DNA from: Sphingomonas aliaeris
Lineage (GTDB): Bacteria > Pseudomonadota > Alphaproteobacteria > Sphingomonadales > Sphingomonadaceae
Assembly (NCBI RefSeq): GCF_016743815.1
Contig: NZ_CP061035.1
Location: 3,531,001-3,595,000, forward strand
DNA length: 64,000 nt
Reading direction: 5' to 3'
Shown: piece after piece, positions 1 to 64,000 of the stretch
Layout of the letters: the number at the start of each line of letters is the position of its first letter
Position numbering within the stretch: the first letter of the stretch is position 1
Position numbers and translations under genes: made by a program
The notes under the pieces: generated by a model
Database searches by the model: none
Seen by the model: the letters and a program-made list of their open reading frames with translations, nothing else
Told to the model about the DNA's origin: nothing

Positions 1-493
1 GCGCGGGATCGATGTGAATGCCGATCGCCTCGCCCATCACAAGCCATTGGTCGAGCGCTCGGCCCTCCTTCGTTTCCAGCCGGATCAATTGCGTCAGGCG
101 GCATTCGAACGCGACGGGGCTGGATGCGACGCGGGGTGGCGCGACCAGCCGGGAGGGCGTGGATTCCAGACCGGCGAGCGTGAATTCGTCCTCCGTCGTC
201 ATCGCCGAACTGACATTCATCGCCTCGGCCAGCGGACGTGTCGCGAGGTTCCAGACGAATTCCTTCGTCGCCGCGATATTCGCGACGCTGTCCTTCCACC
301 CCATCGACGAGAAACCGATCAGCGGCGGCGAATAATTGAACAGGTTGAAGAAGGAATAAGGCGCCAGATTGCGCACCCCCGCTTCGTTCACCGTACTGAT
401 CCAGCCGATCGGGCGCGGTGCGACGATCGCGTTCAGCGGGTCGTGCGCCAGTCCATGCCCGTCGGCGGGCTGGTAGAAGTGAGGATCGACCAT
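1..493 (-). CDS. Flavin reductase family protein (partial, C-terminus beyond window)
   Basis: Reading the minus strand from an ATG at 493 gives 164 codons open to the window edge, beginning MVDPHFYQPADGHGLAHDPL. The stretch IVAPRPIGWISTVNEAG followed by NLAPYSFFNLFNYSPPLIGF is characteristic of the flavin-reductase-like FMN-binding split barrel (flavoredoxin / DIM6-NTAB type). Such proteins bind FMN and either reduce it with NAD(P)H or act as small flavoproteins; the substrate cannot be told from sequence. The C-terminal part lies outside the window. It is divergent from the cytochrome b gene at 600. The family call is firm, the exact role is not. Confidence 0.8.
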   Translation of the reverse strand, partial: MVDPHFYQPADGHGLAHDPLNAIVAPRPIGWISTVNEAGVRNLAPYSFFNLFNYSPPLIGFSSMGWKDSVANIAATKEFVWNLATRPLAEAMNVSSAMTTEDEFTLAGLESTPSRLVAPPRVASSPVAFECRLTQLIRLETKEGRALDQWLVMGEAIGIHIDPA

Positions 494-599
494 GTTTATG
501 CGTCTCCGTTCCGGCGAAGGCTGTTCACTTCGAAGGCGTTAGCCGATAAGCAGGCCGCTGCCGAACGCGAACGATCGGGTCCGGGAAATAGGGGCGTAC

Positions 600-1355
600 A
601 TGCCTGACACGATGGACCCCGAAATGCTGCCGCCCGCTGCGGCGTCACCCGGTACACGACCGACCGTCTATCGTCACCGCATTGCCACGCGCCTGTGGCA
701 CTGGGTAAATGCGATCGCGATCTTCGTGCTTCTCGGCAGCGGGCTTACGATCCTGAATGCGCATCCGCATCTGTATTGGGGCGTCTATGGTGCGAACTTC
801 GACCATGCCTGGCTTCACACGCCGCACTGGCCAAGTTACCTTACGATTCCAGCGAGTTACAATCTCGCCATCGCCCGCCGCTGGCATTTGAGCTTCGCAC
901 TCATCTTCGCATTCAGCCTGCTGTTCCTGATCATCGCCAGCCTATTGAACAGACATTTCCAGCGCGATCTCCGGCTGCGCGCGCGGGATTTTCGCGGCGG
1001 CGTATTGTGGCACGACTTCAAGGAACATCTGGCGCTGCGGTTCCACGATCCGAAGAATCCCCAGGCCTATAACGTCTTCCAGAAGCTCTCCTACGCGCTC
1101 GTCATCTTCGTCCTGATCCCACTGATGATCCTGACGGGGCTCGCCATGTCGCCGGGCATGAATGCGGGGTGGCCGTGGCTGCTGGATCTGTTCGGCGGGC
1201 GGCAATCAGCGCGGTCCATCCACTTCATCGCCGCCGCCGGTCTGGTCGCCTTCACCATCGTGCATCTCGCGCTCGTCATTCTGGCCGGCCCGTTCAACGA
1301 GGTACGATCGATGATCACCGGTCGCTGGACCGTACCGCCGGAGGGCGAGATATGA
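600..1355 (+). CDS. Cytochrome b561-like membrane subunit (cytochrome b/b6 domain)
   Basis: 251 aa integral membrane protein with four hydrophobic segments at about residues 36-52, 96-114, 163-182 and 207-229. Histidines at the segment borders (H34 in TRLWHW, H96, H208 and H222) fit b-type haem ligation as in prokaryotic cytochrome b561 and PhsC/hydrogenase-type cytochrome b subunits. The stop codon overlaps the start of the downstream periplasmic molybdopterin oxidoreductase (ATGA), so the two are almost certainly one operon and one enzyme. Inference: it passes electrons between the quinone pool and the Mo subunit, as MsrQ does for MsrP, although this protein is longer than MsrQ and is not obviously that family. 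Confidence 0.82.
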   Translation: MPDTMDPEMLPPAAASPGTRPTVYRHRIATRLWHWVNAIAIFVLLGSGLTILNAHPHLYWGVYGANFDHAWLHTPHWPSYLTIPASYNLAIARRWHLSFALIFAFSLLFLIIASLLNRHFQRDLRLRARDFRGGVLWHDFKEHLALRFHDPKNPQAYNVFQKLSYALVIFVLIPLMILTGLAMSPGMNAGWPWLLDLFGGRQSARSIHFIAAAGLVAFTIVHLALVILAGPFNEVRSMITGRWTVPPEGEI

Positions 1356-2128
1356 CGCTGATGACGCGACGTGCCCTGATTTCCCGGGGCGCACTGGCCG
1401 GCGGTGCGGCGGCGACTGGGGGGATGCTGCTGTCCGGCTGCGACCGGTTGGCGGAGAACGAACAGTTCCGGCAGATCCTCTTCTCGGGTGAGAAGATCAA
1501 TTACCATCTGCAGCGTCTGGTTGTTGACCGGAATGCGCTCGCGCCCGAATTCCGCCCCGACCAGATGTCGCCCCGCTTTCGCACCAACGGCACCGCAAAC
1601 CCCGGTACTCCGGAATATGGCCGGATGGTTGCGGAGAATTTCGCTAACTGGCGGCTGAAGATCGGCGGGCTGGTGACGAAGCCGACCGAACTCTCGCTTC
1701 CGCAACTGCGGTCGATCCCCGCCCGCACGCAGATAACGCGTCACGACTGCGTCGAAGGGTGGAGCGCGATCGGGAAATGGCACGGTCCGACGCTCAAATC
1801 CCTGCTGCAACTGGCGGGCGTGAAACCCGAGGCACGCTATGTGCTGTTCACCTGCGCGGACCTGTATGGCGGCAAACCATATTACGAGACGATCGACATG
1901 ACGGATGCCCTGCATCCGCAGACGATCCTCGCCTGGGCAATGAACGATCGCGTGCTGGATGTCGGCCACGGCGCGCCGGTGCGCCTGCGCGTCGAGCGGC
2001 AACTGGGTTACAAGCATGCCAAATATGTCATGGCGATCGACGCCGTACCGTCGCTGTCAGGGATCGGATTGGGCAAGGGCGGCTATTGGGAGGACCGGAT
2101 CGACTATGACTGGTTCGCCGGGATTTAA
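1352..2128 (+). CDS. Tat-exported molybdopterin-dependent oxidoreductase (sulfite oxidase family)
   Basis: 258 aa from the ATG that overlaps the upstream stop. The N-terminus has a twin-arginine signal (TRRALISRG) followed by a hydrophobic stretch ending in LLSGC at residues 27-30, so it may be a Tat-exported lipoprotein anchored at Cys30. The sulfite-oxidase-type Mo domain follows, with the expected single cysteine ligand in HDCVEGW (C133) and the C-terminal GYKHAKYV segment. It pairs with the cytochrome b encoded immediately upstream. It resembles the MsrP/YedY superfamily in fold and partner, but length and partner differ, so the substrate is left open. A longer in-frame ORF starts at 1169 but that part overlaps the cytochrome gene. 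Confidence 0.85.
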   Translation: MTLMTRRALISRGALAGGAAATGGMLLSGCDRLAENEQFRQILFSGEKINYHLQRLVVDRNALAPEFRPDQMSPRFRTNGTANPGTPEYGRMVAENFANWRLKIGGLVTKPTELSLPQLRSIPARTQITRHDCVEGWSAIGKWHGPTLKSLLQLAGVKPEARYVLFTCADLYGGKPYYETIDMTDALHPQTILAWAMNDRVLDVGHGAPVRLRVERQLGYKHAKYVMAIDAVPSLSGIGLGKGGYWEDRIDYDWFAGI

Positions 2129-2187
2129 GTCCGCCGCTTTACCTATCTAAGTTTTCAAACCACTTCGGATTGGTTACGAAATCGGTC

Positions 2188-3429
2188 ATGGCCCTGATCG
2201 ATCTCTTTCTTGCGCGCCGCGTCAAGCGCGGGCAGCTGACCGTCCACCACGCCGATGGCAAGACGAGCCGCTTCGGCACCGCGGATGCCGCGTTCAACGA
2301 CGTCACTATCCGCTTCGCCGATCGCGGCGCGGCGAACTTCATCGTGCGCAATCCGGGGCTTGGCGCGGCGGAGGCGTTCATGGACGGCCGCCTGCTGATC
2401 GAACAGGGTGACATTCGCGATCTCGTCAACCTGTTGTCGGGCAATGGATTGTGGGAAGAAGGCGGGCGTGGTTTGAAACCGTCGCCGGGACGCCGAGCCG
2501 TCGCCGCGGTCACGCACCGGCTGAACCGCATCAACATGGCACGCAAGTCGAAGCGGAACGTCGCGCATCATTACGATCTCAGCGACCGGCTCTACGACCT
2601 GTTTCTGGATGCCGACCGCCAGTATAGCTGCGCTTACTATACCGATCCGTCGAACACGCTGGAGCAGGCGCAGGACGACAAGAAAGCGCACATCGCTGCG
2701 AAGCTTGCGCTGAAGCCCGGCATGCGCGTGCTGGACATCGGCTGCGGCTGGGGCGGCATGGCGCTGTATCTTCATGAGAAAACCGGCGCGGAGGTGATCG
2801 GCATCACCCTGTCCGAGGAACAATTGAAAGTCGCGCGTCGCCGTGCGGACGAAGCGGGTGTCGCCGAGAAGGTGCGCTTCGAACTGGTCGACTACCGCCA
2901 CGTCACGCCCGACCGGTTCGGCGGGCATTTCGACCGCATCGTTTCGGTCGGCATGTTCGAACATGTCGGTCCCGCACATTACCGCGCCTTCTTCCGCAAG
3001 TGCCGCGAACTGCTGACCACCGACGGTGTGATGCTGCTGCACACGATCGGGCGTATGGGTGGTCCGGGGGTGACGGACGACTTCACCGCCAAATACATCT
3101 TTCCCGGCGGCTACAGCCCGGCTCTGTCGGAGATCGTTCGCGGCTATGAAGGGCTGCGCATGTTCCCGACGGATATCGAGATCCTGCGGCTGCATTATTC
3201 CTACACCACCGACGCATGGTACGATCGCACCGTGGCGGCGAAGGACCAGATCGTCGCCTTGTACGACGAACGTTTCTACCGGATGTGGACCTTCTATCTG
3301 GCGGGCGCGAGCCAGGCGTTCCGCTTCGGCGGGCTGTGCAATTATCAGCTCCAACTGTCCCGCAGCCGTATCGGCGTCCCGATCACCCGCGATTACATGA
3401 TCGAGGAGGAACGGCGGCTGCGCGGGTAA
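2188..3429 (+). CDS. cfa: Cyclopropane-fatty-acyl-phospholipid synthase
   Basis: 413 aa from the ATG at 2188 (an in-frame TTG at 2170 would add six residues). The SAM-binding motif VLDIGCGWGGMALYL, followed by VIGITLSEEQ, is diagnostic of the Cfa/mycolic acid cyclopropane synthase family. The region around SVGMFEHVGP and the C-terminal catalytic domain are also typical. The enzyme transfers a methylene group from S-adenosylmethionine to the double bond of unsaturated acyl chains in membrane phospholipids. The length matches the family. It stands alone, convergent with the histidine kinase gene that ends at 3451. Confidence 0.93.
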   Translation: MALIDLFLARRVKRGQLTVHHADGKTSRFGTADAAFNDVTIRFADRGAANFIVRNPGLGAAEAFMDGRLLIEQGDIRDLVNLLSGNGLWEEGGRGLKPSPGRRAVAAVTHRLNRINMARKSKRNVAHHYDLSDRLYDLFLDADRQYSCAYYTDPSNTLEQAQDDKKAHIAAKLALKPGMRVLDIGCGWGGMALYLHEKTGAEVIGITLSEEQLKVARRRADEAGVAEKVRFELVDYRHVTPDRFGGHFDRIVSVGMFEHVGPAHYRAFFRKCRELLTTDGVMLLHTIGRMGGPGVTDDFTAKYIFPGGYSPALSEIVRGYEGLRMFPTDIEILRLHYSYTTDAWYDRTVAAKDQIVALYDERFYRMWTFYLAGASQAFRFGGLCNYQLQLSRSRIGVPITRDYMIEEERRLRG

Positions 3430-3450
3430 GGCCCGCCGGATACGGTAGCG

Positions 3451-5973
3451 TCAGACGATTTCGGCCAGCGCCCGCGCGAGTTCCTCCTGCCGGAACGGCT
3501 TGGCGAGACGCGGTATATCCGCCGCTATGCCCTCCGCCTCGGCATAGCCCGTGACGAGCAACACCGGCAGCCCGGGCCGCATCGTGCGGATCGCCACGGC
3601 AAGATCGCCGCCGGTCATCCCCGGCATCATGTGGTCGGTCACGACCAGATCGAACGCCGCGCCGCGTTCGAGCAGTTCCACCGCCTCCCGCGCGGTCGCG
3701 ACCTCGGTCGTCGCATACCCCAGGTCCTGAAGCATATCACTGGTCGTCATGCGCACGACCGCCTCGTCGTCCACCACCAAGGCGGACCCGCGCACGCGTT
3801 CGATTGCGGTGTCGGGGCCGCCCGCCGCCTCGACCGCCGCAGCCGCCTCGCTGGCCGGCAACCACAGGTCGATCCGCGTTCCCAACCCCTTCTGGCTGCG
3901 TATGTCGAGCGTCCCGCCAAGCTGAGCCGCCAGTCCGTGCACCATCGACAGGCCGAGCCCCGTCCCCTTGCCGACGCCCTTGGTAGAATAGAATGGCTCG
4001 ACCGCGCGCTTCGCCGTCTCTTCATCCATGCCCATGCCGGTATCCGCTACCGTCAACCGCACGTAGCGCCCCGCGGGGAGATCAAGCGCAGCCCCGGGAT
4101 CGACCGCTTCGGCGGCGGCGGCGATCGTCAGCGTGCCGCCATCGGGCATCGCATCGCGCGCATTCACGCACAGGTTCAGGATCGCCATCTCTAGCTGGTT
4201 GGCATCGGCGATCGCCGGCGGCAGCGCATCCCCCGTTTCGACCTGAACGCGGATTTGCGGACCCGACGTGCTGATCACCAGATCCGCCATCCCCTCGATC
4301 AGCGCGGCGACATCAACCGGCCCCGGCTGCAACGGCTGGCGTCGCGCGAACGCGAGCAGGCGCTGCACCAGCACCCGCGCACGTTCCGCCGATTGCAACG
4401 CGCCGTCGATCAGCCTTTTCTCCCGGTCGGTTGCGCCCTCGCGTCGCGACAGCATGTCGAGACTGCCGACGATCGGTGTCAGCAGATTGTTGAAATCGTG
4501 CGCGACGCCGCCGGTCAACTGGCCCATCGCCTCCATCTTCTGGCTCTGGCGCAGCGCCGCCTGCGCCAGTTCGCGCTCGGCCACCTCGGCCTCCACGCGC
4601 TGTTCCAGCGTGGCATTCAACTCGCGAAGGGCGATCTCGGCCCGCCGCCGCACGGTGACGTCGTTGAACAGCACGCCGACCCGGTGCAGCGCCGGATCGT
4701 CGACCGGAAAGGCATGCACGTCGTACCAGCGATCCTCCAGCGCGCGCGCCGGGCTTTCGAAACGCAGCGGCGTCCGCGTCCGGGCGATCTCGCCATAAGT
4801 GTCGAACCAATGCTGTTCATGCTCGGGCGCAAGCTCGCGCATCCACCGCCCCTGCGCGTCCTGCAACCCCGTCGCCGAGACGAAGCTGAGATTGACCTCC
4901 ACGAAGCGGTAATCCTCCGCGGTTCCGTCCGCCGCGAAGCGCATTTCGATGACACAGAAACCGGCATCGATGGAATCGAACAATTGCCGGTAACGCCCTT
5001 CGCTGGCGGCCTGCGCACGTTCGGCGGACTGGATCAGCGCACGGTTCTTGTCGTCCAGTTCCACCGCCTGCGCCGCCAGCCGCGCCTCCAGCGTATCCAG
5101 ATGCGCCGCCTCCAGCGCATCGCTGCGCGCGCGTTCCTGATCCAGCGCCATTAGCCGTTGCCCGTCGCGCAGGATCAGCCACAGGAACGGCGCGATCGTC
5201 AGCACGACCAGCAGCGCCATCGCGCTGCCCAACTGGAGCAGATCGGCGTTCGCGGCGCGCACGAGGAACCAGCCCAGCACCGGTGGCACGACGAGGAAGA
5301 TCAATTGCCGCCGCGTCGTCGCCCCCGCTTCGCCCGGCGCGCCGATCGTCATTGCCCATCCCTGACCGGGCTTGCCGAGGATCGACGAGATACTGAGCAG
5401 CAGCGTCACCACCGCGGTGTTCAGCGCCATCGTCCTGAACATCGGCAGCGCGTACAGATCGGTCGAACTATAGGCATAGCCGGCGAGCGCGAGCAGCGCG
5501 ATCAGGAACGCGGTGGTCGCGAGTGCATCGCCCAGCCAGCCGACATGGTCCGCGCGCGGGAGCAAGGCGAACGACAGGCAGACGATGGCGATCGCGGTGC
5601 TGACCGATGTCCGTCCGATCATCGCCGGATCCAGCCCAATTATCGTGGCGAGCGTCGGGTTGACGACATCGCCGTTCGATACGGCATGACTGGTCAGCAC
5701 GATAGCGGCCAGCGTCAACGCAACCCGCGCCATACCGGCGGCGATCGGCCGTCGCCCGGTGAAATATGCGATCTGCGCGGCGCCGACGATCGCCAGCCCA
5801 AGCCCCGTCGTCAGCGACATCGCCTGAAATCCGACGTGCAGCGAATACAGCGCAGGCACCGCCATCGCGTGACCGAACAGTCCGATCATCGCGATGGCGG
5901 TTGCCAGCGCAGCGGCCGTCATGGCCGCCCGGTGAAGCGACACCGGTCCTGCGCTGGAATGGTCTGGCTGCAC
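3451..5973 (-). CDS. Hybrid sensor histidine kinase / response regulator
   Basis: 840 aa from a GTG at 5973 preceded by GGGAG. The N-terminal third (roughly residues 15-290) is a run of hydrophobic helices forming an integral membrane sensor. A short coiled coil comes next, then a PAS domain (about 325-440). The HisKA dimerisation domain contains the phospho-acceptor in [11 protein letters not shown] (about residue 490). The HATPase domain has N, G1 (DTGMGMD) and G2 (GKGTGLGLS) boxes. A C-terminal receiver domain (about 720-840) keeps the acceptor aspartate in [10 protein letters not shown] and the lysine in RLAKPF. No partner regulator is adjacent, so the cognate output is unknown. Signal also unknown. 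Confidence 0.92.
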
Positions 5974-6067
5974 CGTCGCTCCCGATTGCGCCGGTCCATA
6001 GCCCCCGGCCGATGCAGTCCCTAACGTCCTATGCCAGGTTTTTATCCAAGGATAGCGGGGGCTTGGA

Positions 6068-7450
6068 TCAGTGTCCTGCCTGTGGCCCCCGCTCCAGCCC
6101 GCTCGCCGCCAGTTGAGCGTCGATCATCGCCAGCAGCCGTTCCAGCGCCGCCTCGTCCTTCGCCTCGGCGCGTGCGACCAGCACATCCTGCGTGTTCGAT
6201 GCACGCAGCAGCCACCAGCCGTCCGGCGTGTTGACGCGCGCGCCGTCCGTACGGTCGACATCGGCCCCTTCGGCTTCCAGACGGTTCAGCACTTCCTCGA
6301 CCACCGCGAACTTGCGGCTCTCATCGACCTGGAACCGCATTTCGGGCGTGTTGACGAGTGCCGGCATCGCGCCGCGGATCTCGGTCATCGACTTGCCGAT
6401 CATGTGAACCGCACGGATCAGGCGAACGGCGGCATATTGCGCGTCGTCGAAGCCGTAATATTCGTGCGCGAAGAAGATGTGCCCGCTCATCTCACCCGCC
6501 AGCGGGGAATCGGTTTCGCGCATCTTCGTCTTGATCAGCGAATGGCCGGTCTTCCACATCAGCGGCTGGCCACCCAGTTCCGCGATCCGGTCGTACAGCA
6601 TCTGGCTGGCCTTCACATCGGCGATGATCGTAGCACCGGGCAGTTCCTTCAGCACCGGGACCGCCAGGATCGACAGCAGCTGATCGCCCCAGATCACGCG
6701 GCCCTCACCGTCGATAGCGCCGATCCGGTCGCCGTCGCCATCGAATGCCAGCCCGAAATCGAGCCCCTTTTCGGCGACCAGCTTCTTCAGGTCCTCGAGG
6801 TTCTTTTCCTCGGTCGGATCGGGATGGTGGTTGGGGAAATTGCCGTCGACTTCGGTGTATAGCAGGTGATGTTCGCCCGGCAGCAGCTTGGTGAGCTTCT
6901 CGATCACCGGGCCGCTGGCGCCGTTGCCGGCGTCCCAACCGATCTTGTAGGCGCCACCGGCATAACCGGCGAGCAGGCGACCGACATAATCGTCGACCAG
7001 ATCGACCTCGGAAACCGTTCCCTCGCCTTCTTCCCAATCGCCTTCCTCGGCCAGCTTGGCCAGATCCTGGATATCGGCGCCGAAGAACGGCTTGTGCTGC
7101 AACACCATCTTGAAGCCGTTATATTCGGCCGGATTGTGGCTGCCGGTAATCTGGATGCCGCCATCCACTTCCAGGATCGCCTCGGCATAATAAAGCTGCG
7201 GCGTCGGCCCCATGCCGGTCCGCACCACGTCCACACCGCCGGCCGTCAGGCCGGCGACGAGCGCGGCCTCCAGTTCCGGCGAAGACGTACGGCCGTCATA
7301 TCCGACCGCGACACGCGTCCCGCCGACCCGCCGAACGCGTGTCGCGAACCCGCGGCCGATCGCATTGGCGTCCGCCGTTCCCAGGGTTTTTCCGACGATG
7401 CCGCGAATGTCGTATTCGCGCAGGGACGTGGGGTCGAAACGATGGGTCAT
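6068..7450 (-). CDS. pgmG: Phosphoglucomutase/phosphomannomutase
   Basis: 460 aa. The start at 7450 ([19 protein letters not shown]) is preferred because AAGGAGC lies just upstream. An in-frame extension to 7510 has no such support. The four-domain alpha-D-phosphohexomutase fold is indicated by the active-site serine loop [14 protein letters not shown], the metal-binding loop [12 protein letters not shown], the sugar-recognition EMSGH and the phosphate-binding RASNTQD near the C-terminus. It interconverts hexose 1- and 6-phosphates, supplying precursors for exopolysaccharide and lipopolysaccharide. In sphingomonads this bifunctional enzyme is called PgmG and feeds sphingan synthesis. Confidence 0.93.
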
Positions 7451-7528
7451 CGGTGCTCCTTGGGGAAGTTTCGGTCGCCGCTGAAAAGCGCAGCACCGAA
7501 TTTGGTTCAACTCTTATGGACCAACCGC

Positions 7529-7795
7529 CTAACGCTTCAACAACAGGTCGCGTGCGGCGTTGATCCGGCTGGTCATGTCCTGCGATCCGCCACGGTCGGG
7601 ATGGACCGTACCGATCAATCGCCGATGGGCCGCGCGGATCGCGTCGTCGTCCGCCGTGGCGGAGACGCCCAGCAGCGATCGCGCCTCCGCCTCGGCATAG
7701 GTCGGGCGCTGTGCGGCCTTGCGTGCGGCACGCGGCTTGCGGATCAGCAGCCATGCCCCGAACAGGATCAGGCCGATCAGGATCAGCTTCGACAT
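7529..7795 (-). CDS. Small membrane-anchored DnaJ-domain protein
   Basis: 88 aa. An N-terminal hydrophobic helix (residues 3-18) is followed by a basic segment and a degenerate J-domain, in which the HPD motif is present in IGTVHPDRGGS. This looks like the TIM14/Pam18-like group of short bacterial J-domain proteins, which present the J-domain next to the membrane to stimulate a DnaK-type ATPase. It sits between mipZ and pgmG on the same strand and could be cotranscribed with them. The client or partner chaperone cannot be deduced. Confidence 0.8.
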   Translation of the reverse strand: MSKLILIGLILFGAWLLIRKPRAARKAAQRPTYAEAEARSLLGVSATADDDAIRAAHRRLIGTVHPDRGGSQDMTSRINAARDLLLKR

Positions 7796-7829
7796 GGGGT
7801 GGCTCCGTTCGCGGCCGGAGCGGACGACA

Positions 7830-8636
7830 TCATGCGAAGAGCGGCATCGTCGCGTCGCCCGTCCGTTCGGGCAAGGCCAGTGCGGCCATCATCTCGCGCA
7901 GTTCCTGGCGCGCCGCGACATGCGACAGGCCCATCTCGCCGAATTCGCGCGCGTCCAGCATCGTCAGCCCCTTGGGGAACAGTTCGCGATAGATCACGCG
8001 CTCGCCGAGGCCGGGAATGATGCGGAAACCGACGCGCTTGGCCAGCTGGTCCAGCGCCTCGGACACGCGGCGCATGTTGCGCGCCTCGATATGCTGGACG
8101 CGATTGCGCAGGACGACCCAGTCGATCGTCGATCCGTCCGCCTTGGCGCGGGCCTTGCGCGCATCCCAGATCAATTCGGCGTAGAAGCTGGGGCGCGTCA
8201 CCTTGTACGTATCCGGATCGACCTGACCGATCAGGTCGAAATCGACGAAGCTGTCGTTCATCGGCGTGACCAACGTATCCGCGCGCTGTGCCGCGATCCG
8301 GGCGAAGCGATCGTCGCGACCGGGCGTATCGATGACCATGAAGTCCGCCCCCTCGCACAGCGCGTCGAACGTATCGGTGAAGAATTCCAGGCTTTCGCCG
8401 TCATGCGTCGCGTGGCGGGGGATGAACAGGTCCTTGCCCGTGCGCCGCTCCGTTTCCGCACGATTGTCGAAATATCGGCCTAAAGTCCGTTGCCGGTGGT
8501 CGAGATCCATCGCGGAGACGCGTGCGCCCCGTGCCTGCAACGCGATCGCCACGTGCACAGCGGTGGTCGATTTGCCCGTCCCGCCCTTTTCGTTGGCGAA
8601 GACGATGATGTGTGGCTTTTGCGCAACCGTCGTCAC
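7830..8636 (-). CDS. mipZ: ParA-like ATPase MipZ, division-site positioning
   Basis: 268 aa with the deviant Walker A motif NEKGGTGKSTTAVHVA at the N-terminus, the switch region MDLDHRQRT and the Walker B-type VIDTPGRDD. This matches MipZ, the alphaproteobacterial relative of ParA, which forms a bipolar gradient with ParB and inhibits FtsZ polymerisation away from midcell. The length is right for the family. The gene is divergent from panC, with a 114-bp shared upstream region that should hold both promoters. A plasmid-type ParA is less likely because there is no ParB next to it. Confidence 0.9.
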   Translation of the reverse strand: MTTVAQKPHIIVFANEKGGTGKSTTAVHVAIALQARGARVSAMDLDHRQRTLGRYFDNRAETERRTGKDLFIPRHATHDGESLEFFTDTFDALCEGADFMVIDTPGRDDRFARIAAQRADTLVTPMNDSFVDFDLIGQVDPDTYKVTRPSFYAELIWDARKARAKADGSTIDWVVLRNRVQHIEARNMRRVSEALDQLAKRVGFRIIPGLGERVIYRELFPKGLTMLDAREFGEMGLSHVAARQELREMMAALALPERTGDATMPLFA

Positions 8637-8750
8637 TTTGAAAACTTGCCCCCGGCGCCTGCTTGGTTGCTAGGTCGGAAGCCCCCTCATAGAAGGCCGA
8701 CCAACCGCATCCTGCGTTCTGTACGCACCCTTACCGAAGGCCCTTCGCCC

Positions 8751-9599
8751 GTGCAAACCATCCGTACCCTCGATCTTCTCCGTTCGGGACTGGCGGAACT
8801 GCGCGGCGATCGCAGCCGGATCGCATTGGTGCCGACGATGGGCGCGCTGCATGCCGGCCATATCGCGCTGATCGAGGCGGCGAAACGGCCGGGAACGCGC
8901 GTCGTCGCGTCGATCTTCGTCAATCCGAAACAGTTCGGCGCGAACGAGGATCTGTCCCGCTATCCACGCAAGGAACTGGCCGACACGCGGATGCTGAACG
9001 ATGCGGGATGCGACATGCTGTGGATGCCTCCGGTCGACATCATGTATCCGGCGGGCTTCGCCACCAACATTTCGGTCACAGGCGTCAGCGACGGGCTGGA
9101 CGGCGCGGCGCGGCCCGGCCATTTCGACGGCGTCGCGACCGTGGTGACGAAATTGTTCAACCAGGTGCGCCCCGACACCGCCTATTTCGGCGAGAAGGAT
9201 TTCCAGCAGCTGGCCGTGATCCGCCGGATGGTCGCGGATCTCGACATGGGGATCGACATCGTCGGCGTCCCCACGCAGCGCGAGGATGACGGTCTCGCTT
9301 TGTCGTCGCGCAACATCTATCTCGACGAAAGCGAACGTGGACGCGCCGTCGCCTTGCCCCGTGCGCTCGGCGTGGCAGCCAAGTCGATCGCGAAGGGCGA
9401 TCCCGTGGACGACGCGCTGAATGCCGCGCGCGAGACGCTGATCGCGGCAGGCTTCACGATCGATTATGTCGAACTGGTCGATGCCGAATCGCTCGGCGTA
9501 CCAGATGCGACACGCGATCGGAGGCTGCTTGCCGCCGCGCGAATCGGTACCACGCGACTGATCGACAATCTCGCAATATTACCGGCCCAACAGAATTAG
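8751..9599 (+). CDS. panC: Pantothenate synthetase (pantoate-beta-alanine ligase)
   Basis: 282 aa from a GTG at 8751; the open frame extends upstream to 8490 but only the GTG start gives the standard length. The HIGH-type nucleotide-binding motif is in VPTMGALHAGH, and the pantoate/ATP site follows in TVVTKLFN, YFGEKDFQQL and LALSSRN. It condenses pantoate with beta-alanine, using ATP, to give pantothenate for coenzyme A synthesis. It is monocistronic here, with panB absent from the window. Confidence 0.94.
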   Translation: MQTIRTLDLLRSGLAELRGDRSRIALVPTMGALHAGHIALIEAAKRPGTRVVASIFVNPKQFGANEDLSRYPRKELADTRMLNDAGCDMLWMPPVDIMYPAGFATNISVTGVSDGLDGAARPGHFDGVATVVTKLFNQVRPDTAYFGEKDFQQLAVIRRMVADLDMGIDIVGVPTQREDDGLALSSRNIYLDESERGRAVALPRALGVAAKSIAKGDPVDDALNAARETLIAAGFTIDYVELVDAESLGVPDATRDRRLLAAARIGTTRLIDNLAILPAQQN

Positions 9600-9797
9600 A
9601 ACGACTTTGCCGAGGACCTGAAAACGCTTCGAAATTAACCCTGATCGGCCTGCCACATCTCTGCTGCATCTGTCCGGCACCCGAATAGAATTGTTTCGGG
9701 TCTTGATTCCGCTCTCTGCCGCCGATCCCCGTTAACCATTTGTTGACCGCGCCTTGCCAAGGTGAGGCCGTGGACATTGGTTAACGGGGTGAATGCA

Positions 9798-10094
9798 ATG
9801 GGCAGCAGCCTGAAGAGCGCGCAATTTCTGATCGACAGCCGGCTGGCGGGTGCCGCCCGCGGTGACGTGGACTCCTATTACGATCTGGGCATGGCCTATT
9901 CGAGCGGCAGCGGCGGCGTGGATGTCGACCTGATCGAGGCACACAAATGGTTCAACCTGGCGGCCGTCGGTGGCAGCGAGGAAGCCAAGGCCTGCCGCGC
10001 GGAAATCGCCGAGGACATGACGGCCCGCGAGATCGCGACCGCGCAGACCGCCGCCCGTGCCTGGCTCCGGACCACGCAGCGCCGCGCCGCCTGA
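9798..10094 (+). CDS. Small Sel1-like repeat protein
   Basis: 98 aa from ATG 9798; an in-frame GTG at 9789 is possible. The segment AARGDVDSYYDLGMAYSSGS followed by DLIEAHKWFNLAAVGGSEEA has the spacing of one to two Sel1 (TPR-like) repeats, with YDLG.AY and A.KWF.LAA.GG.EEA as the key positions. There is no signal peptide or membrane segment, so it is predicted cytosolic. Such short Sel1 proteins are common in sphingomonads; the function is unknown. Neighbours give no clue. Confidence 0.7.
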   Translation: MGSSLKSAQFLIDSRLAGAARGDVDSYYDLGMAYSSGSGGVDVDLIEAHKWFNLAAVGGSEEAKACRAEIAEDMTAREIATAQTAARAWLRTTQRRAA

Positions 10095-10186
10095 ATCCGA
10101 TCCTCCCCGGCACGGGGAGGGGACCATAAGCATTCAGCGAATGGTAGAGGTGGCTCTCCGCGAGCGACCGCGACCGGCGGACGGGA

Positions 10187-12817
10187 TTACGCCTCCGTTT
10201 CGACCACCGCCTTCTTCTTGACCGGCGCCTTCTTCGCCGCAGTCTTCTTGGCCGGCGCCTTCTTGGCAGCAGGCTTCGCGCCGTCCACCGCCGCTGCCTT
10301 CGCAGCCGCCGGTTTCTTCGCAGTCGCCTTCTTCGCCGGGGCCTTCTTCTTGCCCTTCTTCGCCGGTGCCGCCGCCGCACGAGCGTCGATCAATTGCGCG
10401 GCTTCTTCCAGCGTCAGCGCGTCCTTCTCGATCGATTTGGGCAAGGTCGCATTGGTCTCGCCGTCCGTCACATACGCGCCGTAACGCCCCTCCATCAGCT
10501 TGATCTCCGCTTCGGTACGCGGATGCAGGCCGAGTACCTTGAGCGGCGCCTGCGCGCCGCGCTGCGGACGGCCGCCGCCCGCCGCCGCCTCGGCCAACTT
10601 GACCACCGCAGCGTTCATGCCCGTTTCGAACACGTCCATCGTCGATTGCAGCCGCGCATACTTCCCCGCATGCGCCAGATACGGCCCATAGCGTCCGATC
10701 GACGCGGTGATCGGCTCGCCACTCTCGGGATGCGTCCCGACGGTGCGCGGCAGGCCCAACAGCTTCAGCGCCCATTCCAGGTCCAGTTCGCCTGGCAAAT
10801 CCTTCGGGATCGACGCGCGCTTCGCTTCCTTGCCCTCGCCAAGCTGGATATACGGACCGAACCGCCCCGACTTGCGCTCCACCGGCAAACCGGTCTCGGG
10901 ATCGTTGCCCAGCGTCTCCGGCCCGCTATCCGCGCCATCTTCACCACCGCCCTGACCGAAGCGCCGCGTATATTTGCACTCCGGATAGTTCGAACATGCG
11001 ACGAACGCGCCGAACTTTCCGCCACGCAGCGCAAGCCGCCCCTGCCCGCAATTCGGGCATAGCCGCGCATCGCCGCCATCGGCCTGCGCCGGGAACAGAT
11101 ACGGCTCCAGGAAGATATCGAGTTCCGCCGTCACTTCGGACGGCTTCTGCTCCATCACCTCGGTCGTACGCGGCTTGAAGTCCTGCCAGAACGCCGCGAG
11201 CACCGCCTGCCATTCCGCACGCCCGCCGGACACTTCGTCCAGTTCGTCCTCGAGGCCGGCGGTATAATCGTAGCCGACATATTTCTCGAAGAACCGTTCG
11301 AGGAACGCCGTCACCAGCCGCCCGCTCTCCTCCGCGAAGAAGCGGTTCTTCTCGACGCGGACGTACGCGCGGTCCTTCAGCGTCTTGATGATCGAGGCAT
11401 AGGTCGATGGGCGCCCGATCCCGAGTTCCTCCATCCGCTTGACCAGCGACGCTTCCGAAAAGCGCGGCGGCGGCTGCGTGAAATGCTGTTCCGCATTCAC
11501 CGCCTTCTTAGCCGGCGCATCGCCCTCGCGCAGTCGCGGCAGGCGCTTCGCATCCTCGCCCTCGCTGTCGTCCGATCCTTCCTCGTACAAGGCGAGATAG
11601 CCCGGGAACAGAACCACCTGCCCGGTCGCGCGCAAACCGGTCTGGCCGCTGCCATCGAGCAGCTCGACCGTCGTGCGTTCCATCCGCGCGCTCGCCATCT
11701 GGCTCGCCAGCGCACGCTTCCAGATCAGGTCGTACAGCCGCGCATGATCCCCGCCGCCCACCTTGTCCTTGGCGAAATCGGTCGGTCGGATCGCCTCATG
11801 CGCTTCCTGCGCGTTCTTCGCCTTAGACGTATATTGCCGTGGCTTGTCGGGCACATAGCTCGCGTCATAGCGGTTCGCGACGGCCAGACGTGCGGCCGAG
11901 ATCGCGCTGGAATCCATCTGCACGCCGTCGGTACGCATGTAGGTGATCGCGCCGTCCTCATACAGGCCTTGCGCGATCCGCATCGTGTGGTCGGCGGAGA
12001 AGCCCAGCTTGCGCGACGCCTCCTGCTGCAACGTCGATGTCGTGAACGGCGCGGGCGGGTTGCGCATCGCGGGCTTCGTCTCGACCGACTGGACCGCGAA
12101 CCGTCCCTCCTCGACCGCCGCCTTCGCGCGCATCGCGGTACCTTCCTCGCCGATCGACAGGCGATCCAGCTTCTTGCCCTCGAACGTGACGAGCCGCGCC
12201 TGGAACGGCGTGCCGTCCTGCTCCATGTCGGCGGTGACCGACCAATATTCCTGCGCCCGGAACGCCTCGATTTCGCGTTCGCGGCTGACGATCAGGCGCA
12301 AGGCGACCGACTGCACGCGCCCGGCCGATTTCGCCCCCGGCAGCTTGCGCCACAGGACCGGCGACAGCGTGAAGCCGACCAGATAGTCCAGCGCGCGGCG
12401 CGCCCGGTATGCGTCGATCAGGTCGTCGTCCAGTTCGCGCGGCGCCTTCATCGCCGCCGTCACCGTCGCCTTGGTGATTGCGTTGAAGGTCACCCGCTCG
12501 ACCTCCTTCGGCAATGCCTTCCGCGCGCGCAGCACTTCGCGCACGTGCCAGGAAATCGCTTCGCCCTCGCGATCCGGATCGGTCGCCAGGATCAGTCGGT
12601 CGGCAGTCTTGGCGAGATCGGTGATCGCCTTCAGCTGCTTCGACTTGTCTGCGTAATTCTCCCACTCCATCGCGAAGCCCTCGTCCGGATTCACCGAACC
12701 GTCCTTCGGCGGCAGATCGCGGACATGGCCGTACGAGGCGAGGACGCGATAATCGCTGCCCAGATACTTTTCGATGGTTTTCGCCTTGGCGGGCGATTCG
12801 ACGATGACGAGCTGCAT
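10187..12817 (-). CDS. topA: DNA topoisomerase I with Lys/Ala-rich tail
   Basis: 876 aa from the ATG at 12817 (MQLVIVESPAKAKTIEKYLG). The Toprim domain comes first, with DPDREGEAISWH. The gate domain carries the catalytic tyrosine in YMRTDG. Next come a C4 zinc finger (CPNCGQGRL..CSNYPECKY) and repeated TopA C-terminal modules. The last ~60 residues are almost entirely Lys, Ala and Pro (PAKK and AAKK repeats), like a histone H1 tail. The protein relaxes negative supercoils. Divergent from the TMEM175-like gene at 12907. Confidence 0.95.
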   Translation of the reverse strand: MQLVIVESPAKAKTIEKYLGSDYRVLASYGHVRDLPPKDGSVNPDEGFAMEWENYADKSKQLKAITDLAKTADRLILATDPDREGEAISWHVREVLRARKALPKEVERVTFNAITKATVTAAMKAPRELDDDLIDAYRARRALDYLVGFTLSPVLWRKLPGAKSAGRVQSVALRLIVSREREIEAFRAQEYWSVTADMEQDGTPFQARLVTFEGKKLDRLSIGEEGTAMRAKAAVEEGRFAVQSVETKPAMRNPPAPFTTSTLQQEASRKLGFSADHTMRIAQGLYEDGAITYMRTDGVQMDSSAISAARLAVANRYDASYVPDKPRQYTSKAKNAQEAHEAIRPTDFAKDKVGGGDHARLYDLIWKRALASQMASARMERTTVELLDGSGQTGLRATGQVVLFPGYLALYEEGSDDSEGEDAKRLPRLREGDAPAKKAVNAEQHFTQPPPRFSEASLVKRMEELGIGRPSTYASIIKTLKDRAYVRVEKNRFFAEESGRLVTAFLERFFEKYVGYDYTAGLEDELDEVSGGRAEWQAVLAAFWQDFKPRTTEVMEQKPSEVTAELDIFLEPYLFPAQADGGDARLCPNCGQGRLALRGGKFGAFVACSNYPECKYTRRFGQGGGEDGADSGPETLGNDPETGLPVERKSGRFGPYIQLGEGKEAKRASIPKDLPGELDLEWALKLLGLPRTVGTHPESGEPITASIGRYGPYLAHAGKYARLQSTMDVFETGMNAAVVKLAEAAAGGGRPQRGAQAPLKVLGLHPRTEAEIKLMEGRYGAYVTDGETNATLPKSIEKDALTLEEAAQLIDARAAAAPAKKGKKKAPAKKATAKKPAAAKAAAVDGAKPAAKKAPAKKTAAKKAPVKKKAVVETEA

Positions 12818-12906
12818 GGAGGTGTGCGATGTCCTTACGTGTACGCGCGAGGGTGGCAAGCAGGGGCTGGCCCCGTCAATAGGCGGGTCAATAGGGGGCA
12901 GTTGCG

Positions 12907-13545
12907 GTGGTTCATAGCGTCAATAATGGGGGCCATCAGCAGCTCGAGCGGATGACCTTCTTCTCGGACGCCGTCTTCGCCATCGCGATGACGCTGCTCG
13001 TGATCGAGGTTCGCGTGCCCGAAATCCACGTCCATAGCGACGCGGTGCTCGGCCAGGCCTTGCTCGACCTTCTGCCCAAATATATCGGCTTCGTCGTCAG
13101 CTTCATGGTCGTGGGTCGTTTCTGGGTCGGGCATCACGCGGTGATGGGTTTGCTCAAGGGGCTCGACCGGCGGCTCGTCTGGATCAACCTGCTGTTCCTG
13201 ATGGCGATCGCATTCATGCCGTTCCCGACCGCGGTGTTCAGCGATTACAACGGACTGCGCGTCGCGGTCGGATTCTATGCCGGCTGGCTGATCGTCCTTG
13301 GCGTGATGAACCGCTGGCTGATCGTGAGCGCGCTCGGCAATCCTGCGATGCTGCGCGACGATGCCGATCCGGCCGACGTGAAACTGATGCGCAGGTCGAG
13401 CCTGATCCCGCTGATCATCGGCACGCTTGCATTTGCGCTGGGGATGATCCAACCGATCTTCGCGCTTGCCATGCTGGTCGTCGGATCGCCGATCGTCAGC
13501 TGGCTGGTGCGTCGCGACCGGCGCGGCGCATCTCCGTCAGCCTGA
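12907..13545 (+). CDS. TMEM175/DUF1211 family membrane protein
   Basis: 212 aa from a GTG start; the next ATG would remove part of the family motif. The signature ERMTFFSDAVFAIAMTLLVI near the N-terminus is the R..(F)FSDAVFAIA.TLL hallmark of bacterial TMEM175 homologues. Six hydrophobic segments follow. Family knowledge: characterised bacterial members are potassium-permeable channels. Nothing in the locus shows the physiological role. The divergent neighbour is topA. Confidence 0.83.
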   Translation: MVHSVNNGGHQQLERMTFFSDAVFAIAMTLLVIEVRVPEIHVHSDAVLGQALLDLLPKYIGFVVSFMVVGRFWVGHHAVMGLLKGLDRRLVWINLLFLMAIAFMPFPTAVFSDYNGLRVAVGFYAGWLIVLGVMNRWLIVSALGNPAMLRDDADPADVKLMRRSSLIPLIIGTLAFALGMIQPIFALAMLVVGSPIVSWLVRRDRRGASPSA

Positions 13546-13559
13546 GCGAGCAACGCGCG

Positions 13560-14015
13560 TCACTGGTCGAAGTCGTTCGAATCCGCTTCCGTCCCGTGAA
13601 GTTGCGACCAGAGCTGTCGCGTGCCCGCTTCCTGCGCGCGATTGACGAATTGGGACGCGACCAGCCAGCCCTTGATCGGCCGTAGCGGCAGCAGCGTGCC
13701 CAGCACCATTACCGGTAGCGATGTGAAAAGGTGCACCCACCAGGCCGGATCGAAAGCGACCTGTACCCACACCACGAAGAAGGCGAGCGGGAAGGCGATG
13801 ATGCACAACGAGAAAAAGGCCGGCCCATCATCCGGCGCCGCGAACCTGTAATCCAGTCCGCACACGCCGCACCGGTCCGCCACCTTCAACCACGACTTGA
13901 ACATCGCACCCTTGCCGCAGCGCGGGCACAGGCCCTTCCAGCCGCATTTGACGATCCAGCGAAATTTCTCGCTGTCCGATGCGAAGTGCGGGGCGGAAAC
14001 CGAATTGCTGTCCAT
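13560..14015 (-). CDS. DUF983 membrane protein with zinc-ribbon-like cysteines
   Basis: 151 aa. The pattern GLCPRCGKGAMF followed by DRCGVCGLDY gives two CxxC pairs at about residues 30-55, the hallmark of DUF983, and could bind zinc. Two hydrophobic helices follow (about 65-85 and 90-110). The family is widespread in alphaproteobacteria, sometimes near cytochrome oxidase genes; here it has no such neighbour. Function unknown. Convergent with the TMEM175-like gene, separated by 14 bp. Confidence 0.82.
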   Translation of the reverse strand: MDSNSVSAPHFASDSEKFRWIVKCGWKGLCPRCGKGAMFKSWLKVADRCGVCGLDYRFAAPDDGPAFFSLCIIAFPLAFFVVWVQVAFDPAWWVHLFTSLPVMVLGTLLPLRPIKGWLVASQFVNRAQEAGTRQLWSQLHGTEADSNDFDQ

Positions 14016-14429
14016 TGCGCATACCTAAGGTCGCGGGGTCGGGGCGACGATTAGACAAAATGTCCCACACGTCCGGCGCGTTCCGGGGGAAGCGCGCAAG
14101 TTGCTGTAGGATAACGGATTTCCGACCGTTGAACAGAATACTTCGCGACGGGACGGGATCAGGCCCCATTCGGGATTAAGGCGGGAAACGGTTGCTTCCA
14201 TCGCACCTCGTCACCCCGGACTCGTTCCGGGGTCCACGGCGCATCAAGGGACGTAATTCGAGCCCCTTTCCGACCGGCCTGCCGCGGTGGACCCCGGAAC
14301 GAGTCCGGGGTGACGGCGGGTTTTGGGCTGCTCATGTCCTTCGATTGTGAAGATCGATCAGCCGAGGAGCGTTACATTTCCCCTGTGGCGCAAAGGCGTC
14401 GCACGCCCCCCCAATTCCGTCACTCGCCT
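14016..14429. other. Gene-free stretch between DUF983 and dprA genes
   Basis: No convincing ORF is present on either strand. The main content is the large inverted repeat at 14209-14315. The left part (14016-14190) presumably holds the promoter of the DUF983 gene, but I could not pick out a confident -35/-10 pair. Confidence 0.6.
14209..14315. repeat. Inverted repeat with 29-bp arms (14209-14237 / 14287-14315)
   Basis: The two arms are perfect reverse complements over 29 bp, each itself containing the smaller palindrome CCCCGGA.TC..TCCGGGG type, separated by a 49-bp loop. This is a typical dispersed intergenic palindromic element (REP/RAYT-like or miniature element) of sphingomonads. It could also act as a terminator for dprA, whose 3' end lies 115 bp away. 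Confidence 0.85.
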
Positions 14430-15542
14430 TCAAACCAGGCTCACGCGCCCCGCCGCATGCCGGTCCAGCCGCCCCGCCAGTTCGAGTTCCAGCAGCACCG
14501 TCTGGACGATCGCGGGCGCCAACCCGGACTGGCGGATCAGTTCGTCGACCGGCACCGCAACCGGCCCTAGCAGCGAGATGACGTCGCGCCGTTCGCCGTC
14601 ACTCGCATCCTCGGGTGGTGGCCCGCCAAAGGTACGGCCCGGCGCGCGGACCGTCCTTGCGTCGATCGGGCGGATAGTTTCCAGCACATCCGCCGCCGAC
14701 TGGATCAGGATCGCGCCGTCGCGGATCAGTCCGTTGCACCCCTGCGCGCGCGGGTCGAGCGGCGATCCGGGTACCGCCATCACCTCGCGTCCGGCCTCGC
14801 CCGCAAGGCGCGCGGTGATCAGCGATCCGGATTTCGGCGCGGCTTCCACCACCACCGTGCCGACCGCCAGCCCGGCGATGATCCGGTTGCGATACGGGAA
14901 ATGCCGCGCGCGTGGCTCCGTGCCCGGCGGCTGTTCGGCGATCAACAGGCCCTCCGTCGCGATCCTTTCCTGCAACGCGGCGTTTTCGGGCGGATAGACC
15001 ACATCGATGCCGCCCGCGATCACCCCGATCGTGCCGCCGCCCGACCCGGTCTGCCCGACCGCGCCGACATGCGCTGCCGTATCGACGCCGCGCGCCAGTC
15101 CGGACACTATGGCGACGCCGTCCTCGGCCAGCCGGAACGCCAGTTCGCGCGCGAACCGGCAGGCGGCGGCGGAGGCGTTGCGCGCACCGACCATCGCCAC
15201 CGCCGTCTTGCGCAACAGCGCCGCATCGCCGCGGATGGTCATCGCCACCGGTGCGTCGTCCAGTTCTGCCAGGAGATGCGGATAGTCGGCATCCTCGATG
15301 AACAGATGCCGCGCCCCAAGCCGTGCCACGGCCGCCAGTTCGCGCTCGGCCACTGCCGCCGGTGCGACGACGGGGGATCGCCCGCCACCACGCCTCGCAA
15401 GGTCGGGCAAAGCCTCGATCGCCGCCGCCGCATCGCCGAAGCGCGCAATCAATTGACGATAGGTGACCGGCCCGATCTGGGCCGTGCGGATCAATCGTAG
15501 CCGCGCGACGGCGGATGTATCGACCGCTCCCGGCTCACTCAC
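14430..15542 (-). CDS. dprA: DNA-processing protein DprA
   Basis: 370 aa if started at the GTG at 15542, which overlaps the plsY stop (GTGAGTGA) and suggests translational coupling; an in-frame start at 15572 is also open. The Rossmann-like DprA core shows VAMVGARNAS, SGLARGVDTAAH, the PYRNRIIAGL segment and VVEAAPKSGSLITA. A C-terminal winged-helix-like domain (about 300-370) is present. DprA protects incoming single-stranded DNA and loads RecA during natural transformation. The plsY-dprA order is a common alphaproteobacterial arrangement. Confidence 0.93.
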   Translation of the reverse strand: MSEPGAVDTSAVARLRLIRTAQIGPVTYRQLIARFGDAAAAIEALPDLARRGGGRSPVVAPAAVAERELAAVARLGARHLFIEDADYPHLLAELDDAPVAMTIRGDAALLRKTAVAMVGARNASAAACRFARELAFRLAEDGVAIVSGLARGVDTAAHVGAVGQTGSGGGTIGVIAGGIDVVYPPENAALQERIATEGLLIAEQPPGTEPRARHFPYRNRIIAGLAVGTVVVEAAPKSGSLITARLAGEAGREVMAVPGSPLDPRAQGCNGLIRDGAILIQSAADVLETIRPIDARTVRAPGRTFGGPPPEDASDGERRDVISLLGPVAVPVDELIRQSGLAPAIVQTVLLELELAGRLDRHAAGRVSLV

Positions 15543-16140
15543 GCTTGCGGCCGATACGCGGCTCCGTTCCACTCAGCAGCCGATCGATATTCTCGCGATG
15601 CTTCCACAGCACCAGCACCGCCAGCGCGCCGAGCAGCAGCACGATGTCGAACCGGCCGAACAGTGCCGCGCTGACCGGCGTGCTGACCGCCGCGACCATT
15701 CCCGCGACGGAGGATATGCGGAGCGTCGCCAGCAACCCGAGCCACAGCACCGCATAGACCAGCGCGCTCGGCCAGTGCAGCGCCAGCACGATGCCCATCA
15801 ACGTCGCCACGCCCTTGCCGCCGCGAAACTTCAGCCACACGGGATAGAGGTGACCGATGAACGCCGCCCCGGCCGCGATCGGCCCGGTGCCGGGCCAGAT
15901 ATGTTCGCACAGCACCACCGCTACCCAGCCCTTCGCGCCGTCCAGCAGCAACGTGCCCGCGGCCAGGCCCTTGCGGCCGGTGCGCAGGACGTTGGTCGCA
16001 CCGATATTGCCCGAACCGATCGTGCGCAGGTCACCCGCACCCCCCATCCGGGTCAGGATGACCCCGAACGGAATCGAGCCGAGCAGATAGCCCAGCAGCA
16101 CGGCGCAGATCTGCGCGATCCAGAAGATGTCAGTCTGCAC
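15535..16140 (-). CDS. plsY: Acyl-phosphate glycerol-3-phosphate acyltransferase
   Basis: 201 aa from a GTG at 16140; the open frame continues far upstream, but that part is Arg-rich, has no family similarity and overlaps murI. Several membrane helices surround the conserved loops GSIPFGVILTRM, GSGNIGATNVLRTGRKG and the FRGGKGVATLMG glycine-rich motif, all diagnostic of PlsY. It transfers an acyl group from acyl-phosphate to glycerol 3-phosphate at the inner membrane, the first step of phospholipid synthesis. Overlaps dprA by eight bases. Confidence 0.94.
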   Translation of the reverse strand: MQTDIFWIAQICAVLLGYLLGSIPFGVILTRMGGAGDLRTIGSGNIGATNVLRTGRKGLAAGTLLLDGAKGWVAVVLCEHIWPGTGPIAAGAAFIGHLYPVWLKFRGGKGVATLMGIVLALHWPSALVYAVLWLGLLATLRISSVAGMVAAVSTPVSAALFGRFDIVLLLGALAVLVLWKHRENIDRLLSGTEPRIGRKRE

Positions 16141-16304
16141 TGTAGCGCATGGCCCCCTTATGTTCACGTATAGCGCCGAGCGCCGTGCGTGCCAATGGGC
16201 GTTCGAGAGCGCGCCGGGATTTGACCTGCCGACAGGAGACGAAGCGGCGCGCGCGCGTGCCCCACCACTCGACACGCCTCGCCATTCGCCTACATGCAGC
16301 GACG

Positions 16305-17102
16305 ATGCCCGACACCCGCCCCATCCTCGTGTTCGATTCCGGCGTTGGCGGGCTTTCGGTGCTGGGTCCGGTCCGCGCGCTGCTGCCGAATGCACCGATC
16401 GTCTACGCGGCCGATTCGGCGGGTTTTCCATACGGGACCAAGACGGAGCGCGAGATTGCGGTACGCGTGCCCGCATTGCTCGGGCGACTGGCGGAGCGAT
16501 ATCACCCGCGGCTGATCGTCATCGCCTGCAATACGGCGTCCACGATCGCGCTCGGCGACGTGCGGGCCGCGCTCGACCTGCCGATCGTCGGCACCGTGCC
16601 TGCGATCAAGCCGGCGGCCACGATGAGCCGAACGCGCGTGATCGGAATATTGGGCACCGACGCCACCGTGCGCCAACCCTATGTCGATGATCTCGCAGCG
16701 CGCTTTGCCGGCGATTGCACGGTGTTGCGGCACGGATCGGCCGAACTGGTAAAGCTGGCCGAGGCGAAGCTGCACGGGCAGCCTGCGCCGGCCGGTCGCT
16801 ATGCGGCGATCCTGGAGGGATTGCTCGGACAGGCGGAGGGCGCGCGGATCGACACGATCGTCAACGCCTGCACGCACTTTCCGCTGGTGGAGGACGAACT
16901 TGCCGCAGCCGCGCCGCCGGGGGTGCGCTTCATCGATGGCAGCGCGGGGATCGCGCGTCGCGTGCTCGCACTGACCGACGGACAGGATTGGCCGGACTCG
17001 CCCGGTGAGGGCATCGCGGTGTTCACGCGGCTGGATGCCGATGCGCAGGCTCTGGCACCGGCGCTCGCGCGCTACGGCCTGACGCGCCTCGAAGCGCTTT
17101 AG
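16305..17102 (+). CDS. murI: Glutamate racemase
   Basis: 265 aa from ATG 16305 (MPDTRPILVFDSGVGGLSVL). Both catalytic cysteines are present: VIACNTAST in the first domain and VNACTHFPLVEDEL in the second. The acid/base neighbours FDSG and YAADSAGFPYG are also typical. It makes D-glutamate for peptidoglycan in the cytoplasm. An in-frame extension to 16149 overlaps the plsY 5' region and has no family support. Divergent from plsY; its 3' end overlaps the small convergent gene at 17099. Confidence 0.94.
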   Translation: MPDTRPILVFDSGVGGLSVLGPVRALLPNAPIVYAADSAGFPYGTKTEREIAVRVPALLGRLAERYHPRLIVIACNTASTIALGDVRAALDLPIVGTVPAIKPAATMSRTRVIGILGTDATVRQPYVDDLAARFAGDCTVLRHGSAELVKLAEAKLHGQPAPAGRYAAILEGLLGQAEGARIDTIVNACTHFPLVEDELAAAAPPGVRFIDGSAGIARRVLALTDGQDWPDSPGEGIAVFTRLDADAQALAPALARYGLTRLEAL

Positions 17103-17305
17103 GCGGGGTTTCCGATCAATTCGGCATAGCGCTTGGCGAGTTCGGCATGCACGCGACGGGCGACCGGATCGGTCGCGCGTTCGACGAGCCTTCGTTCCTG
17201 TGCCTCGCGCCGCACGAAATAGTCGCGCTTGACGGTACCGCCGGAGTCAAGGCCAGTATCCGCACCCGTGGTGGCGGGAGCGATCATCGTCATCTCGTTC
17301 ATCAT
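17099..17305 (-). CDS. Small hypothetical protein (about 68 aa)
   Basis: 68 aa from the ATG at 17305 (five more residues if the ATG at 17320 is used). The C-terminal half, YFVRREAQERRLVERATDPV then ARRVHAELAKRYAELI, is charged and helical. It resembles a short conserved protein that sphingomonads carry between murI and hemA, but no named family is recognised. It overlaps murI by four bases, tail to tail. The frame stays open upstream through the whole of hemA, but that part is an antisense shadow. Confidence 0.5.
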   Translation of the reverse strand: MMNEMTMIAPATTGADTGLDSGGTVKRDYFVRREAQERRLVERATDPVARRVHAELAKRYAELIGNPA

Positions 17306-17503
17306 ATGTCCCGTCATCATCAAAGCGGGAGCGCAAAGTATCTCTCGGTCGCGGACGTGCTCTAGGGCTGTAGGCCCGCGATTCGAGGAATTTAGCACGG
17401 GACGCAGCGCTGGAAATTGATTTCGAGCAATGTCGTCACGCGGTCCGGTGAAGGCGCGCGAAATCGCTGGAAATCCGCAGCTCATGGGTTTAGGGGCGCT
17501 GGC

Positions 17504-18748
17504 ATGGACGCGGACCTCAAGGCCGGGCGCGGAGTCGATTATTCGCGCATCTTCACCCAGGCGATCGATCGCCTGCATGTGGAGGGGCGATACCGTGTGT
17601 TCATCGACATCCTCCGCAACAAGGGCGCGTTTCCGAACGCACGCTGCTTTGCCGGGCATAACGGCCCGAAGCCGATAACCGTCTGGTGTTCCAACGATTA
17701 CCTGGCGATGGGCCAACATCCGGCGGTCATCGCCGCGATGGAAGAGGCGCTGCACGACGTCGGCGCAGGCTCCGGCGGGACCCGGAATATCGGCGGAAAC
17801 ACCCACTATCACGTTAATCTGGAAGCGGAACTTGCCGACCTCCACGGCAAGGAAGGTGCCCTGCTCTTCACGTCGGGATACGTCTCGAACGAGGCAACTC
17901 TGGCGACGTTGGCCAAGATCCTCCCCGGCTGCATCATCTTCTCGGACGAACTCAACCACGCATCGATGATCGCGGGCATCCGCAATTCGGGCTGCGAACG
18001 CCACGTCTTCCGCCACAACGATCTCGCGCATCTCGAGGAATTGCTCGCCAGCGTCGATCCCGCCGCGCCGAAGTTGATCGCGTTCGAGAGCGTCTATTCG
18101 ATGGACGGCGATGTCGCCCCGATCGCGGAGATCTGCGATCTGGCGGACAAATACAGCGCGCTGACCTATCTCGACGAAGTGCATGCGGTCGGTATGTACG
18201 GCGCACGCGGCGGCGGCATTTCGGAACGTGACGACGTGGCCGATCGGCTGACGATCATCGAAGGAACGCTGGGCAAGGCATTCGGCGTGATGGGCGGGTA
18301 TATCACCGCCGACCAGACGATCATCGACGTCATCCGCAGCTATGCCCCCGGTTTCATCTTCACGACCAGCCTGTCGCCGGTGCTGGTTTCCGGCGCACTG
18401 GCCAGCGTGCGGCATCTCAAGTCCTCCAGCGTCGAACGCGATGGGCAACAGGCCGCGGCGCGGACGTTGAAGACGATGTTCGCCGATGCCGGACTGCCGG
18501 TGATGGATTCGACCACGCACATCGTGCCGCTGATGGTCGGCGATCCGGTCAAGGCGAAGAAGATCAGCGACATCCTGCTCGCGGAATACGGCGTGTACGT
18601 TCAGCCGATCAACTATCCGACCGTACCGCGTGGCACCGAACGCCTTCGCTTCACGCCGGGTCCAGCGCATGACGAGGCGATGATGCGCGAATTGACCGGC
18701 GCATTGGTGGAAATCTGGAGCCGTCTGGAACTCCGCAAGGCCGCCTGA
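17504..18748 (+). CDS. hemA: 5-aminolevulinate synthase
   Basis: 414 aa from ATG 17504. It belongs to the alpha-oxoamine synthase family of PLP enzymes: [25 protein letters not shown], the [10 protein letters not shown] aspartate that contacts the PLP ring nitrogen, and the Schiff-base lysine in [14 protein letters not shown]. The sequence [10 protein letters not shown] and the FTTSLSP segment match 5-aminolevulinate synthase rather than KBL or BioF. It condenses glycine and succinyl-CoA, the C4 route to tetrapyrroles used by alphaproteobacteria. A DUF695 gene follows two bases after the stop. Confidence 0.95.
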
Positions 18749-18750
18749 CG

Positions 18751-19179
18751 GTGCCGGTACGCAATCCCGAAGACTGGACGCTGGCGCAGGGCAAGGCCGG
18801 CGGCAACGGTACGATCATTCGCGCGCTCGCCCGCGTGCCGATGGCGGAGCAGCGCGCCGCCCGCCCGGTGCTCGTGTCGATCACCTGGGCCTATGACGGG
18901 GAAGCGACCGGCGGAATGCCGCCCCGCCCCGTCTACGACCGGATCGAAGGGTTCGAAAACGTGCTGTTCGCCGCGCTGGACGAGGGCGACTGGGCGACGG
19001 AAGCGGCGGCGATCACCGGCAACGGCGCCCGCCAATGGCGCTTCTACACCGCGAATGCCGAGGATTTCATCGACCGCTTCACCAAAGCACTCGCTGGCGA
19101 GACGATCTATCCGATCGAACTGGAAGCGGTGGACGATCCGGAGTGGCAGGGGCTGCGCGACGTCCAGCCAAAGGGCTGA
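18751..19179 (+). CDS. DUF695-like conserved protein
   Basis: 142 aa from a GTG two bases after the hemA stop, so very likely cotranscribed. The sequence pattern, with RQWRFYTANAEDFIDRF and a C-terminal ELEAVDDPEWQGLRDVQ, matches the DUF695 domain, with a YT...F...L....YPIEL core that is often found in soluble proteins of unknown role. No signal peptide or membrane segment. The hemA linkage is common in sphingomonads but a haem role is unproven. Confidence 0.72.
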   Translation: MPVRNPEDWTLAQGKAGGNGTIIRALARVPMAEQRAARPVLVSITWAYDGEATGGMPPRPVYDRIEGFENVLFAALDEGDWATEAAAITGNGARQWRFYTANAEDFIDRFTKALAGETIYPIELEAVDDPEWQGLRDVQPKG

Positions 19180-19183
19180 CTCG

Positions 19184-19645
19184 CTACAACCAGGCAATCG
19201 CCAGCGTCATCCCGCCCAGCCCGATCGATAAGGGTATGCGGAGCGACATCCACCAGTCGGGCGCCACGCCCATCGCGCGCAGTCTCCAATCCACGCCAAG
19301 CGACAAGATGATCGCGAGGCCGAGCCAGATCAGCGACGGGCCGGGCCAGGGCTGCCCGACCATCCACGGATAGGCGCTGGCAAAGGCGATCAGCGACGGG
19401 AGCACCGCTGCGATCCATATCCATGGCGGCATACGCCCCTTCGCTGCGGCTAGACCCCACCACATCCCGCCGAGAAAACTCAGGATCAGCGCGCCATAAG
19501 CGAACGCACAGGCCAGGGCGATGAAGCGCGCATCGGGATTGCCGCCGATCAATGCGAACAATGCGAGCAGTTGCGGCAGTAACCCTGCCAGCCCCAGCCA
19601 CAAGGGCCATGCCGGCGGCCGGCGCGATGGATCGGAAACAGACAT
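19184..19645 (-). CDS. DUF3429 membrane protein
   Basis: 153 aa from the ATG at 19645; a GTG at 19687 overlapping the motB stop would add 14 residues and would make it translationally coupled to motB. Four to five hydrophobic helices (WLGLAGLLPQLLALFALIGG, then FIALACAFAYGALILSFLGG and so on) with the GGMWWGLA motif fit DUF3429 (TMEM69-like). Function unknown. Converges with the DUF695 gene, four bases apart. Confidence 0.78.
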   Translation of the reverse strand: MSVSDPSRRPPAWPLWLGLAGLLPQLLALFALIGGNPDARFIALACAFAYGALILSFLGGMWWGLAAAKGRMPPWIWIAAVLPSLIAFASAYPWMVGQPWPGPSLIWLGLAIILSLGVDWRLRAMGVAPDWWMSLRIPLSIGLGGMTLAIAWL

Positions 19646-19683
19646 CACGCCACTCAACGCCGTATCCGGCGCGGCGGGTGCAA

Positions 19684-20590
19684 TCACTCGCCGAATTTAC
19701 CCGGGCGGTACAACAGCGTGATCGCGACGCGGCGATTGCGCGGATCGGACGGGTTGGCCGTGATCATCGGTTCGCGATCCGCGACGCCCTCGATCCGCTC
19801 GAACCTCTTTTCCGGAATACCGCCAGCCAGCAGCCGCCGCCGCGTCGCTTCCGACCGGCTGGAGGACAGGATCCAGTTGTTCATCGCCATCGGGTCGCCA
19901 TAAGGCAGGCTGTCGGTATGACCGCGGATCATGATCGGATTGTCGGTATCGCGGATCGATGACGCGATCAGCCCGATCAGCGCCGATGCCTCACGATCCA
20001 GCTGCGTCGTGCCGAGCGCGAACATCGAATAGTCCGCGTCGTCGACCAGATCGATGCGCATCCCGTCCGGCGTCTTGACGAAACGGACATGCTTGCCGAG
20101 CTTCGCCAGATTGGGATTGACCTTCATCGCAGCCTCGACGCGCTGGCGTGTGCGCTCGAAATTCTTCTGGTCCTCCGCGCCCGTCTTTCCGCGGTTCTTC
20201 AGGCTGCCCTTTTGTCCGGTGCCGACGTTGACACCCCCGGTCAGAATCCGCCGGGACGGTCAGCGACCGCGTTCCGGTCTGCGCCGCCTTGTGCGGGTAA
20301 TTGTCCTTGTCGATCAACGACGACCCGCCGAACAGGCCGTTCGAGCCTGCGCTGTTCTGCTTGAACTCGATCAGCGTCGGCGCGAAATAATCCGCCAGCG
20401 CCTTGCGCTGTTTCTCGTTGGTCGCACCGAGCAGCCACATCAGCAGGAAGAACGCCATCATTGCGGTGACGAAGTCGGCATAGGCGACTTTCCACGCGCC
20501 GCCGTGATGGCCGCCATGCCCCTCTATATAGATCTTCTTGTAGATGATCTTCGGGGGTTGATTGTTACCGTGCGGTGCGCGGGCGGCCAT
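19684..20590 (-). CDS. motB: Flagellar motor stator protein MotB (one frameshift near 20243)
   Basis: The N-terminal part has the stator transmembrane helix with its proton-accepting aspartate in VAYADFVTAMMAFFLLMWLL. The C-terminal part, in another frame, has the OmpA-like peptidoglycan-binding domain (IMIRGHTDSLPYG, then SSSRSEATRRRLL). The 907-bp locus becomes 302 codons if one base is removed; reading GATTCTGACC as GATTCGACC restores PADSTGGVNVGTGQKG, which joins the two halves. The protein anchors stator units to the cell wall and forms the ion channel with MotA, whose gene lies three bases upstream. Probably intact in the organism; the shift may be a sequencing error. Confidence 0.85.
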
Positions 20591-20593
20591 CGA

Positions 20594-21457
20594 TCAGCGT
20601 CCGCGCAGGCCGTCGAACACTTCGGCAAAGCCGGGCTGGTTGTTGTGTGCAATGCCCGAGCGTGCGGCTTCGATCACCAGCGGTTGCGGATGACCGTGAA
20701 GCGACGCGATGATGATCTGCTTCACGACGTGATAGATTGCGGCATCGGCGTCCAGCACCTGCTTCAGCCGGTTGGCGAGCGGCGCGACGATCCCGTATGC
20801 CAACAGCACGCCCATGAACGTACCGACCAGCGCCGAGCCGATCATCGCGCCAAGGATGGCCGGCGGCTTGTCGATCGAACCCATCGTCTTCACCACGCCG
20901 AGCACGGCGGCGACGATGCCGAGCGCGGGCAAGGCATCGGCCAGCGACGCGATCGTGCCGTGCGGCCCTTCGACCTCGTGGTGATGCGTCTTGATCATGT
21001 TGTCCATGACGTCCTCGACCGCGTGCACGTCGAGCGTCCCCGACGACACGACGACCAGGCGCAACGTGTCGGCGATCAGATTGGTCAATGCATGATCGGC
21101 CAGCAGGCGCGGATATTCCGAGAACAACGCGGAGGATTTCGGATCCTCGACGTGCGGCTCCAGCGCGATCGGGCCCTCGGTGCGCAACATCTTCATCAGT
21201 TTGCTGACGAGGAAGATGACGTCGAGATAGTCCTGCTTCTTGTATTTCGGCCCCTTGAAGACCTTGCCCAGGCCACCGCCGAGCGCTTTGATTTCCTTCA
21301 TCGAGTTGCCGATGATCAGCGCGCCGACCGCGGCGCCGCCGATGATCAGCATTTCGTGGGGGATCGCTTCCATCACCGGGCCGAGCGCGCCGCCGGTGAT
21401 CGCGAACCCGCCGAAGATCATGACGAGAAGGACGACGAGGCCGATTACGACGAACAT
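20594..21457 (-). CDS. motA: Flagellar motor stator protein MotA
   Basis: 287 aa with an N-terminal helix (MFVVIGLVVLLVMIFGGFAI), a second helix around GGAAVGALIIG and two C-terminal helices with PALGIVAAVLGVVKTMG and IGSALVGTFMGVLLAYGIVAPLANR. This is the long MotA type with a large cytoplasmic loop that contacts FliG. It forms the ion channel with MotB. The pair follows flgL on the same strand after 129 bp, so it could be read through from the flg operon or have its own promoter, which I could not identify with confidence. Confidence 0.94.
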   Translation of the reverse strand: MFVVIGLVVLLVMIFGGFAITGGALGPVMEAIPHEMLIIGGAAVGALIIGNSMKEIKALGGGLGKVFKGPKYKKQDYLDVIFLVSKLMKMLRTEGPIALEPHVEDPKSSALFSEYPRLLADHALTNLIADTLRLVVVSSGTLDVHAVEDVMDNMIKTHHHEVEGPHGTIASLADALPALGIVAAVLGVVKTMGSIDKPPAILGAMIGSALVGTFMGVLLAYGIVAPLANRLKQVLDADAAIYHVVKQIIIASLHGHPQPLVIEAARSGIAHNNQPGFAEVFDGLRGR

Positions 21458-21586
21458 GTGAGTGCGTATTCCCCGGGGTTTGGGCCTGTTGGCCTGCGAT
21501 CCTCATGATTAGGGGATATTGGTAGCCAAGCCGTTAACCAGAGGCGCTTTTTTAGTTAAGCCGCGTTAGGATAAACGGCTCCCGGA

Positions 21587-22498
21587 TCAGTTCATATAAT
21601 TGAACAGCGACAGCGAGGAGAGTTTCGAGAAACTCGCCTGCGTGGCCGACAGCACCGTCATCGTCTTCTGCAATTCGAGGATCGTGGCGGCGGTGTCCGT
21701 ATCCTCGAGGCTCGACCGGTCGCCTTCGCGGATCGTCGCGACTTCGGTCAGGCGCGCGGTTTCCAGATCGAGCCGCGCAGCGCGCGCGCCGACCGAACCG
21801 CGCGCAGCCCCGATCTGCGTCAGCGCGGTCTTCAGGTCCGCACCTGCCTCGGATGCGGCAGCGGTCGCGCCGGTATTGCTGGTCAGTGCGGTGGCAAACT
21901 TGGAGATGATCGCGAACACGTCGCTTGGGCCGTTCGCCGTCGGGATGTTGCCGAACAGGCGCTTGGCGCTGTCGGTCGCGTGGACGTCGACGCCTTCGCC
22001 GACCGGAATAGGTGAAGGCTCACCGACATCCTTGAACGTGACGCTGCCATTCTGCGCCTGGGAAACGGCCGTATCTCCGGACGCCCCGCCGAACAGCGGC
22101 TGGCCGCGCACATCCTTCGTATTGGCCAAGCCAACGAGGTCTTGCACGATCGCGGTCAGCTGATCCCCGATCACGCGGCGATTCTCCGGGCTGAGCGCGT
22201 CGCTGTTCGCCTGCACGGCGAGTTCCGCGGCCTTCTGCAACTGGCTTTCGATCGATCCCAACGTGGAATCGGATTGCGCGAGCAGCGACTGCGCGACCTT
22301 GATGTTCGCACCGTAAGCGCTGTCGTTCGCGCTCGCGCGCTTGATCAGCGCGAGCTTCTGGAACGCCACGGGATCGTCCGATGCGGTGTTGATCCTTTTG
22401 TCGGTCGATATCTGGGTCTGCAGCTTGTCGGCCTTTGCCGCCAGTTGCTGCATCAGCGTGGATGACCGATCGTAAAGCTGGCTGGTGCTGATCTGCAT
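21587..22498 (-). CDS. flgL: Flagellar hook-filament junction protein FlgL
   Basis: 303 aa. The N-terminus MQISTSQLYDRSSTLMQQLA, with QISTDKRINTASDDPVAFQK, and the C-terminal flagellin-like helix ATILELQKTMTVLSATQASF are the terminal coiled-coil regions of FlgL/HAP3. It assembles between FlgK and the filament. The gene follows flgK after 10 bases, the usual order. No signal peptide, in keeping with export through the flagellar type III apparatus. Confidence 0.94.
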   Translation of the reverse strand: MQISTSQLYDRSSTLMQQLAAKADKLQTQISTDKRINTASDDPVAFQKLALIKRASANDSAYGANIKVAQSLLAQSDSTLGSIESQLQKAAELAVQANSDALSPENRRVIGDQLTAIVQDLVGLANTKDVRGQPLFGGASGDTAVSQAQNGSVTFKDVGEPSPIPVGEGVDVHATDSAKRLFGNIPTANGPSDVFAIISKFATALTSNTGATAAASEAGADLKTALTQIGAARGSVGARAARLDLETARLTEVATIREGDRSSLEDTDTAATILELQKTMTVLSATQASFSKLSSLSLFNYMN

Positions 22499-22508
22499 GA
22501 TATACGGC

Positions 22509-23853
22509 CTATTGGATCGTCAGGATCGACTGGAAGATTTCACGCGCGACCTGCACGACGCGCGCCGACGCCTGATACGCCTGCTGAAAGCGCATCAGAT
22601 CGACCGCCTCGTCGTCCAGGTTGACGCCGCTGACGGCATCACGGGAGGTGATCGCATTGTCGCGGATCGCGCCCTGCGCCTCGGCGACCGATTTGCGCGC
22701 GGCAAGCGCCGCCGCATTGCCGGACACCATCGCCGTGGTCGCCGTTTCGAATTTGCCGGCGGTACGCGCGGTTTCGAAACCGGCGAGATTGCCGTTGTTG
22801 CGCGCACCGCCGCCCGGCACTGCGGCCGCGATACCGCGCGGATCGGTCATGACCAACGTGATGTCGGTCGGGCTCGTGCCGACATCGAACAGCGGGGAGC
22901 CTTTAATGGTATCGAGCGTCTCGCCCTTGTCTTGCACCTTGTTGACGAGATCGACGAACCCGCTGGCAATGGTATCCAGCGAATCCCGTGCGGCAGTAAC
23001 GCGCGCGGCGCCTTCGGCCACACCGGCCAGGACGCCGCCATTGGGCGAAAGCCCGGACGTCGTACCCGCGCGATGCATGGCGAAGCTCACCGCCCCGGCC
23101 TCGCCGCGGGCGAAGGTGACGTATCCGGAATCGGTGCCGGCGACGAAGACCGGCCCGCCCCCCGCCAAGGCGAACCGTCGCCCGGCCGAAATCGTCGGTG
23201 ACGACGTTGACGTCGCTGATCGCGCTCATCTGTTCGAGCAACTGGTCGCGTTGATCGCCCAGCTGCGCCGCCGCCGCCGTGTCCGGCTGGACGCGGGCGA
23301 GCGCGGAATTCACCTTGGCCAGCGATACGCCGAGACCGTTCAGCGTCGCGACTGCAGCGTCGGCCGTCGCGTCGATATCCTGCTCGATCGCGATGAGCCC
23401 CTTGCCGGTGGCGCCGAACGAACTGGCGACCGAGGTAGCGGACTCGAGCATCGCCTGACGCGGCGTGGTCGCGGTGGGATCGGCGGCAATCGCCTTTGCC
23501 GCGTTGAAGAAGCTGGTCAGCCGGTCGCCGAGTTGATTGCCCGACAACGTGGTTTCGATTCGGCCCATCCACGCGATGCTCGTTTCCGACCGCGCGAGAT
23601 CCGCGCCGGCGGTGCGGACTTCGGCACTGCGGAACATGTCGTCGGCGCGCTTCACGCCTGACAGGAGCGCGCCGTTGACGTCGTTCGCGGTGCGCGTGAC
23701 GACCGAACCACCGGTCGAGGATATCTCGTTGATCGTCGACGTGCGGCGGGTGTAGCCGGGGGTCGAGGCGTTGGCGATATTCTCGGACGTGGTGGTCAGC
23801 GCGCTTTGATATGCGCGCACCCCGCTGGCGCCGATGCCGAGCAGGTCGCTCAT
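22509..23853 (-). CDS. flgK: Flagellar hook-associated protein 1 FlgK (one frameshift at 23158-23163)
   Basis: The N-terminus (SGVRAYQSALTTTSENIANA, STPGYTRRTS) and the C-terminus (GVNLDDEAVDLMRFQQAYQA) are classic FlgK, but they lie in different frames. A run of six C (plus strand) at 23158-23163 separates them. With five, the locus is 448 codons and reads RLGGGGPVFVAGTDSG through the join. The product is the first hook-filament junction protein. It overlaps the upstream flgJ-type gene by four bases and is followed by flgL. Likely a homopolymer sequencing error rather than a dead gene. Confidence 0.88.
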
Positions 23854-24188
23854 GCGGGCGTGCCTTCGGACGCGGCGGCGGCTTCCTGCGCGGCCTGGGC
23901 CTTGGCGAGGAAATCGACCATTGCCTTGCCGATGCCGAGCGGTGCGGTGTCGGCCATCGACTGGGCGACTTTCTGGTCCTGCATCTCGCGAAACGTGTCG
24001 AGGCCCTTGCTCTCGAACAATTCGCTCGAGAGGTGGGCCGATCGCATCGATTTCACCATCATGCCGACGAACACCGCCTCGAACTCCTTGCCCGCCTTTT
24101 CGAGGTTGGCGCGGCTGCCGAGGCGGGTGGTGTCGGTGGAAGTTCCGGATGGTGGCGAAGGTGCCGCACGGAGCGATATGTCGGTCAT
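23850..24188 (-). CDS. flgJ: Rod-binding protein, FlgJ N-terminal type
   Basis: 112 aa. The core KAGKEFEAVFVGMMVKSMR followed by FESKGLDTFREMQDQKVAQS and LGIGKAMVDFL is the rod-binding domain found at the N-terminus of enterobacterial FlgJ. The muramidase half is absent, which is normal in alphaproteobacteria, where a separate lytic transglycosylase does that job (here the gene at 33902). It scaffolds or caps the growing rod. Overlaps flgI upstream and flgK downstream by four bases each. Confidence 0.9.
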   Translation of the reverse strand: MTDISLRAAPSPPSGTSTDTTRLGSRANLEKAGKEFEAVFVGMMVKSMRSAHLSSELFESKGLDTFREMQDQKVAQSMADTAPLGIGKAMVDFLAKAQAAQEAAAASEGTPA

Positions 24189-25263
24189 AGCACTATCAAC
24201 TCCGCCTTGAGCGCTCCGGCTTCCTTAAGTGCTTCCAATATCGCGACTAAATCCGCGGGCGAGGCGCCGATCGCGTTGACCGCCTTGACCACATCGGCAA
24301 GTTTCGGGCCGCCTTGAATCAAGAACATAGGCCGCTTCTCCTCGTCCACAGCGACGCCGCTCTTCTGCTCTCGTGCGGTCTTGCCGTCGCTGAGCGGCGC
24401 GGGCTGCGCGACGCGTTCCTGTTCGTCGATCCGCACGGTCAGCTTGCCATGCGTGACGGCGGCGGGGCTGACGCGCACCGCGCTGTTGATGACGACGGTG
24501 CCGGTGCGCGCATTGACGATCACCTTGGCCGATGGCTCGGCGGAGGCCGCGTCGAGATTCTCGATCTGGCTCATCAGCGTCGCGCGGACGTCGGCCCCCG
24601 CGGCGCACGGACGGAGACGGAGACCGCGTCGGTCGCCTCCGCAATGCCCGCCCCGAAGCGCGCATTGATCGCCGAAGCGACGTTCTGCGCGGTCGTAAAG
24701 TCGGCGCGTGCGAGGTTGAAGGTCAGAGCGGCGCTGGTTTCGAACCCGGTCTGCACCGCACGTTCGACCGTCGCGCCTTCCGGAATACGGCCGGTCGAGG
24801 GTACGTTGACGACGATGCTGGACCCGTCCTTGCCCTCCGCCCCCAGGCCGCCGACCGCGAGGTTACCCTGCGCCATCGCATAGATCTGGCCATCGGCACC
24901 GAGCAGCGGCATCAGGATCAGGCTGCCGCCGCGCAGCGACTTGGCCTTCCCCATCGACGCGACGGTGATGTCGAGCCGCTGGCCCGGCTTGGCGAAGGCG
25001 GGCAGTTCCGCCGTGACCAGCACGACCGCGGCATTCTTCATCCCCGGATTGGCGCTGGCGGGCAATTGCAGCCCGAAGCGCGAGGCGACGGCCTTCAGCG
25101 ACTGGACGGTATATTCGAGATTGTCGTCCCCGGTGCCGGGCAGGCCCACGACCACGCCGTAGCCGGTCAGCTGGTTCGAGCGGATACCCTGGAACCCGCC
25201 GAGATCCTTGATCCGGTCGGCCGAGGCTGGGGTGGCGAGGAGGGTGGCCAATAGTGCGGCCAT
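24185..25263 (-). CDS. flgI: Flagellar P-ring protein FlgI (one frameshift at 24595-24599)
   Basis: From ATG 25263 the protein has a signal peptide (MAALLATLLATPASA) followed by DRIKDLGGFQGIRSNQLTGY, the hallmark of FlgI. The frame breaks at a run of five C (plus strand), after VSVSVRAPRG. With a sixth base the reading continues ADVRATLMSQIENLDAASAE to the normal C-terminus (360 codons). The protein forms the periplasmic P ring around the rod. The frame is open upstream of 25263 through the palindromic repeats, but that stretch is clearly not coding (it translates the repeat). Confidence 0.88.
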
Positions 25264-25271
25264 GATCCCTG

Positions 25272-25464
25272 CCGTTCGTCCTGAGCCTGTCGAAGGACGT
25301 GCCCGGAACATGCCCTTCGACAAGCTCAGGACGAACGGGGGGAGGTTCGGGATTAGTGTGGCGAGGCGTGTAGCGAGGAGGACAAGCAATCCCCCCCGCC
25401 GTTCGGGCTGAGCCTGTCGAAGCCCGTGCCCGGAACACGCCCTTCGACAAGCTCAGGACGAACG
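25272..25464. repeat. Two tandem copies of a dispersed palindromic repeat
   Basis: Copy 1 occupies about 25272-25338 and copy 2 about 25399-25464. Each has facing arms of the type CCGTTCGTCCTGAGCCTGTC and GACAAGCTCAGGACGAACGG around a short GC-rich loop. The same element recurs at 33524, 58211/59388 (split by the insertion sequence) and 60294. They lie between flgH and flgI and could stabilise or attenuate the mRNA there. The second arm carries the sequence TTCGACAAGCTCAGG that the IS110 guide RNA below would recognise. Confidence 0.85.
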
Positions 25465-25506
25465 GGGGGAGGTTCGGGATCAACTTCCAGATCATCAGCG
25501 CACCCA

Positions 25507-26211
25507 TCAGAACGGACTCACCACGGAGAAGAAGCGGCTGAGCCAGCCCTGGCGGCTGGCACGGGCGACGTCGCCCTTGCCGGTATAGGCGATCTGGGCG
25601 TCGGCGACGCGGGTCGAGAGGACGCGGTTTTCGGCGTCGATGTCGGCGGTGCGGATCAGCCCCTTGATCTGGACGAACTCGTCGCCGCGATTGAGCGTCA
25701 CGCGTTTCTGCCCCTGCACCAGCATCGTGCCGTTCGGGAACACCTTCGCCACGGTGACGCTGACTTCGCCCGACAGCGTGTTGGACTGATCGGCGGAGCC
25801 GTTGCCGGCGAAATTGCGCTTGCCGCTGGCGGCGACGTCGCTGGGATTGAACAGCTTGGACGCGAGGCCGGTGGTCGGCGGGGTGATGCCGAAGCTGCCG
25901 CCCGAATCGAGCTTGGTCCCCGCCGACTTGGACGCGGCAGTGCGTTCGACCAGGACGATCGTCAGCGGATCGCCGATGCGGCGCGCGCGCGATCCCTCGT
26001 AAAGCGCGGCATAGCCGTCGTTGATCTGGAAGATCGACCCCGTCGCGACCGCCGGCGGCAGCGCCACCGGCTGCGGCAGAGATGCCGAGAAATCGGCCGG
26101 CGGCGTTTTCCGGCCGAACAGGCGGGCATCGGCCGGCGCCGGGGCGGCGGAGGCGGTGACGGCGATGAGAATCGCGGAGAAGATGATCTGTTTCATGGCG
26201 TTAACCATCAT
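25507..26211 (-). CDS. flgH: Flagellar L-ring protein FlgH
   Basis: 234 aa from the ATG that overlaps the flgG stop (TGATG); an internal ATG at 26196 is the alternative. An N-terminal export signal (IIFSAILIAVTASAAPAPA) precedes the mature domain with GSIFQINDGYAALYEGSRAR, RIGDPLTIVLVE and the late FVQIKGLIRTADIDAENRV block typical of FlgH. It forms the outer-membrane ring of the basal body. Oddly there is no cysteine after the signal sequence, so the lipid anchor known from enterobacterial FlgH is missing here. Confidence 0.92.
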   Translation of the reverse strand: MMVNAMKQIIFSAILIAVTASAAPAPADARLFGRKTPPADFSASLPQPVALPPAVATGSIFQINDGYAALYEGSRARRIGDPLTIVLVERTAASKSAGTKLDSGGSFGITPPTTGLASKLFNPSDVAASGKRNFAGNGSADQSNTLSGEVSVTVAKVFPNGTMLVQGQKRVTLNRGDEFVQIKGLIRTADIDAENRVLSTRVADAQIAYTGKGDVARASRQGWLSRFFSVVSPF

Positions 26212-26999
26212 CAGATATTTTGGTTAACATATTTCAACATGTCGTCCGTCGCGGAGATCATTTTCGAATTCACCTCGTACGCACGCTGCGTTTCGATCAT
26301 GTCGACGAGTTCCTGCACGACGTTGACGTTCGACGCCTCCAGCATGCCCTGACGCACGCCGCCGCGCCCATCGACGCCGGCCACGCCGAGATTCGCCGCA
26401 CCGCTGGCCGCGGTTTCGGTGAGGTAATTGTCCCCGCCCTGCAGCAGCCCTTCGGTATTCGGGAAGGCGGCGATCTGGATCTGGCCGAGTTCGCTGGCGG
26501 CGGCCTGGCCCGGGATCGTCGCGGAGACGGTGCCGTCGGTGCCGATCGTGATTGCGGTCGCGCCTTCCGGCACGGTGATGCCGGGCATCACCTGATAGCC
26601 TTCGGACGTGACGATCAGCCCCTCGGGCGAGCGCGAGAAATTGCCCGCACGGGTGTAGCCGAGCGTACCACCGGGCAACTGGACCTGAAAATAGCCGTCG
26701 CCGTCGAGCGCGAGATCGAGCGAGTTGCCCGTCGTCTGCATCGACCCCTGCGTATCGATCCGCGCCGTCCCCTGAATGCGGACGCCGGTGCCGAGATTGA
26801 GGCCGGTCGCAAATCTGGTTTCCGCGGTGCTGGGCGCGCCGGGGGCGGTGACCGTCTGATAGGCGAGCGTTTCGAACGCCGCGCGGTCGCGCTTGTACCC
26901 CGTCGTGTTGACGTTCGCGAGGTTGTTCGAGATCACCCGCATCCGCATGTCCTGGGCATCCAGGCCGGTGCGGGCGATGTGCATTGCTGCGCTGCTCAT
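26211..26999 (-). CDS. flgG: Flagellar distal rod protein FlgG
   Basis: 262 aa. The N-terminal RMRVISNNLANVNTTGYKRD and the C-terminal VNVVQELVDMIETQRAYEVN are the rod/hook family signatures; the close spacing and length assign it to FlgG. It builds the distal rod crossing the P and L rings. Stop overlaps the flgH start. It is preceded by a 259-bp repeat-bearing gap after flgF. Confidence 0.95.
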   Translation of the reverse strand: MSSAAMHIARTGLDAQDMRMRVISNNLANVNTTGYKRDRAAFETLAYQTVTAPGAPSTAETRFATGLNLGTGVRIQGTARIDTQGSMQTTGNSLDLALDGDGYFQVQLPGGTLGYTRAGNFSRSPEGLIVTSEGYQVMPGITVPEGATAITIGTDGTVSATIPGQAAASELGQIQIAAFPNTEGLLQGGDNYLTETAASGAANLGVAGVDGRGGVRQGMLEASNVNVVQELVDMIETQRAYEVNSKMISATDDMLKYVNQNI

Positions 27000-27040
27000 G
27001 GTCTTGCTCCGTGAAGGACGTGCGGGGTGTTGATCTTACT

Positions 27041-27245
27041 CCCCTCCCTGGAAGGGAGGGGTTGGGGGTGGGTGGACGCCCGGGATGCCGTTCCGATCGT
27101 TCGATACCCGGTTGCGGCGTGTGGCGGACGCTTACGGGTTCGCGCGGTGTGAGGGGGGAGCTGTCGCAACCTACCCACCCCCGGCCCCTCCCTTTCAGGG
27201 AGGGGAGGAGAAGAGGGCGGCCCCTCCCTTTCAGCGAGGGAAGAA
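27041..27245. repeat. Dispersed CT-rich palindromes in the flgF-flgG gap
   Basis: The gap between flgF and flgG (27000-27258) contains CCCTCCCTGGAAGGGAGGG at 27042 and, about 140 bp on, the related CCCCTCCCTTTCAGGGAGGGG at 27184 plus a degenerate third copy at 27220. Each is a short hairpin of the same family, in opposite orientation relative to one another. No gene is seen. They may shape mRNA stability inside the flg operon. Confidence 0.7.
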
Positions 27246-27258
27246 GAACCGGGGGCCA

Positions 27259-28002
27259 TCACGACGGCATGCGCATCAGGGATGCGCCGCTTTCGTCCAT
27301 CGTCTTGGCTTCTTTCATCAGGTTCGCCTGAACCTCGTACGCGCGCTGATTCTCGATCATGTCGACCAGGGCCTGCGTCATGTTGACGTTCGACCCTTCC
27401 AGTGCGCCGCCGGTGACCTTGCCTTCCAAATCCTCGGGCAGGACGCCGCCGCCCTTGACGTGGAGCAGGTTGTCGAGACCCTTCAGCGTCTGCGAACCCT
27501 TGGTGCTGACCAGCTTGAGCTTGTCGATCACCTGCGGGTTCTTCGCATCGCCGCCGATCGGAATGATGCTGATCGTGCCGTCGCCGGCGATCGTCATCGA
27601 CTGATAGGGCGGGATGGTGATCGGGCCGCCGGAGCCCATGACCGGGAAGCCGTCGCCCGTCTGCAACACGCCGGTTTCGGTGACCGACAGGTCGCCGCGA
27701 CGCGTATACGCCTCGCTGCCGTCGGTCGCCTGGACGGTGAGCCAGCTGTCGCCGCCCATCGCCACGTCGAGCGCGCGGCCGGTCTGCTGGACGGCGCCCT
27801 GCTTGCGATCGGCGTCGATCACCTCTTCGGACGAGGGCGTGCGCGCTTCGAAGCCCGCGCCCTTGATCTCGATCCGGTCGAACACGACGCGGTCGGCGCG
27901 GAAGCCGATCGTCGACGCGTTCGCCATGTTGTTCGCGATCGAGGCCTGCGACGCCATGTGCGCCTTCAGCCCCGAGGCCGCGGTATAGATCAGTTTGTCC
28001 AC
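27259..28002 (-). CDS. flgF: Flagellar proximal rod protein FlgF
   Basis: 247 aa starting MDKLIYTAASGLKAHMASQA with IANNMANASTIGFRADRV, the FlgF form of the rod N-terminus (D/NLIYTA.SG). The C-terminal VNMTQALVDMIENQRAYEVQ closes the coiled coil. FlgF joins the proximal rod subunits FlgB/FlgC to FlgG. It follows flgE after 26 bases. Confidence 0.94.
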   Translation of the reverse strand: MDKLIYTAASGLKAHMASQASIANNMANASTIGFRADRVVFDRIEIKGAGFEARTPSSEEVIDADRKQGAVQQTGRALDVAMGGDSWLTVQATDGSEAYTRRGDLSVTETGVLQTGDGFPVMGSGGPITIPPYQSMTIAGDGTISIIPIGGDAKNPQVIDKLKLVSTKGSQTLKGLDNLLHVKGGGVLPEDLEGKVTGGALEGSNVNMTQALVDMIENQRAYEVQANLMKEAKTMDESGASLMRMPS

Positions 28003-28028
28003 TCAGGTGATCCCGTCCGTCAGATCGA

Positions 28029-29276
28029 TCAGCTGCGCATGTTGAAGATGGTCTGCGAAATCTGGTTCGCGGTATCGAGCGCCTTGGCATTCGCCTGGAA
28101 ATTGCGCTGTGCCGCGATCAGGTTGACCAGTTCTTCGGTGACATCGACGTTCGACCCCTCGATCGTGCCCGAATTGAGCGAACCGTAGCCATTGTCGTTC
28201 GCGCTGCCGAGCAACGCCTGGCCCGAAATGCCGCTGGACGACCAATAGCTGTTGCCGTTCTGGCGCAGGCCGGCCGGGTTGGTGAAGTTGGCGAGCGCGA
28301 CCTTGCCGAGCGCGATCGTGTCGCCGTTCGAGAAGCTGGCCGTGACGATGCCCGATTTGTCGACCGTGACGCCCGACAATTCGCCGACCGCGGTGCCGTC
28401 CTGGCTGCGGCCGACGACCGAGAAGGCGCTGGCCTTGCGCGTCGTGCCGGCCAGATCGAGGCCGATCGACTGCGATGCGCCACCGGTCGCGGGCAGGATC
28501 GCGTCATAGGCGATCGGCGCAGCGGGCGCGGTCAGGTTGCCGTTCGAGTCGAAGCTGAGCGTGGTCGGCGTGGCCGATCCGCCGACAGTCAGTTCCTGAA
28601 TGCCGACATAGGAGCGGACCGACCAGCTATTGTCCGCTTCGTGACGGAAATAGTTCGTCATCGTCATCGCCTTGCCGGTCGAATCGTAGACCGTCGTGGT
28701 GGTGGCGTTGTTGTAAGTCGAGGCGTTGAGCGGATCGAACGTGCCGACCGGGATCTTCGCCGTGGTCTGCAGATTGACGCCGAGCGATACGCCGGTGGTC
28801 GCCTTGGGCGATCCGCTGGTGCTCGGCAGGCGCAGATTGGTCAGCCCGTCGCTGCCCGTCGCGGTGACGTTGCCGTCCTGATCGACCGGATAGACCTGCA
28901 GCCTGCTGCCCTGATCATCGACGACGTTGTGCGTCGAGGGATCGACGTGGAAGCTGCCGTTGCGGGTATAGGCGACCGCCGCGCTCAATCCGTTGGTCTT
29001 GACCGCGAAGAAGCCGTCGCCGCTGATCGCGAGATCCAGCGAGGAGCCGGTCGTCTTCAGGCTGCCTTCGGAGAATTGCTGCGTATTGCCCTTCATCACC
29101 GTGCCCGAGCCGACCAGCTTGCGCGGATCGGTCTGCAGGTTCGATGCGATGACGTCGGCGAAGTTGGTGCGGCTCTTCTTGAAGCCGTCGGTGCCGACGT
29201 TGGCGAGGTTGTGCGAGATGGTCGACATCTCGGTCTGTGCTGCCTGAAGGCCGCTGAGCGAAGTGTAAAAGGACAT
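28029..29276 (-). CDS. flgE: Flagellar hook protein FlgE
   Basis: 415 aa. The N-terminus SFYTSLSGLQAAQTEMSTIS with HNLANVGTDGFKKSRTNFAD and the C-terminus VDVTEELVNLIAAQRNFQAN are those of the hook subunit. The central domain, with NYFRHEADNSWSVRSYVG, is larger than in the rod proteins. Many copies form the universal joint between rod and filament; its length is controlled by FliK and its cap is FlgD, encoded just upstream. Confidence 0.95.
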   Translation of the reverse strand: MSFYTSLSGLQAAQTEMSTISHNLANVGTDGFKKSRTNFADVIASNLQTDPRKLVGSGTVMKGNTQQFSEGSLKTTGSSLDLAISGDGFFAVKTNGLSAAVAYTRNGSFHVDPSTHNVVDDQGSRLQVYPVDQDGNVTATGSDGLTNLRLPSTSGSPKATTGVSLGVNLQTTAKIPVGTFDPLNASTYNNATTTTVYDSTGKAMTMTNYFRHEADNSWSVRSYVGIQELTVGGSATPTTLSFDSNGNLTAPAAPIAYDAILPATGGASQSIGLDLAGTTRKASAFSVVGRSQDGTAVGELSGVTVDKSGIVTASFSNGDTIALGKVALANFTNPAGLRQNGNSYWSSSGISGQALLGSANDNGYGSLNSGTIEGSNVDVTEELVNLIAAQRNFQANAKALDTANQISQTIFNMRS

Positions 29277-29310
29277 AGTAAACTCCTGAAGATTAGCGGT
29301 TTTTGGCGGT

Positions 29311-29991
29311 TCAGCCGATTTGACGGACGCTGGTTATGGGGACCTGACCGATACCGGGCAGGGTGAGGACGGGGGTGCCCGAGGACGGCATCGAGACCGA
29401 GGCGACGGGTGCCCAGACGAGCGAGCGGCTGGTGATTTCCGCACCGTCCGTGCCGGCATTGACCTTGATGTTGAACGGGCCGCTGCCGGCATCCGCGCCG
29501 TCCGCGGTCTTGCCGTCCCACTCGTAATCGACCGTGCCCTTGACGTGCGCGCCGAGCTGGATCGTCTTCAGCACCTGACCATCGGCGGACTGGATCGAGA
29601 CGTTGACCTCGCCGGCGTCGTCGTCCAGTTCGATCGCGCCGGCGATACCGCCTGCGGTGCGGCCGTAGGCGCTCGTACCCTCGATCAGCACGGTGCGGCC
29701 GACATAGGACAGAGCGTCGCTCTGGCTGGTGCCGGCGAGCTTGTCGGAGATCGCCTTCAGCGTGCTGTTCATCTCGCTGATGCCGGCGACGGACGAGAAT
29801 TGCGCCATCTGCGCGACCATCTGCGTATTGTCGACGGGGGCGAACGGATCCTGGTTCTTCAGCTGCGCGGTCATCAGCTTGAGGAAGTCCGCCTGGCCGA
29901 GCGTGGACGACTTGGTCGTCGCGGTATTGGCCGCGGCGCCGGAGGATTTGGCGATGCCGAGATTGGCCAGCGTGGTATCGAAACTGCTCAT
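29311..29991 (-). CDS. flgD: Hook capping protein FlgD
   Basis: 226 aa. The N-terminal region carries the FlgD signature QADFLKLMTAQLKNQDPFAP with NTQMVAQMAQFSSVAG; the C-terminal half is the FLG/FN3-like capping domain with VDYEWDGKTADGA. It caps the growing hook and is discarded when the hook is complete. It lies between flgC (two bases) and flgE (34 bases). Confidence 0.95.
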   Translation of the reverse strand: MSSFDTTLANLGIAKSSGAAANTATTKSSTLGQADFLKLMTAQLKNQDPFAPVDNTQMVAQMAQFSSVAGISEMNSTLKAISDKLAGTSQSDALSYVGRTVLIEGTSAYGRTAGGIAGAIELDDDAGEVNVSIQSADGQVLKTIQLGAHVKGTVDYEWDGKTADGADAGSGPFNIKVNAGTDGAEITSRSLVWAPVASVSMPSSGTPVLTLPGIGQVPITSVRQIG

Positions 29992-29993
29992 GA

Positions 29994-30401
29994 TCAGCGG
30001 CCCATCTTGAGGGTATCGAGGATCAGCGACTTGGCGGTCTGCATCACTTCGACATTGTTCTGGTAGGTGCGCGCGGTCTCCATCATGTCGACCAGCTCGC
30101 GCGTCTCATCGACCGCGCTTTCCCAGATGTTGCCGTCCTTGTCGGCCATCGGGTGCGACGGATCGTAGCGCTTGGTGGGGGTGGCGCCCGCCGTCACGAC
30201 GCTTTCGACATTGACCGTCGCGAGGCCGGTCGCCTTGTCATATTCGGTGCGGAAGACGGGCTTCATCGTGCGGTAGGCGGCGGCTTCGCTGGACGCGATG
30301 CCGCCGGCATTGGCGAGGTTGGAGGCGGTGGTGTTCATCCGCAGCAGCTGTGCGGACATCGCCTTTCCGGCCACCTGGAAGATCGTCAGCGGATCGGCCA
30401 C
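29994..30401 (-). CDS. flgC: Flagellar proximal rod protein FlgC
   Basis: 135 aa from a GTG start four bases after the flgB stop. MSAQLLRMNTTASNLANAGG followed by AYRTMKPVFRTEY and the C-terminal ETRELVDMMETARTYQNNVE identify FlgC. The insertion GGIASSEA in the middle of the usual NxANxxT block is common in sphingomonads. Component of the proximal rod with FlgB and FlgF. Confidence 0.93.
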   Translation of the reverse strand: MADPLTIFQVAGKAMSAQLLRMNTTASNLANAGGIASSEAAAYRTMKPVFRTEYDKATGLATVNVESVVTAGATPTKRYDPSHPMADKDGNIWESAVDETRELVDMMETARTYQNNVEVMQTAKSLILDTLKMGR

Positions 30402-30404
30402 GGC

Positions 30405-30757
30405 TTATTCTCCCCTCAGCGCGCGCGTGAGCGTGTTGATGCGGCCGTTCAGGAACGACAGGGTCGTCTGATACTGGACGGCGTTTTCGGCGAAGGCGGT
30501 CTGTTCGGCGGCGAGTTCCACCGTATTGCCGTCCATCGAGGGCGACATCGGATTGCGGTAGCGCGTGGCGCTGTCCATGCCGGTGGCGGAGAGCCCCCCG
30601 AGCCCTCCGCCGCCGAAAGCGCGACCTTGAAATCCAGGTCCTTCGCCTTGAAGCCGGGCGTCGAGGCGTTCGCGATATTGGAGGCGAGCAGACCCATGCG
30701 CTGCGAACGCACTTGCAGGGCTGCCCCATGAACTCCGAAAAGACTGTTCTCGTCCAC
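30405..30757 (-). CDS. flgB: Flagellar proximal rod protein FlgB (one frameshift at 30594-30599)
   Basis: The GTG at 30757 (VDENSLFGVHGAALQVRSQR) is the likely start, with GGAGA about nine bases upstream. The rod signature GLLASNIANASTPGFKAKD follows. After KVALSAAEGSGG the frame is lost at a run of six C (plus strand); with a seventh base it continues LSATGMDSATRYRNPMSPSM to ALRGE and a stop at 30405, giving 118 codons, normal for FlgB. First gene of the flg operon, behind a sigma-54 promoter at 30798. Probably intact, with a homopolymer error. Confidence 0.87.
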
Positions 30758-30797
30758 CTTGGTCGGTCTCCGCACGTCAGTGTGCGTCGATGGCTAA

Positions 30798-30812
30798 GCA
30801 ATGGCCGTGCCA
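30798..30812 (-). promoter_or_regulatory. Sigma-54 promoter of the flgB operon
   Basis: On the minus strand TGGCAC (30812-30807), five bases, then TTGC (30801-30798). This is an exact -24/-12 match to the RpoN consensus with correct spacing. It lies 40 bp upstream of the flgB start codon and should drive flgB through at least flgL. It requires a sigma-54 activator, one of which is encoded at 41755. Confidence 0.85.
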
Positions 30813-30945
30813 GTTTGCGTTCGCCGGGCGTGGCGGGGTGTTTTGCCGGGGGGCGGCAGGGCGGGGCGGCAAGGACTTGCCGGTGGCGGCAAGCTTTGCC
30901 GGTGGTTTCGGCCGGTGCTGGGGTGGCCGCGGCGGCGGGGGAAAC

Positions 30946-30960
30946 TGGCCCGCCTCTTGC
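30946..30960 (+). promoter_or_regulatory. Sigma-54 promoter of the MotA/MotB-like and flgA operon
   Basis: TGGCCC (30946-30951), five bases, then TTGC (30955/57-30960) with the invariant GG and GC ten bases apart. One base departs from TGGCAC. It lies back to back with the flgB promoter, about 135 bp away. The expected transcription start, 12 bases past the GC, falls within two or three bases of the ATG at 30974, implying an almost leaderless message. Confidence 0.75.
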
Positions 30961-30973
30961 TACGTCACGAGCG

Positions 30974-31648
30974 ATGACATTCGACCTCGCTTCCGCGCTC
31001 GCACCGTTCCTGGACCCCGTCGCCGCCGGCATCGTCGTCGGCGGGACGGTGGTCGCGACGATGCTGCGTACGCCCGTGCGCGATCTGGCCGACGGCATGG
31101 CGGCGCTGGCGCGACTGCCGCGGCGGCGCTTCGATGCGGGCGGGTTGCTGGATCAGGTCGGCGCCTTCACGCGGATCGCGCGGCGGCACGGGGTGATGGC
31201 GCTGGACCGGTCGGTGATCACCGACCCCGACGTGTCCGCCGCGGTGTTCGCGATCATCGACGGACAGGGGCCGGACGACGTCGCCGTAATGCTGCGCGAT
31301 GCACGGCGATTGCGGACCGAGAGGCAGCTGGCGGCGGTCGAAATGTGGAGCGGTGCGGCGGAGGTCGCGCCGGCGATGGGGATGATCGGCACGCTGATCG
31401 GGCTGGTCGCGATGTTCACGCGGATGACCGACCCGAGCGCGATCGGCGCGGCGATGGCGGTGGCGTTGCTCGCCACATTGTACGGCGCGATCCTGGCCAA
31501 TCTGGTCTGCAGCCCGATCGCGGTGCGGCTGCGGCGGCAGGTGCGGGTGGAGGCGGTCGAGCGCGCGCGGCTGGAGGCGCCGCTGGTCGCGCTGGCCGCG
31601 CGCGCACGGCCCAAAGATCTGGCCCGCGATATGGCGCACGCGGCATGA
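30974..31648 (+). CDS. MotA/TolQ/ExbB-type proton channel protein in the flg cluster
   Basis: 224 aa from ATG 30974. A first helix around DPVAAGIVVGGTVVATML and two C-terminal helices in EVAPAMGMIGTLIGLVAMFT and AVALLATLYGAILANLV give the MotA/PomA channel pattern, in which P.MGMIGTL.G and the TxYG motif line the pore. It is shorter than the MotA at 20594 and clearly distinct from it. The downstream gene encodes its MotB-like partner, with overlapping ATGA. A second stator type for the same motor is the natural inference. Confidence 0.85.
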   Translation: MTFDLASALAPFLDPVAAGIVVGGTVVATMLRTPVRDLADGMAALARLPRRRFDAGGLLDQVGAFTRIARRHGVMALDRSVITDPDVSAAVFAIIDGQGPDDVAVMLRDARRLRTERQLAAVEMWSGAAEVAPAMGMIGTLIGLVAMFTRMTDPSAIGAAMAVALLATLYGAILANLVCSPIAVRLRRQVRVEAVERARLEAPLVALAARARPKDLARDMAHAA

Positions 31649-32172
31649 TGCCGGACGACTTCCCCGACGACGCGCCCGGCCGCCCGGCCTGGCTGATGAC
31701 GCTCGCCGATCTCGCCTTGCTGCTGGTCGGGTTCTTCGTGTTCATCCAGGCGACCGGGCATCTGGATCGCAAGGCACTGGCCAAGGGCATCCGCGAGGGC
31801 TTCGGGACGGACCGGGTGGTCGAGGATCCGATGCCGGTCGCGGCCGCGTCGATGGCGGACTTCGCTGCCGGATCCGCCGCCCTGCCCGCCCCCGCCGATG
31901 CGCTGATCGGCTGGGCGCGCGAGGCGACGCGCGATCCACGCGTGACGATCAGGATCAGCGGGAATAGCGACGGATCGACCGGCGACGTGGATGCGGCGAC
32001 CGGCAGCGCCACCGTGCTCGCCGCCGACCGTGCGCGCGCGATCGCCGCCGAATTCGCCCGCGCCCGCGCGGTGCCGCAGGACCGCATGACGATCGTGACC
32101 GGCAGCAGCAAGAGCCGGTCGGTCGTCGTCACGCTCGGCTTTGCCGGCCGATTGCCGGGCGACCGGCCATGA
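31645..32172 (+). CDS. Compact MotB-like stator partner
   Basis: 175 aa overlapping the MotA-like gene by four bases. The N-terminal helix AWLMTLADLALLLVGFFVFI contains the single acidic residue (D in LADL) at the place of the MotB proton-binding aspartate. The C-terminal part is a short OmpA-like domain: VTIRISGNSDGS corresponds to the usual GHTD strand and VLAADRARAIAAEFARA to the LSxxRAxAV helix. It is much shorter than the MotB at 19684 (about 300 aa), so the wall-binding reach is different. Function as stator is inferred. Confidence 0.8.
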   Translation: MMPDDFPDDAPGRPAWLMTLADLALLLVGFFVFIQATGHLDRKALAKGIREGFGTDRVVEDPMPVAAASMADFAAGSAALPAPADALIGWAREATRDPRVTIRISGNSDGSTGDVDAATGSATVLAADRARAIAAEFARARAVPQDRMTIVTGSSKSRSVVVTLGFAGRLPGDRP

Positions 32173-32195
32173 TTTGCCGTTTCGGAGGACCCAAG

Positions 32196-32720
32196 ATGTA
32201 CCGCCTGCTGATCCCCGCATTATTGTGCGCCACCCCCGCGATCGCCGCGCCCGCATTTCAGGACACGGCGGCGCTGGACCGCGCGGTCGCCGCCTTTACC
32301 GGGCGCGGCATCGGCAGCCAGGGCGGCGCGCGGAGCGTGGTCGATGCGCGGCTGAAGCTGGCGCAATGCCCGACGCTCGCCATGTCGTGGCGGTCGGAAG
32401 TGCACGATGCGGTCGTCGTCAGCTGCACGGGGCCGGAATGGCGGATCTTCGTGCCGGTCCTGTTCACCCCCACCGAGACCAACAAGCCGGCCCGGCAGAG
32501 CGTTGCGGCACCGGTCAAGGCCGAACCCGTCATCAGACGCGGCGATCCGGTGACGATCGCCGCGGGATCGAACGGTTTTTCGATCACGCGCGAGGGCGTC
32601 GCGCTGGGCGATGCGGCACCGGGCGCGCGCTTCATGGTCCGGGTGGAGGATGCCAAGACACCGGTCCAGGCGGTCGCGGTCGAAAGCGGCCGCGCGACCC
32701 TGCCCGGATGGAGCGAATAA
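32196..32720 (+). CDS. flgA: Flagellar P-ring assembly chaperone FlgA
   Basis: 174 aa from ATG 32196, chosen because GGAGG lies just upstream; an in-frame start at 32169 overlaps the previous gene. Signal peptide MYRLLIPALLCATPAIAAPA for the periplasm. The C-terminal SAF-type domain has VIRRGDPVTIAAGSNGFSIT and ALGDAAPGARFMVRV, as in FlgA. It escorts FlgI subunits for P-ring formation. Last gene of the operon that starts with the MotA-like gene. Confidence 0.9.
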   Translation: MYRLLIPALLCATPAIAAPAFQDTAALDRAVAAFTGRGIGSQGGARSVVDARLKLAQCPTLAMSWRSEVHDAVVVSCTGPEWRIFVPVLFTPTETNKPARQSVAAPVKAEPVIRRGDPVTIAAGSNGFSITREGVALGDAAPGARFMVRVEDAKTPVQAVAVESGRATLPGWSE

Positions 32721-32727
32721 ATCGTGC

Positions 32728-32754
32728 TAAAGCTTTCCCCCGGCCTGCCGTTTA
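32728..32754 (+). promoter_or_regulatory. Sigma-28 (FliA) promoter of flgM
   Basis: TAAAGCTT (32728-32735), 11 bases, then GCCGTTTA (32747-32754). This is very close to the flagellar sigma-28 consensus TAAAGTTT-N11-GCCGATAA. It lies 33 bp upstream of the flgM start and would give late expression of flgM and flgN under FliA, the sigma factor FlgM itself inhibits. Confidence 0.85.
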
Positions 32755-32787
32755 TCCCTGTGTGGCAGGACCCGGAAAGGGGCGAAC

Positions 32788-33135
32788 ATGGTGGATCCTC
32801 TCGGCGTAAAGCCGGTACAGACTGGCGAGCGCATCGCGCCCGTCGCACGCGTCGTGCCGACCGCAACGGTCGCGCCGACGGTGGAACAGGATGCGGACCG
32901 CGGCGCCGTCAAGGCGACGACCGTCAAGCAATCCGGGGGCGAGCAGTCGACGGTCGAGAAATCGACCGTCGCCAGCACGGCGAAGGATTTCGCATCGTCC
33001 CCGCCGATCGATCTCGAACGGATCGCCAAGATCCGCAAGGCGATCGCGGACGGCAATTTCCCGATCTATCCGTCGACCATCGCGGATCGGCTGATCGCGT
33101 CGAAATACGACTGGTTGCGCAATGACGGCGAATGA
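32788..33135 (+). CDS. flgM: Anti-sigma-28 factor FlgM
   Basis: 115 aa. Poorly structured N-terminal half rich in Thr, Val and Ala, then the conserved C-terminal helices IDLERIAKIRKAIADGNFPI and STIADRLIASKY of FlgM. It holds FliA inactive until it is exported through the completed hook-basal body. MVDPLGVKPVQ at the start is a usual FlgM N-terminus. Overlaps flgN by 14 bases and has its own sigma-28 promoter. Confidence 0.93.
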   Translation: MVDPLGVKPVQTGERIAPVARVVPTATVAPTVEQDADRGAVKATTVKQSGGEQSTVEKSTVASTAKDFASSPPIDLERIAKIRKAIADGNFPIYPSTIADRLIASKYDWLRNDGE

Positions 33136-33460
33136 CACCCGCCGCGACGCACTGATCCGGGTGATCGAAGCGCTGCATCAGGAGATTGCCGCGCTGAAGA
33201 CGAATGACATCGCCGCGCTGGAACGCGCGACGCAGGACAAGTTGCAGGGGGTCGAGGCGGTCGCCGCCTTGGGCACCGGCCCGGCGGGCACGGACCTGCG
33301 CGATCTGGCGGACGAGGCCAACCGGCTGAACGAAACGTGCCGCATCTACGTCAACCTGATGGCGGCAAATGTTCGCCGCCGCCTGCAAACCTTGACCGGC
33401 GATGCCGGCCAGGGCGGCGCGATCTACCGCGCGACCGGGTCTATGCGCGCTTACGCCTGA
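33122..33460 (+). CDS. flgN: FlgN-like flagellar export chaperone
   Basis: 112 aa, predicted all-helical, with IRVIEALHQEIAALKTNDIA and LADEANRLNETCRIYVNLMA showing the heptad-like pattern of FlgN. Position directly after flgM, with overlapping reading frames, is the standard arrangement. FlgN binds FlgK and FlgL in the cytosol and brings them to the export gate. Family similarity is weak by nature, so the call rests partly on context. Confidence 0.8.
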   Translation: MTANDTRRDALIRVIEALHQEIAALKTNDIAALERATQDKLQGVEAVAALGTGPAGTDLRDLADEANRLNETCRIYVNLMAANVRRRLQTLTGDAGQGGAIYRATGSMRAYA

Positions 33461-33523
33461 GGGTTTTTGCGAGACTGGCCACCGCATGTGCCGTCGTCGC
33501 GGACCGTATGCCGCCCCACACCC

Positions 33524-33593
33524 TCCGTTCGTCCTGAGCTTGTCGAAGGGCGGGCCCCGGGGACAGGTGCTTCGACAGGCTCAGCACGAACGG
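33524..33593. repeat. Dispersed palindromic repeat (TTCGTCCTGAGCTTGTCGAA family)
   Basis: Facing arms CCGTTCGTCCTGAGCTTGTC (33524 on) and GACAGGCTCAGCACGAACGG (to 33593) around a GGGCCCCGGGG-type loop. Same element as at 25272, 25399, 58211/59388 and 60294. This intact copy gives the template from which the IS110-interrupted copy can be reconstructed. Confidence 0.85.
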
Positions 33594-33661
33594 GTGGGGG
33601 TGTGATGTCAGGTTTAGGTCGGGCCGATCCCACTTCTGACGGTTGAAAACCGGGACATTAC

Positions 33662-33772
33662 CCAGCCACCGTCATTCCCGCGCAGGCGGGAATCTATAAT
33701 CACGACGCCCCGTTGAAGACGGCAAGCGTCAGCCCCTAGGGATTCCCGCCTTCGCGGGAATGACGGTGGCTG
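33662..33772. repeat. Palindromic repeat, GTCATTCCCGCG family, copy 1
   Basis: Arms at about 33662-33694 and 33740-33772 are nearly perfect reverse complements over 33 bp (one mismatch within GCGCAGGCGGG versus TTCGCGGG), each with an inner palindrome CCCGCG..GCGGG. The same family recurs at 37664. Widespread in sphingomonad and other alphaproteobacterial intergenic regions. Confidence 0.82.
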
Positions 33773-33849
33773 GAGGCGGTCCTACGCCCCCCCCGAACAC
33801 CCCTCCCCGCCCCCCCCACCGAACGCCCTCCCCACCAAACGCCCCGAAC

Positions 33850-33864
33850 TGGCACGTTCCTTGC
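33850..33864 (+). promoter_or_regulatory. Sigma-54 promoter of the lytic transglycosylase-flhA-fliA operon
   Basis: TGGCAC (33850-33855), GTTCC, TTGC (33861-33864): an exact -24/-12 RpoN promoter. Predicted start about 33876, giving a 26-base leader before ATG 33902. It puts flhA and fliA under sigma-54 control, so the late sigma factor depends on the middle-class activator. Confidence 0.88.
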
Positions 33865-33901
33865 TGATCTGGCCCCGACAAGGTCAATCAGCCGAGGATC
33901 G

Positions 33902-34793
33902 ATGAGCTTCAACCCATTTGCCGTCACTGCCGCCCGCACCAACGTCTCGGCCAAGTCCGCGATCGCGTTGGCGAGCCAGAAGACCGGCGTCGACTTCTCG
34001 TACCTGATGGGACAGGCGCAGCTGGAAAGCGGGATGCGCAGCGATGCGCGTGCCGGGACGTCGAGCGCGTCCGGCCTGTACCAGTTCATCGACCAGAGCT
34101 GGCTGCGCGTGATGAAGCAGCATGGCGCCGAACACGGCATGGCCTGGGCATCGGATGCGATCTCCTCCACCGGCAGCGGGCGGATGACGGTGAGCGATCC
34201 CCGCCACGCGCCGCGCGATCATGGCGCTCCGCAACGATCCGCAGGCCGCGTCGCTGATGGCGGCCGAACATGCATCGGACAATAAGGACGCGCTGGAAAA
34301 CTCGCTGGGCCGCGATGCGACCGGCACCGATCTGTACATGGCGCATTTCCTGGGACTGGGCGGCGCCAAGTCGTTCCTGAAGAATATGGCGAACACGCCC
34401 GACCGCCCCGCCGCCGGCCTGTTCCCCGCCGCGGCGCGCGCGAACCGCAGCGTCTTCTTCACCTCGGGCGGGCAGGCGCGGTCGCTTTCACAGGTCTATG
34501 ACCGCTTCGCCGCGAAGCTGGACAAGGGCGCGGGCGTCGCGACTGGGACGGCAAGCGGCCTGTTCGACCAAGCGGCGGTGACGATGGCATCCGCGGCGAT
34601 GGAGATAGACGGCGCGACCGTCATTCCCGGCAATAACGAAGACAGCGGATCGCATAGCGCGGGCGCGTGGGCGAAGGCGACGCTGGACCAGTTCGGCGGC
34701 AATCGCAGCGAACGCCAGATGGCGAGCCTGATCCGCCCGACCCCGGCCAATGCCAAGCTGGCCTACATGATGCTCGCGACGTTGGGGGCGTAA
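33902..34793 (+). CDS. Flagellar soluble lytic transglycosylase (one frameshift at 34199-34202)
   Basis: The first part has a goose-type lysozyme/SLT fold: LMGQAQLESGMRSDA with the catalytic glutamate, then SGLYQFIDQSWLRVM. The continuation, in another frame, reads IMALRNDPQAASLMAAEHAS and LYMAHFLGLGGAKSFL. Removing one C from the run of four at 34199 joins them as SDPATRRAIMALRN and gives 297 codons. There is no signal peptide, as expected if it is exported like the SltF-type muramidases that open the cell wall for the rod in bacteria whose FlgJ lacks this domain. The flhA gene starts four bases after the stop. Confidence 0.82.
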
Positions 34794-34796
34794 ACG

Positions 34797-36878
34797 ATGG
34801 CCGCTGCACTCAAACAGGGCCGCATCCTGCCGCTGCTGCGATCCTCGGCCTTGCCGCTGGCGACGCTGTTGCTGGTCGTATTGATGGTTGTGCCGATCCC
34901 GACGCCCGTCCTCGACATCTTCTTCATCATGAACATCGCGATCAGCCTCGCAGTGCTGATGGTCGCGCTCAATGCACAGAAGCCACTCGATTTCTCCGCC
35001 TTCCCGACCGTCCTGCTGTTCGCGACGTTGTTCCGCCTGGGCCTGAACGTCGCATCGACGCGCGTCGTGCTGGGCCACGGGCATCAGGGCGAAAGCGCCG
35101 CCGGCCATGTGATCGAGGCGTTCGGCACGTTCGTGATCGGCGGCGACTATATCGTCGGGCTGTTCGTGTTCGCGATCCTCGTCATCATCAACATGATCGT
35201 GGTGACCAAGGGCGCGGGCCGCGTGTCCGAAGTGTCCGCACGCTTCACGCTGGACGCATTGCCCGGCAAGCAGATGGCGATCGACGCCGATCTGAACGCC
35301 GGGCTGATCACCCCCGACGAAGCCAAGGCGCGCCGCGTCGAAGTGTCGACCGAGGCGGATTTCTACGGGTCGATGGACGGTTCGTCGAAGTTCGTGAAAG
35401 GCGATGCGGTCGCCGGCCTGCTGATCCTGTTCGCCAATATCGCGGGCGGCCTTATCCTCGGCCCGGTGAGCCACGGCCTGTCGATCAGCGAAGCGGCGCA
35501 TACATACGTGCTGCTCGCGATCGGCGATGCTTTGGTCGCGCAGATCCCGTCGCTGTTGCTGTCGATCGCCGCCGCCGCGATCGTGACGCGCGTCACCTCC
35601 AGCCAGGATCTGGCCGGGCAGATCGGCGGGCAGTTCGCCAGCGCGCGGACCTGGACGCCTGTCGCGATCATCCTCGGGCTGCTGGGGCTGATGCCGGGCA
35701 TGCCGCACATCATCATCCTGCCCGCTGCAGCCGCCGCCGGCTATGCCGCGTACAAGCTGAACCAGAAGGCCAAGCGCCCCGCCCCGGTCGAGGTCGCGGA
35801 GATCGAGCCGGTCGACCAGTCGAAGATCGGCTGGGACGAAGTGACCGACACGATGCAGGTCAACCTGGATATCGGATACGGACTGGTGCCGTTGGTCGAC
35901 GAACGTCGCGGTTCGCCGCTGATGAGCCGGATCACCGGCGTGCGCCGCCAATTGTCGAAGGAACTGGGCTTCGTCGTGCCGCAGGTGCGCGTCCGCGACG
36001 ACATCAACATGGCGCCGTTCGCCTATCGCATCCTGGTCGGCGGCGTCGTGCTGGGCGAGGACAGCGTGTCGCCGGAGGAGATGCTGGCGCTCGACACGGG
36101 TCAGGCGATCGGGTCGCTGGTCGGCAAGAAGGCGAAGGACCCGACGTTCGGGCTGGACGCGGTGTGGATTTCGCAGGGCGATGCCGATGCCGCGACCGGC
36201 GCCGGCTATCTGGTGGTCGATCCGGGCACCGTCGTCGCGACTCATCTGAACCACATGCTCGGCAGCCATGCGGCCGACCTGCTCGGCCCGGACGAGGTGC
36301 AGAATTTGCTCGACGGATTGAAGGAGCGCGCCGCGAACCTCGTCGCCGCTTTGTCGCCCAATCCGTTGCCGCTGACCACGCTGACTCAGGTGCTGAAGGG
36401 CCTGCTGGCGGAGAACGTGCCGCTGAAGGAATTCCGCAGCATCGCGCAGGCGATCTCGATCGCCGCGCAGAAGTCGCTGGACGCGGACGAGATCATCGAA
36501 CTGATCCGCCCCGAACTGGGCGGGCTGATCATCGGCAAATTGTGCGGCGTGCGCGAGCCGTTGCGCGTGATGACGTTGGAGGGACAATTGGAAGGTCTTC
36601 TTGGGCAGGCAGTGCGTAGCGATCCGTCGCGCCGCCACACGATCGAACCCGATCTGGGGCGTCGCATCGTCGATGCGCTGCAACAGGCGGCGAACCCGCT
36701 GATCGCGGAGGCCAAGCCGTTCGTACTGGTCGTGCAGCCGGCGATCCGCGTCGCGATCCGCAAGCTGATCCGCACGATCCTGCCCGATACGCCGGTGATG
36801 AGCTTCTTCGAAGTGCCGGAGGAAAAGGCGGTCGAGGTCGTCGCCGTGATCGGTGCTCCGCAAGCGTTGGCGGCATGA
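34797..36878 (+). CDS. flhA: Flagellar type III export gate protein FlhA
   Basis: 693 aa. The N-terminal half has eight membrane helices and the FHIPEP block with RLGLNVASTRVVLGHGHQGE and GDAVAGLLILFANIAGGLIL. The C-terminal cytoplasmic domain has MSRITGVRRQLSKELGFVVP and the LTQVLKGLLAENVPL and FCxx-like regions that bind chaperone-substrate complexes. It is the largest component of the export gate and uses the proton gradient. It ends in an ATGA overlap with fliA. Confidence 0.96.
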   Translation: MAAALKQGRILPLLRSSALPLATLLLVVLMVVPIPTPVLDIFFIMNIAISLAVLMVALNAQKPLDFSAFPTVLLFATLFRLGLNVASTRVVLGHGHQGESAAGHVIEAFGTFVIGGDYIVGLFVFAILVIINMIVVTKGAGRVSEVSARFTLDALPGKQMAIDADLNAGLITPDEAKARRVEVSTEADFYGSMDGSSKFVKGDAVAGLLILFANIAGGLILGPVSHGLSISEAAHTYVLLAIGDALVAQIPSLLLSIAAAAIVTRVTSSQDLAGQIGGQFASARTWTPVAIILGLLGLMPGMPHIIILPAAAAAGYAAYKLNQKAKRPAPVEVAEIEPVDQSKIGWDEVTDTMQVNLDIGYGLVPLVDERRGSPLMSRITGVRRQLSKELGFVVPQVRVRDDINMAPFAYRILVGGVVLGEDSVSPEEMLALDTGQAIGSLVGKKAKDPTFGLDAVWISQGDADAATGAGYLVVDPGTVVATHLNHMLGSHAADLLGPDEVQNLLDGLKERAANLVAALSPNPLPLTTLTQVLKGLLAENVPLKEFRSIAQAISIAAQKSLDADEIIELIRPELGGLIIGKLCGVREPLRVMTLEGQLEGLLGQAVRSDPSRRHTIEPDLGRRIVDALQQAANPLIAEAKPFVLVVQPAIRVAIRKLIRTILPDTPVMSFFEVPEEKAVEVVAVIGAPQALAA

Positions 36879-37624
36879 GCATGATGCCCAACCAGAACGC
36901 CTTCGTTGGTGCGGTGCCGCTGACCTATGGTCGCACCGGGCCGGCGGCGGACGCCAACGCGCTGGCGCGCAAGCATCTGCCGATGATCCGCCGCGTCGCG
37001 TGGCATGTGCATGGCAGCATGAGCAGCGCGATCGAGGTCGAGGATTTGATCCAGATCGGGCTTGTCGCTTTGGTCGAGGCGACGAGCGGATTCGAGGATC
37101 GCGGGCAAGTGACGTTCGAGCAATATCTGCTGACGCGGGTGCGGGGATCGATGATCGACGCGCTGCGGCGGCAGGCGACGCTGACGCGCGGCGCGATGCA
37201 GCGGCGGCGTGCCTATGCCGAGGCGGTAAGAGCGCTGACCGACGAGACGGGTGTGAAACCGAAGGACGACATGATTGCGGAAAGGCTTGGCGTGACGCTG
37301 GAAAAACTACGGCTCGACTATTCGGCGGCGGAACCGCTGCGCTTCGAATCGATCGACGAGGTCTATGCCGACGACCAGCCGTGGTTTGCGAGTGCGGAGC
37401 CCGATGCGTTCGAGCAATTGTCCGAGAACGATCTGCGCGGCGCGTTAATCGCGGCGATCTCCGCTCTGCCCGAACGCGAAGCGCAGGTGGTGCAGTTATA
37501 TTATGTCGAGGAACTGAACCTCGAGGAGATCGGGCTGGTGCTGGGCGTCGGCGCGGCGCGGGTGTGCCAGATCAAGGCTAGCGCGCACCAGAAGCTGAAG
37601 AAGGCGCTGGGGGCGGCGCGGTGA
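36875..37624 (+). CDS. fliA: RNA polymerase sigma-28 factor FliA
   Basis: 249 aa. Regions 2 to 4 of a sigma-70-family factor are visible: VEDLIQIGLVALVEATSGFE with TFEQYLLTRVRGSMIDALRR (region 2), AERLGVTLEKLRLDYS (region 3) and LPEREAQVVQLYYVEELNLE with IGLVLGVGAARVCQIKASAH (region 4, helix-turn-helix). RGSMIDALR is the FliA/WhiG hallmark. It should recognise the TAAAG..GYCGTT promoters of flgM, fliD and fliC. Overlaps flhA by four bases. Confidence 0.95.
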   Translation: MSMMPNQNAFVGAVPLTYGRTGPAADANALARKHLPMIRRVAWHVHGSMSSAIEVEDLIQIGLVALVEATSGFEDRGQVTFEQYLLTRVRGSMIDALRRQATLTRGAMQRRRAYAEAVRALTDETGVKPKDDMIAERLGVTLEKLRLDYSAAEPLRFESIDEVYADDQPWFASAEPDAFEQLSENDLRGALIAAISALPEREAQVVQLYYVEELNLEEIGLVLGVGAARVCQIKASAHQKLKKALGAAR

Positions 37625-37663
37625 TGTTCGCTCGGTGGTGCAGCCCTTTACGTCACCACATCA

Positions 37664-37759
37664 TCGTCATTCCCGCGCAGGCGGGAATCCATACTGGCTG
37701 TCGCTGGTGATCCATTTCCAACGTCGTGATTATGGATTCCCGCCTGCGCGGGAATGACG
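37664..37759. repeat. Palindromic repeat, GTCATTCCCGCG family, copy 2
   Basis: Arms at 37664-37690 and 37733-37759 are reverse complements over 27 bp (CGTCATTCCCGCGCAGGCGG at the left edge). Same family as 33662-33772. It lies between the convergent fliA and TonB receptor genes, where it can serve as a two-way terminator. Confidence 0.85.
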
Positions 37760-37788
37760 GAACTGGCCGGGGACGACCACTCCCCGCC

Positions 37789-40419
37789 TCAGAAGAACAA
37801 TTTCCTCACCGTCACCCGCACCGTGCGGCCGAGCGGATCCAGATAATCCGGCTGGAAGCCGACCGGGGTCGCGCCCGCTGAGTCGGTGACGCGCTGACGC
37901 GTGTTGAACAGATTGTCGACGCCGACGCTGATCCGCATGCCGCGCACCCAGGGGTGCTTCTTTACCAGATCCAGCCGCTGGCCGAGATCGGCGAACAGGC
38001 GCAAATTGGCGGTGGCGAGGCCGCCGAAATTGAGCACTTCCGGTGACGTCGGCGTGCCGCCGTTGACGGTCGTGCCGCTCTGCCAGTTGCCGGACAGGCG
38101 CGCGCCGATGCCGTTGTTGGAATAGCCGGCCTGCACCTCGACCTGATGGCGCGATTGCCCGCCATTTCCGCCGATCGCATCGCCGTTCAGCAGATCGAGC
38201 CGGGGTCCGCCATTCGCGACGGTAACGCGGTTGGTGAAATTGTACGTGTGGTAGACCGCGAAGTTGAGGCGTCCCCCGCCCTGCCCGCCGCCGCCGCCGA
38301 AGCGACCGCCACCGCCGGGCCGGCCTTCGCCGCCGCCACGTCCTTCGCCCGCCGCACGTCCTTCGCCCGCGGGCCGACCCTCACCGCCAGCACCGGCTGC
38401 GGGTGCGCCCTCGCCGCCCGGGCGACGGCCGGGGAAGGTCATGCCGGCGAACGGGTTGGGCCCGGTGCCGGCGCGGAACGCCTCCAATTCCTTCTGGATC
38501 TTGGACTTGAGCGGCGTCGAGAAATTGACGCCCCAGCGGAGCAGCGAGTTGCTGCTTTCGGCATAGTTGATCGGGCGCGCATCGACCTGCAGCAGATTGC
38601 CGGCGGCATCGCGCAGGAAACGCTGCGGGAATGCCGCCTCGATCGCCGCGGTCGGCGTGGGGAAGGACGCGATCGGATTGTCGGTGCGGTTCTTGACGAA
38701 GCTGGAGGTGAAGGAAATGTCCTTCTTGCTCCACGGCTTCACCGTCAGGCCCAGGCGCATGACGTGCTTGTTGCTGGCGATCAGGTTGGGATTGCCGCCG
38801 GTCAGCTGGGTCACGGTCGCAGTGGTGCCGGCGATATAGTCGAACACGCGCGCATTGGCGGTCGCGATCGTCGGGTTGCCGAGCTGCTGCGCGCTGGGCG
38901 CCTCGTCCTGATCGGTGACGGTCAGGATGAAACGCACCGCATCGACCGGCGCCCAGTTCGCGCCATAGCCGATCGTGGTCAGCGTGCCGAAGTCCGACAG
39001 GTGATCCGCGGCGATGTTGAAGTTCGCCGACAACTGGCCAAGGAACGGCAGCACGTCCTTGCCGCGGCTGGCGATCGGCAGGTCGATATTCGCCTGGCCG
39101 TTGACGATGTCGCGCGAGACGCTGCCGCGCTGCGTGACGCCGAGACGCAGCGAATCGCTGTCGAAATCGCTGGTCGATGCGCCGACGCGGAAGCTGGTCG
39201 AGACCTTGCCGGCCGGGAGCGAGAAGAGCGTGCCGTTGACCAGCATGTCCGCGCCCGCGACGTTCGACGTGGAGCGTGCGCGGTTGGTGGAGACGAAATC
39301 GCCCGCGTTCAGCACGCCGCGCGGATCGGCGGCGGGATCGTTCGCATTGATCCGCGCCTGGAAGGCGGAGGCGTCGGTGACGTCGGTATAGGTCTTGGAT
39401 CGCACCCGATCGTAATTGCCGGTCAGCGACCAGCGCCACGTGCCGACATCGCCGTTCAGCGTCGTGCCGAGATGCGTGGTGAGCGACGTCTTCCGCTGCA
39501 ATAACGGGTTCAGCCCCAGCGTGCGCACGACCGTCCCCGCGCTGCCGCCGGTGGCGAACGGACTGCCCGCGGGCACGCCGAGCGACAGGCCGGGCAGACC
39601 GTTCAGCCCGTTGCCGTCGTTCGTATCGAGGCTGGCATTGAGCGTCGCGCCGATATTCCCGAAGATGTTGCGCGCGTGGCTCGCGTTCGCGCTGAACGCC
39701 CGCGACGAGCCGAGCAGGGTTCGGAACGGGCGCTGGTCGACCGGATCGATGCTGGTCGTGGCGAGCGGGGTGATGTTGCGCTCGTCCTCGGTCAGCGCGC
39801 TGCTGCGCGTATATTCGAGATGCGCGTTGGTGCGCTTGTCCTGCGCGATGCGGAGCAGGTCGATCTCGCCGTTCGGGGTATTGCGTCCGCCCTCGGTCGC
39901 GATCCGGTCGGTCAGTTCGATGGTCGCGGCGCGGAAGCGGCGGCGCAGGACAAAGTTCACCACCTTCTGGTCGGCACGATAGCCGTATTTCAGCGCGACT
40001 TCCTCGGGTAGGATCTCGACACGCTGGATCGCTTCGGTCGGCAGGTCGCGGATTTCCTGGAAGCCCGAGATGCGGCGGCCGTTCAACAGCACGACCGGTG
40101 CGCCGCCGCGACCGGAAGTGGTTTGCGGCGCGAGTTCGCTGAGCAGTTCGGACACCGATCCGACGCCGTAGGAGCGGATGTCGGCGGGGCTCAATTGCTG
40201 TTCGGGCGGAATATCCCCGATCACCGATCCGCGCGGACGCTGCCCGGTAACGACGATCTCGCCTTCGTCGGCTTCCGCATCCGATGCAGGTTCCGGCGTC
40301 TGCGCAGCGAAGGTCGACGGAGTTTGGGCGGCAGTCTGGGGGGCGGGGGTGGTTTGCGCCGCGACGATCGTCGGCATCCCGCCCAGCACCGCAAGCAAAC
40401 CCAGATTCGAAACGCGCAT
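37789..40419 (-). CDS. TonB-dependent outer-membrane receptor with Gly-rich insert
   Basis: 876 aa from ATG 40419, preceded by GGAGA; a longer open frame to 40554 would run into the fliC terminator. Signal peptide (SNLGLLAVLGGMPTIVAAQ), a plug domain with IVVTGQRPRGSVIGD and PVVLLNGRRISGF, then a 22-strand-type barrel ending in RVTVRKLFF with terminal Phe. Residues about 660-718 form a Gly/Arg/Glu-rich low-complexity run (GEGRPAGEGR repeats). The ligand is unknown; no transport partner genes are adjacent. Its presence inside the flagellar locus looks accidental or a later insertion. Confidence 0.88.
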   Translation of the reverse strand: MRVSNLGLLAVLGGMPTIVAAQTTPAPQTAAQTPSTFAAQTPEPASDAEADEGEIVVTGQRPRGSVIGDIPPEQQLSPADIRSYGVGSVSELLSELAPQTTSGRGGAPVVLLNGRRISGFQEIRDLPTEAIQRVEILPEEVALKYGYRADQKVVNFVLRRRFRAATIELTDRIATEGGRNTPNGEIDLLRIAQDKRTNAHLEYTRSSALTEDERNITPLATTSIDPVDQRPFRTLLGSSRAFSANASHARNIFGNIGATLNASLDTNDGNGLNGLPGLSLGVPAGSPFATGGSAGTVVRTLGLNPLLQRKTSLTTHLGTTLNGDVGTWRWSLTGNYDRVRSKTYTDVTDASAFQARINANDPAADPRGVLNAGDFVSTNRARSTSNVAGADMLVNGTLFSLPAGKVSTSFRVGASTSDFDSDSLRLGVTQRGSVSRDIVNGQANIDLPIASRGKDVLPFLGQLSANFNIAADHLSDFGTLTTIGYGANWAPVDAVRFILTVTDQDEAPSAQQLGNPTIATANARVFDYIAGTTATVTQLTGGNPNLIASNKHVMRLGLTVKPWSKKDISFTSSFVKNRTDNPIASFPTPTAAIEAAFPQRFLRDAAGNLLQVDARPINYAESSNSLLRWGVNFSTPLKSKIQKELEAFRAGTGPNPFAGMTFPGRRPGGEGAPAAGAGGEGRPAGEGRAAGEGRGGGEGRPGGGGRFGGGGGQGGGRLNFAVYHTYNFTNRVTVANGGPRLDLLNGDAIGGNGGQSRHQVEVQAGYSNNGIGARLSGNWQSGTTVNGGTPTSPEVLNFGGLATANLRLFADLGQRLDLVKKHPWVRGMRISVGVDNLFNTRQRVTDSAGATPVGFQPDYLDPLGRTVRVTVRKLFF

Positions 40420-40527
40420 TACATTCTCCGACACCGTGATGGGGCAGCGAGTAGCGGCCAATTGTCGCAAGAATGTGCCGGTCGCGCTGAATATCCGCTG
40501 ACACCGGACGAATATGGTGTGCAGATG

Positions 40528-40561
40528 CAAAAACCCCGGCGGCCTGTCGGCCACCGGGGTT
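40528..40561 (-). terminator. Rho-independent terminator of fliC
   Basis: On the minus strand a 13-bp stem (AACCCCGGTGGCC / GGCCGCCGGGGTT, one mismatch) with a four-base GACA loop is followed by a run of five T. It lies 90 bp past the fliC stop codon, in the correct orientation, and separates flagellin from the TonB-dependent receptor read in the same direction. Confidence 0.88.
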
Positions 40562-40650
40562 CTCGCTTGCCCTTCGCATCGGGTGGGAAGGAAGGGCCCG
40601 GTCGGCCACCAGCACCCATAGGGGGGCGGTGCCGGGGCCGCTTCCGATCC

Positions 40651-41469
40651 TTAACGCAGGAGCGAGAGCACGCTCTGCTGCGACTGGTTCGCCTGGGCGA
40701 GCATCGCGGTCGATGCCTGGCTCAGGATCTGTGCCTTTGCGAGGTTGGTCGTTTCGGCCGAGAAATCGGCGTCTTCGATACGGCTGCGCGCGTCGGTCAG
40801 GTTGGTAACGTTGGACGTCAGGTTGTTGACCACCGACTGCAGGCGGTTCTGCGACGCACCCAGCGAAGCGCGGTTGGTGTTGACCGTCTTCAGCGCAGCG
40901 TCGACCGTCGCCAGGGCCGCGTTAGCGCCATCGGCATCTGAGATATCGATGTCGGCTACACCGTCGAGGGTAACAACGGCCAGCGATAGATCGACCGTCT
41001 CGTCAGCATTTGCGCCGACCTGAATCTTGACCACGCCGCTAGCGCCGGCGTCACCAGTAAACAATTCAACATTGTTGAACTTGGAGTTCTCGAGAATATC
41101 CGTGATCTGGCTGGTGAGTTCGCCGACTTCGGTCTGAAGGTTCTCGCGGTCTTCGTCCGCATAGGTGCCCGATGCCGACTGGACCGACAGTTCGCGGATT
41201 CGCTGCAGCATGTTGGTGACTTCGCTCAGGCCGCCTTCTGCCGTCTGCGCCATCGACATGCCGTCGTTCGCATTACGGATCGCCTGGTTCATGCCCTTGA
41301 CCTGCGAGGTCATCGACGAGGCGATGGCGAGACCGGCGGCATCGTCCTTGGCCGAGTTGATGCGCTTGCCGGTCGACAGGCGCTCGATGCTCTGCTGAAG
41401 GCTGATGTTCGCGGAATTCGACGCATTCGATGCGCGCAGCGAACCGATATTGGTTCCGATTACAGTCAT
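40651..41469 (-). CDS. fliC: Flagellin
   Basis: 272 aa. N-terminal D0/D1 domain [40 protein letters not shown], and the C-terminal D0 helix [20 protein letters not shown] with LLR at the end. The central variable region is short (about residues 140-180), so this is a minimal flagellin without D3. It is the only flagellin gene in the window. Monocistronic, behind a sigma-28-type promoter at 41539 and closed by the terminator at 40528. Confidence 0.96.
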
Positions 41470-41538
41470 GTCAAAGTCTCCGTATGTGACTTGACGATCC
41501 TCGCCGCCCCCTAGCGGATGGCTGAGCCGTCAGCAGAG

Positions 41539-41564
41539 ATAACGACCGCTATCGCCGGACTTTA
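41539..41564 (-). promoter_or_regulatory. Sigma-28-type promoter of fliC
   Basis: Minus strand TAAAGTCC (41564-41557), 10 bases, then GTCGTTAT (41546-41539). It shares TAAAG and GYCGTT with the flgM and fliD promoters, with the spacer one base short of the usual 11. Expected leader before the fliC ATG is about 60 nt. Confidence 0.68.
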
Positions 41565-41754
41565 AGTACCCCCGCGAAAATCTTTTGGCGCAAGGGCGAC
41601 CGGGGCAGGTCCGGCCCCTCACGCGCGCATACGCGTAGGGCGACGCACGCACCGGCGGGCCGCGCGCCCGGAAATATTTTGCCGCCCGGCAATGTACTTA
41701 ACGCGCTGTTTACCAACTCCCCCGCATTACCCCCTGACATCAAGGGGATTTCTC

Positions 41755-43089
41755 ATGCGTCCGCCGCTCACCAACACGATCCGGTCCATCGTTCCATCCG
41801 CAGCGATCCTGCGGCAGAGATATGCGCTGGTCTCGGGCCTGCGCGCTCAGGGGTTCGCGGTGCGGTCGTTCGAGGACGGCAAGCCGCAGCCGGGCGAACT
41901 GTTCCTGATCGCGGATGGCGAGACGCCCCCCGCCCCCGCCCGTACGGTGATCGTCGGCGAGGATGGCGATTACGTCCAGCCGTCGCGCGACGGCAGCCCG
42001 GCGCGCATCGCCTTCTCGCCCGCCAACGCCGCGGTCGGCAACGGCTTCGTCCGCGCGCTGGTCGCCGGGGCCGATGCACCGACCGCCGCCGATCCCGAAA
42101 GCCTGGCGCTGTACGCGCTGGCCGAACGCGTCGCGGGTGCCGACATCACCGTCTTGATCAACGGCCCGACCGGCACCGGCAAGGAAGTGCTGGCCAAGCA
42201 TATCCACCTGTCGTCCGAACGCCGCGACGGCCCGTTCATTGCGATCAATTGCGCGGCCTTGCCGGAAACCATGCTGGAGGCGTTGCTGTTCGGGCATCAG
42301 AAGGGTGCGTTCACCGGCGCATCGTCCGGCGGCGAAGGTTTCTTCCGCGCGGCGAACGGCGGCACGTTGCTGCTCGACGAGATCGCCGAGATGCCGATCC
42401 AGTTGCAGGCCAAATTGCTGCGCGCGTTGCAGGAGCGTGAGGTCGTTCCGATCGGTGCGTCGACGCCGGAGAAGATCGACGTCCGCGTCATCGCCTGCGC
42501 CAACCGCGATCTCCAGACCGAAGTCGCCGAAGGCCGCTTCCGCGCCGATCTGTATTACCGCCTGTCCGTTTTCCCGCTGAGCACGCGCCCGCTGAACGAG
42601 CGTCGTCAGGATATCCCCGCGCTCGCCGCGACGATGATCCTGCGCCACGCGGGCAGCCGCAGCATCGTGCCGTGGCCGGAAACCGCGGCGATCGACGCGC
42701 TGGTCGGCCACGACTGGCCCGGCAACGTCCGCGAGCTGGAAAACGTGATCCAGCGCGCGTTGTTGCTGTGTGGCGGCGACACGATCCGGGCGGACCATAT
42801 CGTGTTCGACCGGCCCGCAGCATCGGTGCAGCAAAATGCAGCAAACGATCAACCGGGACAGCCCGCGACGCTGGGCAACATCGTGCAGATGCATGAATTC
42901 CAGGCGATCCGCGAGACGCTGGCCGCGTGCGGCGGCAGCCGGATCGAGACGGCGAAGCGGCTTGGTATCTCGGAACGCACGTTGCGCTACCGGCTCGCCA
43001 AGGCGCGCGAACAGGGTGAGGCGATCACGCCCGCCGCCAATCAGGCAGCGTGGGGCGTTAGCGCCGCCAATCAGGCGGCCGGGGCATGA
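41755..43089 (+). CDS. Sigma-54-dependent flagellar transcriptional activator (FlbD/FleQ-like)
   Basis: 444 aa from ATG 41755 with AAGGGGA upstream. A short degenerate receiver-like N-terminal region (no clear phospho-acceptor) is followed by the AAA+ domain, with Walker A GPTGTGKEVLAKHIH, the sigma-54-contacting GAFTGA loop (KGAFTGASSG), Walker B GTLLLDEIAEM and the R-finger region. A C-terminal Fis-type helix-turn-helix ends in RIETAKRLGISERTLRYRLA. It is the obvious activator of the four sigma-54 promoters in the window. Overlaps fliE by four bases. Confidence 0.92.
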   Translation: MRPPLTNTIRSIVPSAAILRQRYALVSGLRAQGFAVRSFEDGKPQPGELFLIADGETPPAPARTVIVGEDGDYVQPSRDGSPARIAFSPANAAVGNGFVRALVAGADAPTAADPESLALYALAERVAGADITVLINGPTGTGKEVLAKHIHLSSERRDGPFIAINCAALPETMLEALLFGHQKGAFTGASSGGEGFFRAANGGTLLLDEIAEMPIQLQAKLLRALQEREVVPIGASTPEKIDVRVIACANRDLQTEVAEGRFRADLYYRLSVFPLSTRPLNERRQDIPALAATMILRHAGSRSIVPWPETAAIDALVGHDWPGNVRELENVIQRALLLCGGDTIRADHIVFDRPAASVQQNAANDQPGQPATLGNIVQMHEFQAIRETLAACGGSRIETAKRLGISERTLRYRLAKAREQGEAITPAANQAAWGVSAANQAAGA

Positions 43090-43445
43090 GCGTCGGTGGC
43101 GTAGGCGCCCCGATGGGGGTGGACCGGGTGATGGCGCTGCGTGCGCAGATCCTGGAACGCAATCAGGCGCTCGCGCGTGCGAATTCCGCCGCAGGGGCGC
43201 CCGCACCCGCGACGGAAGCGAAGCCGACCAGCTTCACCTCCGCAATGGAAGACGCGCTGAAAAGCGTGAACGAGGGCCAGCAAAAGGCCAGCGACCTGTC
43301 CGCTTCCTATGAACGCGGCGAAACGGTCGACATCGCCAAGGTGATGCTGGCGCGCCAGCAGGCGAGCGTCGGCTTCGAGGCGACCTTGCAGGTCCGCAAC
43401 AAACTCCTGTCCGCCTACAAGGACATCATGAGCATGCCGGTGTAA
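43086..43445 (+). CDS. fliE: Flagellar hook-basal body protein FliE
   Basis: 119 aa. The C-terminal helices FTSAMEDALKSVNEGQQKAS and VDIAKVMLARQQASVGFEAT, LQVRNKLLSAYKDIMSMPV are the FliE signature. It links the MS ring to the rod. Overlaps the activator gene upstream; fliF starts one base after its stop. Confidence 0.94.
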   Translation: MSVGGVGAPMGVDRVMALRAQILERNQALARANSAAGAPAPATEAKPTSFTSAMEDALKSVNEGQQKASDLSASYERGETVDIAKVMLARQQASVGFEATLQVRNKLLSAYKDIMSMPV

Positions 43446-43446
43446 T

Positions 43447-45104
43447 ATGAGCAACGCACTCATCCCCAACGGCGCCGTTCCCGAACGGTTCGCCAATCCG
43501 CTGCACCAGATTTCCGGTTTCATGGGCCAGCCCGCGGTGCGCCGCAGCCTGCCGATGATCCTGATGCTGGGGCTGATCGGTGCCGCCATCCTCGCCTGGA
43601 TGACGCTGGCCGCCGCACCGCAGAAGATCCTGTTCGCGCAGCTTGCCGATGCCGACAAGGCATCCGTCACGCAGGCGCTGGAACAGGCGAACATCGCATC
43701 GAAGATCGACGATGCCGGCGCGCTGACCGTCGATGAAGACGATTATGCGCGTGCGAAGATGCTGCTGGCGGGCCAAGGCCTGCCCAAGGCGACGCCGGGC
43801 GGCTATGCGATCCTCGACCAACTGCCGATGGGCGTGTCGCGCGCGGTGGAAGGCGAACGCCTGCGTCAGGCGCGCGAGACCGAACTGGCGCGATCGATCG
43901 AGGAAATCGATTCGGTCGCCGAGGCGCGCGTGCATCTCGCGACCCCCGAAGCCTCCGTGTTCGTGCGCGACAATGCCGCGCCGTCCGCGTCCGTCATCCT
44001 GAAATTGCAGGCCGGCCGATCGCTGAGCGAGGCGCAGGTCAATTCGGTGATCAATCTGGTGGCATCGTCCGTGCCGGGCATGAAGGCGGATTCGGTGACG
44101 ATCGTCGACCAGATGGGTGGATTGCTGACCAAGTCGTCGTCCGGCGATGGCGGCCTCGGCGCGGCCGGCGACGAGCGGATCGCGTTCCAGCGCCGGATCG
44201 AGGACAAATATCGCGCGCAGGTGGTGCAGTTGCTGACGCCGTTGGTCGGGGCGGGCAATTTCTCGACCGAAGTGCAAGCCGATGTCGATCTGGACGAGAC
44301 GCAGGCGACGCGCGAATCCTATGACAAGCAGGGATCGCTGAAGGTCGAGCAGGGCAATTGGACGGGTAACCAGCCGGAGAGTGCCGGGCAGCAGCCGGGC
44401 GGTATCCCGGGTGCGCTGTCGAACACGCCGCCGCCGGCCTCGACTTTGGTCGCCCCGAACGGCGCGGCGGCTGCGCCGGCCGCACCGGGCACTGCCCCCG
44501 CCAACGCCCCCCGCCGACGATGAAGCAGAGCGACCAGTTCGCCCGCGCCTATGATCTCGGCAAGGAAGTGTCCGTCACGCGCGCCGCGCCGGGCGGGGTC
44601 AAGCGCCTGTCGGTCGCGGTATTGCTGCGCGATGTCGAGGGCAGCAAGCCGCGCAGCCCGGTGGAGATCCAGCAGATCACGCAATTGGTGCAGACCGCGG
44701 TCGGCTATGCGCAGGCGCGCGGCGATCAGGTGACCGTCATCAGCCGCAAGTTCGCCGGGGCCGCGACGCTGACCGACAAGCCCGCCTGGTACGACAATGC
44801 GTGGCTGCCGATCGTCGCACGCAACGTGACCGCGATCGTCATCGCACTGCTGGTGCTGATCATGGGCGTGCGTCCCCTGTCCAAGGCGCTGATGAAGAAG
44901 CGCGACGATGCGTCGCGTCCGGCGCTCGGCCGCGACATGAATTCGGCATCCGGCGAGGGCGGCCAATCGAACCACGCGCCGGTCGGGATCGAACAGATCG
45001 AAGGCGCGACGAATTACGACGACCGTATCGGCATGGTGCGCGGCTTTACGCGCGACAATCCGGCGCGCGCCGCGCTCGCCGTCCGGGACATGATCAAGTC
45101 ATGA
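43447..45104 (+). CDS. fliF: Flagellar MS-ring protein FliF (one frameshift at 44507-44512)
   Basis: The first 358 residues contain the first membrane helix (LPMILMLGLIGAAILAWMTL) and the ring-building motifs LPKATPGGYAILDQLPMGVS, ELARSIEEIDSVAEARVHLA. The frame is lost at a run of six C; with a seventh it continues NAPPPTMKQSDQFARAYDLG into the second half, with the C-terminal helix (IVARNVTAIVIALLVLIMGV) and the FliG-binding tail, giving 553 codons. The product makes the membrane MS ring. Overlaps fliG by four bases. The shift is almost certainly a sequencing or assembly indel. Confidence 0.88.
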
Positions 45105-46120
45105 ACGCACCCACGGGAGGCATGGGCCGCAGCTATACCGGCGTCGAGCGCGCCGCGGTGCTGATGATGCTGGTCGGCGAGGAGGAAGCGGCTGCGATCC
45201 TGCAGAAGCTGGATCCGGAGGAAGTGCGCCAGCTGGGCAAGGCGATGTTCGCCGTCGCCGATGTCAGCGAACGCGAGGTGGAGGACGTGCTGGACGATTT
45301 CGTCGGCAAGGCGCGCGAGCGGACCGGGATCAGTTTCGATCCGCGCCCGCAGATCGAGGCGGTGATGACGCGCGCGCTGGGCCAGGAAAAGGCCGACAGC
45401 GTGCTCGCACGGATCGTGCCGGCGGAGGATGCGTGCCAGATCGACCTGCTCGACTGGCTCGATGCGCCGGAGATCGCCAGCATGATCGAGAAGGAGCATC
45501 CGCAGATCTCCGCCGTGCTGATCGCCAATCTGGATCCGGCGGTGGCGGCGCAGGTGCTGGAACTGCTGCCCGACGGCGTGCAGCCCGACATCCTGCACCG
45601 CATCGCCAAGCTGGGGCCGATCACGCCCGAGGCGATCGAGACGCTGACCGCGATGCTCGCCAGCCGGTCGAGCAAGCCGCAGGCGTCGGCGGGGCTGACG
45701 ATGGGGGGCACGCGCGATGCGGCGAAGATCCTGTCGAGCGCGCGCAAGGCGACCGAGCAGCGCGTGATGCCGAAGCTGTTCAAGATCGACCGCGAAGTTG
45801 CCAAGGCGATCGAGGAGGCGATGTTCGTGTTCGACAATCTGCTGGAGCTGGACGACAAGAATCTCGGCACGCTGATCCGCAACATCGACGGCGAGATCCT
45901 GACGCGCGCGCTGAAGGGCGTGGACCAAAGCATCCGCGACCGCTTCCTCGGCTGCATGTCGAGCCGCGCGGCGGACGGCATTCGCGACGAGATGGAAGCA
46001 CGCGGGCCGATGAAGCTGACCGAAGTGCTCGACGCGCAGAAGGTGATCATCCAGATCGCGCGCAACCTGGCGAAGGACGGCACGATCCAGATGGGCGGAG
46101 GGGAAGACGATTATGTCTGA
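45101..46120 (+). CDS. fliG: Flagellar motor switch protein FliG
   Basis: 339 aa. The three armadillo-type domains are recognisable, with GVERAAVLMMLVGEEEAAAI at the N-terminus, the EHPQISAVLIANLDPAVAAQ (EHPQ motif) of the middle domain, and the C-terminal torque helix region with AIEEAMFVFDNLLELDDKNL and charged residues such as DQSIRDRFLGCMSSR. It connects the MS ring to the stators and FliM. Overlaps fliF and fliH. Confidence 0.95.
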   Translation: MNAPTGGMGRSYTGVERAAVLMMLVGEEEAAAILQKLDPEEVRQLGKAMFAVADVSEREVEDVLDDFVGKARERTGISFDPRPQIEAVMTRALGQEKADSVLARIVPAEDACQIDLLDWLDAPEIASMIEKEHPQISAVLIANLDPAVAAQVLELLPDGVQPDILHRIAKLGPITPEAIETLTAMLASRSSKPQASAGLTMGGTRDAAKILSSARKATEQRVMPKLFKIDREVAKAIEEAMFVFDNLLELDDKNLGTLIRNIDGEILTRALKGVDQSIRDRFLGCMSSRAADGIRDEMEARGPMKLTEVLDAQKVIIQIARNLAKDGTIQMGGGEDDYV

Positions 46121-46874
46121 TATGTCGCCGCGACTACACGCGACCTTCCAGGCCGGATTTTCCGCGCGGCACGATGCCGCCGCGCATGTGCTGCATCAGG
46201 CGTTCGACCGGCCGGGCGAAGGCTTCGCCGCCTACGACCTGCGCGAGCGGGCGGCGCAATCCGGGCCGGTGGGCTTTTCGCCGCACAACCCGAGCCCGAA
46301 GCATTTCGCGCCGGAAAACCCCGGCACCAACCCGACCGAGGGGTGGAACCCGTTCGACGCGAACGCGACGGCCGAGGCACCGCATTTCGTCGATCCCGTC
46401 GCGACCGCGCATGCCGCTGGCTATGCCGAGGGGATCGCCGCCGCGCTCGCCGAAACCGCGGAAGCGGGCGAACGCGATCGTGCGCTGCTGACCCGGTTGG
46501 GCGAGGCGTTGCGCAGCGAGGACCGGCTGGACCGCGACCGGATGGCACAGCATCTGCGCCAGACGGTGCTGTTCCTTGTGTCGAAACTGGTCGGCGAGAT
46601 CGGGGTCGCACCCGACATGCTGGCGGGCCGGATCGACGCCGCGTCCGACATGCTTGCCGACGCCGCCGAATCCGCGATGCTGCGCGTCCATCCGGACGAT
46701 GTCGCGCTGCTGGAGGGCAAGTTGCCGCGCAGCATCTTCGCGGTCGGCGACGCTGCGATCGCGCGGGGCAGTTTCGTGCTGGAATCCGCATCGACGATCG
46801 TCGAGGACGGGCCGGAATTGTGGCTGGAACAGCTTGCCGCCGCGATCGACCGCGTCGCCGTGCCGTCCGTCTGA
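46113..46874 (+). CDS. fliH: Flagellar export ATPase regulator FliH
   Basis: 253 aa. Variable N-terminal half, then AHAAGYAEGIAAALAETAEA (GxxxG-like helix typical of FliH) and a C-terminal domain with RVHPDDVALLEGKLP and VEDGPELWLEQLAAAIDRV. It binds and restrains FliI and docks it to the C ring. Overlaps fliG by eight bases; fliI follows after ten bases. Sequence conservation is low, as in the family, so the call uses context. Confidence 0.85.
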   Translation: MSDMSPRLHATFQAGFSARHDAAAHVLHQAFDRPGEGFAAYDLRERAAQSGPVGFSPHNPSPKHFAPENPGTNPTEGWNPFDANATAEAPHFVDPVATAHAAGYAEGIAAALAETAEAGERDRALLTRLGEALRSEDRLDRDRMAQHLRQTVLFLVSKLVGEIGVAPDMLAGRIDAASDMLADAAESAMLRVHPDDVALLEGKLPRSIFAVGDAAIARGSFVLESASTIVEDGPELWLEQLAAAIDRVAVPSV

Positions 46875-46884
46875 AGCGGCCCGG

Positions 46885-48213
46885 ATGTTGAACCGTTTCA
46901 CCGAGGAATATCTGGAATCCCTGTCCGCATCGGGGTTCGCGCCGAAGCCGAAGGTTTCCGGGCGGCTTGCGTCGTTCGACGGGCTGCTGATGGAGGCGGT
47001 CGGGCTGCAATTGCCGGTCGGCACCGTCTGCGAGATCGGCACGCCCGGAACAGGCGTCGAGGCCGAGGTGATCGGTTTCCGCAACGGCCGTACCTTGCTG
47101 ATGAATCTCGGCGGCCCCGCGCCGCTGCTGCCGCAGGCGCCGGTGCGTCCGGTGGGCGCGCCCGGCGAGGCGGAGGTCGGCGCGGCGATGCTCGGGCGCG
47201 TGGTGGACGGCGCGGGCAAGCCGATCGACGGGCTCGGCCCGATCCGCGGTGCGGCGCGCTGGCCGATCGGCGGCAAGCTGCAATCCCCGCTGGACCGCGG
47301 GCGCGTGCTGGAGCCGATGGATGTCGGCGTGCGCGCGATCAACGGGCTGCTGACGATCGGACAAGGCCAGCGCATCGGCATCATGGCGGGATCGGGCGTC
47401 GGCAAATCGGTGCTGCTGGGCATGATCGTGCGCGCCGCCGAAGCGGACGTGATCGTCATCGGCCTGATCGGCGAACGCAGCCGCGAAGTCGCCGACTTCC
47501 TGGAAACCAAGGTCGCCGGCGCGGCGCGCGCGCGATCGGTGATCGTCGCGGTGCCTGCCAACCATTCCCCCGTGCTGCGCATCCGCGGCGCACTCCGCAC
47601 CCACGCCATAGCCGAGGCGTTCCGCGCCGAGGGCAAGAAGGTGCTGCTGATCATGGATTCGTTGACCCGCGTCGCGCATGCCGGACGCGAGATCGGTCTC
47701 GCGCTGGGCGAACCGGCGTCCGCGCGCGGCTATCCGCCGTCGGCCATCGCGATGCTGCCCAATCTGATCGAGCGCGCCGGCACCGACGTGCATAGCGGCG
47801 GATCGATCACCGCGATCTACACCGTGCTGGCGGATGGCGACGACGGCAACGATCCGGTGGTCGATTCCGCGCGATCGATCCTGGACGGGCATATCGTGCT
47901 GAGCCGCCAGCTGGCGGAACGCGGCGTCTATCCCGCGATCGACCTTGGCCCGTCCGTGTCGCGCGTGATGACCGATATCGCCGAACGCCCGCACGTCATG
48001 GCCGCGCGCGTGCTGCGCCGGCATCTGGCGACCTATGAGGAAAATCGCGATCTGGTGCTGATGGGCGCATACCGGTCGGGCGCGGACCCGGCGATCGATA
48101 CCGCAATCGCCTGCCACCCGGCGGTGATGGAATATATCAAGCAGGATCCGGACGAAACCGTGACGCTGGCGGATTCGGTCGCCGAGCTGGTCGGCGTGTT
48201 CGGCGATGCCTGA
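46885..48213 (+). CDS. fliI: Flagellar export ATPase FliI
   Basis: 442 aa. F1-beta-like ATPase with Walker A GIMAGSGVGKSVLLG, IGLIGERSREVADFL and the Walker B region KKVLLIMDSLTRVAHAGREI, plus the family signature PPSAIAMLPNLIERAG. It energises substrate unloading at the flagellar export gate. Overlaps fliJ by eight bases. Confidence 0.95.
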   Translation: MLNRFTEEYLESLSASGFAPKPKVSGRLASFDGLLMEAVGLQLPVGTVCEIGTPGTGVEAEVIGFRNGRTLLMNLGGPAPLLPQAPVRPVGAPGEAEVGAAMLGRVVDGAGKPIDGLGPIRGAARWPIGGKLQSPLDRGRVLEPMDVGVRAINGLLTIGQGQRIGIMAGSGVGKSVLLGMIVRAAEADVIVIGLIGERSREVADFLETKVAGAARARSVIVAVPANHSPVLRIRGALRTHAIAEAFRAEGKKVLLIMDSLTRVAHAGREIGLALGEPASARGYPPSAIAMLPNLIERAGTDVHSGGSITAIYTVLADGDDGNDPVVDSARSILDGHIVLSRQLAERGVYPAIDLGPSVSRVMTDIAERPHVMAARVLRRHLATYEENRDLVLMGAYRSGADPAIDTAIACHPAVMEYIKQDPDETVTLADSVAELVGVFGDA

Positions 48214-48625
48214 TGCGAAGAAATTGAACCGCATCCTGAAGGTGCGGACACTGCAACTGGGGCTGGTGCGGGCCGAGGAAGCGCGCGCGAACGAGCGGTT
48301 CGCGGGCGAGGTTTCGCTGCGCAACCGGATCGCCTCGCTCGCCGCCGGGATCGCCCCTGCCCCGCAAACCGCCAATGCCGCGTCCCTGGGTGCGGCCGCG
48401 CATTTCCGCGACCGGCTGCACCAGTCGGCGCACGCTGCCGAAGGTCGCATGCGCGCGGCCGAACAGGTCGCGATGCGCGCGGCGGAAAAGACGCGCGAAG
48501 CCAAGCGCGACCAGTCCGCGATCGAGAAGCTGCTGGACCGCGCGACCGCCGAGGACGCCCTGAAGGAAATGCGCGCGCTGGAGGCCACGCCGCCGACGCG
48601 TAAAAATCGGCACGGTCCTTGCTGA
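48206..48625 (+). CDS. fliJ: Flagellar export protein FliJ
   Basis: 139 aa, almost wholly helical and charged, as expected for the coiled-coil FliJ stalk (LKVRTLQLGLVRAEEARANE; then AEGRMRAAEQVAMRAAEKTR). No conserved catalytic motif, and the family diverges strongly, but the position between fliI and fliK is canonical. It links FliI to FlhA. Its final codons overlap a sigma-54 promoter for fliK. Confidence 0.82.
   Translation: MPDAKKLNRILKVRTLQLGLVRAEEARANERFAGEVSLRNRIASLAAGIAPAPQTANAASLGAAAHFRDRLHQSAHAAEGRMRAAEQVAMRAAEKTREAKRDQSAIEKLLDRATAEDALKEMRALEATPPTRKNRHGPC
48608..48622 (+). promoter_or_regulatory. Sigma-54 promoter of fliK and downstream fli genes
   Basis: CGGCAC (48608-48613), GGTCC, TTGC (48619-48622), with GG and GC correctly spaced; only the first T of the consensus is changed. 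It lies within the last codons of fliJ, about 43 bp before the fliK ATG. It should drive fliK, fliLMNOPQR and possibly flhB. Confidence 0.82.
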
Positions 48626-48664
48626 TAGCCCGGAGGGCGACGTTCGCCCGACCGGGGTTATCGC

Positions 48665-50863
48665 ATGATCGCACTTTCCACATCCGTTTTGCCACCGTCG
48701 CTGACCGGCGCGATCCCGCCTGTCGGCACCGCCGGGACCGGCGTCGCCGCATTGGCGACCGGCTTTGCCGTCGATCAGGCAAAAAGTGATTTTTCCGAGA
48801 CACTTGCAGGACTGACGGTCGCCGCCTCGCCCAGTGCGATGGCGTGGTGCGACGTGATCGTCGGCAAGCCTGCAAAGCCCGGCCGGGCGGGTGCGGCCGA
48901 ACTGCCGGACCTGCCGGTTCAAGTCCCATCCGTAGCGTCTCCGGACGATGCGGCGTCGGCCCTGCCCGACATGCTTTTGCCGCCCGCCGCGGGGCAGGAT
49001 GTTGCCGTGGACGGCAAGGACTTGCCTGCGGACATTGCCACCGACGATGCGACCCGGGACATGGCGGCGGACACCATCTGGTTGCCGTCCGCATTGCTGC
49101 CGACCAGCCTGCCCGTCGCCCGCACCGCAACGCCGCCGAAATTCGCCGCCGCGCCAGCAACGTCGGTGGAGGCCGCGCCGATCGCATCCGGCGCCGTCGC
49201 GGCGGCTCCGCCCGCCACGCCCCGAGCCGTAGGGACCGCCCCGGTGAAGCAGGATCCAGCCGCGCCGGCGATACCGGCCGTCGATCCCGCCGGCCCGGAG
49301 AAGCCCGTCGAACCGATCCCGGTCGCGCCCGGCACTCCGGTGGCCGATGGCACCCCGACCCTGCCCGAGGCTGCAACAAAGCCCGGCGCACGCGACGCAT
49401 CAGTCGCTGTGTCAGCAAACCCGAAGGTCGCGGCACCGGCGGGCGACAGGACGGCGCCGCCAGCCAGCCCCGTGGCGGTTCGGCGCGGGCGCGCGAACCA
49501 AGCACCGGCCGCGCCGACCGTACCCGACAAGGCCGTTCGAGCGCAGAAATCGCCCGCCACACCCATGCCCGCAGCGCCGGGCGTCCCGACGATCCAGACC
49601 CTTGCCGCACGCCAGACGACCAAGTCCGTTCCGCTGCCCGCTTCGCCCGAGGTCGTCCCCGCACCGGAGGTTCCGGTCGGCACGCTTGATCGGCCGATCG
49701 CGGTAGCACCGCCGCTACCCAATTCCGATCCGGCGTCGATCGCGGCCACAACCTCGCCGGTCAGCGCAGGCCCGGTCGAAGCCAGCCCGACCACGACGCC
49801 GGATATTCACATTCCGAGCAGCAACCAGCCGCTGCCCATCAAGGCGTCGCCGGGCGCGCCGGTCATACGGGTGGACACGACCGGTGCCACGCCTGCGGAT
49901 CGAGTGGGGAAGACACCAGTCGCGCCAGACATCCCGGTCGTGGCTGAAAGCGCCGCCCCGCCGCCGATCCGCTTCGCCCCCGTGGCAGAGCCGATCGCGC
50001 AGCAGATCGTTCGGGACGTTGCGACCAACCTCGATCCGGTACGCATCCCGGTAACAGGCGCGGTATCGAGCCCGGCGGCTCCCATTGGCGCAACGACGGC
50101 GCCCGTCGTGACGACACCCGTTCTGACGACACCCGTCGTGACGATACCCGTCGCGACGGAGATCGTCGGCAAGACGGACCTGCCTTCACCCGCGGCCCCT
50201 GCCGCCACGACAGCGCAATCGGCCAGCCAGACGCAGGCCCCCGTCTCGATGACGACGACGGCAGCGCCGACCACCGCCCCGACGACGGCGCAGGTCGCGC
50301 TGCCGGCGGGACAGGTCTTCGCCGCCGCGATCGCCGCCGTCGTCCAGCAATCCCGCCGCGACGATCGCGAACCGGGCGACCCGCGCGCAGCCGTGGCGAT
50401 CGGCGCGACGACGTTCGACGCGCTGCACGCCAATGCCGTCGCCGCCACGACGGACGTCCGTCAGGCCGCCTTGGACCTGAAACAGGATGCCGGCCTGCAA
50501 GGGATGATCGACCATATCGAGATGCTGCGCGACGGTGCGGACGCGAACGATACGCGCATCCGGCTCGTCCCCGACGCACTCGGCGCGGTCGATGTGTCGG
50601 TGCGCAAGGATGGCGACCGCGTCCACGTCCATTTCGCCGCCGAGAATCGCGCCAGCGCGCAATTGTTGAGCGATGCGCAGCCGCGGCTCGCCGACCTGGC
50701 CGAAGCGCGCGGCGTGAAGCTGGGCCAGACCAGCGTCGATACCGGCACCGATCCCAACCGCGGCCAGACGCGCCAGCAGCGGGCGGAACCGGCGCAACCG
50801 ATTCGCCCGGCACGCGCGACCCGCACCGACGGATCGGCCGCGAGCGATTCGCGAATCGCCTGA
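48665..50863 (+). CDS. fliK: Flagellar hook-length control protein FliK
   Basis: 732 aa, long for FliK. Most of it (residues ~80-560) is low-complexity Ala/Pro/Thr/Val, which fits the extended ruler portion. The C-terminal Flg_hook domain is clear: TRIRLVPDALGAVDVSVRKD with GDRVHVHFAAENRASAQLL. It measures hook length and switches export specificity through FlhB. Repeats such as VVTTPV.TTPVVTIPV occur near residue 480. It begins a sigma-54-driven block. Confidence 0.88.
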   Translation: MIALSTSVLPPSLTGAIPPVGTAGTGVAALATGFAVDQAKSDFSETLAGLTVAASPSAMAWCDVIVGKPAKPGRAGAAELPDLPVQVPSVASPDDAASALPDMLLPPAAGQDVAVDGKDLPADIATDDATRDMAADTIWLPSALLPTSLPVARTATPPKFAAAPATSVEAAPIASGAVAAAPPATPRAVGTAPVKQDPAAPAIPAVDPAGPEKPVEPIPVAPGTPVADGTPTLPEAATKPGARDASVAVSANPKVAAPAGDRTAPPASPVAVRRGRANQAPAAPTVPDKAVRAQKSPATPMPAAPGVPTIQTLAARQTTKSVPLPASPEVVPAPEVPVGTLDRPIAVAPPLPNSDPASIAATTSPVSAGPVEASPTTTPDIHIPSSNQPLPIKASPGAPVIRVDTTGATPADRVGKTPVAPDIPVVAESAAPPPIRFAPVAEPIAQQIVRDVATNLDPVRIPVTGAVSSPAAPIGATTAPVVTTPVLTTPVVTIPVATEIVGKTDLPSPAAPAATTAQSASQTQAPVSMTTTAAPTTAPTTAQVALPAGQVFAAAIAAVVQQSRRDDREPGDPRAAVAIGATTFDALHANAVAATTDVRQAALDLKQDAGLQGMIDHIEMLRDGADANDTRIRLVPDALGAVDVSVRKDGDRVHVHFAAENRASAQLLSDAQPRLADLAEARGVKLGQTSVDTGTDPNRGQTRQQRAEPAQPIRPARATRTDGSAASDSRIA

Positions 50864-50897
50864 CATTTCAAACATCAACCGAACGAAGGACTGACCG

Positions 50898-51491
50898 ATG
50901 AGTGACAAGACCGAAGCCGCACCGAAAAAGAAGGGCGGCATGATGAAGAAGCTGATCATCGGGATCGGCGCGCTGGTCGTGCTGGGCGGCGGCGTGGGCG
51001 GTGGCCTGTATGCGACCGGCATGGTCGGCCACGGCAAGGAAAAGGAAGAGGAAGCGGTCGGCCCGAAGCTGGTCCCCAAGAGCGAGCAGAAAAGATTCAG
51101 CGCGGCCGGTGGAGAGGGCGGCGAAGGCGGCGAGGCGGGCAAGGCGCCGCCGTCCGGGGCCGGCGGCGACAAATATGCCTCCAATTATTACGCGATGGAG
51201 AAGGAGTTCACCTCCAACCTGCAGGATAGCGTGCACTTCATCCAGGTCGGGCTCGCCATCTCGTCCCCCTATGACGACACCGTCATCGACAACATCAAGA
51301 CCAACGAGATTGCGGTGCGATCCGCGATCCTGCTGGCGCTGAGCGACACCACCGAGGACCAGGTGTTCAGCACCGAGGGGAAGAAGCAATTGCAGGTCCG
51401 CCTGGCCAAGGCGATCAATGCGACGTTGAAAGAAAAGGAAGGATTTGGGGGCGTTGGTAACGTCTACTTTACCAATTTTGTTGTTCAGTGA
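50898..51491 (+). CDS. fliL: Flagellar basal body-associated protein FliL
   Basis: 197 aa. Basic N-terminus, one membrane helix (KLIIGIGALVVLGGGVGGGL), a low-complexity Gly/Glu linker, then the periplasmic domain with FTSNLQDSVHFIQVGLAISS and the usual C-terminal VYFTNFVVQ. It surrounds or strengthens the stator units. fliM follows six bases after the stop. Confidence 0.93.
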   Translation: MSDKTEAAPKKKGGMMKKLIIGIGALVVLGGGVGGGLYATGMVGHGKEKEEEAVGPKLVPKSEQKRFSAAGGEGGEGGEAGKAPPSGAGGDKYASNYYAMEKEFTSNLQDSVHFIQVGLAISSPYDDTVIDNIKTNEIAVRSAILLALSDTTEDQVFSTEGKKQLQVRLAKAINATLKEKEGFGGVGNVYFTNFVVQ

Positions 51492-51497
51492 ACATCG

Positions 51498-52451
51498 ATG
51501 GTTAACGAGGGTTCACACACGGCGAACGAGCGGCGGGAACGGTCCCGTCCGGAGGTGGCGCAAGCCACCCTGGGCGCGGCCAATCTCAATCCGTTCGGCG
51601 ACCTGCACACGCTGCAGCACCTCTCCGCGCGGCTTGCGCGGGGGTTGCGCGCCGTGTTCGAACCCCTGTTGCGTACCGAATGCCGCAGCTTCGCCGAACC
51701 CTTGGTGGTGCAGCGATTCGCCGATTACCGCGCGGAACGGCCCGACGGGCTGACCGCATGGCTGCCGCTGGCCATGACCCAGGGTGCGGGTCAGGCGGGC
51801 GGGCAGGCGATGATGGTGCTGGACGGCCGCTTCGTGCTGGGCGTGCTCGACCTGTTCTTCGGCGGCACGGGCGCGACGCCGGGCGAACTGCCGGCCGAAT
51901 TCACCCCGGCCGCCGAGGCAATGATCGCGCGGATGGGCGCGTTGATCGCCGATCCGCTGAAGACCGCATGGGAACCGCTGGCGCGGATCGATTTCGTGCC
52001 GGGTCATGTCGAGGCCAATCCGGCGATGATCCAGGGGCTGGACGGCGACGATGCCGTCATCGTCACGCGCTTCGGCATCGCGGCGGGGACGGCCAAGCCG
52101 GTGTTCGTCGACATCGTCTATCCGGTCGCCGCGCTGAAACCCCACACGCCCTCGCTGATCGGCAAGGTGCACGCGAAGACCGCGGCACCCGACCCGGCGT
52201 GGCGCAACGGCCTGACCCGTGCGGTGATGGGCGTGAAGTTTCCGGTCCGCTCCGTGCTGGCCGAACCGACGGTGCCGCTGTCGCTGCTGATGAACCTGAA
52301 GGCCGGCGACGTCATCCCGATCAGCTTCGGCGCGGAAGTGCCGGTGATGGTCGGCGGCGACCAATTGGGCTTCGGCACGGTCGGCACGTCCAACGGCAAG
52401 GCCGCGATCCGGCTCAATTCGATCTCGCATATGGTTGAGGATTTCCAATGA
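51498..52451 (+). CDS. fliM: Flagellar motor switch protein FliM
   Basis: 317 aa. N-terminal segment, then the CheC-like middle domain and the SpoA C-terminal domain with SLLMNLKAGDVIPISFGAEV and VMVGGDQLGFGTVGTSNGKA. The middle part includes LDGRFVLGVLDLFFGGTGAT. It forms the C ring with FliG and FliN and should bind CheY-P through its N-terminus; the classical EN-x-LSQEEID motif is not obvious here. Overlaps fliN by four bases. Confidence 0.92.
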   Translation: MVNEGSHTANERRERSRPEVAQATLGAANLNPFGDLHTLQHLSARLARGLRAVFEPLLRTECRSFAEPLVVQRFADYRAERPDGLTAWLPLAMTQGAGQAGGQAMMVLDGRFVLGVLDLFFGGTGATPGELPAEFTPAAEAMIARMGALIADPLKTAWEPLARIDFVPGHVEANPAMIQGLDGDDAVIVTRFGIAAGTAKPVFVDIVYPVAALKPHTPSLIGKVHAKTAAPDPAWRNGLTRAVMGVKFPVRSVLAEPTVPLSLLMNLKAGDVIPISFGAEVPVMVGGDQLGFGTVGTSNGKAAIRLNSISHMVEDFQ

Positions 52452-52750
52452 ACGACATGACCGGGGGCTTCCCGATCGACGGCCAGATCCCGCAAGGGCT
52501 GGCGGCCAATTTCCGGCTGTTGCAGGACGTGGACGTCAAGCTGACGGTCGAGATCGGATCGACGCAGCTGTCGCTGCGCGAGCTGCTCGCGCTGGGCGAA
52601 TCCAGCGTGATCGAGCTGGATCGCCAGGCCAACGAACTGCTCGACGTGTTCGTCAACGGCACGCTGATCGGGCGCGGCGAAGTGGTGACGGTGGGCGATC
52701 GGTTCGGCGTGCGGATGACCGAACTGGTCTCGCCGGAAAAGCGGGCCTGA
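52448..52750 (+). CDS. fliN: Flagellar motor switch protein FliN
   Basis: 100 aa, almost entirely a SpoA domain: VDVKLTVEIGSTQLSLRELL, IELDRQANELLDVFVNGTLI, GRGEVVTVGDRFGVRMTELV. This is the standard FliN length and pattern. It forms the lower part of the C ring and a docking site for FliH. Confidence 0.95.
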   Translation: MNDMTGGFPIDGQIPQGLAANFRLLQDVDVKLTVEIGSTQLSLRELLALGESSVIELDRQANELLDVFVNGTLIGRGEVVTVGDRFGVRMTELVSPEKRA

Positions 52751-52756
52751 TCGATC

Positions 52757-53014
52757 ATGATGTGGTCCTATATCCTGAAGCTGGTCGTCCTTCTGCCGCT
52801 CGTCTGCGGGCTGATGATCGGGTGCCTGTGGGCGTGGCGGAAGCTTGCATCGCGCATGCCGGGCCAGCCCGCCAACCGCATGATGAAGGTGCAGGAGACG
52901 ATGATGATCTCCCCGGGCCTGCGCATGGCGGTGCTGGAATTCGAAGGCCGCAAGCTGCTCGTCGCGGTCGGTCGCGGCGGGGTGACGCTGATCGACAAGA
53001 TCGAACCGAAATGA
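52757..53014 (+). CDS. fliO: Flagellar biosynthesis protein FliO
   Basis: 85 aa with one membrane helix (ILKLVVLLPLVCGLMIGCLW) followed by a small cytoplasmic domain containing MMKVQETMMISPGLRMAVLE and LLVAVGRGGVTLIDKI, the weakly conserved FliO core. It assists FliP assembly in the export gate. It lies between fliN and fliP, overlapping fliP by four bases. Short for FliO, but this is usual in alphaproteobacteria. Confidence 0.85.
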   Translation: MMWSYILKLVVLLPLVCGLMIGCLWAWRKLASRMPGQPANRMMKVQETMMISPGLRMAVLEFEGRKLLVAVGRGGVTLIDKIEPK

Positions 53015-53895
53015 AGACCTCCATCTCCCGTCACGGCCACGGTCCGTCGCTGGTCAAGCTGCCCGGAATCGTCCACACCATCCCGCTCGGCTGGTTCGCC
53101 AAGACGCTGCTGGTGATGCTCGGCATCGTCGTCGCGTTGGTCGTCGCGCATCCCGCCTTCGCGCAGGCTGCTCCCGCCATTCCCGCCGCACCCGGCGTGG
53201 GCGACGGCATCGACCGCGCGATCAAGGATCTGGGCGCGAATGCCGGCGGCACGGGCGGACAGGCGCCGCTCGCTCTGTCGCTGCAAGTGCTCATCATCAT
53301 GGGCCTGCTCAGCATCCTGCCGGGCATCCTGCTGATGATGACCAGCTTCACGCGGATCATCATCGTGCTGGCGATCCTGCGCCAGGCGATGGGGCTGCAA
53401 CAGACGCCGCCGAACCAGGTGCTGATCGGCCTGTCGCTGTTCCTCAGCTTCTTTATCATGTCGCCGGTGATCAGCCAGATCAACACGACCGCGATCCAGC
53501 CTTATTCCGAAGGCCGCATGCAGGCGACCGACATGATCAAGACGGCGGGCGTCCCGCTGCACGACTTCATGGTCAAGCAGACGCGGATCAAGGACATCAC
53601 GATGTTCTCGACCATCGCCAAAACGGGCAAGTTCGCCAGCCCCGCCGCCATCCCTTTTTCCGTACTCCTTCCGTCGTTTGTGACCAGCGAACTCAAAACC
53701 GCCTTCCAGATCGGCTTCCTGATCTTCCTACCCTTCATAGTAATAGACCTGGTCGTCGCCACCGTGCTGATGTCGCTGGGCATGATGATGCTGTCGCCGA
53801 CGATCATATCCCTGCCGTTCAAGCTATTGCTGTTCGTGCTGGTCGACGGCTGGGCGCTGACGATGGGATCGCTTGCCAACAGTTTCGTGAGTTAG
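53011..53895 (+). CDS. fliP: Flagellar export gate protein FliP
   Basis: 294 aa. An N-terminal signal-like helix (LVMLGIVVALVVAHPAFAQA) and four membrane helices carry the FliP signatures MMTSFTRIIIVLAILRQAMG, LQQTPPNQVLIGLSLFLSFF and IVIDLVVATVLMSLGMMMLS. It forms the core of the export gate with FliQ and FliR. Overlaps fliO; fliQ follows after four bases. Confidence 0.95.
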   Translation: MKTSISRHGHGPSLVKLPGIVHTIPLGWFAKTLLVMLGIVVALVVAHPAFAQAAPAIPAAPGVGDGIDRAIKDLGANAGGTGGQAPLALSLQVLIIMGLLSILPGILLMMTSFTRIIIVLAILRQAMGLQQTPPNQVLIGLSLFLSFFIMSPVISQINTTAIQPYSEGRMQATDMIKTAGVPLHDFMVKQTRIKDITMFSTIAKTGKFASPAAIPFSVLLPSFVTSELKTAFQIGFLIFLPFIVIDLVVATVLMSLGMMMLSPTIISLPFKLLLFVLVDGWALTMGSLANSFVS

Positions 53896-53899
53896 GCCG

Positions 53900-54169
53900 A
53901 TGGACGCGGAATATTTCCTGACCGTTGCCAACCAGACGATGTGGGTGCTGGCGCTCGCCGCCGCACCGATCCTGATCCCGGCTTTGTTCGCAGGGCTGAT
54001 CCTGGGCATGGTGCAGGCGGCGACGTCGATCAACGAACAGACATTGTCGTTCGTCCCCAAATTGATCGTCGTCGCGGTGTCGATCCTGGTGTTCGGCAGC
54101 CTGATCCTAGGGCTGCTCAGCGACTTCACGATCGGGATCTTCGAACGCATCCCGGAACTGGTCCGGTAG
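53900..54169 (+). CDS. fliQ: Flagellar export gate protein FliQ
   Basis: 89 aa with two hydrophobic helices. ALAAAPILIPALFAGLILGM followed by VQAATSINEQTLSFVPKLI is the FliQ signature. Part of the FliPQR gate. A repeat-bearing gap of about 200 bp separates it from fliR, which is unusual for this gene set. Confidence 0.95.
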   Translation: MDAEYFLTVANQTMWVLALAAAPILIPALFAGLILGMVQAATSINEQTLSFVPKLIVVAVSILVFGSLILGLLSDFTIGIFERIPELVR

Positions 54170-54222
54170 CAGTGTCGCGTCGATCGTCTTCTGTTATCCT
54201 GCGTGCGGGAGGGGCCTCCTCT

Positions 54223-54359
54223 TCTCCCCTCCCGCTTGCGGGAGGGGGCCCTTTTTCTTCTCCCCTCCCGCTTGCGGGAGGGGTCGGGGGAGGGCCTTAC
54301 CATCTCGGGGCATCCCGTATGAGGCACGCCCCCTAACCCCTCCCGCGAGCGGGAGGGGA
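54223..54359. repeat. Three hairpin repeats between fliQ and fliR
   Basis: CCCCTCCCGCTTGCGGGAGG occurs at 54226 and again at 54261, and an inverted relative (CCCCTCCCGCGAGCGGGAGG) at 54337. They are a dispersed palindromic family, inserted into the fli operon just before fliR. No ORF. They could act as an mRNA processing point. Confidence 0.85.
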
Positions 54360-54367
54360 ATCTAGCT

Positions 54368-55138
54368 ATGCTCGGCTTCGGCCTTTCGATCGAGCCGCAA
54401 TTGTGGGCGTTGATCTTCGTCATGGTGCGGATCGGTGCGGCGTTCGTCGCGGCGCCCGTGTTCGGCGCGGTGACGGTGCCGGTGATGGTGCGCGTGACGC
54501 TGTCGGGCGCGATCGGCGTGCTCGTGCTCGGCACGCACAGCGTCGTGCCGCCGGCTCAGGTGTTCGGTTTCGCGACGTTCCTGGCGGTCGCGTCGGAGGC
54601 GCTGGTCGGGCTGGCAATGGGATTCGTGCTGCAGATCGCGTTCGCCGCGCCGATGCTGGCGAGCGAGATCATCGGCATTTCGATGGGAATCGGGTTCGCC
54701 AATGCGATCGATCCGCAGAACGGCCGGTCGTCGCCCGCGCTCGGGCAATTCTTCTCGATCATGCTGACGCTGCTGTTCCTGTCGGTCAACGGGCACCTCG
54801 TGCTGGTCGAGATGATCGTCAAAAGCTATGACGTGCTGCCCGTCGGCGGCGCATGGCTGAGCGCCGCGCAACTGAAGAACATCGCATTTTTCGGGGGATA
54901 TACGTTCACCGCGGGGCTGTTGCTGGCGTTGCCGGTGGGATTCCTTCTGCTGTGCCTCAACCTCGTCGTCGGCATGCTGTCGCGATCAGCGCCCGCGCTG
55001 AACCTGTTCGCGGTCGGCCTGCCCGCCAGCCTCGCGGTCGGCGTGGTCGCGTTGGCGATGGCGTTCCCGGCCATGGGTGATTTCATGCTGGTCATCGTCC
55101 GCGAGGGGCTGGCCGCGGTCGAGAGCCTGGTGTTCTGA
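54368..55138 (+). CDS. fliR: Flagellar export gate protein FliR
   Basis: 256 aa with six membrane helices. Characteristic segments are RIGAAFVAAPVFGAVTVPVM, IGISMGIGFANAIDPQNGRS and LLALPVGFLLLCLNLVVGML. Completes the FliPQR gate. Its stop overlaps the flhB start by one base (TGATG). Confidence 0.93.
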   Translation: MLGFGLSIEPQLWALIFVMVRIGAAFVAAPVFGAVTVPVMVRVTLSGAIGVLVLGTHSVVPPAQVFGFATFLAVASEALVGLAMGFVLQIAFAAPMLASEIIGISMGIGFANAIDPQNGRSSPALGQFFSIMLTLLFLSVNGHLVLVEMIVKSYDVLPVGGAWLSAAQLKNIAFFGGYTFTAGLLLALPVGFLLLCLNLVVGMLSRSAPALNLFAVGLPASLAVGVVALAMAFPAMGDFMLVIVREGLAAVESLVF

Positions 55139-56277
55139 TGTCGGAGGAATTCGGCGAAAAGACAGAAGCACCAACCGCAAAGCGCAAACGCGATGCGGCC
55201 GAACAGGGCGACATCCTCAAATCGAAAGAGTTCGCGACCGCGCTGGTGATCATGGCCGGGTGCGGCTGGCTGGCGATGTTCGGACCGTCGCTGGTCGGCG
55301 CGTGCAAGGCGGTGATGATGTCCAGTTTCCAGTTCGGCCGCGGCGACGTGGAGGATTTCGAACCGTTCCGCCCACTGATGGCGTCGGGGTGGAAGCTCGC
55401 GCCGTCGATGATAAGCCTGTTCGTCATATCGGTCGCCGCGGCGATCCTGAGCCAGGCGGGGCTCGGCTCGATCGGGTTCAACGGCAAGCTGCTCGCGCCC
55501 AAGGCGTCGCGGATCAACCCGGCATCGGGGCTGAAGCGGATCTTCGGGTCGCAGGGCTGGATCGAACTCGGCAAGTCGCTGCTGAAGGTGATCCTGCTGG
55601 GATCGATCGGCACCTACATGCTGATGTCTGCATCGCACATGACGATCGGGCTGGTCTCGACCGATGTCGAGAGCGCGACGGGGGCGCTCGGCGGGACGTT
55701 GATGGGGATTTTGTTCGCGATGGCGGCGGGGCTGGTGATCATCGCCGGCATCGACGTGCCGGTGCAGATCATTCGCCGCCTGTTCAAGCTGCGCATGACC
55801 AAGCAGGCGATCAAGGACGAGCATAAGGAAAGCGAAGGGTCGCCCGAGGCGAAGCACGCGATCCGAAGCCGCCAGCAACAGGTCCTGCGGCGCGGCATGC
55901 GCAAGGCCGTCGCGGAGGCGCACGTCATCCTGACCAACCCGACGCACTTCGCCGTCGCCCTGCGCTACGACCGGGGCCGCGACCAGGTGCCGGTGGTGGT
56001 GGCGAAGGGGCGCGGCGTGCTGGCGCTGGCGATCCGCGAAGTGGCGGGCGAGCACCGGGTGCCGATCCTGGAATATCCTGCGATCGCGCGCGCCGTCTAT
56101 TACACCAGCAAGGAAGGGCAGGAGGTGCGCGACGACCTGTACATCGCGATCGCGACGATCCTGGCGTTCGTGTTCGGCATCAACGTGGCAGCCGGCGGCA
56201 CCGCCCCCGCCGCCGCGCCGGTCGTCGCCGTCCCGCCGACCGCAAAATTCGACGAGAACGGCGTCAAACAGGCCTAA
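55138..56277 (+). CDS. flhB: Flagellar export switch protein FlhB
   Basis: 379 aa. Basic N-terminus with EFGEKTEAPTAKRKRDAAEQ, four membrane helices, and the cytoplasmic domain with the self-cleaving motif NPTH in ILTNPTHFAVALRYDRG. It switches export from rod/hook to filament substrates in response to FliK. The -35 part of a sigma-28 promoter for fliD overlaps its stop codon. Confidence 0.95.
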   Translation: MSEEFGEKTEAPTAKRKRDAAEQGDILKSKEFATALVIMAGCGWLAMFGPSLVGACKAVMMSSFQFGRGDVEDFEPFRPLMASGWKLAPSMISLFVISVAAAILSQAGLGSIGFNGKLLAPKASRINPASGLKRIFGSQGWIELGKSLLKVILLGSIGTYMLMSASHMTIGLVSTDVESATGALGGTLMGILFAMAAGLVIIAGIDVPVQIIRRLFKLRMTKQAIKDEHKESEGSPEAKHAIRSRQQQVLRRGMRKAVAEAHVILTNPTHFAVALRYDRGRDQVPVVVAKGRGVLALAIREVAGEHRVPILEYPAIARAVYYTSKEGQEVRDDLYIAIATILAFVFGINVAAGGTAPAAAPVVAVPPTAKFDENGVKQA

Positions 56278-56301
56278 AGATTTCCCTGCGCCGGTCGTTC
56301 C
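56275..56301 (+). promoter_or_regulatory. Sigma-28-type promoter of fliD
   Basis: TAAAGATT (56275-56282), 11 bases, GTCGTTCC (56294-56301). The -35 box and the first bases of the -10 match the flgM and fliC promoters. It lies 28 bp before the fliD ATG and would uncouple fliDS from the sigma-54 block upstream. Confidence 0.68.
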
Positions 56302-56328
56302 TGGGGATAGACATTCCGGGAACCGCGC

Positions 56329-57759
56329 ATGGCCATATCGTCGATCACCAATGCGCTGGGCGCCGGATCCGGAGTGGACGTCGCCGCTCTGGTCGGATCC
56401 CTGGTCGATGCGCAATTCGCCAACAAGACCGCGCAGCTGACCAACCAGAGTGCGACGATCACCAAGCAGATTTCGGGCGTCTCGTCGCTGAAGAGCGGCA
56501 TCACCAGTTTTGCCAGCGCGCTGACCAGCCTGGTCAAGGGCGGATCGCTGGCCACCGCGCCGACCAGTTCCAACGCCGGGATCGTCAATGTCAGCGCGCT
56601 GTCCGGGGCGAAGCTCGCCGGACTGTCGGCCAGCGTCGAGGTGCGACAGCTGGCGACGGCACAGGTCGCGACCAGCACGCCCCGCCCCGATACGATCGCG
56701 GCGGTCGGCCGTGGCAGCTTCACGCTGACGTTTGGCACGGCGGAGGTCGCCAACGGCGCGATGACCGGCTTCACCGCGGGCGCCGGCGAGCCGATCTCCA
56801 TTCCGATCACGGCGGGCAATTCCGGCCTGTCGGGCATCGCGCGCGCGATCAACGCGGCGGGGGCGGGCGTGACCGCGACCGTGCTGACCGATTCCGCCGG
56901 GTCCCGCCTGAGCATCAAGGGCGCGACGGGCGAGGCAAAGGCCTTCACGCTGACCGCGACGGAAGACCCCGAGGCACCCGGCCTGTCCGCCCTCAACATC
57001 GGGCCGGGCGGGACCACGACGATCGGTACGGTGGCCAAGGACGCGATCGTCGCGGTCGATGGCACCGCGCTGAAACGCCCGACCAACAGCATCGGCGACC
57101 TGATCACCGGCGTGAAGCTGGACCTCGTCTCCGCTTCCGTCGGCACGACCGTGACGATCGGCAGCACCGCGCCCACCGCGTCGCTCAGCCAGGCGGTCAG
57201 CGACTTCGTCGAGACGTTCAACCAGTTGAATAGCGCGATCAAGGAGCAGACCGATCCGGTGACGGGCGCGTTGCGCAGCGATGCCGCGGCGACCGGACTG
57301 CAACGCCAGTTGCGTCAGTTGACGCTGACCCCCTTGTCGACGGGCGCCGCGACCGGCGCGCCGACGACCTTGGCGGAAATCGGCGTCAGGACCAATCGGG
57401 ACGGCACCCTGTCGGTCGATTCCAACGTACTGTCTTCGATGCTGAACAAATATCCGACCGCGGTCGAGGCGATGTTCGCAGACGGCAAGGGTGCGTCGGG
57501 CAACGGCATTTCGGGTGCGCTCGCCGCGATCTCGGAAGCGGCGACCAACGTCAAGACGGGCCTCGGCGCGAGCGCGATGCGCTATTCCAAGGCGCAGGGC
57601 GACGTGGCGAGCGACCAGTCGGACCTGAGCGATGCCGAAGCGGTGATGACCAAGCGGCTGACCGCGCAATATGCCGCGATGGATGCCCGCGTGGCGGCGT
57701 ACAAATCGACCCAGGCATTCCTGAAGCAACAGGTCGAAGCATGGAATAGCAGCTCATGA
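56329..57759 (+). CDS. fliD: Flagellar filament capping protein FliD
   Basis: 476 aa. N-terminal SSITNALGAGSGVDVAALVG with SLVDAQFANKTAQLTNQSA, a middle region with two domains, and the C-terminal helix RLTAQYAAMDARVAAYKSTQ, AFLKQQVEAWNSS: the FliD N and C domains. It caps the growing filament and promotes flagellin folding. Overlaps fliS by four bases. Confidence 0.94.
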   Translation: MAISSITNALGAGSGVDVAALVGSLVDAQFANKTAQLTNQSATITKQISGVSSLKSGITSFASALTSLVKGGSLATAPTSSNAGIVNVSALSGAKLAGLSASVEVRQLATAQVATSTPRPDTIAAVGRGSFTLTFGTAEVANGAMTGFTAGAGEPISIPITAGNSGLSGIARAINAAGAGVTATVLTDSAGSRLSIKGATGEAKAFTLTATEDPEAPGLSALNIGPGGTTTIGTVAKDAIVAVDGTALKRPTNSIGDLITGVKLDLVSASVGTTVTIGSTAPTASLSQAVSDFVETFNQLNSAIKEQTDPVTGALRSDAAATGLQRQLRQLTLTPLSTGAATGAPTTLAEIGVRTNRDGTLSVDSNVLSSMLNKYPTAVEAMFADGKGASGNGISGALAAISEAATNVKTGLGASAMRYSKAQGDVASDQSDLSDAEAVMTKRLTAQYAAMDARVAAYKSTQAFLKQQVEAWNSSS

Positions 57760-58154
57760 TGTACGCCAGCGCATTGGGCCGCGACCCCGAGGCGACGTAT
57801 CGCCAGATCGACATCGCCGGAAAGACTGCGACGGCGGATGGCCCCGCCTTGGTGCAGGTGCTGTACGACGAACTCGTCCGCGCGCTGCGCGTCGCGGCAT
57901 GGGCGACGGAAAACCGCCAGTTCCGCATGAAGAGCGAGAAGATCACCCGCGCCACCGCGATCCTTTTCGCGCTGGAAACGGGGCTGGATTACCAGGCCGG
58001 CGGCGAATTGTCCTACACGCTGGCGCGCGTTTACGGCGGCGCGCGGCGGCAGATCGTCGATGCGAGCATCGGGCACGACCCCGCCCCGTTTCGCGAGGTA
58101 GCGACGAGCCTGGAGGAGATTTCGGCGGCGTGGGCGACAATGCGCGCGGCTTGA
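57756..58154 (+). CDS. fliS: Flagellin export chaperone FliS
   Basis: 132 aa. ALVQVLYDELVRALRVAAWA, ITRATAILFALETGLDYQAG and LARVYGGARRQIVDASIG fit the four-helix FliS fold (LYDG-type N-terminal block replaced by LYDE). It binds the flagellin C-terminus in the cytosol. Last gene of the flagellar cluster in this window; an IS110 element lies 70 bp downstream. Confidence 0.92.
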   Translation: MMYASALGRDPEATYRQIDIAGKTATADGPALVQVLYDELVRALRVAAWATENRQFRMKSEKITRATAILFALETGLDYQAGGELSYTLARVYGGARRQIVDASIGHDPAPFREVATSLEEISAAWATMRAA

Positions 58155-58210
58155 GGGGGGCGGTGGGTGTCGGCGAGACCACTTTCCCTCCGTTCGACGC
58201 AAATCCCAGA

Positions 58211-58224
58211 CCGTTCGTGCTGAG
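58211..58224. repeat. Left fragment of a palindromic repeat split by the insertion sequence
   Basis: CCGTTCGTGCTGAG is the outer part of the dispersed palindromic repeat. It is interrupted by the IS110 element and resumes at 59388. Joining the two flanks through one AG (CT on the element's strand) gives CTGAGCTTGTCGAAG, the normal repeat. Confidence 0.85.
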
Positions 58225-58233
58225 CAACTGTGT

Positions 58234-59187
58234 TCACGCGGTGCGATATTCGGTATTGTTTTTGACCATCGCGTTGAGGGTTATGAGCAGTTTTCGCATT
58301 GTGGCGACGATGGCAAGCTTGAAGGGTTTGCCGGCCTCTCGCAGGCGGTTGGTGGTAGCGGCGAGTTGCCCCTTGCCCGAGCGCGCGATGCTGAGCGCGG
58401 CCAGATAGAGACAACGCCTGATGCTGGGCCTGCCGCCCGAGCATCGCCCCGGCCGGCTGGTCTTGCCGCTTTGGCGATCGAAGGGGGCGAGGCCAGCAAG
58501 CGCTGCGACCTGTCGACTGGAGAGGCGTCCGAGTTCTGGCATGCGTGCCAGCAGGCATGCGGCAACGACCGGCCCGACGCCGGGTGCTGTGCGGAGCAGG
58601 GCTTCGCGAGCGGCCAGATCGGGCGAGGCGGCGATGACGCTGGCAATGGCTTTTTCGATGCGCAGAACCAGGGCCTTGAGCCGTGCGACCTGCGCGACGA
58701 CGAGGCGGCGCATGGCGGGATCGGCGATGCTCTCCAACTGATTGCCGAACTGGACCGCCTGGGCGACGGCAAGATCGCGCATGCGGACATGCTCGGCCAG
58801 CCTCACGGCCTCGGGATCATGGACATAGGGCGTCAGTTCGGGATGCAGTGCTGCCAGACACCGCGCGATGACGGCCGCATCGAGTGGGTCGGTTTTCGCG
58901 AGTTGTCGCTCGGCACGGGCGAAACTGCGCACGCGTGCCGGATCGAGGAGATAGGCTGTAACGTCCATCCGATCGAGCAGGATGGCGAGCTTGCGCTCGT
59001 AACCGCCCGATGCCTCGAAGCCGATCCGCAGGCACGCCGTACCGGCAAGCCGGACAAGCTTGCGGCCGAGTGCGGCAATGCCGGTCTTGGTATTGGGTAC
59101 CCGCCAGAGCATTCCTGCCGGATGAGCGTGGATAACGAGTTCGTCCTTGGCAACATCGATGCCGACAAAGAGGTCGGAGTGTGACAT
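58234..59187 (-). CDS. IS110-family transposase (DEDD recombinase)
   Basis: 317 aa from ATG 59187, preceded by GGGAG; an in-frame ATG at 59211 lies inside the structured RNA. The N-terminal RuvC-like domain has FVGIDVAKDELVIHAH (first Asp), LRIGFEASGGYERKL (Glu) and the KTDPLDAAVIARCL pair of Asp, the DEDD catalytic set. The C-terminal Transposase_20 domain has LLRTAPGVGPVVAACLLARM, AALAGLAPFDRQSGK and the nucleophile-region serine in GGRPSIRRCLYLAALSI. Length is normal; the gene appears intact. Confidence 0.95.
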   Translation of the reverse strand: MSHSDLFVGIDVAKDELVIHAHPAGMLWRVPNTKTGIAALGRKLVRLAGTACLRIGFEASGGYERKLAILLDRMDVTAYLLDPARVRSFARAERQLAKTDPLDAAVIARCLAALHPELTPYVHDPEAVRLAEHVRMRDLAVAQAVQFGNQLESIADPAMRRLVVAQVARLKALVLRIEKAIASVIAASPDLAAREALLRTAPGVGPVVAACLLARMPELGRLSSRQVAALAGLAPFDRQSGKTSRPGRCSGGRPSIRRCLYLAALSIARSGKGQLAATTNRLREAGKPFKLAIVATMRKLLITLNAMVKNNTEYRTA

Positions 59188-59193
59188 GATCCG

Positions 59194-59357
59194 GTCTCCC
59201 AAGCTTGTCATGCGGGGTCCGTAAGCACGGCCCCAGGCAACTGTCCGGGGTTTGGGAAGACGGATGTGGCCCTGCTCAGGAACGGTCTTTGTCGACCGGC
59301 TTGTCGAACGGCCTCACATCCGCCGCCTGAGCCGGGTGGCCACCCGGCTCAGGCACC
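59194..59357 (-). ncRNA. Bridge RNA (guide RNA) of the IS110 element
   Basis: Reading 5' to 3' on the minus strand there is a perfect 15-bp hairpin (59354-59325) and then two internal-loop stem-loops. The target-binding loop (59321-59262) has stem GGAUGUG/CACAUCC. Its left strand UUCGACAAGC equals the left target half, and its right strand CCUGAGC pairs with GCTCAG of the right half. The donor-binding loop (59261-59194) has stem GUCUUCCCAA/UUGGGAGAC. Its left strand ACAGUUGC equals the element's right end plus core, and its right strand GACAAGC pairs with GCTTGTC at the core/left end. Four guide matches in the expected places make this call strong; expression is not shown. The 3' stem includes the transposase ribosome binding site. 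Confidence 0.85.
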
Positions 59358-59363
59358 TTGCCG

Positions 59364-59392
59364 ATTACACCATTCCAGACAGACAAGCTTGT
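59364..59392 (-). promoter_or_regulatory. Possible junction promoter for the bridge RNA
   Basis: A TGTAAT -10 box lies at 59369-59364 (minus strand), seven bases before the RNA's first hairpin. In the integrated state the -35 position reads AAGCTT. In a circularised element the right end (..CAGTTG), core CT and left end T would form TTGCTT, 15 bases from the -10. This fits the known logic of IS110 circles making a promoter, but the spacing is short. Confidence 0.45.
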
Positions 59393-59438
59393 CGAAGCAC
59401 CTGGGGCCCGCCCTTCGACAAGCTCAGGACGAACGGAG
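59388..59438. repeat. Right fragment of the split palindromic repeat
   Basis: CTTGTCGAAGCACC, then a loop of G/C, then CCTTCGACAAGCTCAGGACG and AACGG. The second arm (59412-59438) contains TTCGACAAGCTCAGG, which matches both target guides of the IS110 RNA fully, better than the arm actually used. Confidence 0.85.
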
Positions 59439-59500
59439 TGGTGGACCGAACCGCACGACTTGAGGTTCTCAGGCCCGGAACCGCCTTGAAACATCCCTTC

Positions 59501-59571
59501 CCGTTCGTTTCGAGCGAAGTCGAGAAACCGGGGACAGGCCAAGGTTTCTCGACTTCGCTCGAAACGAACGG
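59501..59571. repeat. Perfect inverted repeat with 29-bp arms
   Basis: Arms at 59501-59529 and 59543-59571 are exact reverse complements (CCGTTCGTTTCGAGCGAAGT at the outer edge), with a 13-bp loop. The outer six bases (CCGTTCG) are shared with the other palindromic family, but the rest differs. Another dispersed sphingomonad element. Confidence 0.88.
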
Positions 59572-59683
59572 AGGGTGGGAGGACCGACGCGTGAGCAGGC
59601 GCGCTCGATTACGGTTGCGACGCCATTAACCATTTCGTGACTCTCCCCCGCCTAGGCTGGCCCGGATCGCAGGTGGAGCTGGC

Positions 59684-60271
59684 ATGATGGAGTTGTTCGG
59701 GAAAACCGGGAAGACCGTACGGACCGTTCTGGCGGTCAATGGCAATCGCACGAATCTGGGCGTGATCGGCCGGCGGCTGGGGCATCTGGGCTATCTGACC
59801 GCGCTGAGCGACAATGGGCCGGAGGCGCTGAGCCTGATCGCGGGTCGCGGGTTCGACGTGGTGCTGCTGGACATGGCGCTGCCGACTATGCCCGGGCTTC
59901 GCGTCCTGCAGGAAATTCGCGGGTCGCTGGAAACGGCGGACCTGCCCGTCATCATGCTGACCGCGCGCAGCGATCCGGCCGCCGCGGTGCAGGCGCTGGC
60001 GGCGGGCGCGGACGATCATGTCGCCAAGCCGTTCGATTTCGAAATACTGGCGGCGCGGATCGAACGGGTGCTGGCGCGTGGTCGTCGGATCGCGGAACTG
60101 AAGCGCGCGAACAAGGCGCTCGACGCCCGCATCGCCACGCGCGCGATGGAACTGGGCGAGGCGAAGATGGAACTCGCCGAAACCCGCGCCGACCGGCAGC
60201 GCCTGATCGCATCGATCCAGGCGCTGAACGATCAGGTCGAGCGGCTGGGCACGGAATCCGTTCACGTCTGA
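59684..60271 (+). CDS. Orphan response regulator with C-terminal coiled coil
   Basis: 195 aa. Receiver domain at about residues 14-130 with the phospho-acceptor in FDVVLLDMALPTMPGL, the switch threonine in VIMLTARSD and the lysine in HVAKPFDFE. After it comes a charged helical segment (ELKRANKALDARI..MELGEAKMELAETRADRQ) predicted to be a coiled coil, with no DNA-binding or enzymatic output domain. The N-terminal acidic pair normally present at the start of receivers is replaced (VLAVNGNRTN). It follows the flagellar cluster but a motility role is only a guess. Confidence 0.85.
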   Translation: MMELFGKTGKTVRTVLAVNGNRTNLGVIGRRLGHLGYLTALSDNGPEALSLIAGRGFDVVLLDMALPTMPGLRVLQEIRGSLETADLPVIMLTARSDPAAAVQALAAGADDHVAKPFDFEILAARIERVLARGRRIAELKRANKALDARIATRAMELGEAKMELAETRADRQRLIASIQALNDQVERLGTESVHV

Positions 60272-60293
60272 ACTTCCCGTTATAAATCTCCCC

Positions 60294-60362
60294 CCGTTCG
60301 TCCCGAGCTTGTCGAATGGCGGGCCCGGTGGACAGGTGCTTCGACAGGCTCAGCACGAACGC
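60294..60362. repeat. Dispersed palindromic repeat, degenerate copy
   Basis: CCGTTCGTCCCGAGCTTGTC at the left and GACAGGCTCAGCACGAACGC at the right, around a GGGCCC loop. Same family as 25272 and 33524, with changes in the left arm. It lies between the response regulator and the convergent siroheme gene and may end both transcripts. Confidence 0.8.
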
Positions 60363-60379
60363 GGGGGGCAGGACGAGCT

Positions 60380-61159
60380 TTACCCGGTCCTACGCTCCCC
60401 GAACCCGAGATCGATCGACAGACCCGGCCCCGGCTCGGCAGGCGCGACATCGCATTCGAAGCGCTCGGCGTCCGCACGTGCGCGATCCAGGATCGCCGTG
60501 GGCACGTCCGCGCGGTGATACAGGCGGTCGGCCTGCCCCAGCAGACGCGCCTGTCGCAACGTCAGGTCGTCGGGATCGGCCGAGGTCAATCGGATCTCGA
60601 CCAGAGCGTCGTCGACCGCCCCTTGCGTTTCGAACCACCTTGCGACCGAGGCATCGCCGTTCATAGGGTCGAGCCATCCGCCGCTGCGCATCCCCGCGCC
60701 CAGCGCCCGGCGGCGGGCGCCGCCTTCGGGGTAATGTTCGCGCAGCCGCGGGCGGGCGTCGAACAGGTCGCGCGCCAACTGTCCGAGCGTGGCGGGCAGC
60801 AATGTCTCGAGCCGTTGGCGCAGCGCCGCCGCCAGCCCCGCCGACGCGCCGCCGGTGCCGATCGCGACCAGCACCGGATCGCGGTCGACGATCGCGGGAA
60901 GGGTGAAGTCGCACAGATCGGGGCGGTCGACGGCATTGACCAGCACGCCCCGCGCCTTCAGCCGGGCGATCGCCGCCAGCGCCATCGTCTCGTCCTCGAT
61001 CGCGACGATCGCGAGCCGCGCGTCGCTTTCCTCGCCGCCGATCACCGCGCCCGCACGCACCAGCAGCCGCCGCTTCGCCTCGGCCGGTTCGCCATCGCCG
61101 AGCAGGATCACGCCTCGCCCGGCGAGCCGCACGAACACGGGCAGGCTGTGCAGCGTCAT
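60380..61159 (-). CDS. Precorrin-2 dehydrogenase / sirohydrochlorin ferrochelatase-like protein
   Basis: 259 aa from ATG 61159, overlapping the lysA stop. The N-terminal Rossmann part (VFVRLAGRGVILLGDGEPAE, AKRRLLVRAGA) and the VNAVDRPDLCDFTLPAIVDR block with LVAIGTGGASAGLAAALRQR are diagnostic of the CysG N-terminal/Met8p family that makes sirohaem from precorrin-2. The C-terminal ~80 residues are a variable extension. Sirohaem serves sulfite and nitrite reductases. Whether it has both activities cannot be told. Confidence 0.87.
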   Translation of the reverse strand: MTLHSLPVFVRLAGRGVILLGDGEPAEAKRRLLVRAGAVIGGEESDARLAIVAIEDETMALAAIARLKARGVLVNAVDRPDLCDFTLPAIVDRDPVLVAIGTGGASAGLAAALRQRLETLLPATLGQLARDLFDARPRLREHYPEGGARRRALGAGMRSGGWLDPMNGDASVARWFETQGAVDDALVEIRLTSADPDDLTLRQARLLGQADRLYHRADVPTAILDRARADAERFECDVAPAEPGPGLSIDLGFGERRTG

Positions 61160-62420
61160 TCCGGCTTGAGCCACTCCGGCACGCGTTCGGCCGCGAGGAT
61201 CGTTTCCGGATGGATGCGGTCGGCGACCACGGCATAGCGATCGCCATCGACCAGCACTTCGGGCACCAGCGCACGGCTGTTATAGGTACTCGCCATCGTC
61301 GCGCCATACGCCCCGGCGGAGCGGAACACGGCAAGATCGTCCGACGAGACGAGGTCGATGTCGCGGCCCATCGCGAACGTGTCGCCAGTCTCGCACACCG
61401 GCCCGGCGATGTTGGCGGTCATCCGCGCGCCGGACGGGTGGACGGCGGCGAAATCGTGCCACGCATCGTACATCGCCGGCCGCGCGAGATCGTTCATCGC
61501 CGCATCGACGATGACATACGGGTTGACCGCGCCGGGCTTCACCCAGATCACTTTCGTCAGCAGCACGCCGGCATTGGCGACGAGCACGCGGCCCGGTTCG
61601 AACATCAGTTCGACGTCCCAGTCCTTCGTCACGCGCGCGACCATCGCGCCATATTCGGCCGGACTCGGCGGCACGTCGCCCGCCTTGTAGGTGACACCCA
61701 GACCACCGCCCAGATCGACGCGGCTGATAAAATGGCCGAACTTGCGCAGTTCCGCGATCAGTTCGCCGATACGGGCATAGGCGGCCTCGAGCGGCCCCAG
61801 ATCGAGCAACTGGCTGCCGATATGGATCGCGATGCCGCGCAACGACATGCCATCCAGTTCGGCGAGGCGTCCGTACATCTCGACCGCCTGCGCGATCGGC
61901 ACGCCGAACTTGTTCTCCTTGCGGCCGGTGGAGATCTTGGCATGCGTCCCGGCATCGACGTCCGGATTGACGCGCAGCGTGCACGGCGCGCGCAGGCCCC
62001 GGGCATGCGCCATCGCGGCGAGGACTTCGCCTTCCTCTTCCAGTTCGAGGTTAAACTGGCCGATTCCGGCATCCAGCGCGGCGGACAATTCGGCGCGCGT
62101 CTTGCCGACGCCCGAAAAGACGATGTCTTCGGCGGGGATGCCAGCGGCGAGCGCGCGGCGCATTTCCCCCCCGAAACGACGTCCGCGCCATAGCCTTCCT
62201 GCGCCAGGACGCGCAGCACGGCGAGGTTGGGATTGGCCTTGATCGCGAACGCGAGATGGACTCGGCCTGCGGCCTTCAATCCGTCACGAAAGACCTGCGC
62301 GTGGCGTCGCAACGTCGCGGTGGAATAGACGTAGACGGGCGTGCCGACCTCTTCCGCGATGCGGGTCAGGTCGACCTGTTCGCAGTGCAAGGCACCGTTC
62401 TGGGTGTGAAAATAGTCCAT
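61156..62420 (-). CDS. lysA: Diaminopimelate decarboxylase (one frameshift at 62166-62172)
   Basis: From ATG 62420 ([20 protein letters not shown]) the first part contains the PLP lysine in HLAFAIKANPNLAVLRVLA. After GYGADVVSGG the frame is lost at a run of seven C (plus strand). With an eighth base it continues EMRRALAAGIPAEDIVFSGV and through VDLGGGLGVTYKAGD, EPGRVLVANAGVLLT and GPVCETGDTFAMGRDI to the normal end, 422 codons in all. It makes L-lysine from meso-diaminopimelate. Because this gene is needed for lysine synthesis, the frameshift is likely an artefact. Confidence 0.9.
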
Positions 62421-62671
62421 CAGCGTGACGGCGGCAGGTCGAATTCGTCGCTGCGACGTTCCTGCGACTGGGTCAGCAGTTCGTCGCTGCGCTGCGGCCG
62501 CGCCTGGCTGTCGGGCGTCAGCAATTGGTTCGGCGTCGGCGTCGCGGTGGCGCCGTAGGGCGCGACGGGCAGTTTGTCGCCCTTGGCCGGCGACAGGCCG
62601 GTCGACGCGCCGCACCCGCCGAGCGCAAGCGCGGCCAGTGCGAGGATGGGCAAGGCAGCTTTCATCGTCAC
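62420..62671 (-). CDS. Small lipoprotein between argH and lysA (LptM-like?)
   Basis: 83 aa (or 81 from the second ATG). An N-terminal signal with lipobox LALGGC, then [20 protein letters not shown] and a hydrophilic, Gln/Arg/Ser-rich tail. Small lipoproteins in this argH-lysA position are often annotated as LptM, which helps mature the LPS translocon; the CG..G..P pattern here is only loosely similar. It overlaps argH by four bases and abuts lysA, so one operon is likely. Confidence 0.65.
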
Positions 62672-64000
62672 GATCCTTCTCGCGCAGCGGCGATCGCAGC
62701 GCGCACCCGCGCCGGCGCGGTGCCGCCGAAACTCACCCGGCTAGCGACCGAGGCATCGACGCTGAGCACGCCATAGACGCGTTCGTCGATTCGCGCATCG
62801 ATTGCTTGCAGGTCGGCAAGCGGCACCTTGTCGAGCGCGACGCCCAGATCCTCGGCGCGCTTCACCGCGCTGCCGGTGATGTGATGCGCCTCGCGGAACG
62901 GGATGCCGCCCTCGCGCACCAGCCAGTCGGCCAGATCGGTCGCGGTGGAGAAGCCCGCCTCCGCCGCCGCGCGCATCCGGGGGGTGCGGAACGTCGCGCT
63001 TTCGACCATCCCGGTCATCGCCGCGATCGACAGGCCGAGCAGGTCGTGCGCCTCGAACACCGGCGGCTTGTCGTCCTGCATGTCCTTCGAATAGGCGAGG
63101 GGCAGGCCCTTCATCGTCACCATCAGCGACGTCAGGCAACCCATGATCCGCCCGCTATGCCCACGCACCAGTTCGGCCGCGTCGGGATTGCGCTTCTGCG
63201 GCATGATCGAGCTGCCGGTGGACCATTGGTCGCTCAGGGACACGAACCCGAACGGTTGCGACGCCCACAAGATGAATTCCTCCGCCAGCCGGCTGAGGTG
63301 CAACGCGGTCTGCGTCGCGGCGGTGAGATATTCGATCGCGAAGTCACGGTCGCTGACGCCGTCCAGCGAGTTGCGCGTCGGCCCGTCGAAGCCGAGCGCG
63401 CGGGCAGTCGACTCGCGATCGATCGGGAAGCCGGTTCCGGCGAGCGCCGCAGACCCCAAGGGACACAGGTTGGCGCGCGCGCGGGCATCGACGAAGCGGC
63501 TGCGGTCGCGCGCGATCATCTCGTGATACGCCATCAGGTGATGCCCGAGCGTCACCGGCTGCGCGCTTTGCAGATGCGTGAAGCCGGGCATCACGCTGTC
63601 GGCATGCTCTTCCGCACGCGTCAGCAACGCCTGCTGAAACCGGGCGAGCGCGGCATCCGCCTGATCGATCGCATCGCGCACCCACAGGCGGAAATCGGTT
63701 GCGACCTGATCGTTGCGGCTGCGCGCGGTGTGCAGCCGGCCGGCGACCGGACCGATCATGTCGGCCAGCTTCGCCTCGGTCTGCATATGGATGTCTTCGA
63801 GCGTCAGATCCTCCGCGACGCCGTTCGCCTCGTAATCCGTCGCGACGCGCTCCAACCCGGCCGAGATCGCCGCCGCATCCTCCGCCGAGACGATGCCGCT
63901 GTCGCCCAGCATCTTCACATGCGCCAGCGACCCGGCGATGTCCTGCCGCCACAATCGCTTGTCGAACGGGATCGAGGCATTTATCTCGCGCATCACCGCA
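62668..64000 (-). CDS. argH: Argininosuccinate lyase (partial, N-terminus beyond window)
   Basis: 444 codons open to the window edge; the family start (a short segment before [20 protein letters not shown]) is missing. The signatures [39 protein letters not shown] and the fumarase/aspartase-type [20 protein letters not shown] with the catalytic serine loop are all present. It splits argininosuccinate into arginine and fumarate, the last step of arginine synthesis. Operon argH - lipoprotein - lysA - siroheme gene. Confidence 0.95.

Follow-up and report, generated by a model that had tools for sequence, protein, structure and literature searches.

How does an insertion sequence come to lie at the same base of a short repeated palindrome ten times in one genome? 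This question is raised by an IS110-group element of Sphingomonas aliaeris located in the window, by which we mean the whole 64-kb stretch of DNA that was analysed. Insertion sequences targeting REPs had already been described by 2006 (PMC1525189). Bridge RNAs have since been predicted in 85.7% of the IS110-group elements examined by Durrant et al., with covariation across 5,511 target and 2,201 donor pairs (PMC11208160), and the same idea has been put forward by Siddiquee et al. for RNAs named seekRNA (PMC11187229). The original prediction for this locus held that the leader of the element encodes a complete bridge RNA and that the element is possibly uncharacterised. The latter is right for the element itself, as no paper on it was found in a literature search of papers apart from their supplementary files, which may list it, but not for the kind of mechanism, which is known because most of the IS110 family is predicted to have bridge RNAs (PMC11208160). 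The mechanism is thus the one published in 2024, of which the element is a good example, and not a new mechanism. Several questions follow. Where are the ends of the element and what does it insert into? Are guides for target and donor present in the leader? Do guides and targets change together among relatives?

The element, its ends and its relatives

The element occupies 59387-58225 on the minus strand (58225..59387) and is 1,163 bp long with one core counted, the ends having been set by ten copies in the same genome. Its gene (58234..59187, minus strand) encodes a recombinase of 317 aa, identified by profile matches and by alignment with IS621: both PF01548 (RuvC-like, 68.9 bits) and PF02371 (Tnp, 66.6 bits) are matched over the cut-off, and D11, E58, D100, D103 and S240, counted by hand on the alignment, correspond to the catalytic residues (DEDD and serine) of IS621. 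A short core is common to the ends and the target without a longer target duplication, as is typical of the IS110 family. The core had been taken as GC in the original prediction, which we correct to CT (left, 59386..59387; right, 58223..58224; minus strand): GCT is common to the left and right ends in the ten copies of this genome and leaves the choice ambiguous, but relatives of two types, G433 and G351, share only CT across their ends and sites, and the core of IS621 is also CT (PMC11208158). The left end is much longer than the right, with a leader of about 198 nt against a right end of 9 nt; the stop codon of the recombinase gene lies 9 nt before the right core, leaving no long right end carrying a guide RNA as in the IS1111 group, and this arrangement is that of the IS110 group of the IS621 type. 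By eye, a putative −10-like hexamer, TGTAAT (59364..59369, minus strand), would start a transcript near 59357; a sigma-70 scan of the inserted form of the element found no promoter. Rfam gave no match at the gathering threshold in the 64-kb window and only sub-threshold matches within the element.

Between the window copy and each of the nine others there are 1 or 2 differences in 1,163 bases, so few that the element has apparently been active recently. Relatives are sparse: at E ≤ 1e-60 the genus has them in 7 of 295 genomes, and at E ≤ 1e-30 the family has them in 9 of 397, with the element's own genome counted in both cases; the named loci encoding the closest of them are mostly from Sphingomonas. 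The predicted RNA is also present in relatives with 33-88% protein identity. A plasmid search returned four records, none reaching 80% query coverage, and a search of viral contigs for the bridge-RNA pattern gave no matches.

Insertion sites in a REP-like palindrome

All ten copies have inserted at the same base of one arm of a REP-like palindrome. The left junction reads CTTCGACAAG-CT in 10 of 10 copies, and the sequence preceding the element, which is the 10-nt left half of the arm, is in each case TTCGACAAGC; in the window this left target half, TTCGACAAG-CT, lies at 59386..59396 (minus strand). On the right, comparison of the junctions places the target half of the window copy, CT-CAGCACGAACGG, at 58211..58224 (minus strand), the nine other copies having CT-CAGGACGA where the junction of the window copy reads CT-CAGCACGA. 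The palindrome around the element has a second, uninterrupted arm (59413..59436 in the minus-strand annotation), which on the plus strand, at 59414-59434, is matched perfectly by the same guides. Nearby, at 59501-59571, a second REP class (CTCGACTTCGCTCGAAACGAACGG) is represented by a perfect inverted repeat of 29 bp, and the left half of this class is matched by the left guide of relatives of the type G100.

Is it the palindrome or a sequence within it that is read? For the exact locus, pieces of the flanks were found in relatives, with no clean empty site among the matches listed, and therefore uninterrupted sites of the same genome were used for comparison. The arm is common in this genome (110 matches to a loose pattern), and perfect uninterrupted target sites number 23. 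When the first 100 of the 110 pattern matches were taken as the sample of uninterrupted arms, the left half AAGC was present in 10 of 10 occupied but 33 of 100 uninterrupted arms (Fisher p = 4.1e-5), and the full site in 9 of 10 against 22 of 100 (p = 3.5e-5). One occupied site, L010, departs from the REP search pattern further out; with the nine remaining occupied sites the values are 1.0e-4 for the left half and 1.1e-4 for the full site. Occupied arms are thus enriched for the left half spelled by the guide, which argues that the element reads a sequence within the REP rather than the palindrome alone.

Guides in the leader

The predicted bridge RNA extends over 59197..59357 on the minus strand, as judged from a match to an RNA model (R1) and from covariation, its ends being approximate. 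It begins with a 5′ stem-loop (59325..59354), in which 5 of 13 pairs have compensatory changes in close relatives; this hairpin is nearly palindromic, and for that reason the model also matches the opposite strand weakly. The stem-loop with the target-binding loop follows at 59261..59322, supported by covariation, and that with the donor-binding loop at 59197..59257, which varies little in the close set of leaders and covaries in a wider one. The four guide strings lie where they had been predicted on the minus strand, and their order and polarity, with the target loop before the donor loop, are those of the published IS621 type. In the target loop, the left guide UUCGACAAGC (59299..59308) is assigned by its target match, by shuffling and by the guide-target matrix described below, and the right guide UCCUGAG, followed by a handshake base C (UCCUGAGC, which contains CCUGAGC; 59274..59281), by its target match. 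In the donor loop, the left guide ACAGUUGC (59237..59244) equals the right end of the element through the first base of the core, and the right guide GACAAG with its handshake base C (59203..59209) matches the donor. The donor-loop runs of the window element are 8 nt for the left donor and 6 nt for the right.

As had been claimed, the left target guide is identical to the left target half, and it is so in all ten copies. The claim that CCUGAGC is complementary to the right half is true in full of the nine other copies (GCTCAGGA), but in the window copy only 6 of 7 positions pair (GCTCAGCA); the right guide is accordingly fully matched at 9 of 10 copies, and the one mismatch of the window copy, whose palindrome offers a perfect uninterrupted site in its other arm, speaks against guidance by a bridge RNA. 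None of 20,000 dinucleotide-shuffled versions of the 172-nt leader contained all four guide strings together. Taken singly, the left target guide (10 nt) occurred in 3 of the shuffles, the complement of the right target (8 nt) in 67, the left donor guide in 58 and the complement of the right donor in 344. The four matches are not fully independent, because GACAAGC serves in the window copy both as the end of the left target and as the complement of the right donor. This dependence is broken in relatives of the type G085, which have the right donor guide CACAAGC and the donor GCTTGTG.

Folding and covariation

The 172-nt leader folds more stably than 200 of 200 shuffles (z = −4.66). All guides had been placed in loops, which holds in the structure drawn for comparison but not in the minimum free energy fold, where 4 of 10 bases of the left target guide, 5 of 8 of the right target guide and 2 of 7 of the right donor guide are paired and only the left donor guide is wholly unpaired. 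The free fold partly closes the target loop by pairing the target guides with each other, a point against the bridge-RNA interpretation, and the RNAalifold consensus of nine leaders likewise closes much of the target loop and has a donor stem unlike that of the comparison structure.

Covariation, which had been proposed as a check, was found. In an alignment of 21 sequences, 36 of 43 pairs show change on both sides, compared with a mean of 21.8 such pairs for shuffled controls and a maximum of 15 for controls with the partner slid. This alignment was fitted to the RNA model and is biased towards it, but both kinds of control fall well below the observed number. Compensatory changes occur in all six helices of this wider set. 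In the close set they are seen in 6 of 43 pairs, of which the 5′ hairpin has five and the inner stem of the target loop one, with none in the outer target stem or the donor stems.

Model R1 was built from nine close leaders including that of the window, on which it scores 214 bits at 59188-59359 as part of its own training set. It was applied to 27 of 38 distant loci, the other 11 being further copies of the types G433, G351 and G511. Beside the transposase start it finds the RNA in ten of these 27 loci outside the training set (nine at E ≤ 3e-5, one at 0.02), the remaining 17 giving no match. Among 396 genomes drawn from the order, six have matches under stricter filters, its own genome counted.

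Co-change of guides and targets

If the loops specify the sites, guides and targets should differ together. We scored 22 targets against the target loops of 10 elements, the ten window-type copies being represented by their two distinct targets and G511 by two of its four. Eighteen of the 22 targets score highest with the loop of their own element, seven of them in a tie; the other four do not rank their own element first, which counts against guidance by a bridge RNA. The mean cognate score is 13.05, compared with 9.69 when elements are permuted and 8.78 when targets are shuffled, and 1 of 20,000 permuted pairings scored as high as or higher than the true one. Left out of the matrix were CFBP8760 L024 (without a right end), OK281 L021 (stop codons), BT553 L023 (damaged right end), BT553 L026 (left half off register), G563 and G785 (no ORF over 200 aa found beside the RNA), G100 (unpaired fragments at contig ends), the truncated L125 of G186, and, their left junctions being undefined, L027, L029, L033, L092, L093, L095, L140, L141 and L144. 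In all seven types scored, the donor loop holds the element's own left donor (runs of 7-9 nt) and right donor (5-7 nt). Types are poorly told apart by the right donor, as CTTGTC is common to most of them; for the window donor, the loop of another element scores 7 and its own scores 6.

Guides kept while targets change, which had been named as a pattern telling against the prediction, were mostly not seen: the two change together both across types and inside one genome. Of five G433 copies, four lie before CTCTAG and the fifth before CTCCAG; their left halves are variable, rich in A and mostly end in TG, and the guides of this type are UAAAAAUGCU and CUAGAG. All four G511 copies lie in GCGGGA-AT-GACG, and there the guides are GCGGGAAU and CGUCAU. 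The genome G867 carries two copies (L137 and L143) differing at 124 of 1,162 positions, of which 10, including one compensatory pair in the 5′ hairpin, fall in the first 215 nt. Their left target guides are GAAAACGC and GAAACCGC, their right target guides CUAGAG and UUAGAG, and their donor guides are identical. The targets agree with these guides, being GAAAACGC/CTCTAG and GAAACCGC/CTCTAA, respectively, at the insertion sites GAAAACG-CT-CTAG and GAAACCG-CT-CTAA. The guide changes do not stand in an otherwise identical element, since 12% of the remaining positions, those of the gene among them, differ as well.

One type, G085, departs from this pattern in that its four copies lie in left halves that differ from each other and from the guide. 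In 4 of 4 copies the left target guide matches at no more than its first six or seven bases, against the bridge-RNA interpretation, and the right guide fits all four. The guide of one of them, L049 (UUCGACUUCGC), matches another REP variant of the same genome as well as 10 nt of the left targets at 6 of 7 G100 junctions; from these matches it is possible that L049 was re-aimed after insertion. In G100 itself a 10-nt guide match is present at 6 of 7 left junctions and the right guide is exact at one of four right junctions, so that this guide remains closer to the first REP class. The left half of BT553 L026 contains one additional base and is not matched by the guide of that copy, and by eye the left target guide fits poorly in L026, G563 and G785.

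Two further observations concern relatives. The G351 copies (L097, L101, L104, L107 and L109) use a different register of the second REP class for insertion, and this element has a short donor loop with handshake bases that do not fit. In the truncated L125, the leader stops within the right donor guide and is followed directly by CTCAGGAC-like target sequence, an arrangement suggestive of an internal deletion.

Handshake bases

In IS621, each right guide is followed by bases described as pairing with the non-cognate DNA (PMC11208158). In the window element, the corresponding bases are CA in the target loop (59273..59274, minus strand), complementary to donor positions 6-7 (TG), and CU in the donor loop (59202..59203, minus strand), complementary to target positions 6-7 (AG). 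Positions 6 and 7 thus fit on both sides; position 7 is G in donor and target alike, and therefore only position 6 is informative here. Across types, position 7 fits the non-cognate DNA in 10 of 11 on each side, G351 failing on both. The informative types are those in which donor and target differ at this position: the base fits in both G867 copies, in G315, in G433 and in G511, but not in G351. For position 6, agreement of the target-loop base with the donor is seen in 8 of 11 types, and that of the donor-loop base is uneven.

A model of insertion and its alternatives

Taken together, these comparisons make it very probable that the element belongs to the IS110 group and moves as IS621 does, by recombination guided by a bridge RNA. 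What the sequences themselves show is the recombinase gene, the termini of the element and its ten sites of insertion, together with guides that match, an RNA structure that covaries and, in relatives, guides that change along with targets; that the leader is transcribed, that the RNA binds the recombinase, that a circle forms and how strands are exchanged we infer from IS621. The process would be as follows. In the excised circle, the joined ends would rebuild a promoter from which the leader is transcribed, and the resulting bridge RNA would bind the DEDD-serine recombinase. The first loop would pair with one arm of the REP-like palindrome (CTTCGACAAG-CT-CAGGACGAACGG) and the second with the element's own joined ends, so that the recombinase could exchange strands at the CT core common to target and donor.

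Could the leader instead be an RNA or DNA hairpin that regulates the transposase, with the protein alone recognizing the REP-like palindrome and the guide matches incidental? A reader of palindromes would not favour AAGC arms, nor would it explain guides that change with targets across types and inside one genome, or the same RNA architecture in G433, whose target is unlike this REP. There are points in its favour, as several IS elements target REPs (PMC1525189), small RNAs are thought to modulate expression in ISPpu9 (PMC11208160) and the G085 copies tolerate a poorly matching left guide, yet we consider this explanation very improbable.

Still less can be said for assignment to the IS1111 group, with a guide RNA downstream of the gene and a reversed guide order. 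The protein family is the same and REP-targeting members occur in both groups, but the RNA lies upstream in a leader of about 198 nt, the right end has only 9 nt, the guide order is that of IS621 and, among solved structures, matches were to ISCro4 and IS621 alone; such an assignment is very unlikely. That this is an ordinary IS110 element, whose leader matches arose by chance and whose preference for REPs reflects harmless places of insertion, could draw on the partial dependence of the matches through GACAAGC and on the abundance of REP arms, with their 110 pattern matches. It is hardly credible in view of four guides that never occurred together in 20,000 shuffled leaders, ten junctions at the same base, covariation and guide-target co-change.

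Relation to known elements and implications

Bridge-RNA-guided recombination, as the preferred explanation, places the element beside IS621, which as described (PMC11208160, PMC11208158) it resembles in recombinase domains, catalytic residues, a bridge RNA at the left end consisting of a 5′ hairpin, a target loop and a donor loop, the order of the four guides, the CT core, a REP target and handshake bases. It differs in a distant protein (phmmer E 7e-23), in its guides, in the REP-like sequence targeted and in guide length, the left target guide having 10 nt instead of 9 and the right target guide 7 nt instead of 4; unlike IS621, it is known here as a sequence. Among solved structures the best sequence match is ISCro4 (PDB 9t56, E 8e-25), a comparison of proteins only. 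ISEc21, an IS110-type seekRNA element in which the upstream noncoding region is described as giving the targeting RNA (PMC11187229), is similar by that description. ISPpu9, ISPpu10, ISPsy8, ISPa11, ISRm19 and ISRm22 likewise insert specifically into REPs according to PMC1525189, in other hosts and other REPs; that paper of 2006 precedes the guide-RNA papers of 2024, and since ISPa11 is of the IS1111 type, the set spans groups.

How might such elements acquire new targets? We tentatively suggest, as an idea that could about as easily prove wrong as right and perhaps slightly more so, that sphingomonad IS110 elements re-aim by changes of guide bases with the rest of the RNA near-constant, that variation of REPs and guides is mutually chasing and that misfits like G085 are caught in mid-change. 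Re-aiming appears to have occurred towards another REP class (window type versus G100), towards other registers of one class (G100 and G351) and towards single-base target variants within G867.

The element offers a predicted multi-copy bridge-RNA system in an alphaproteobacterium with ten mapped natural insertions and 23 perfect uninterrupted sites, and because both occur in one genome, guide specificity can be read from nature. As apparent natural cases of re-aiming, the G867 pair and the window, G085 and G100 types could reveal which positions of a guide are important and how an element gains new targets.
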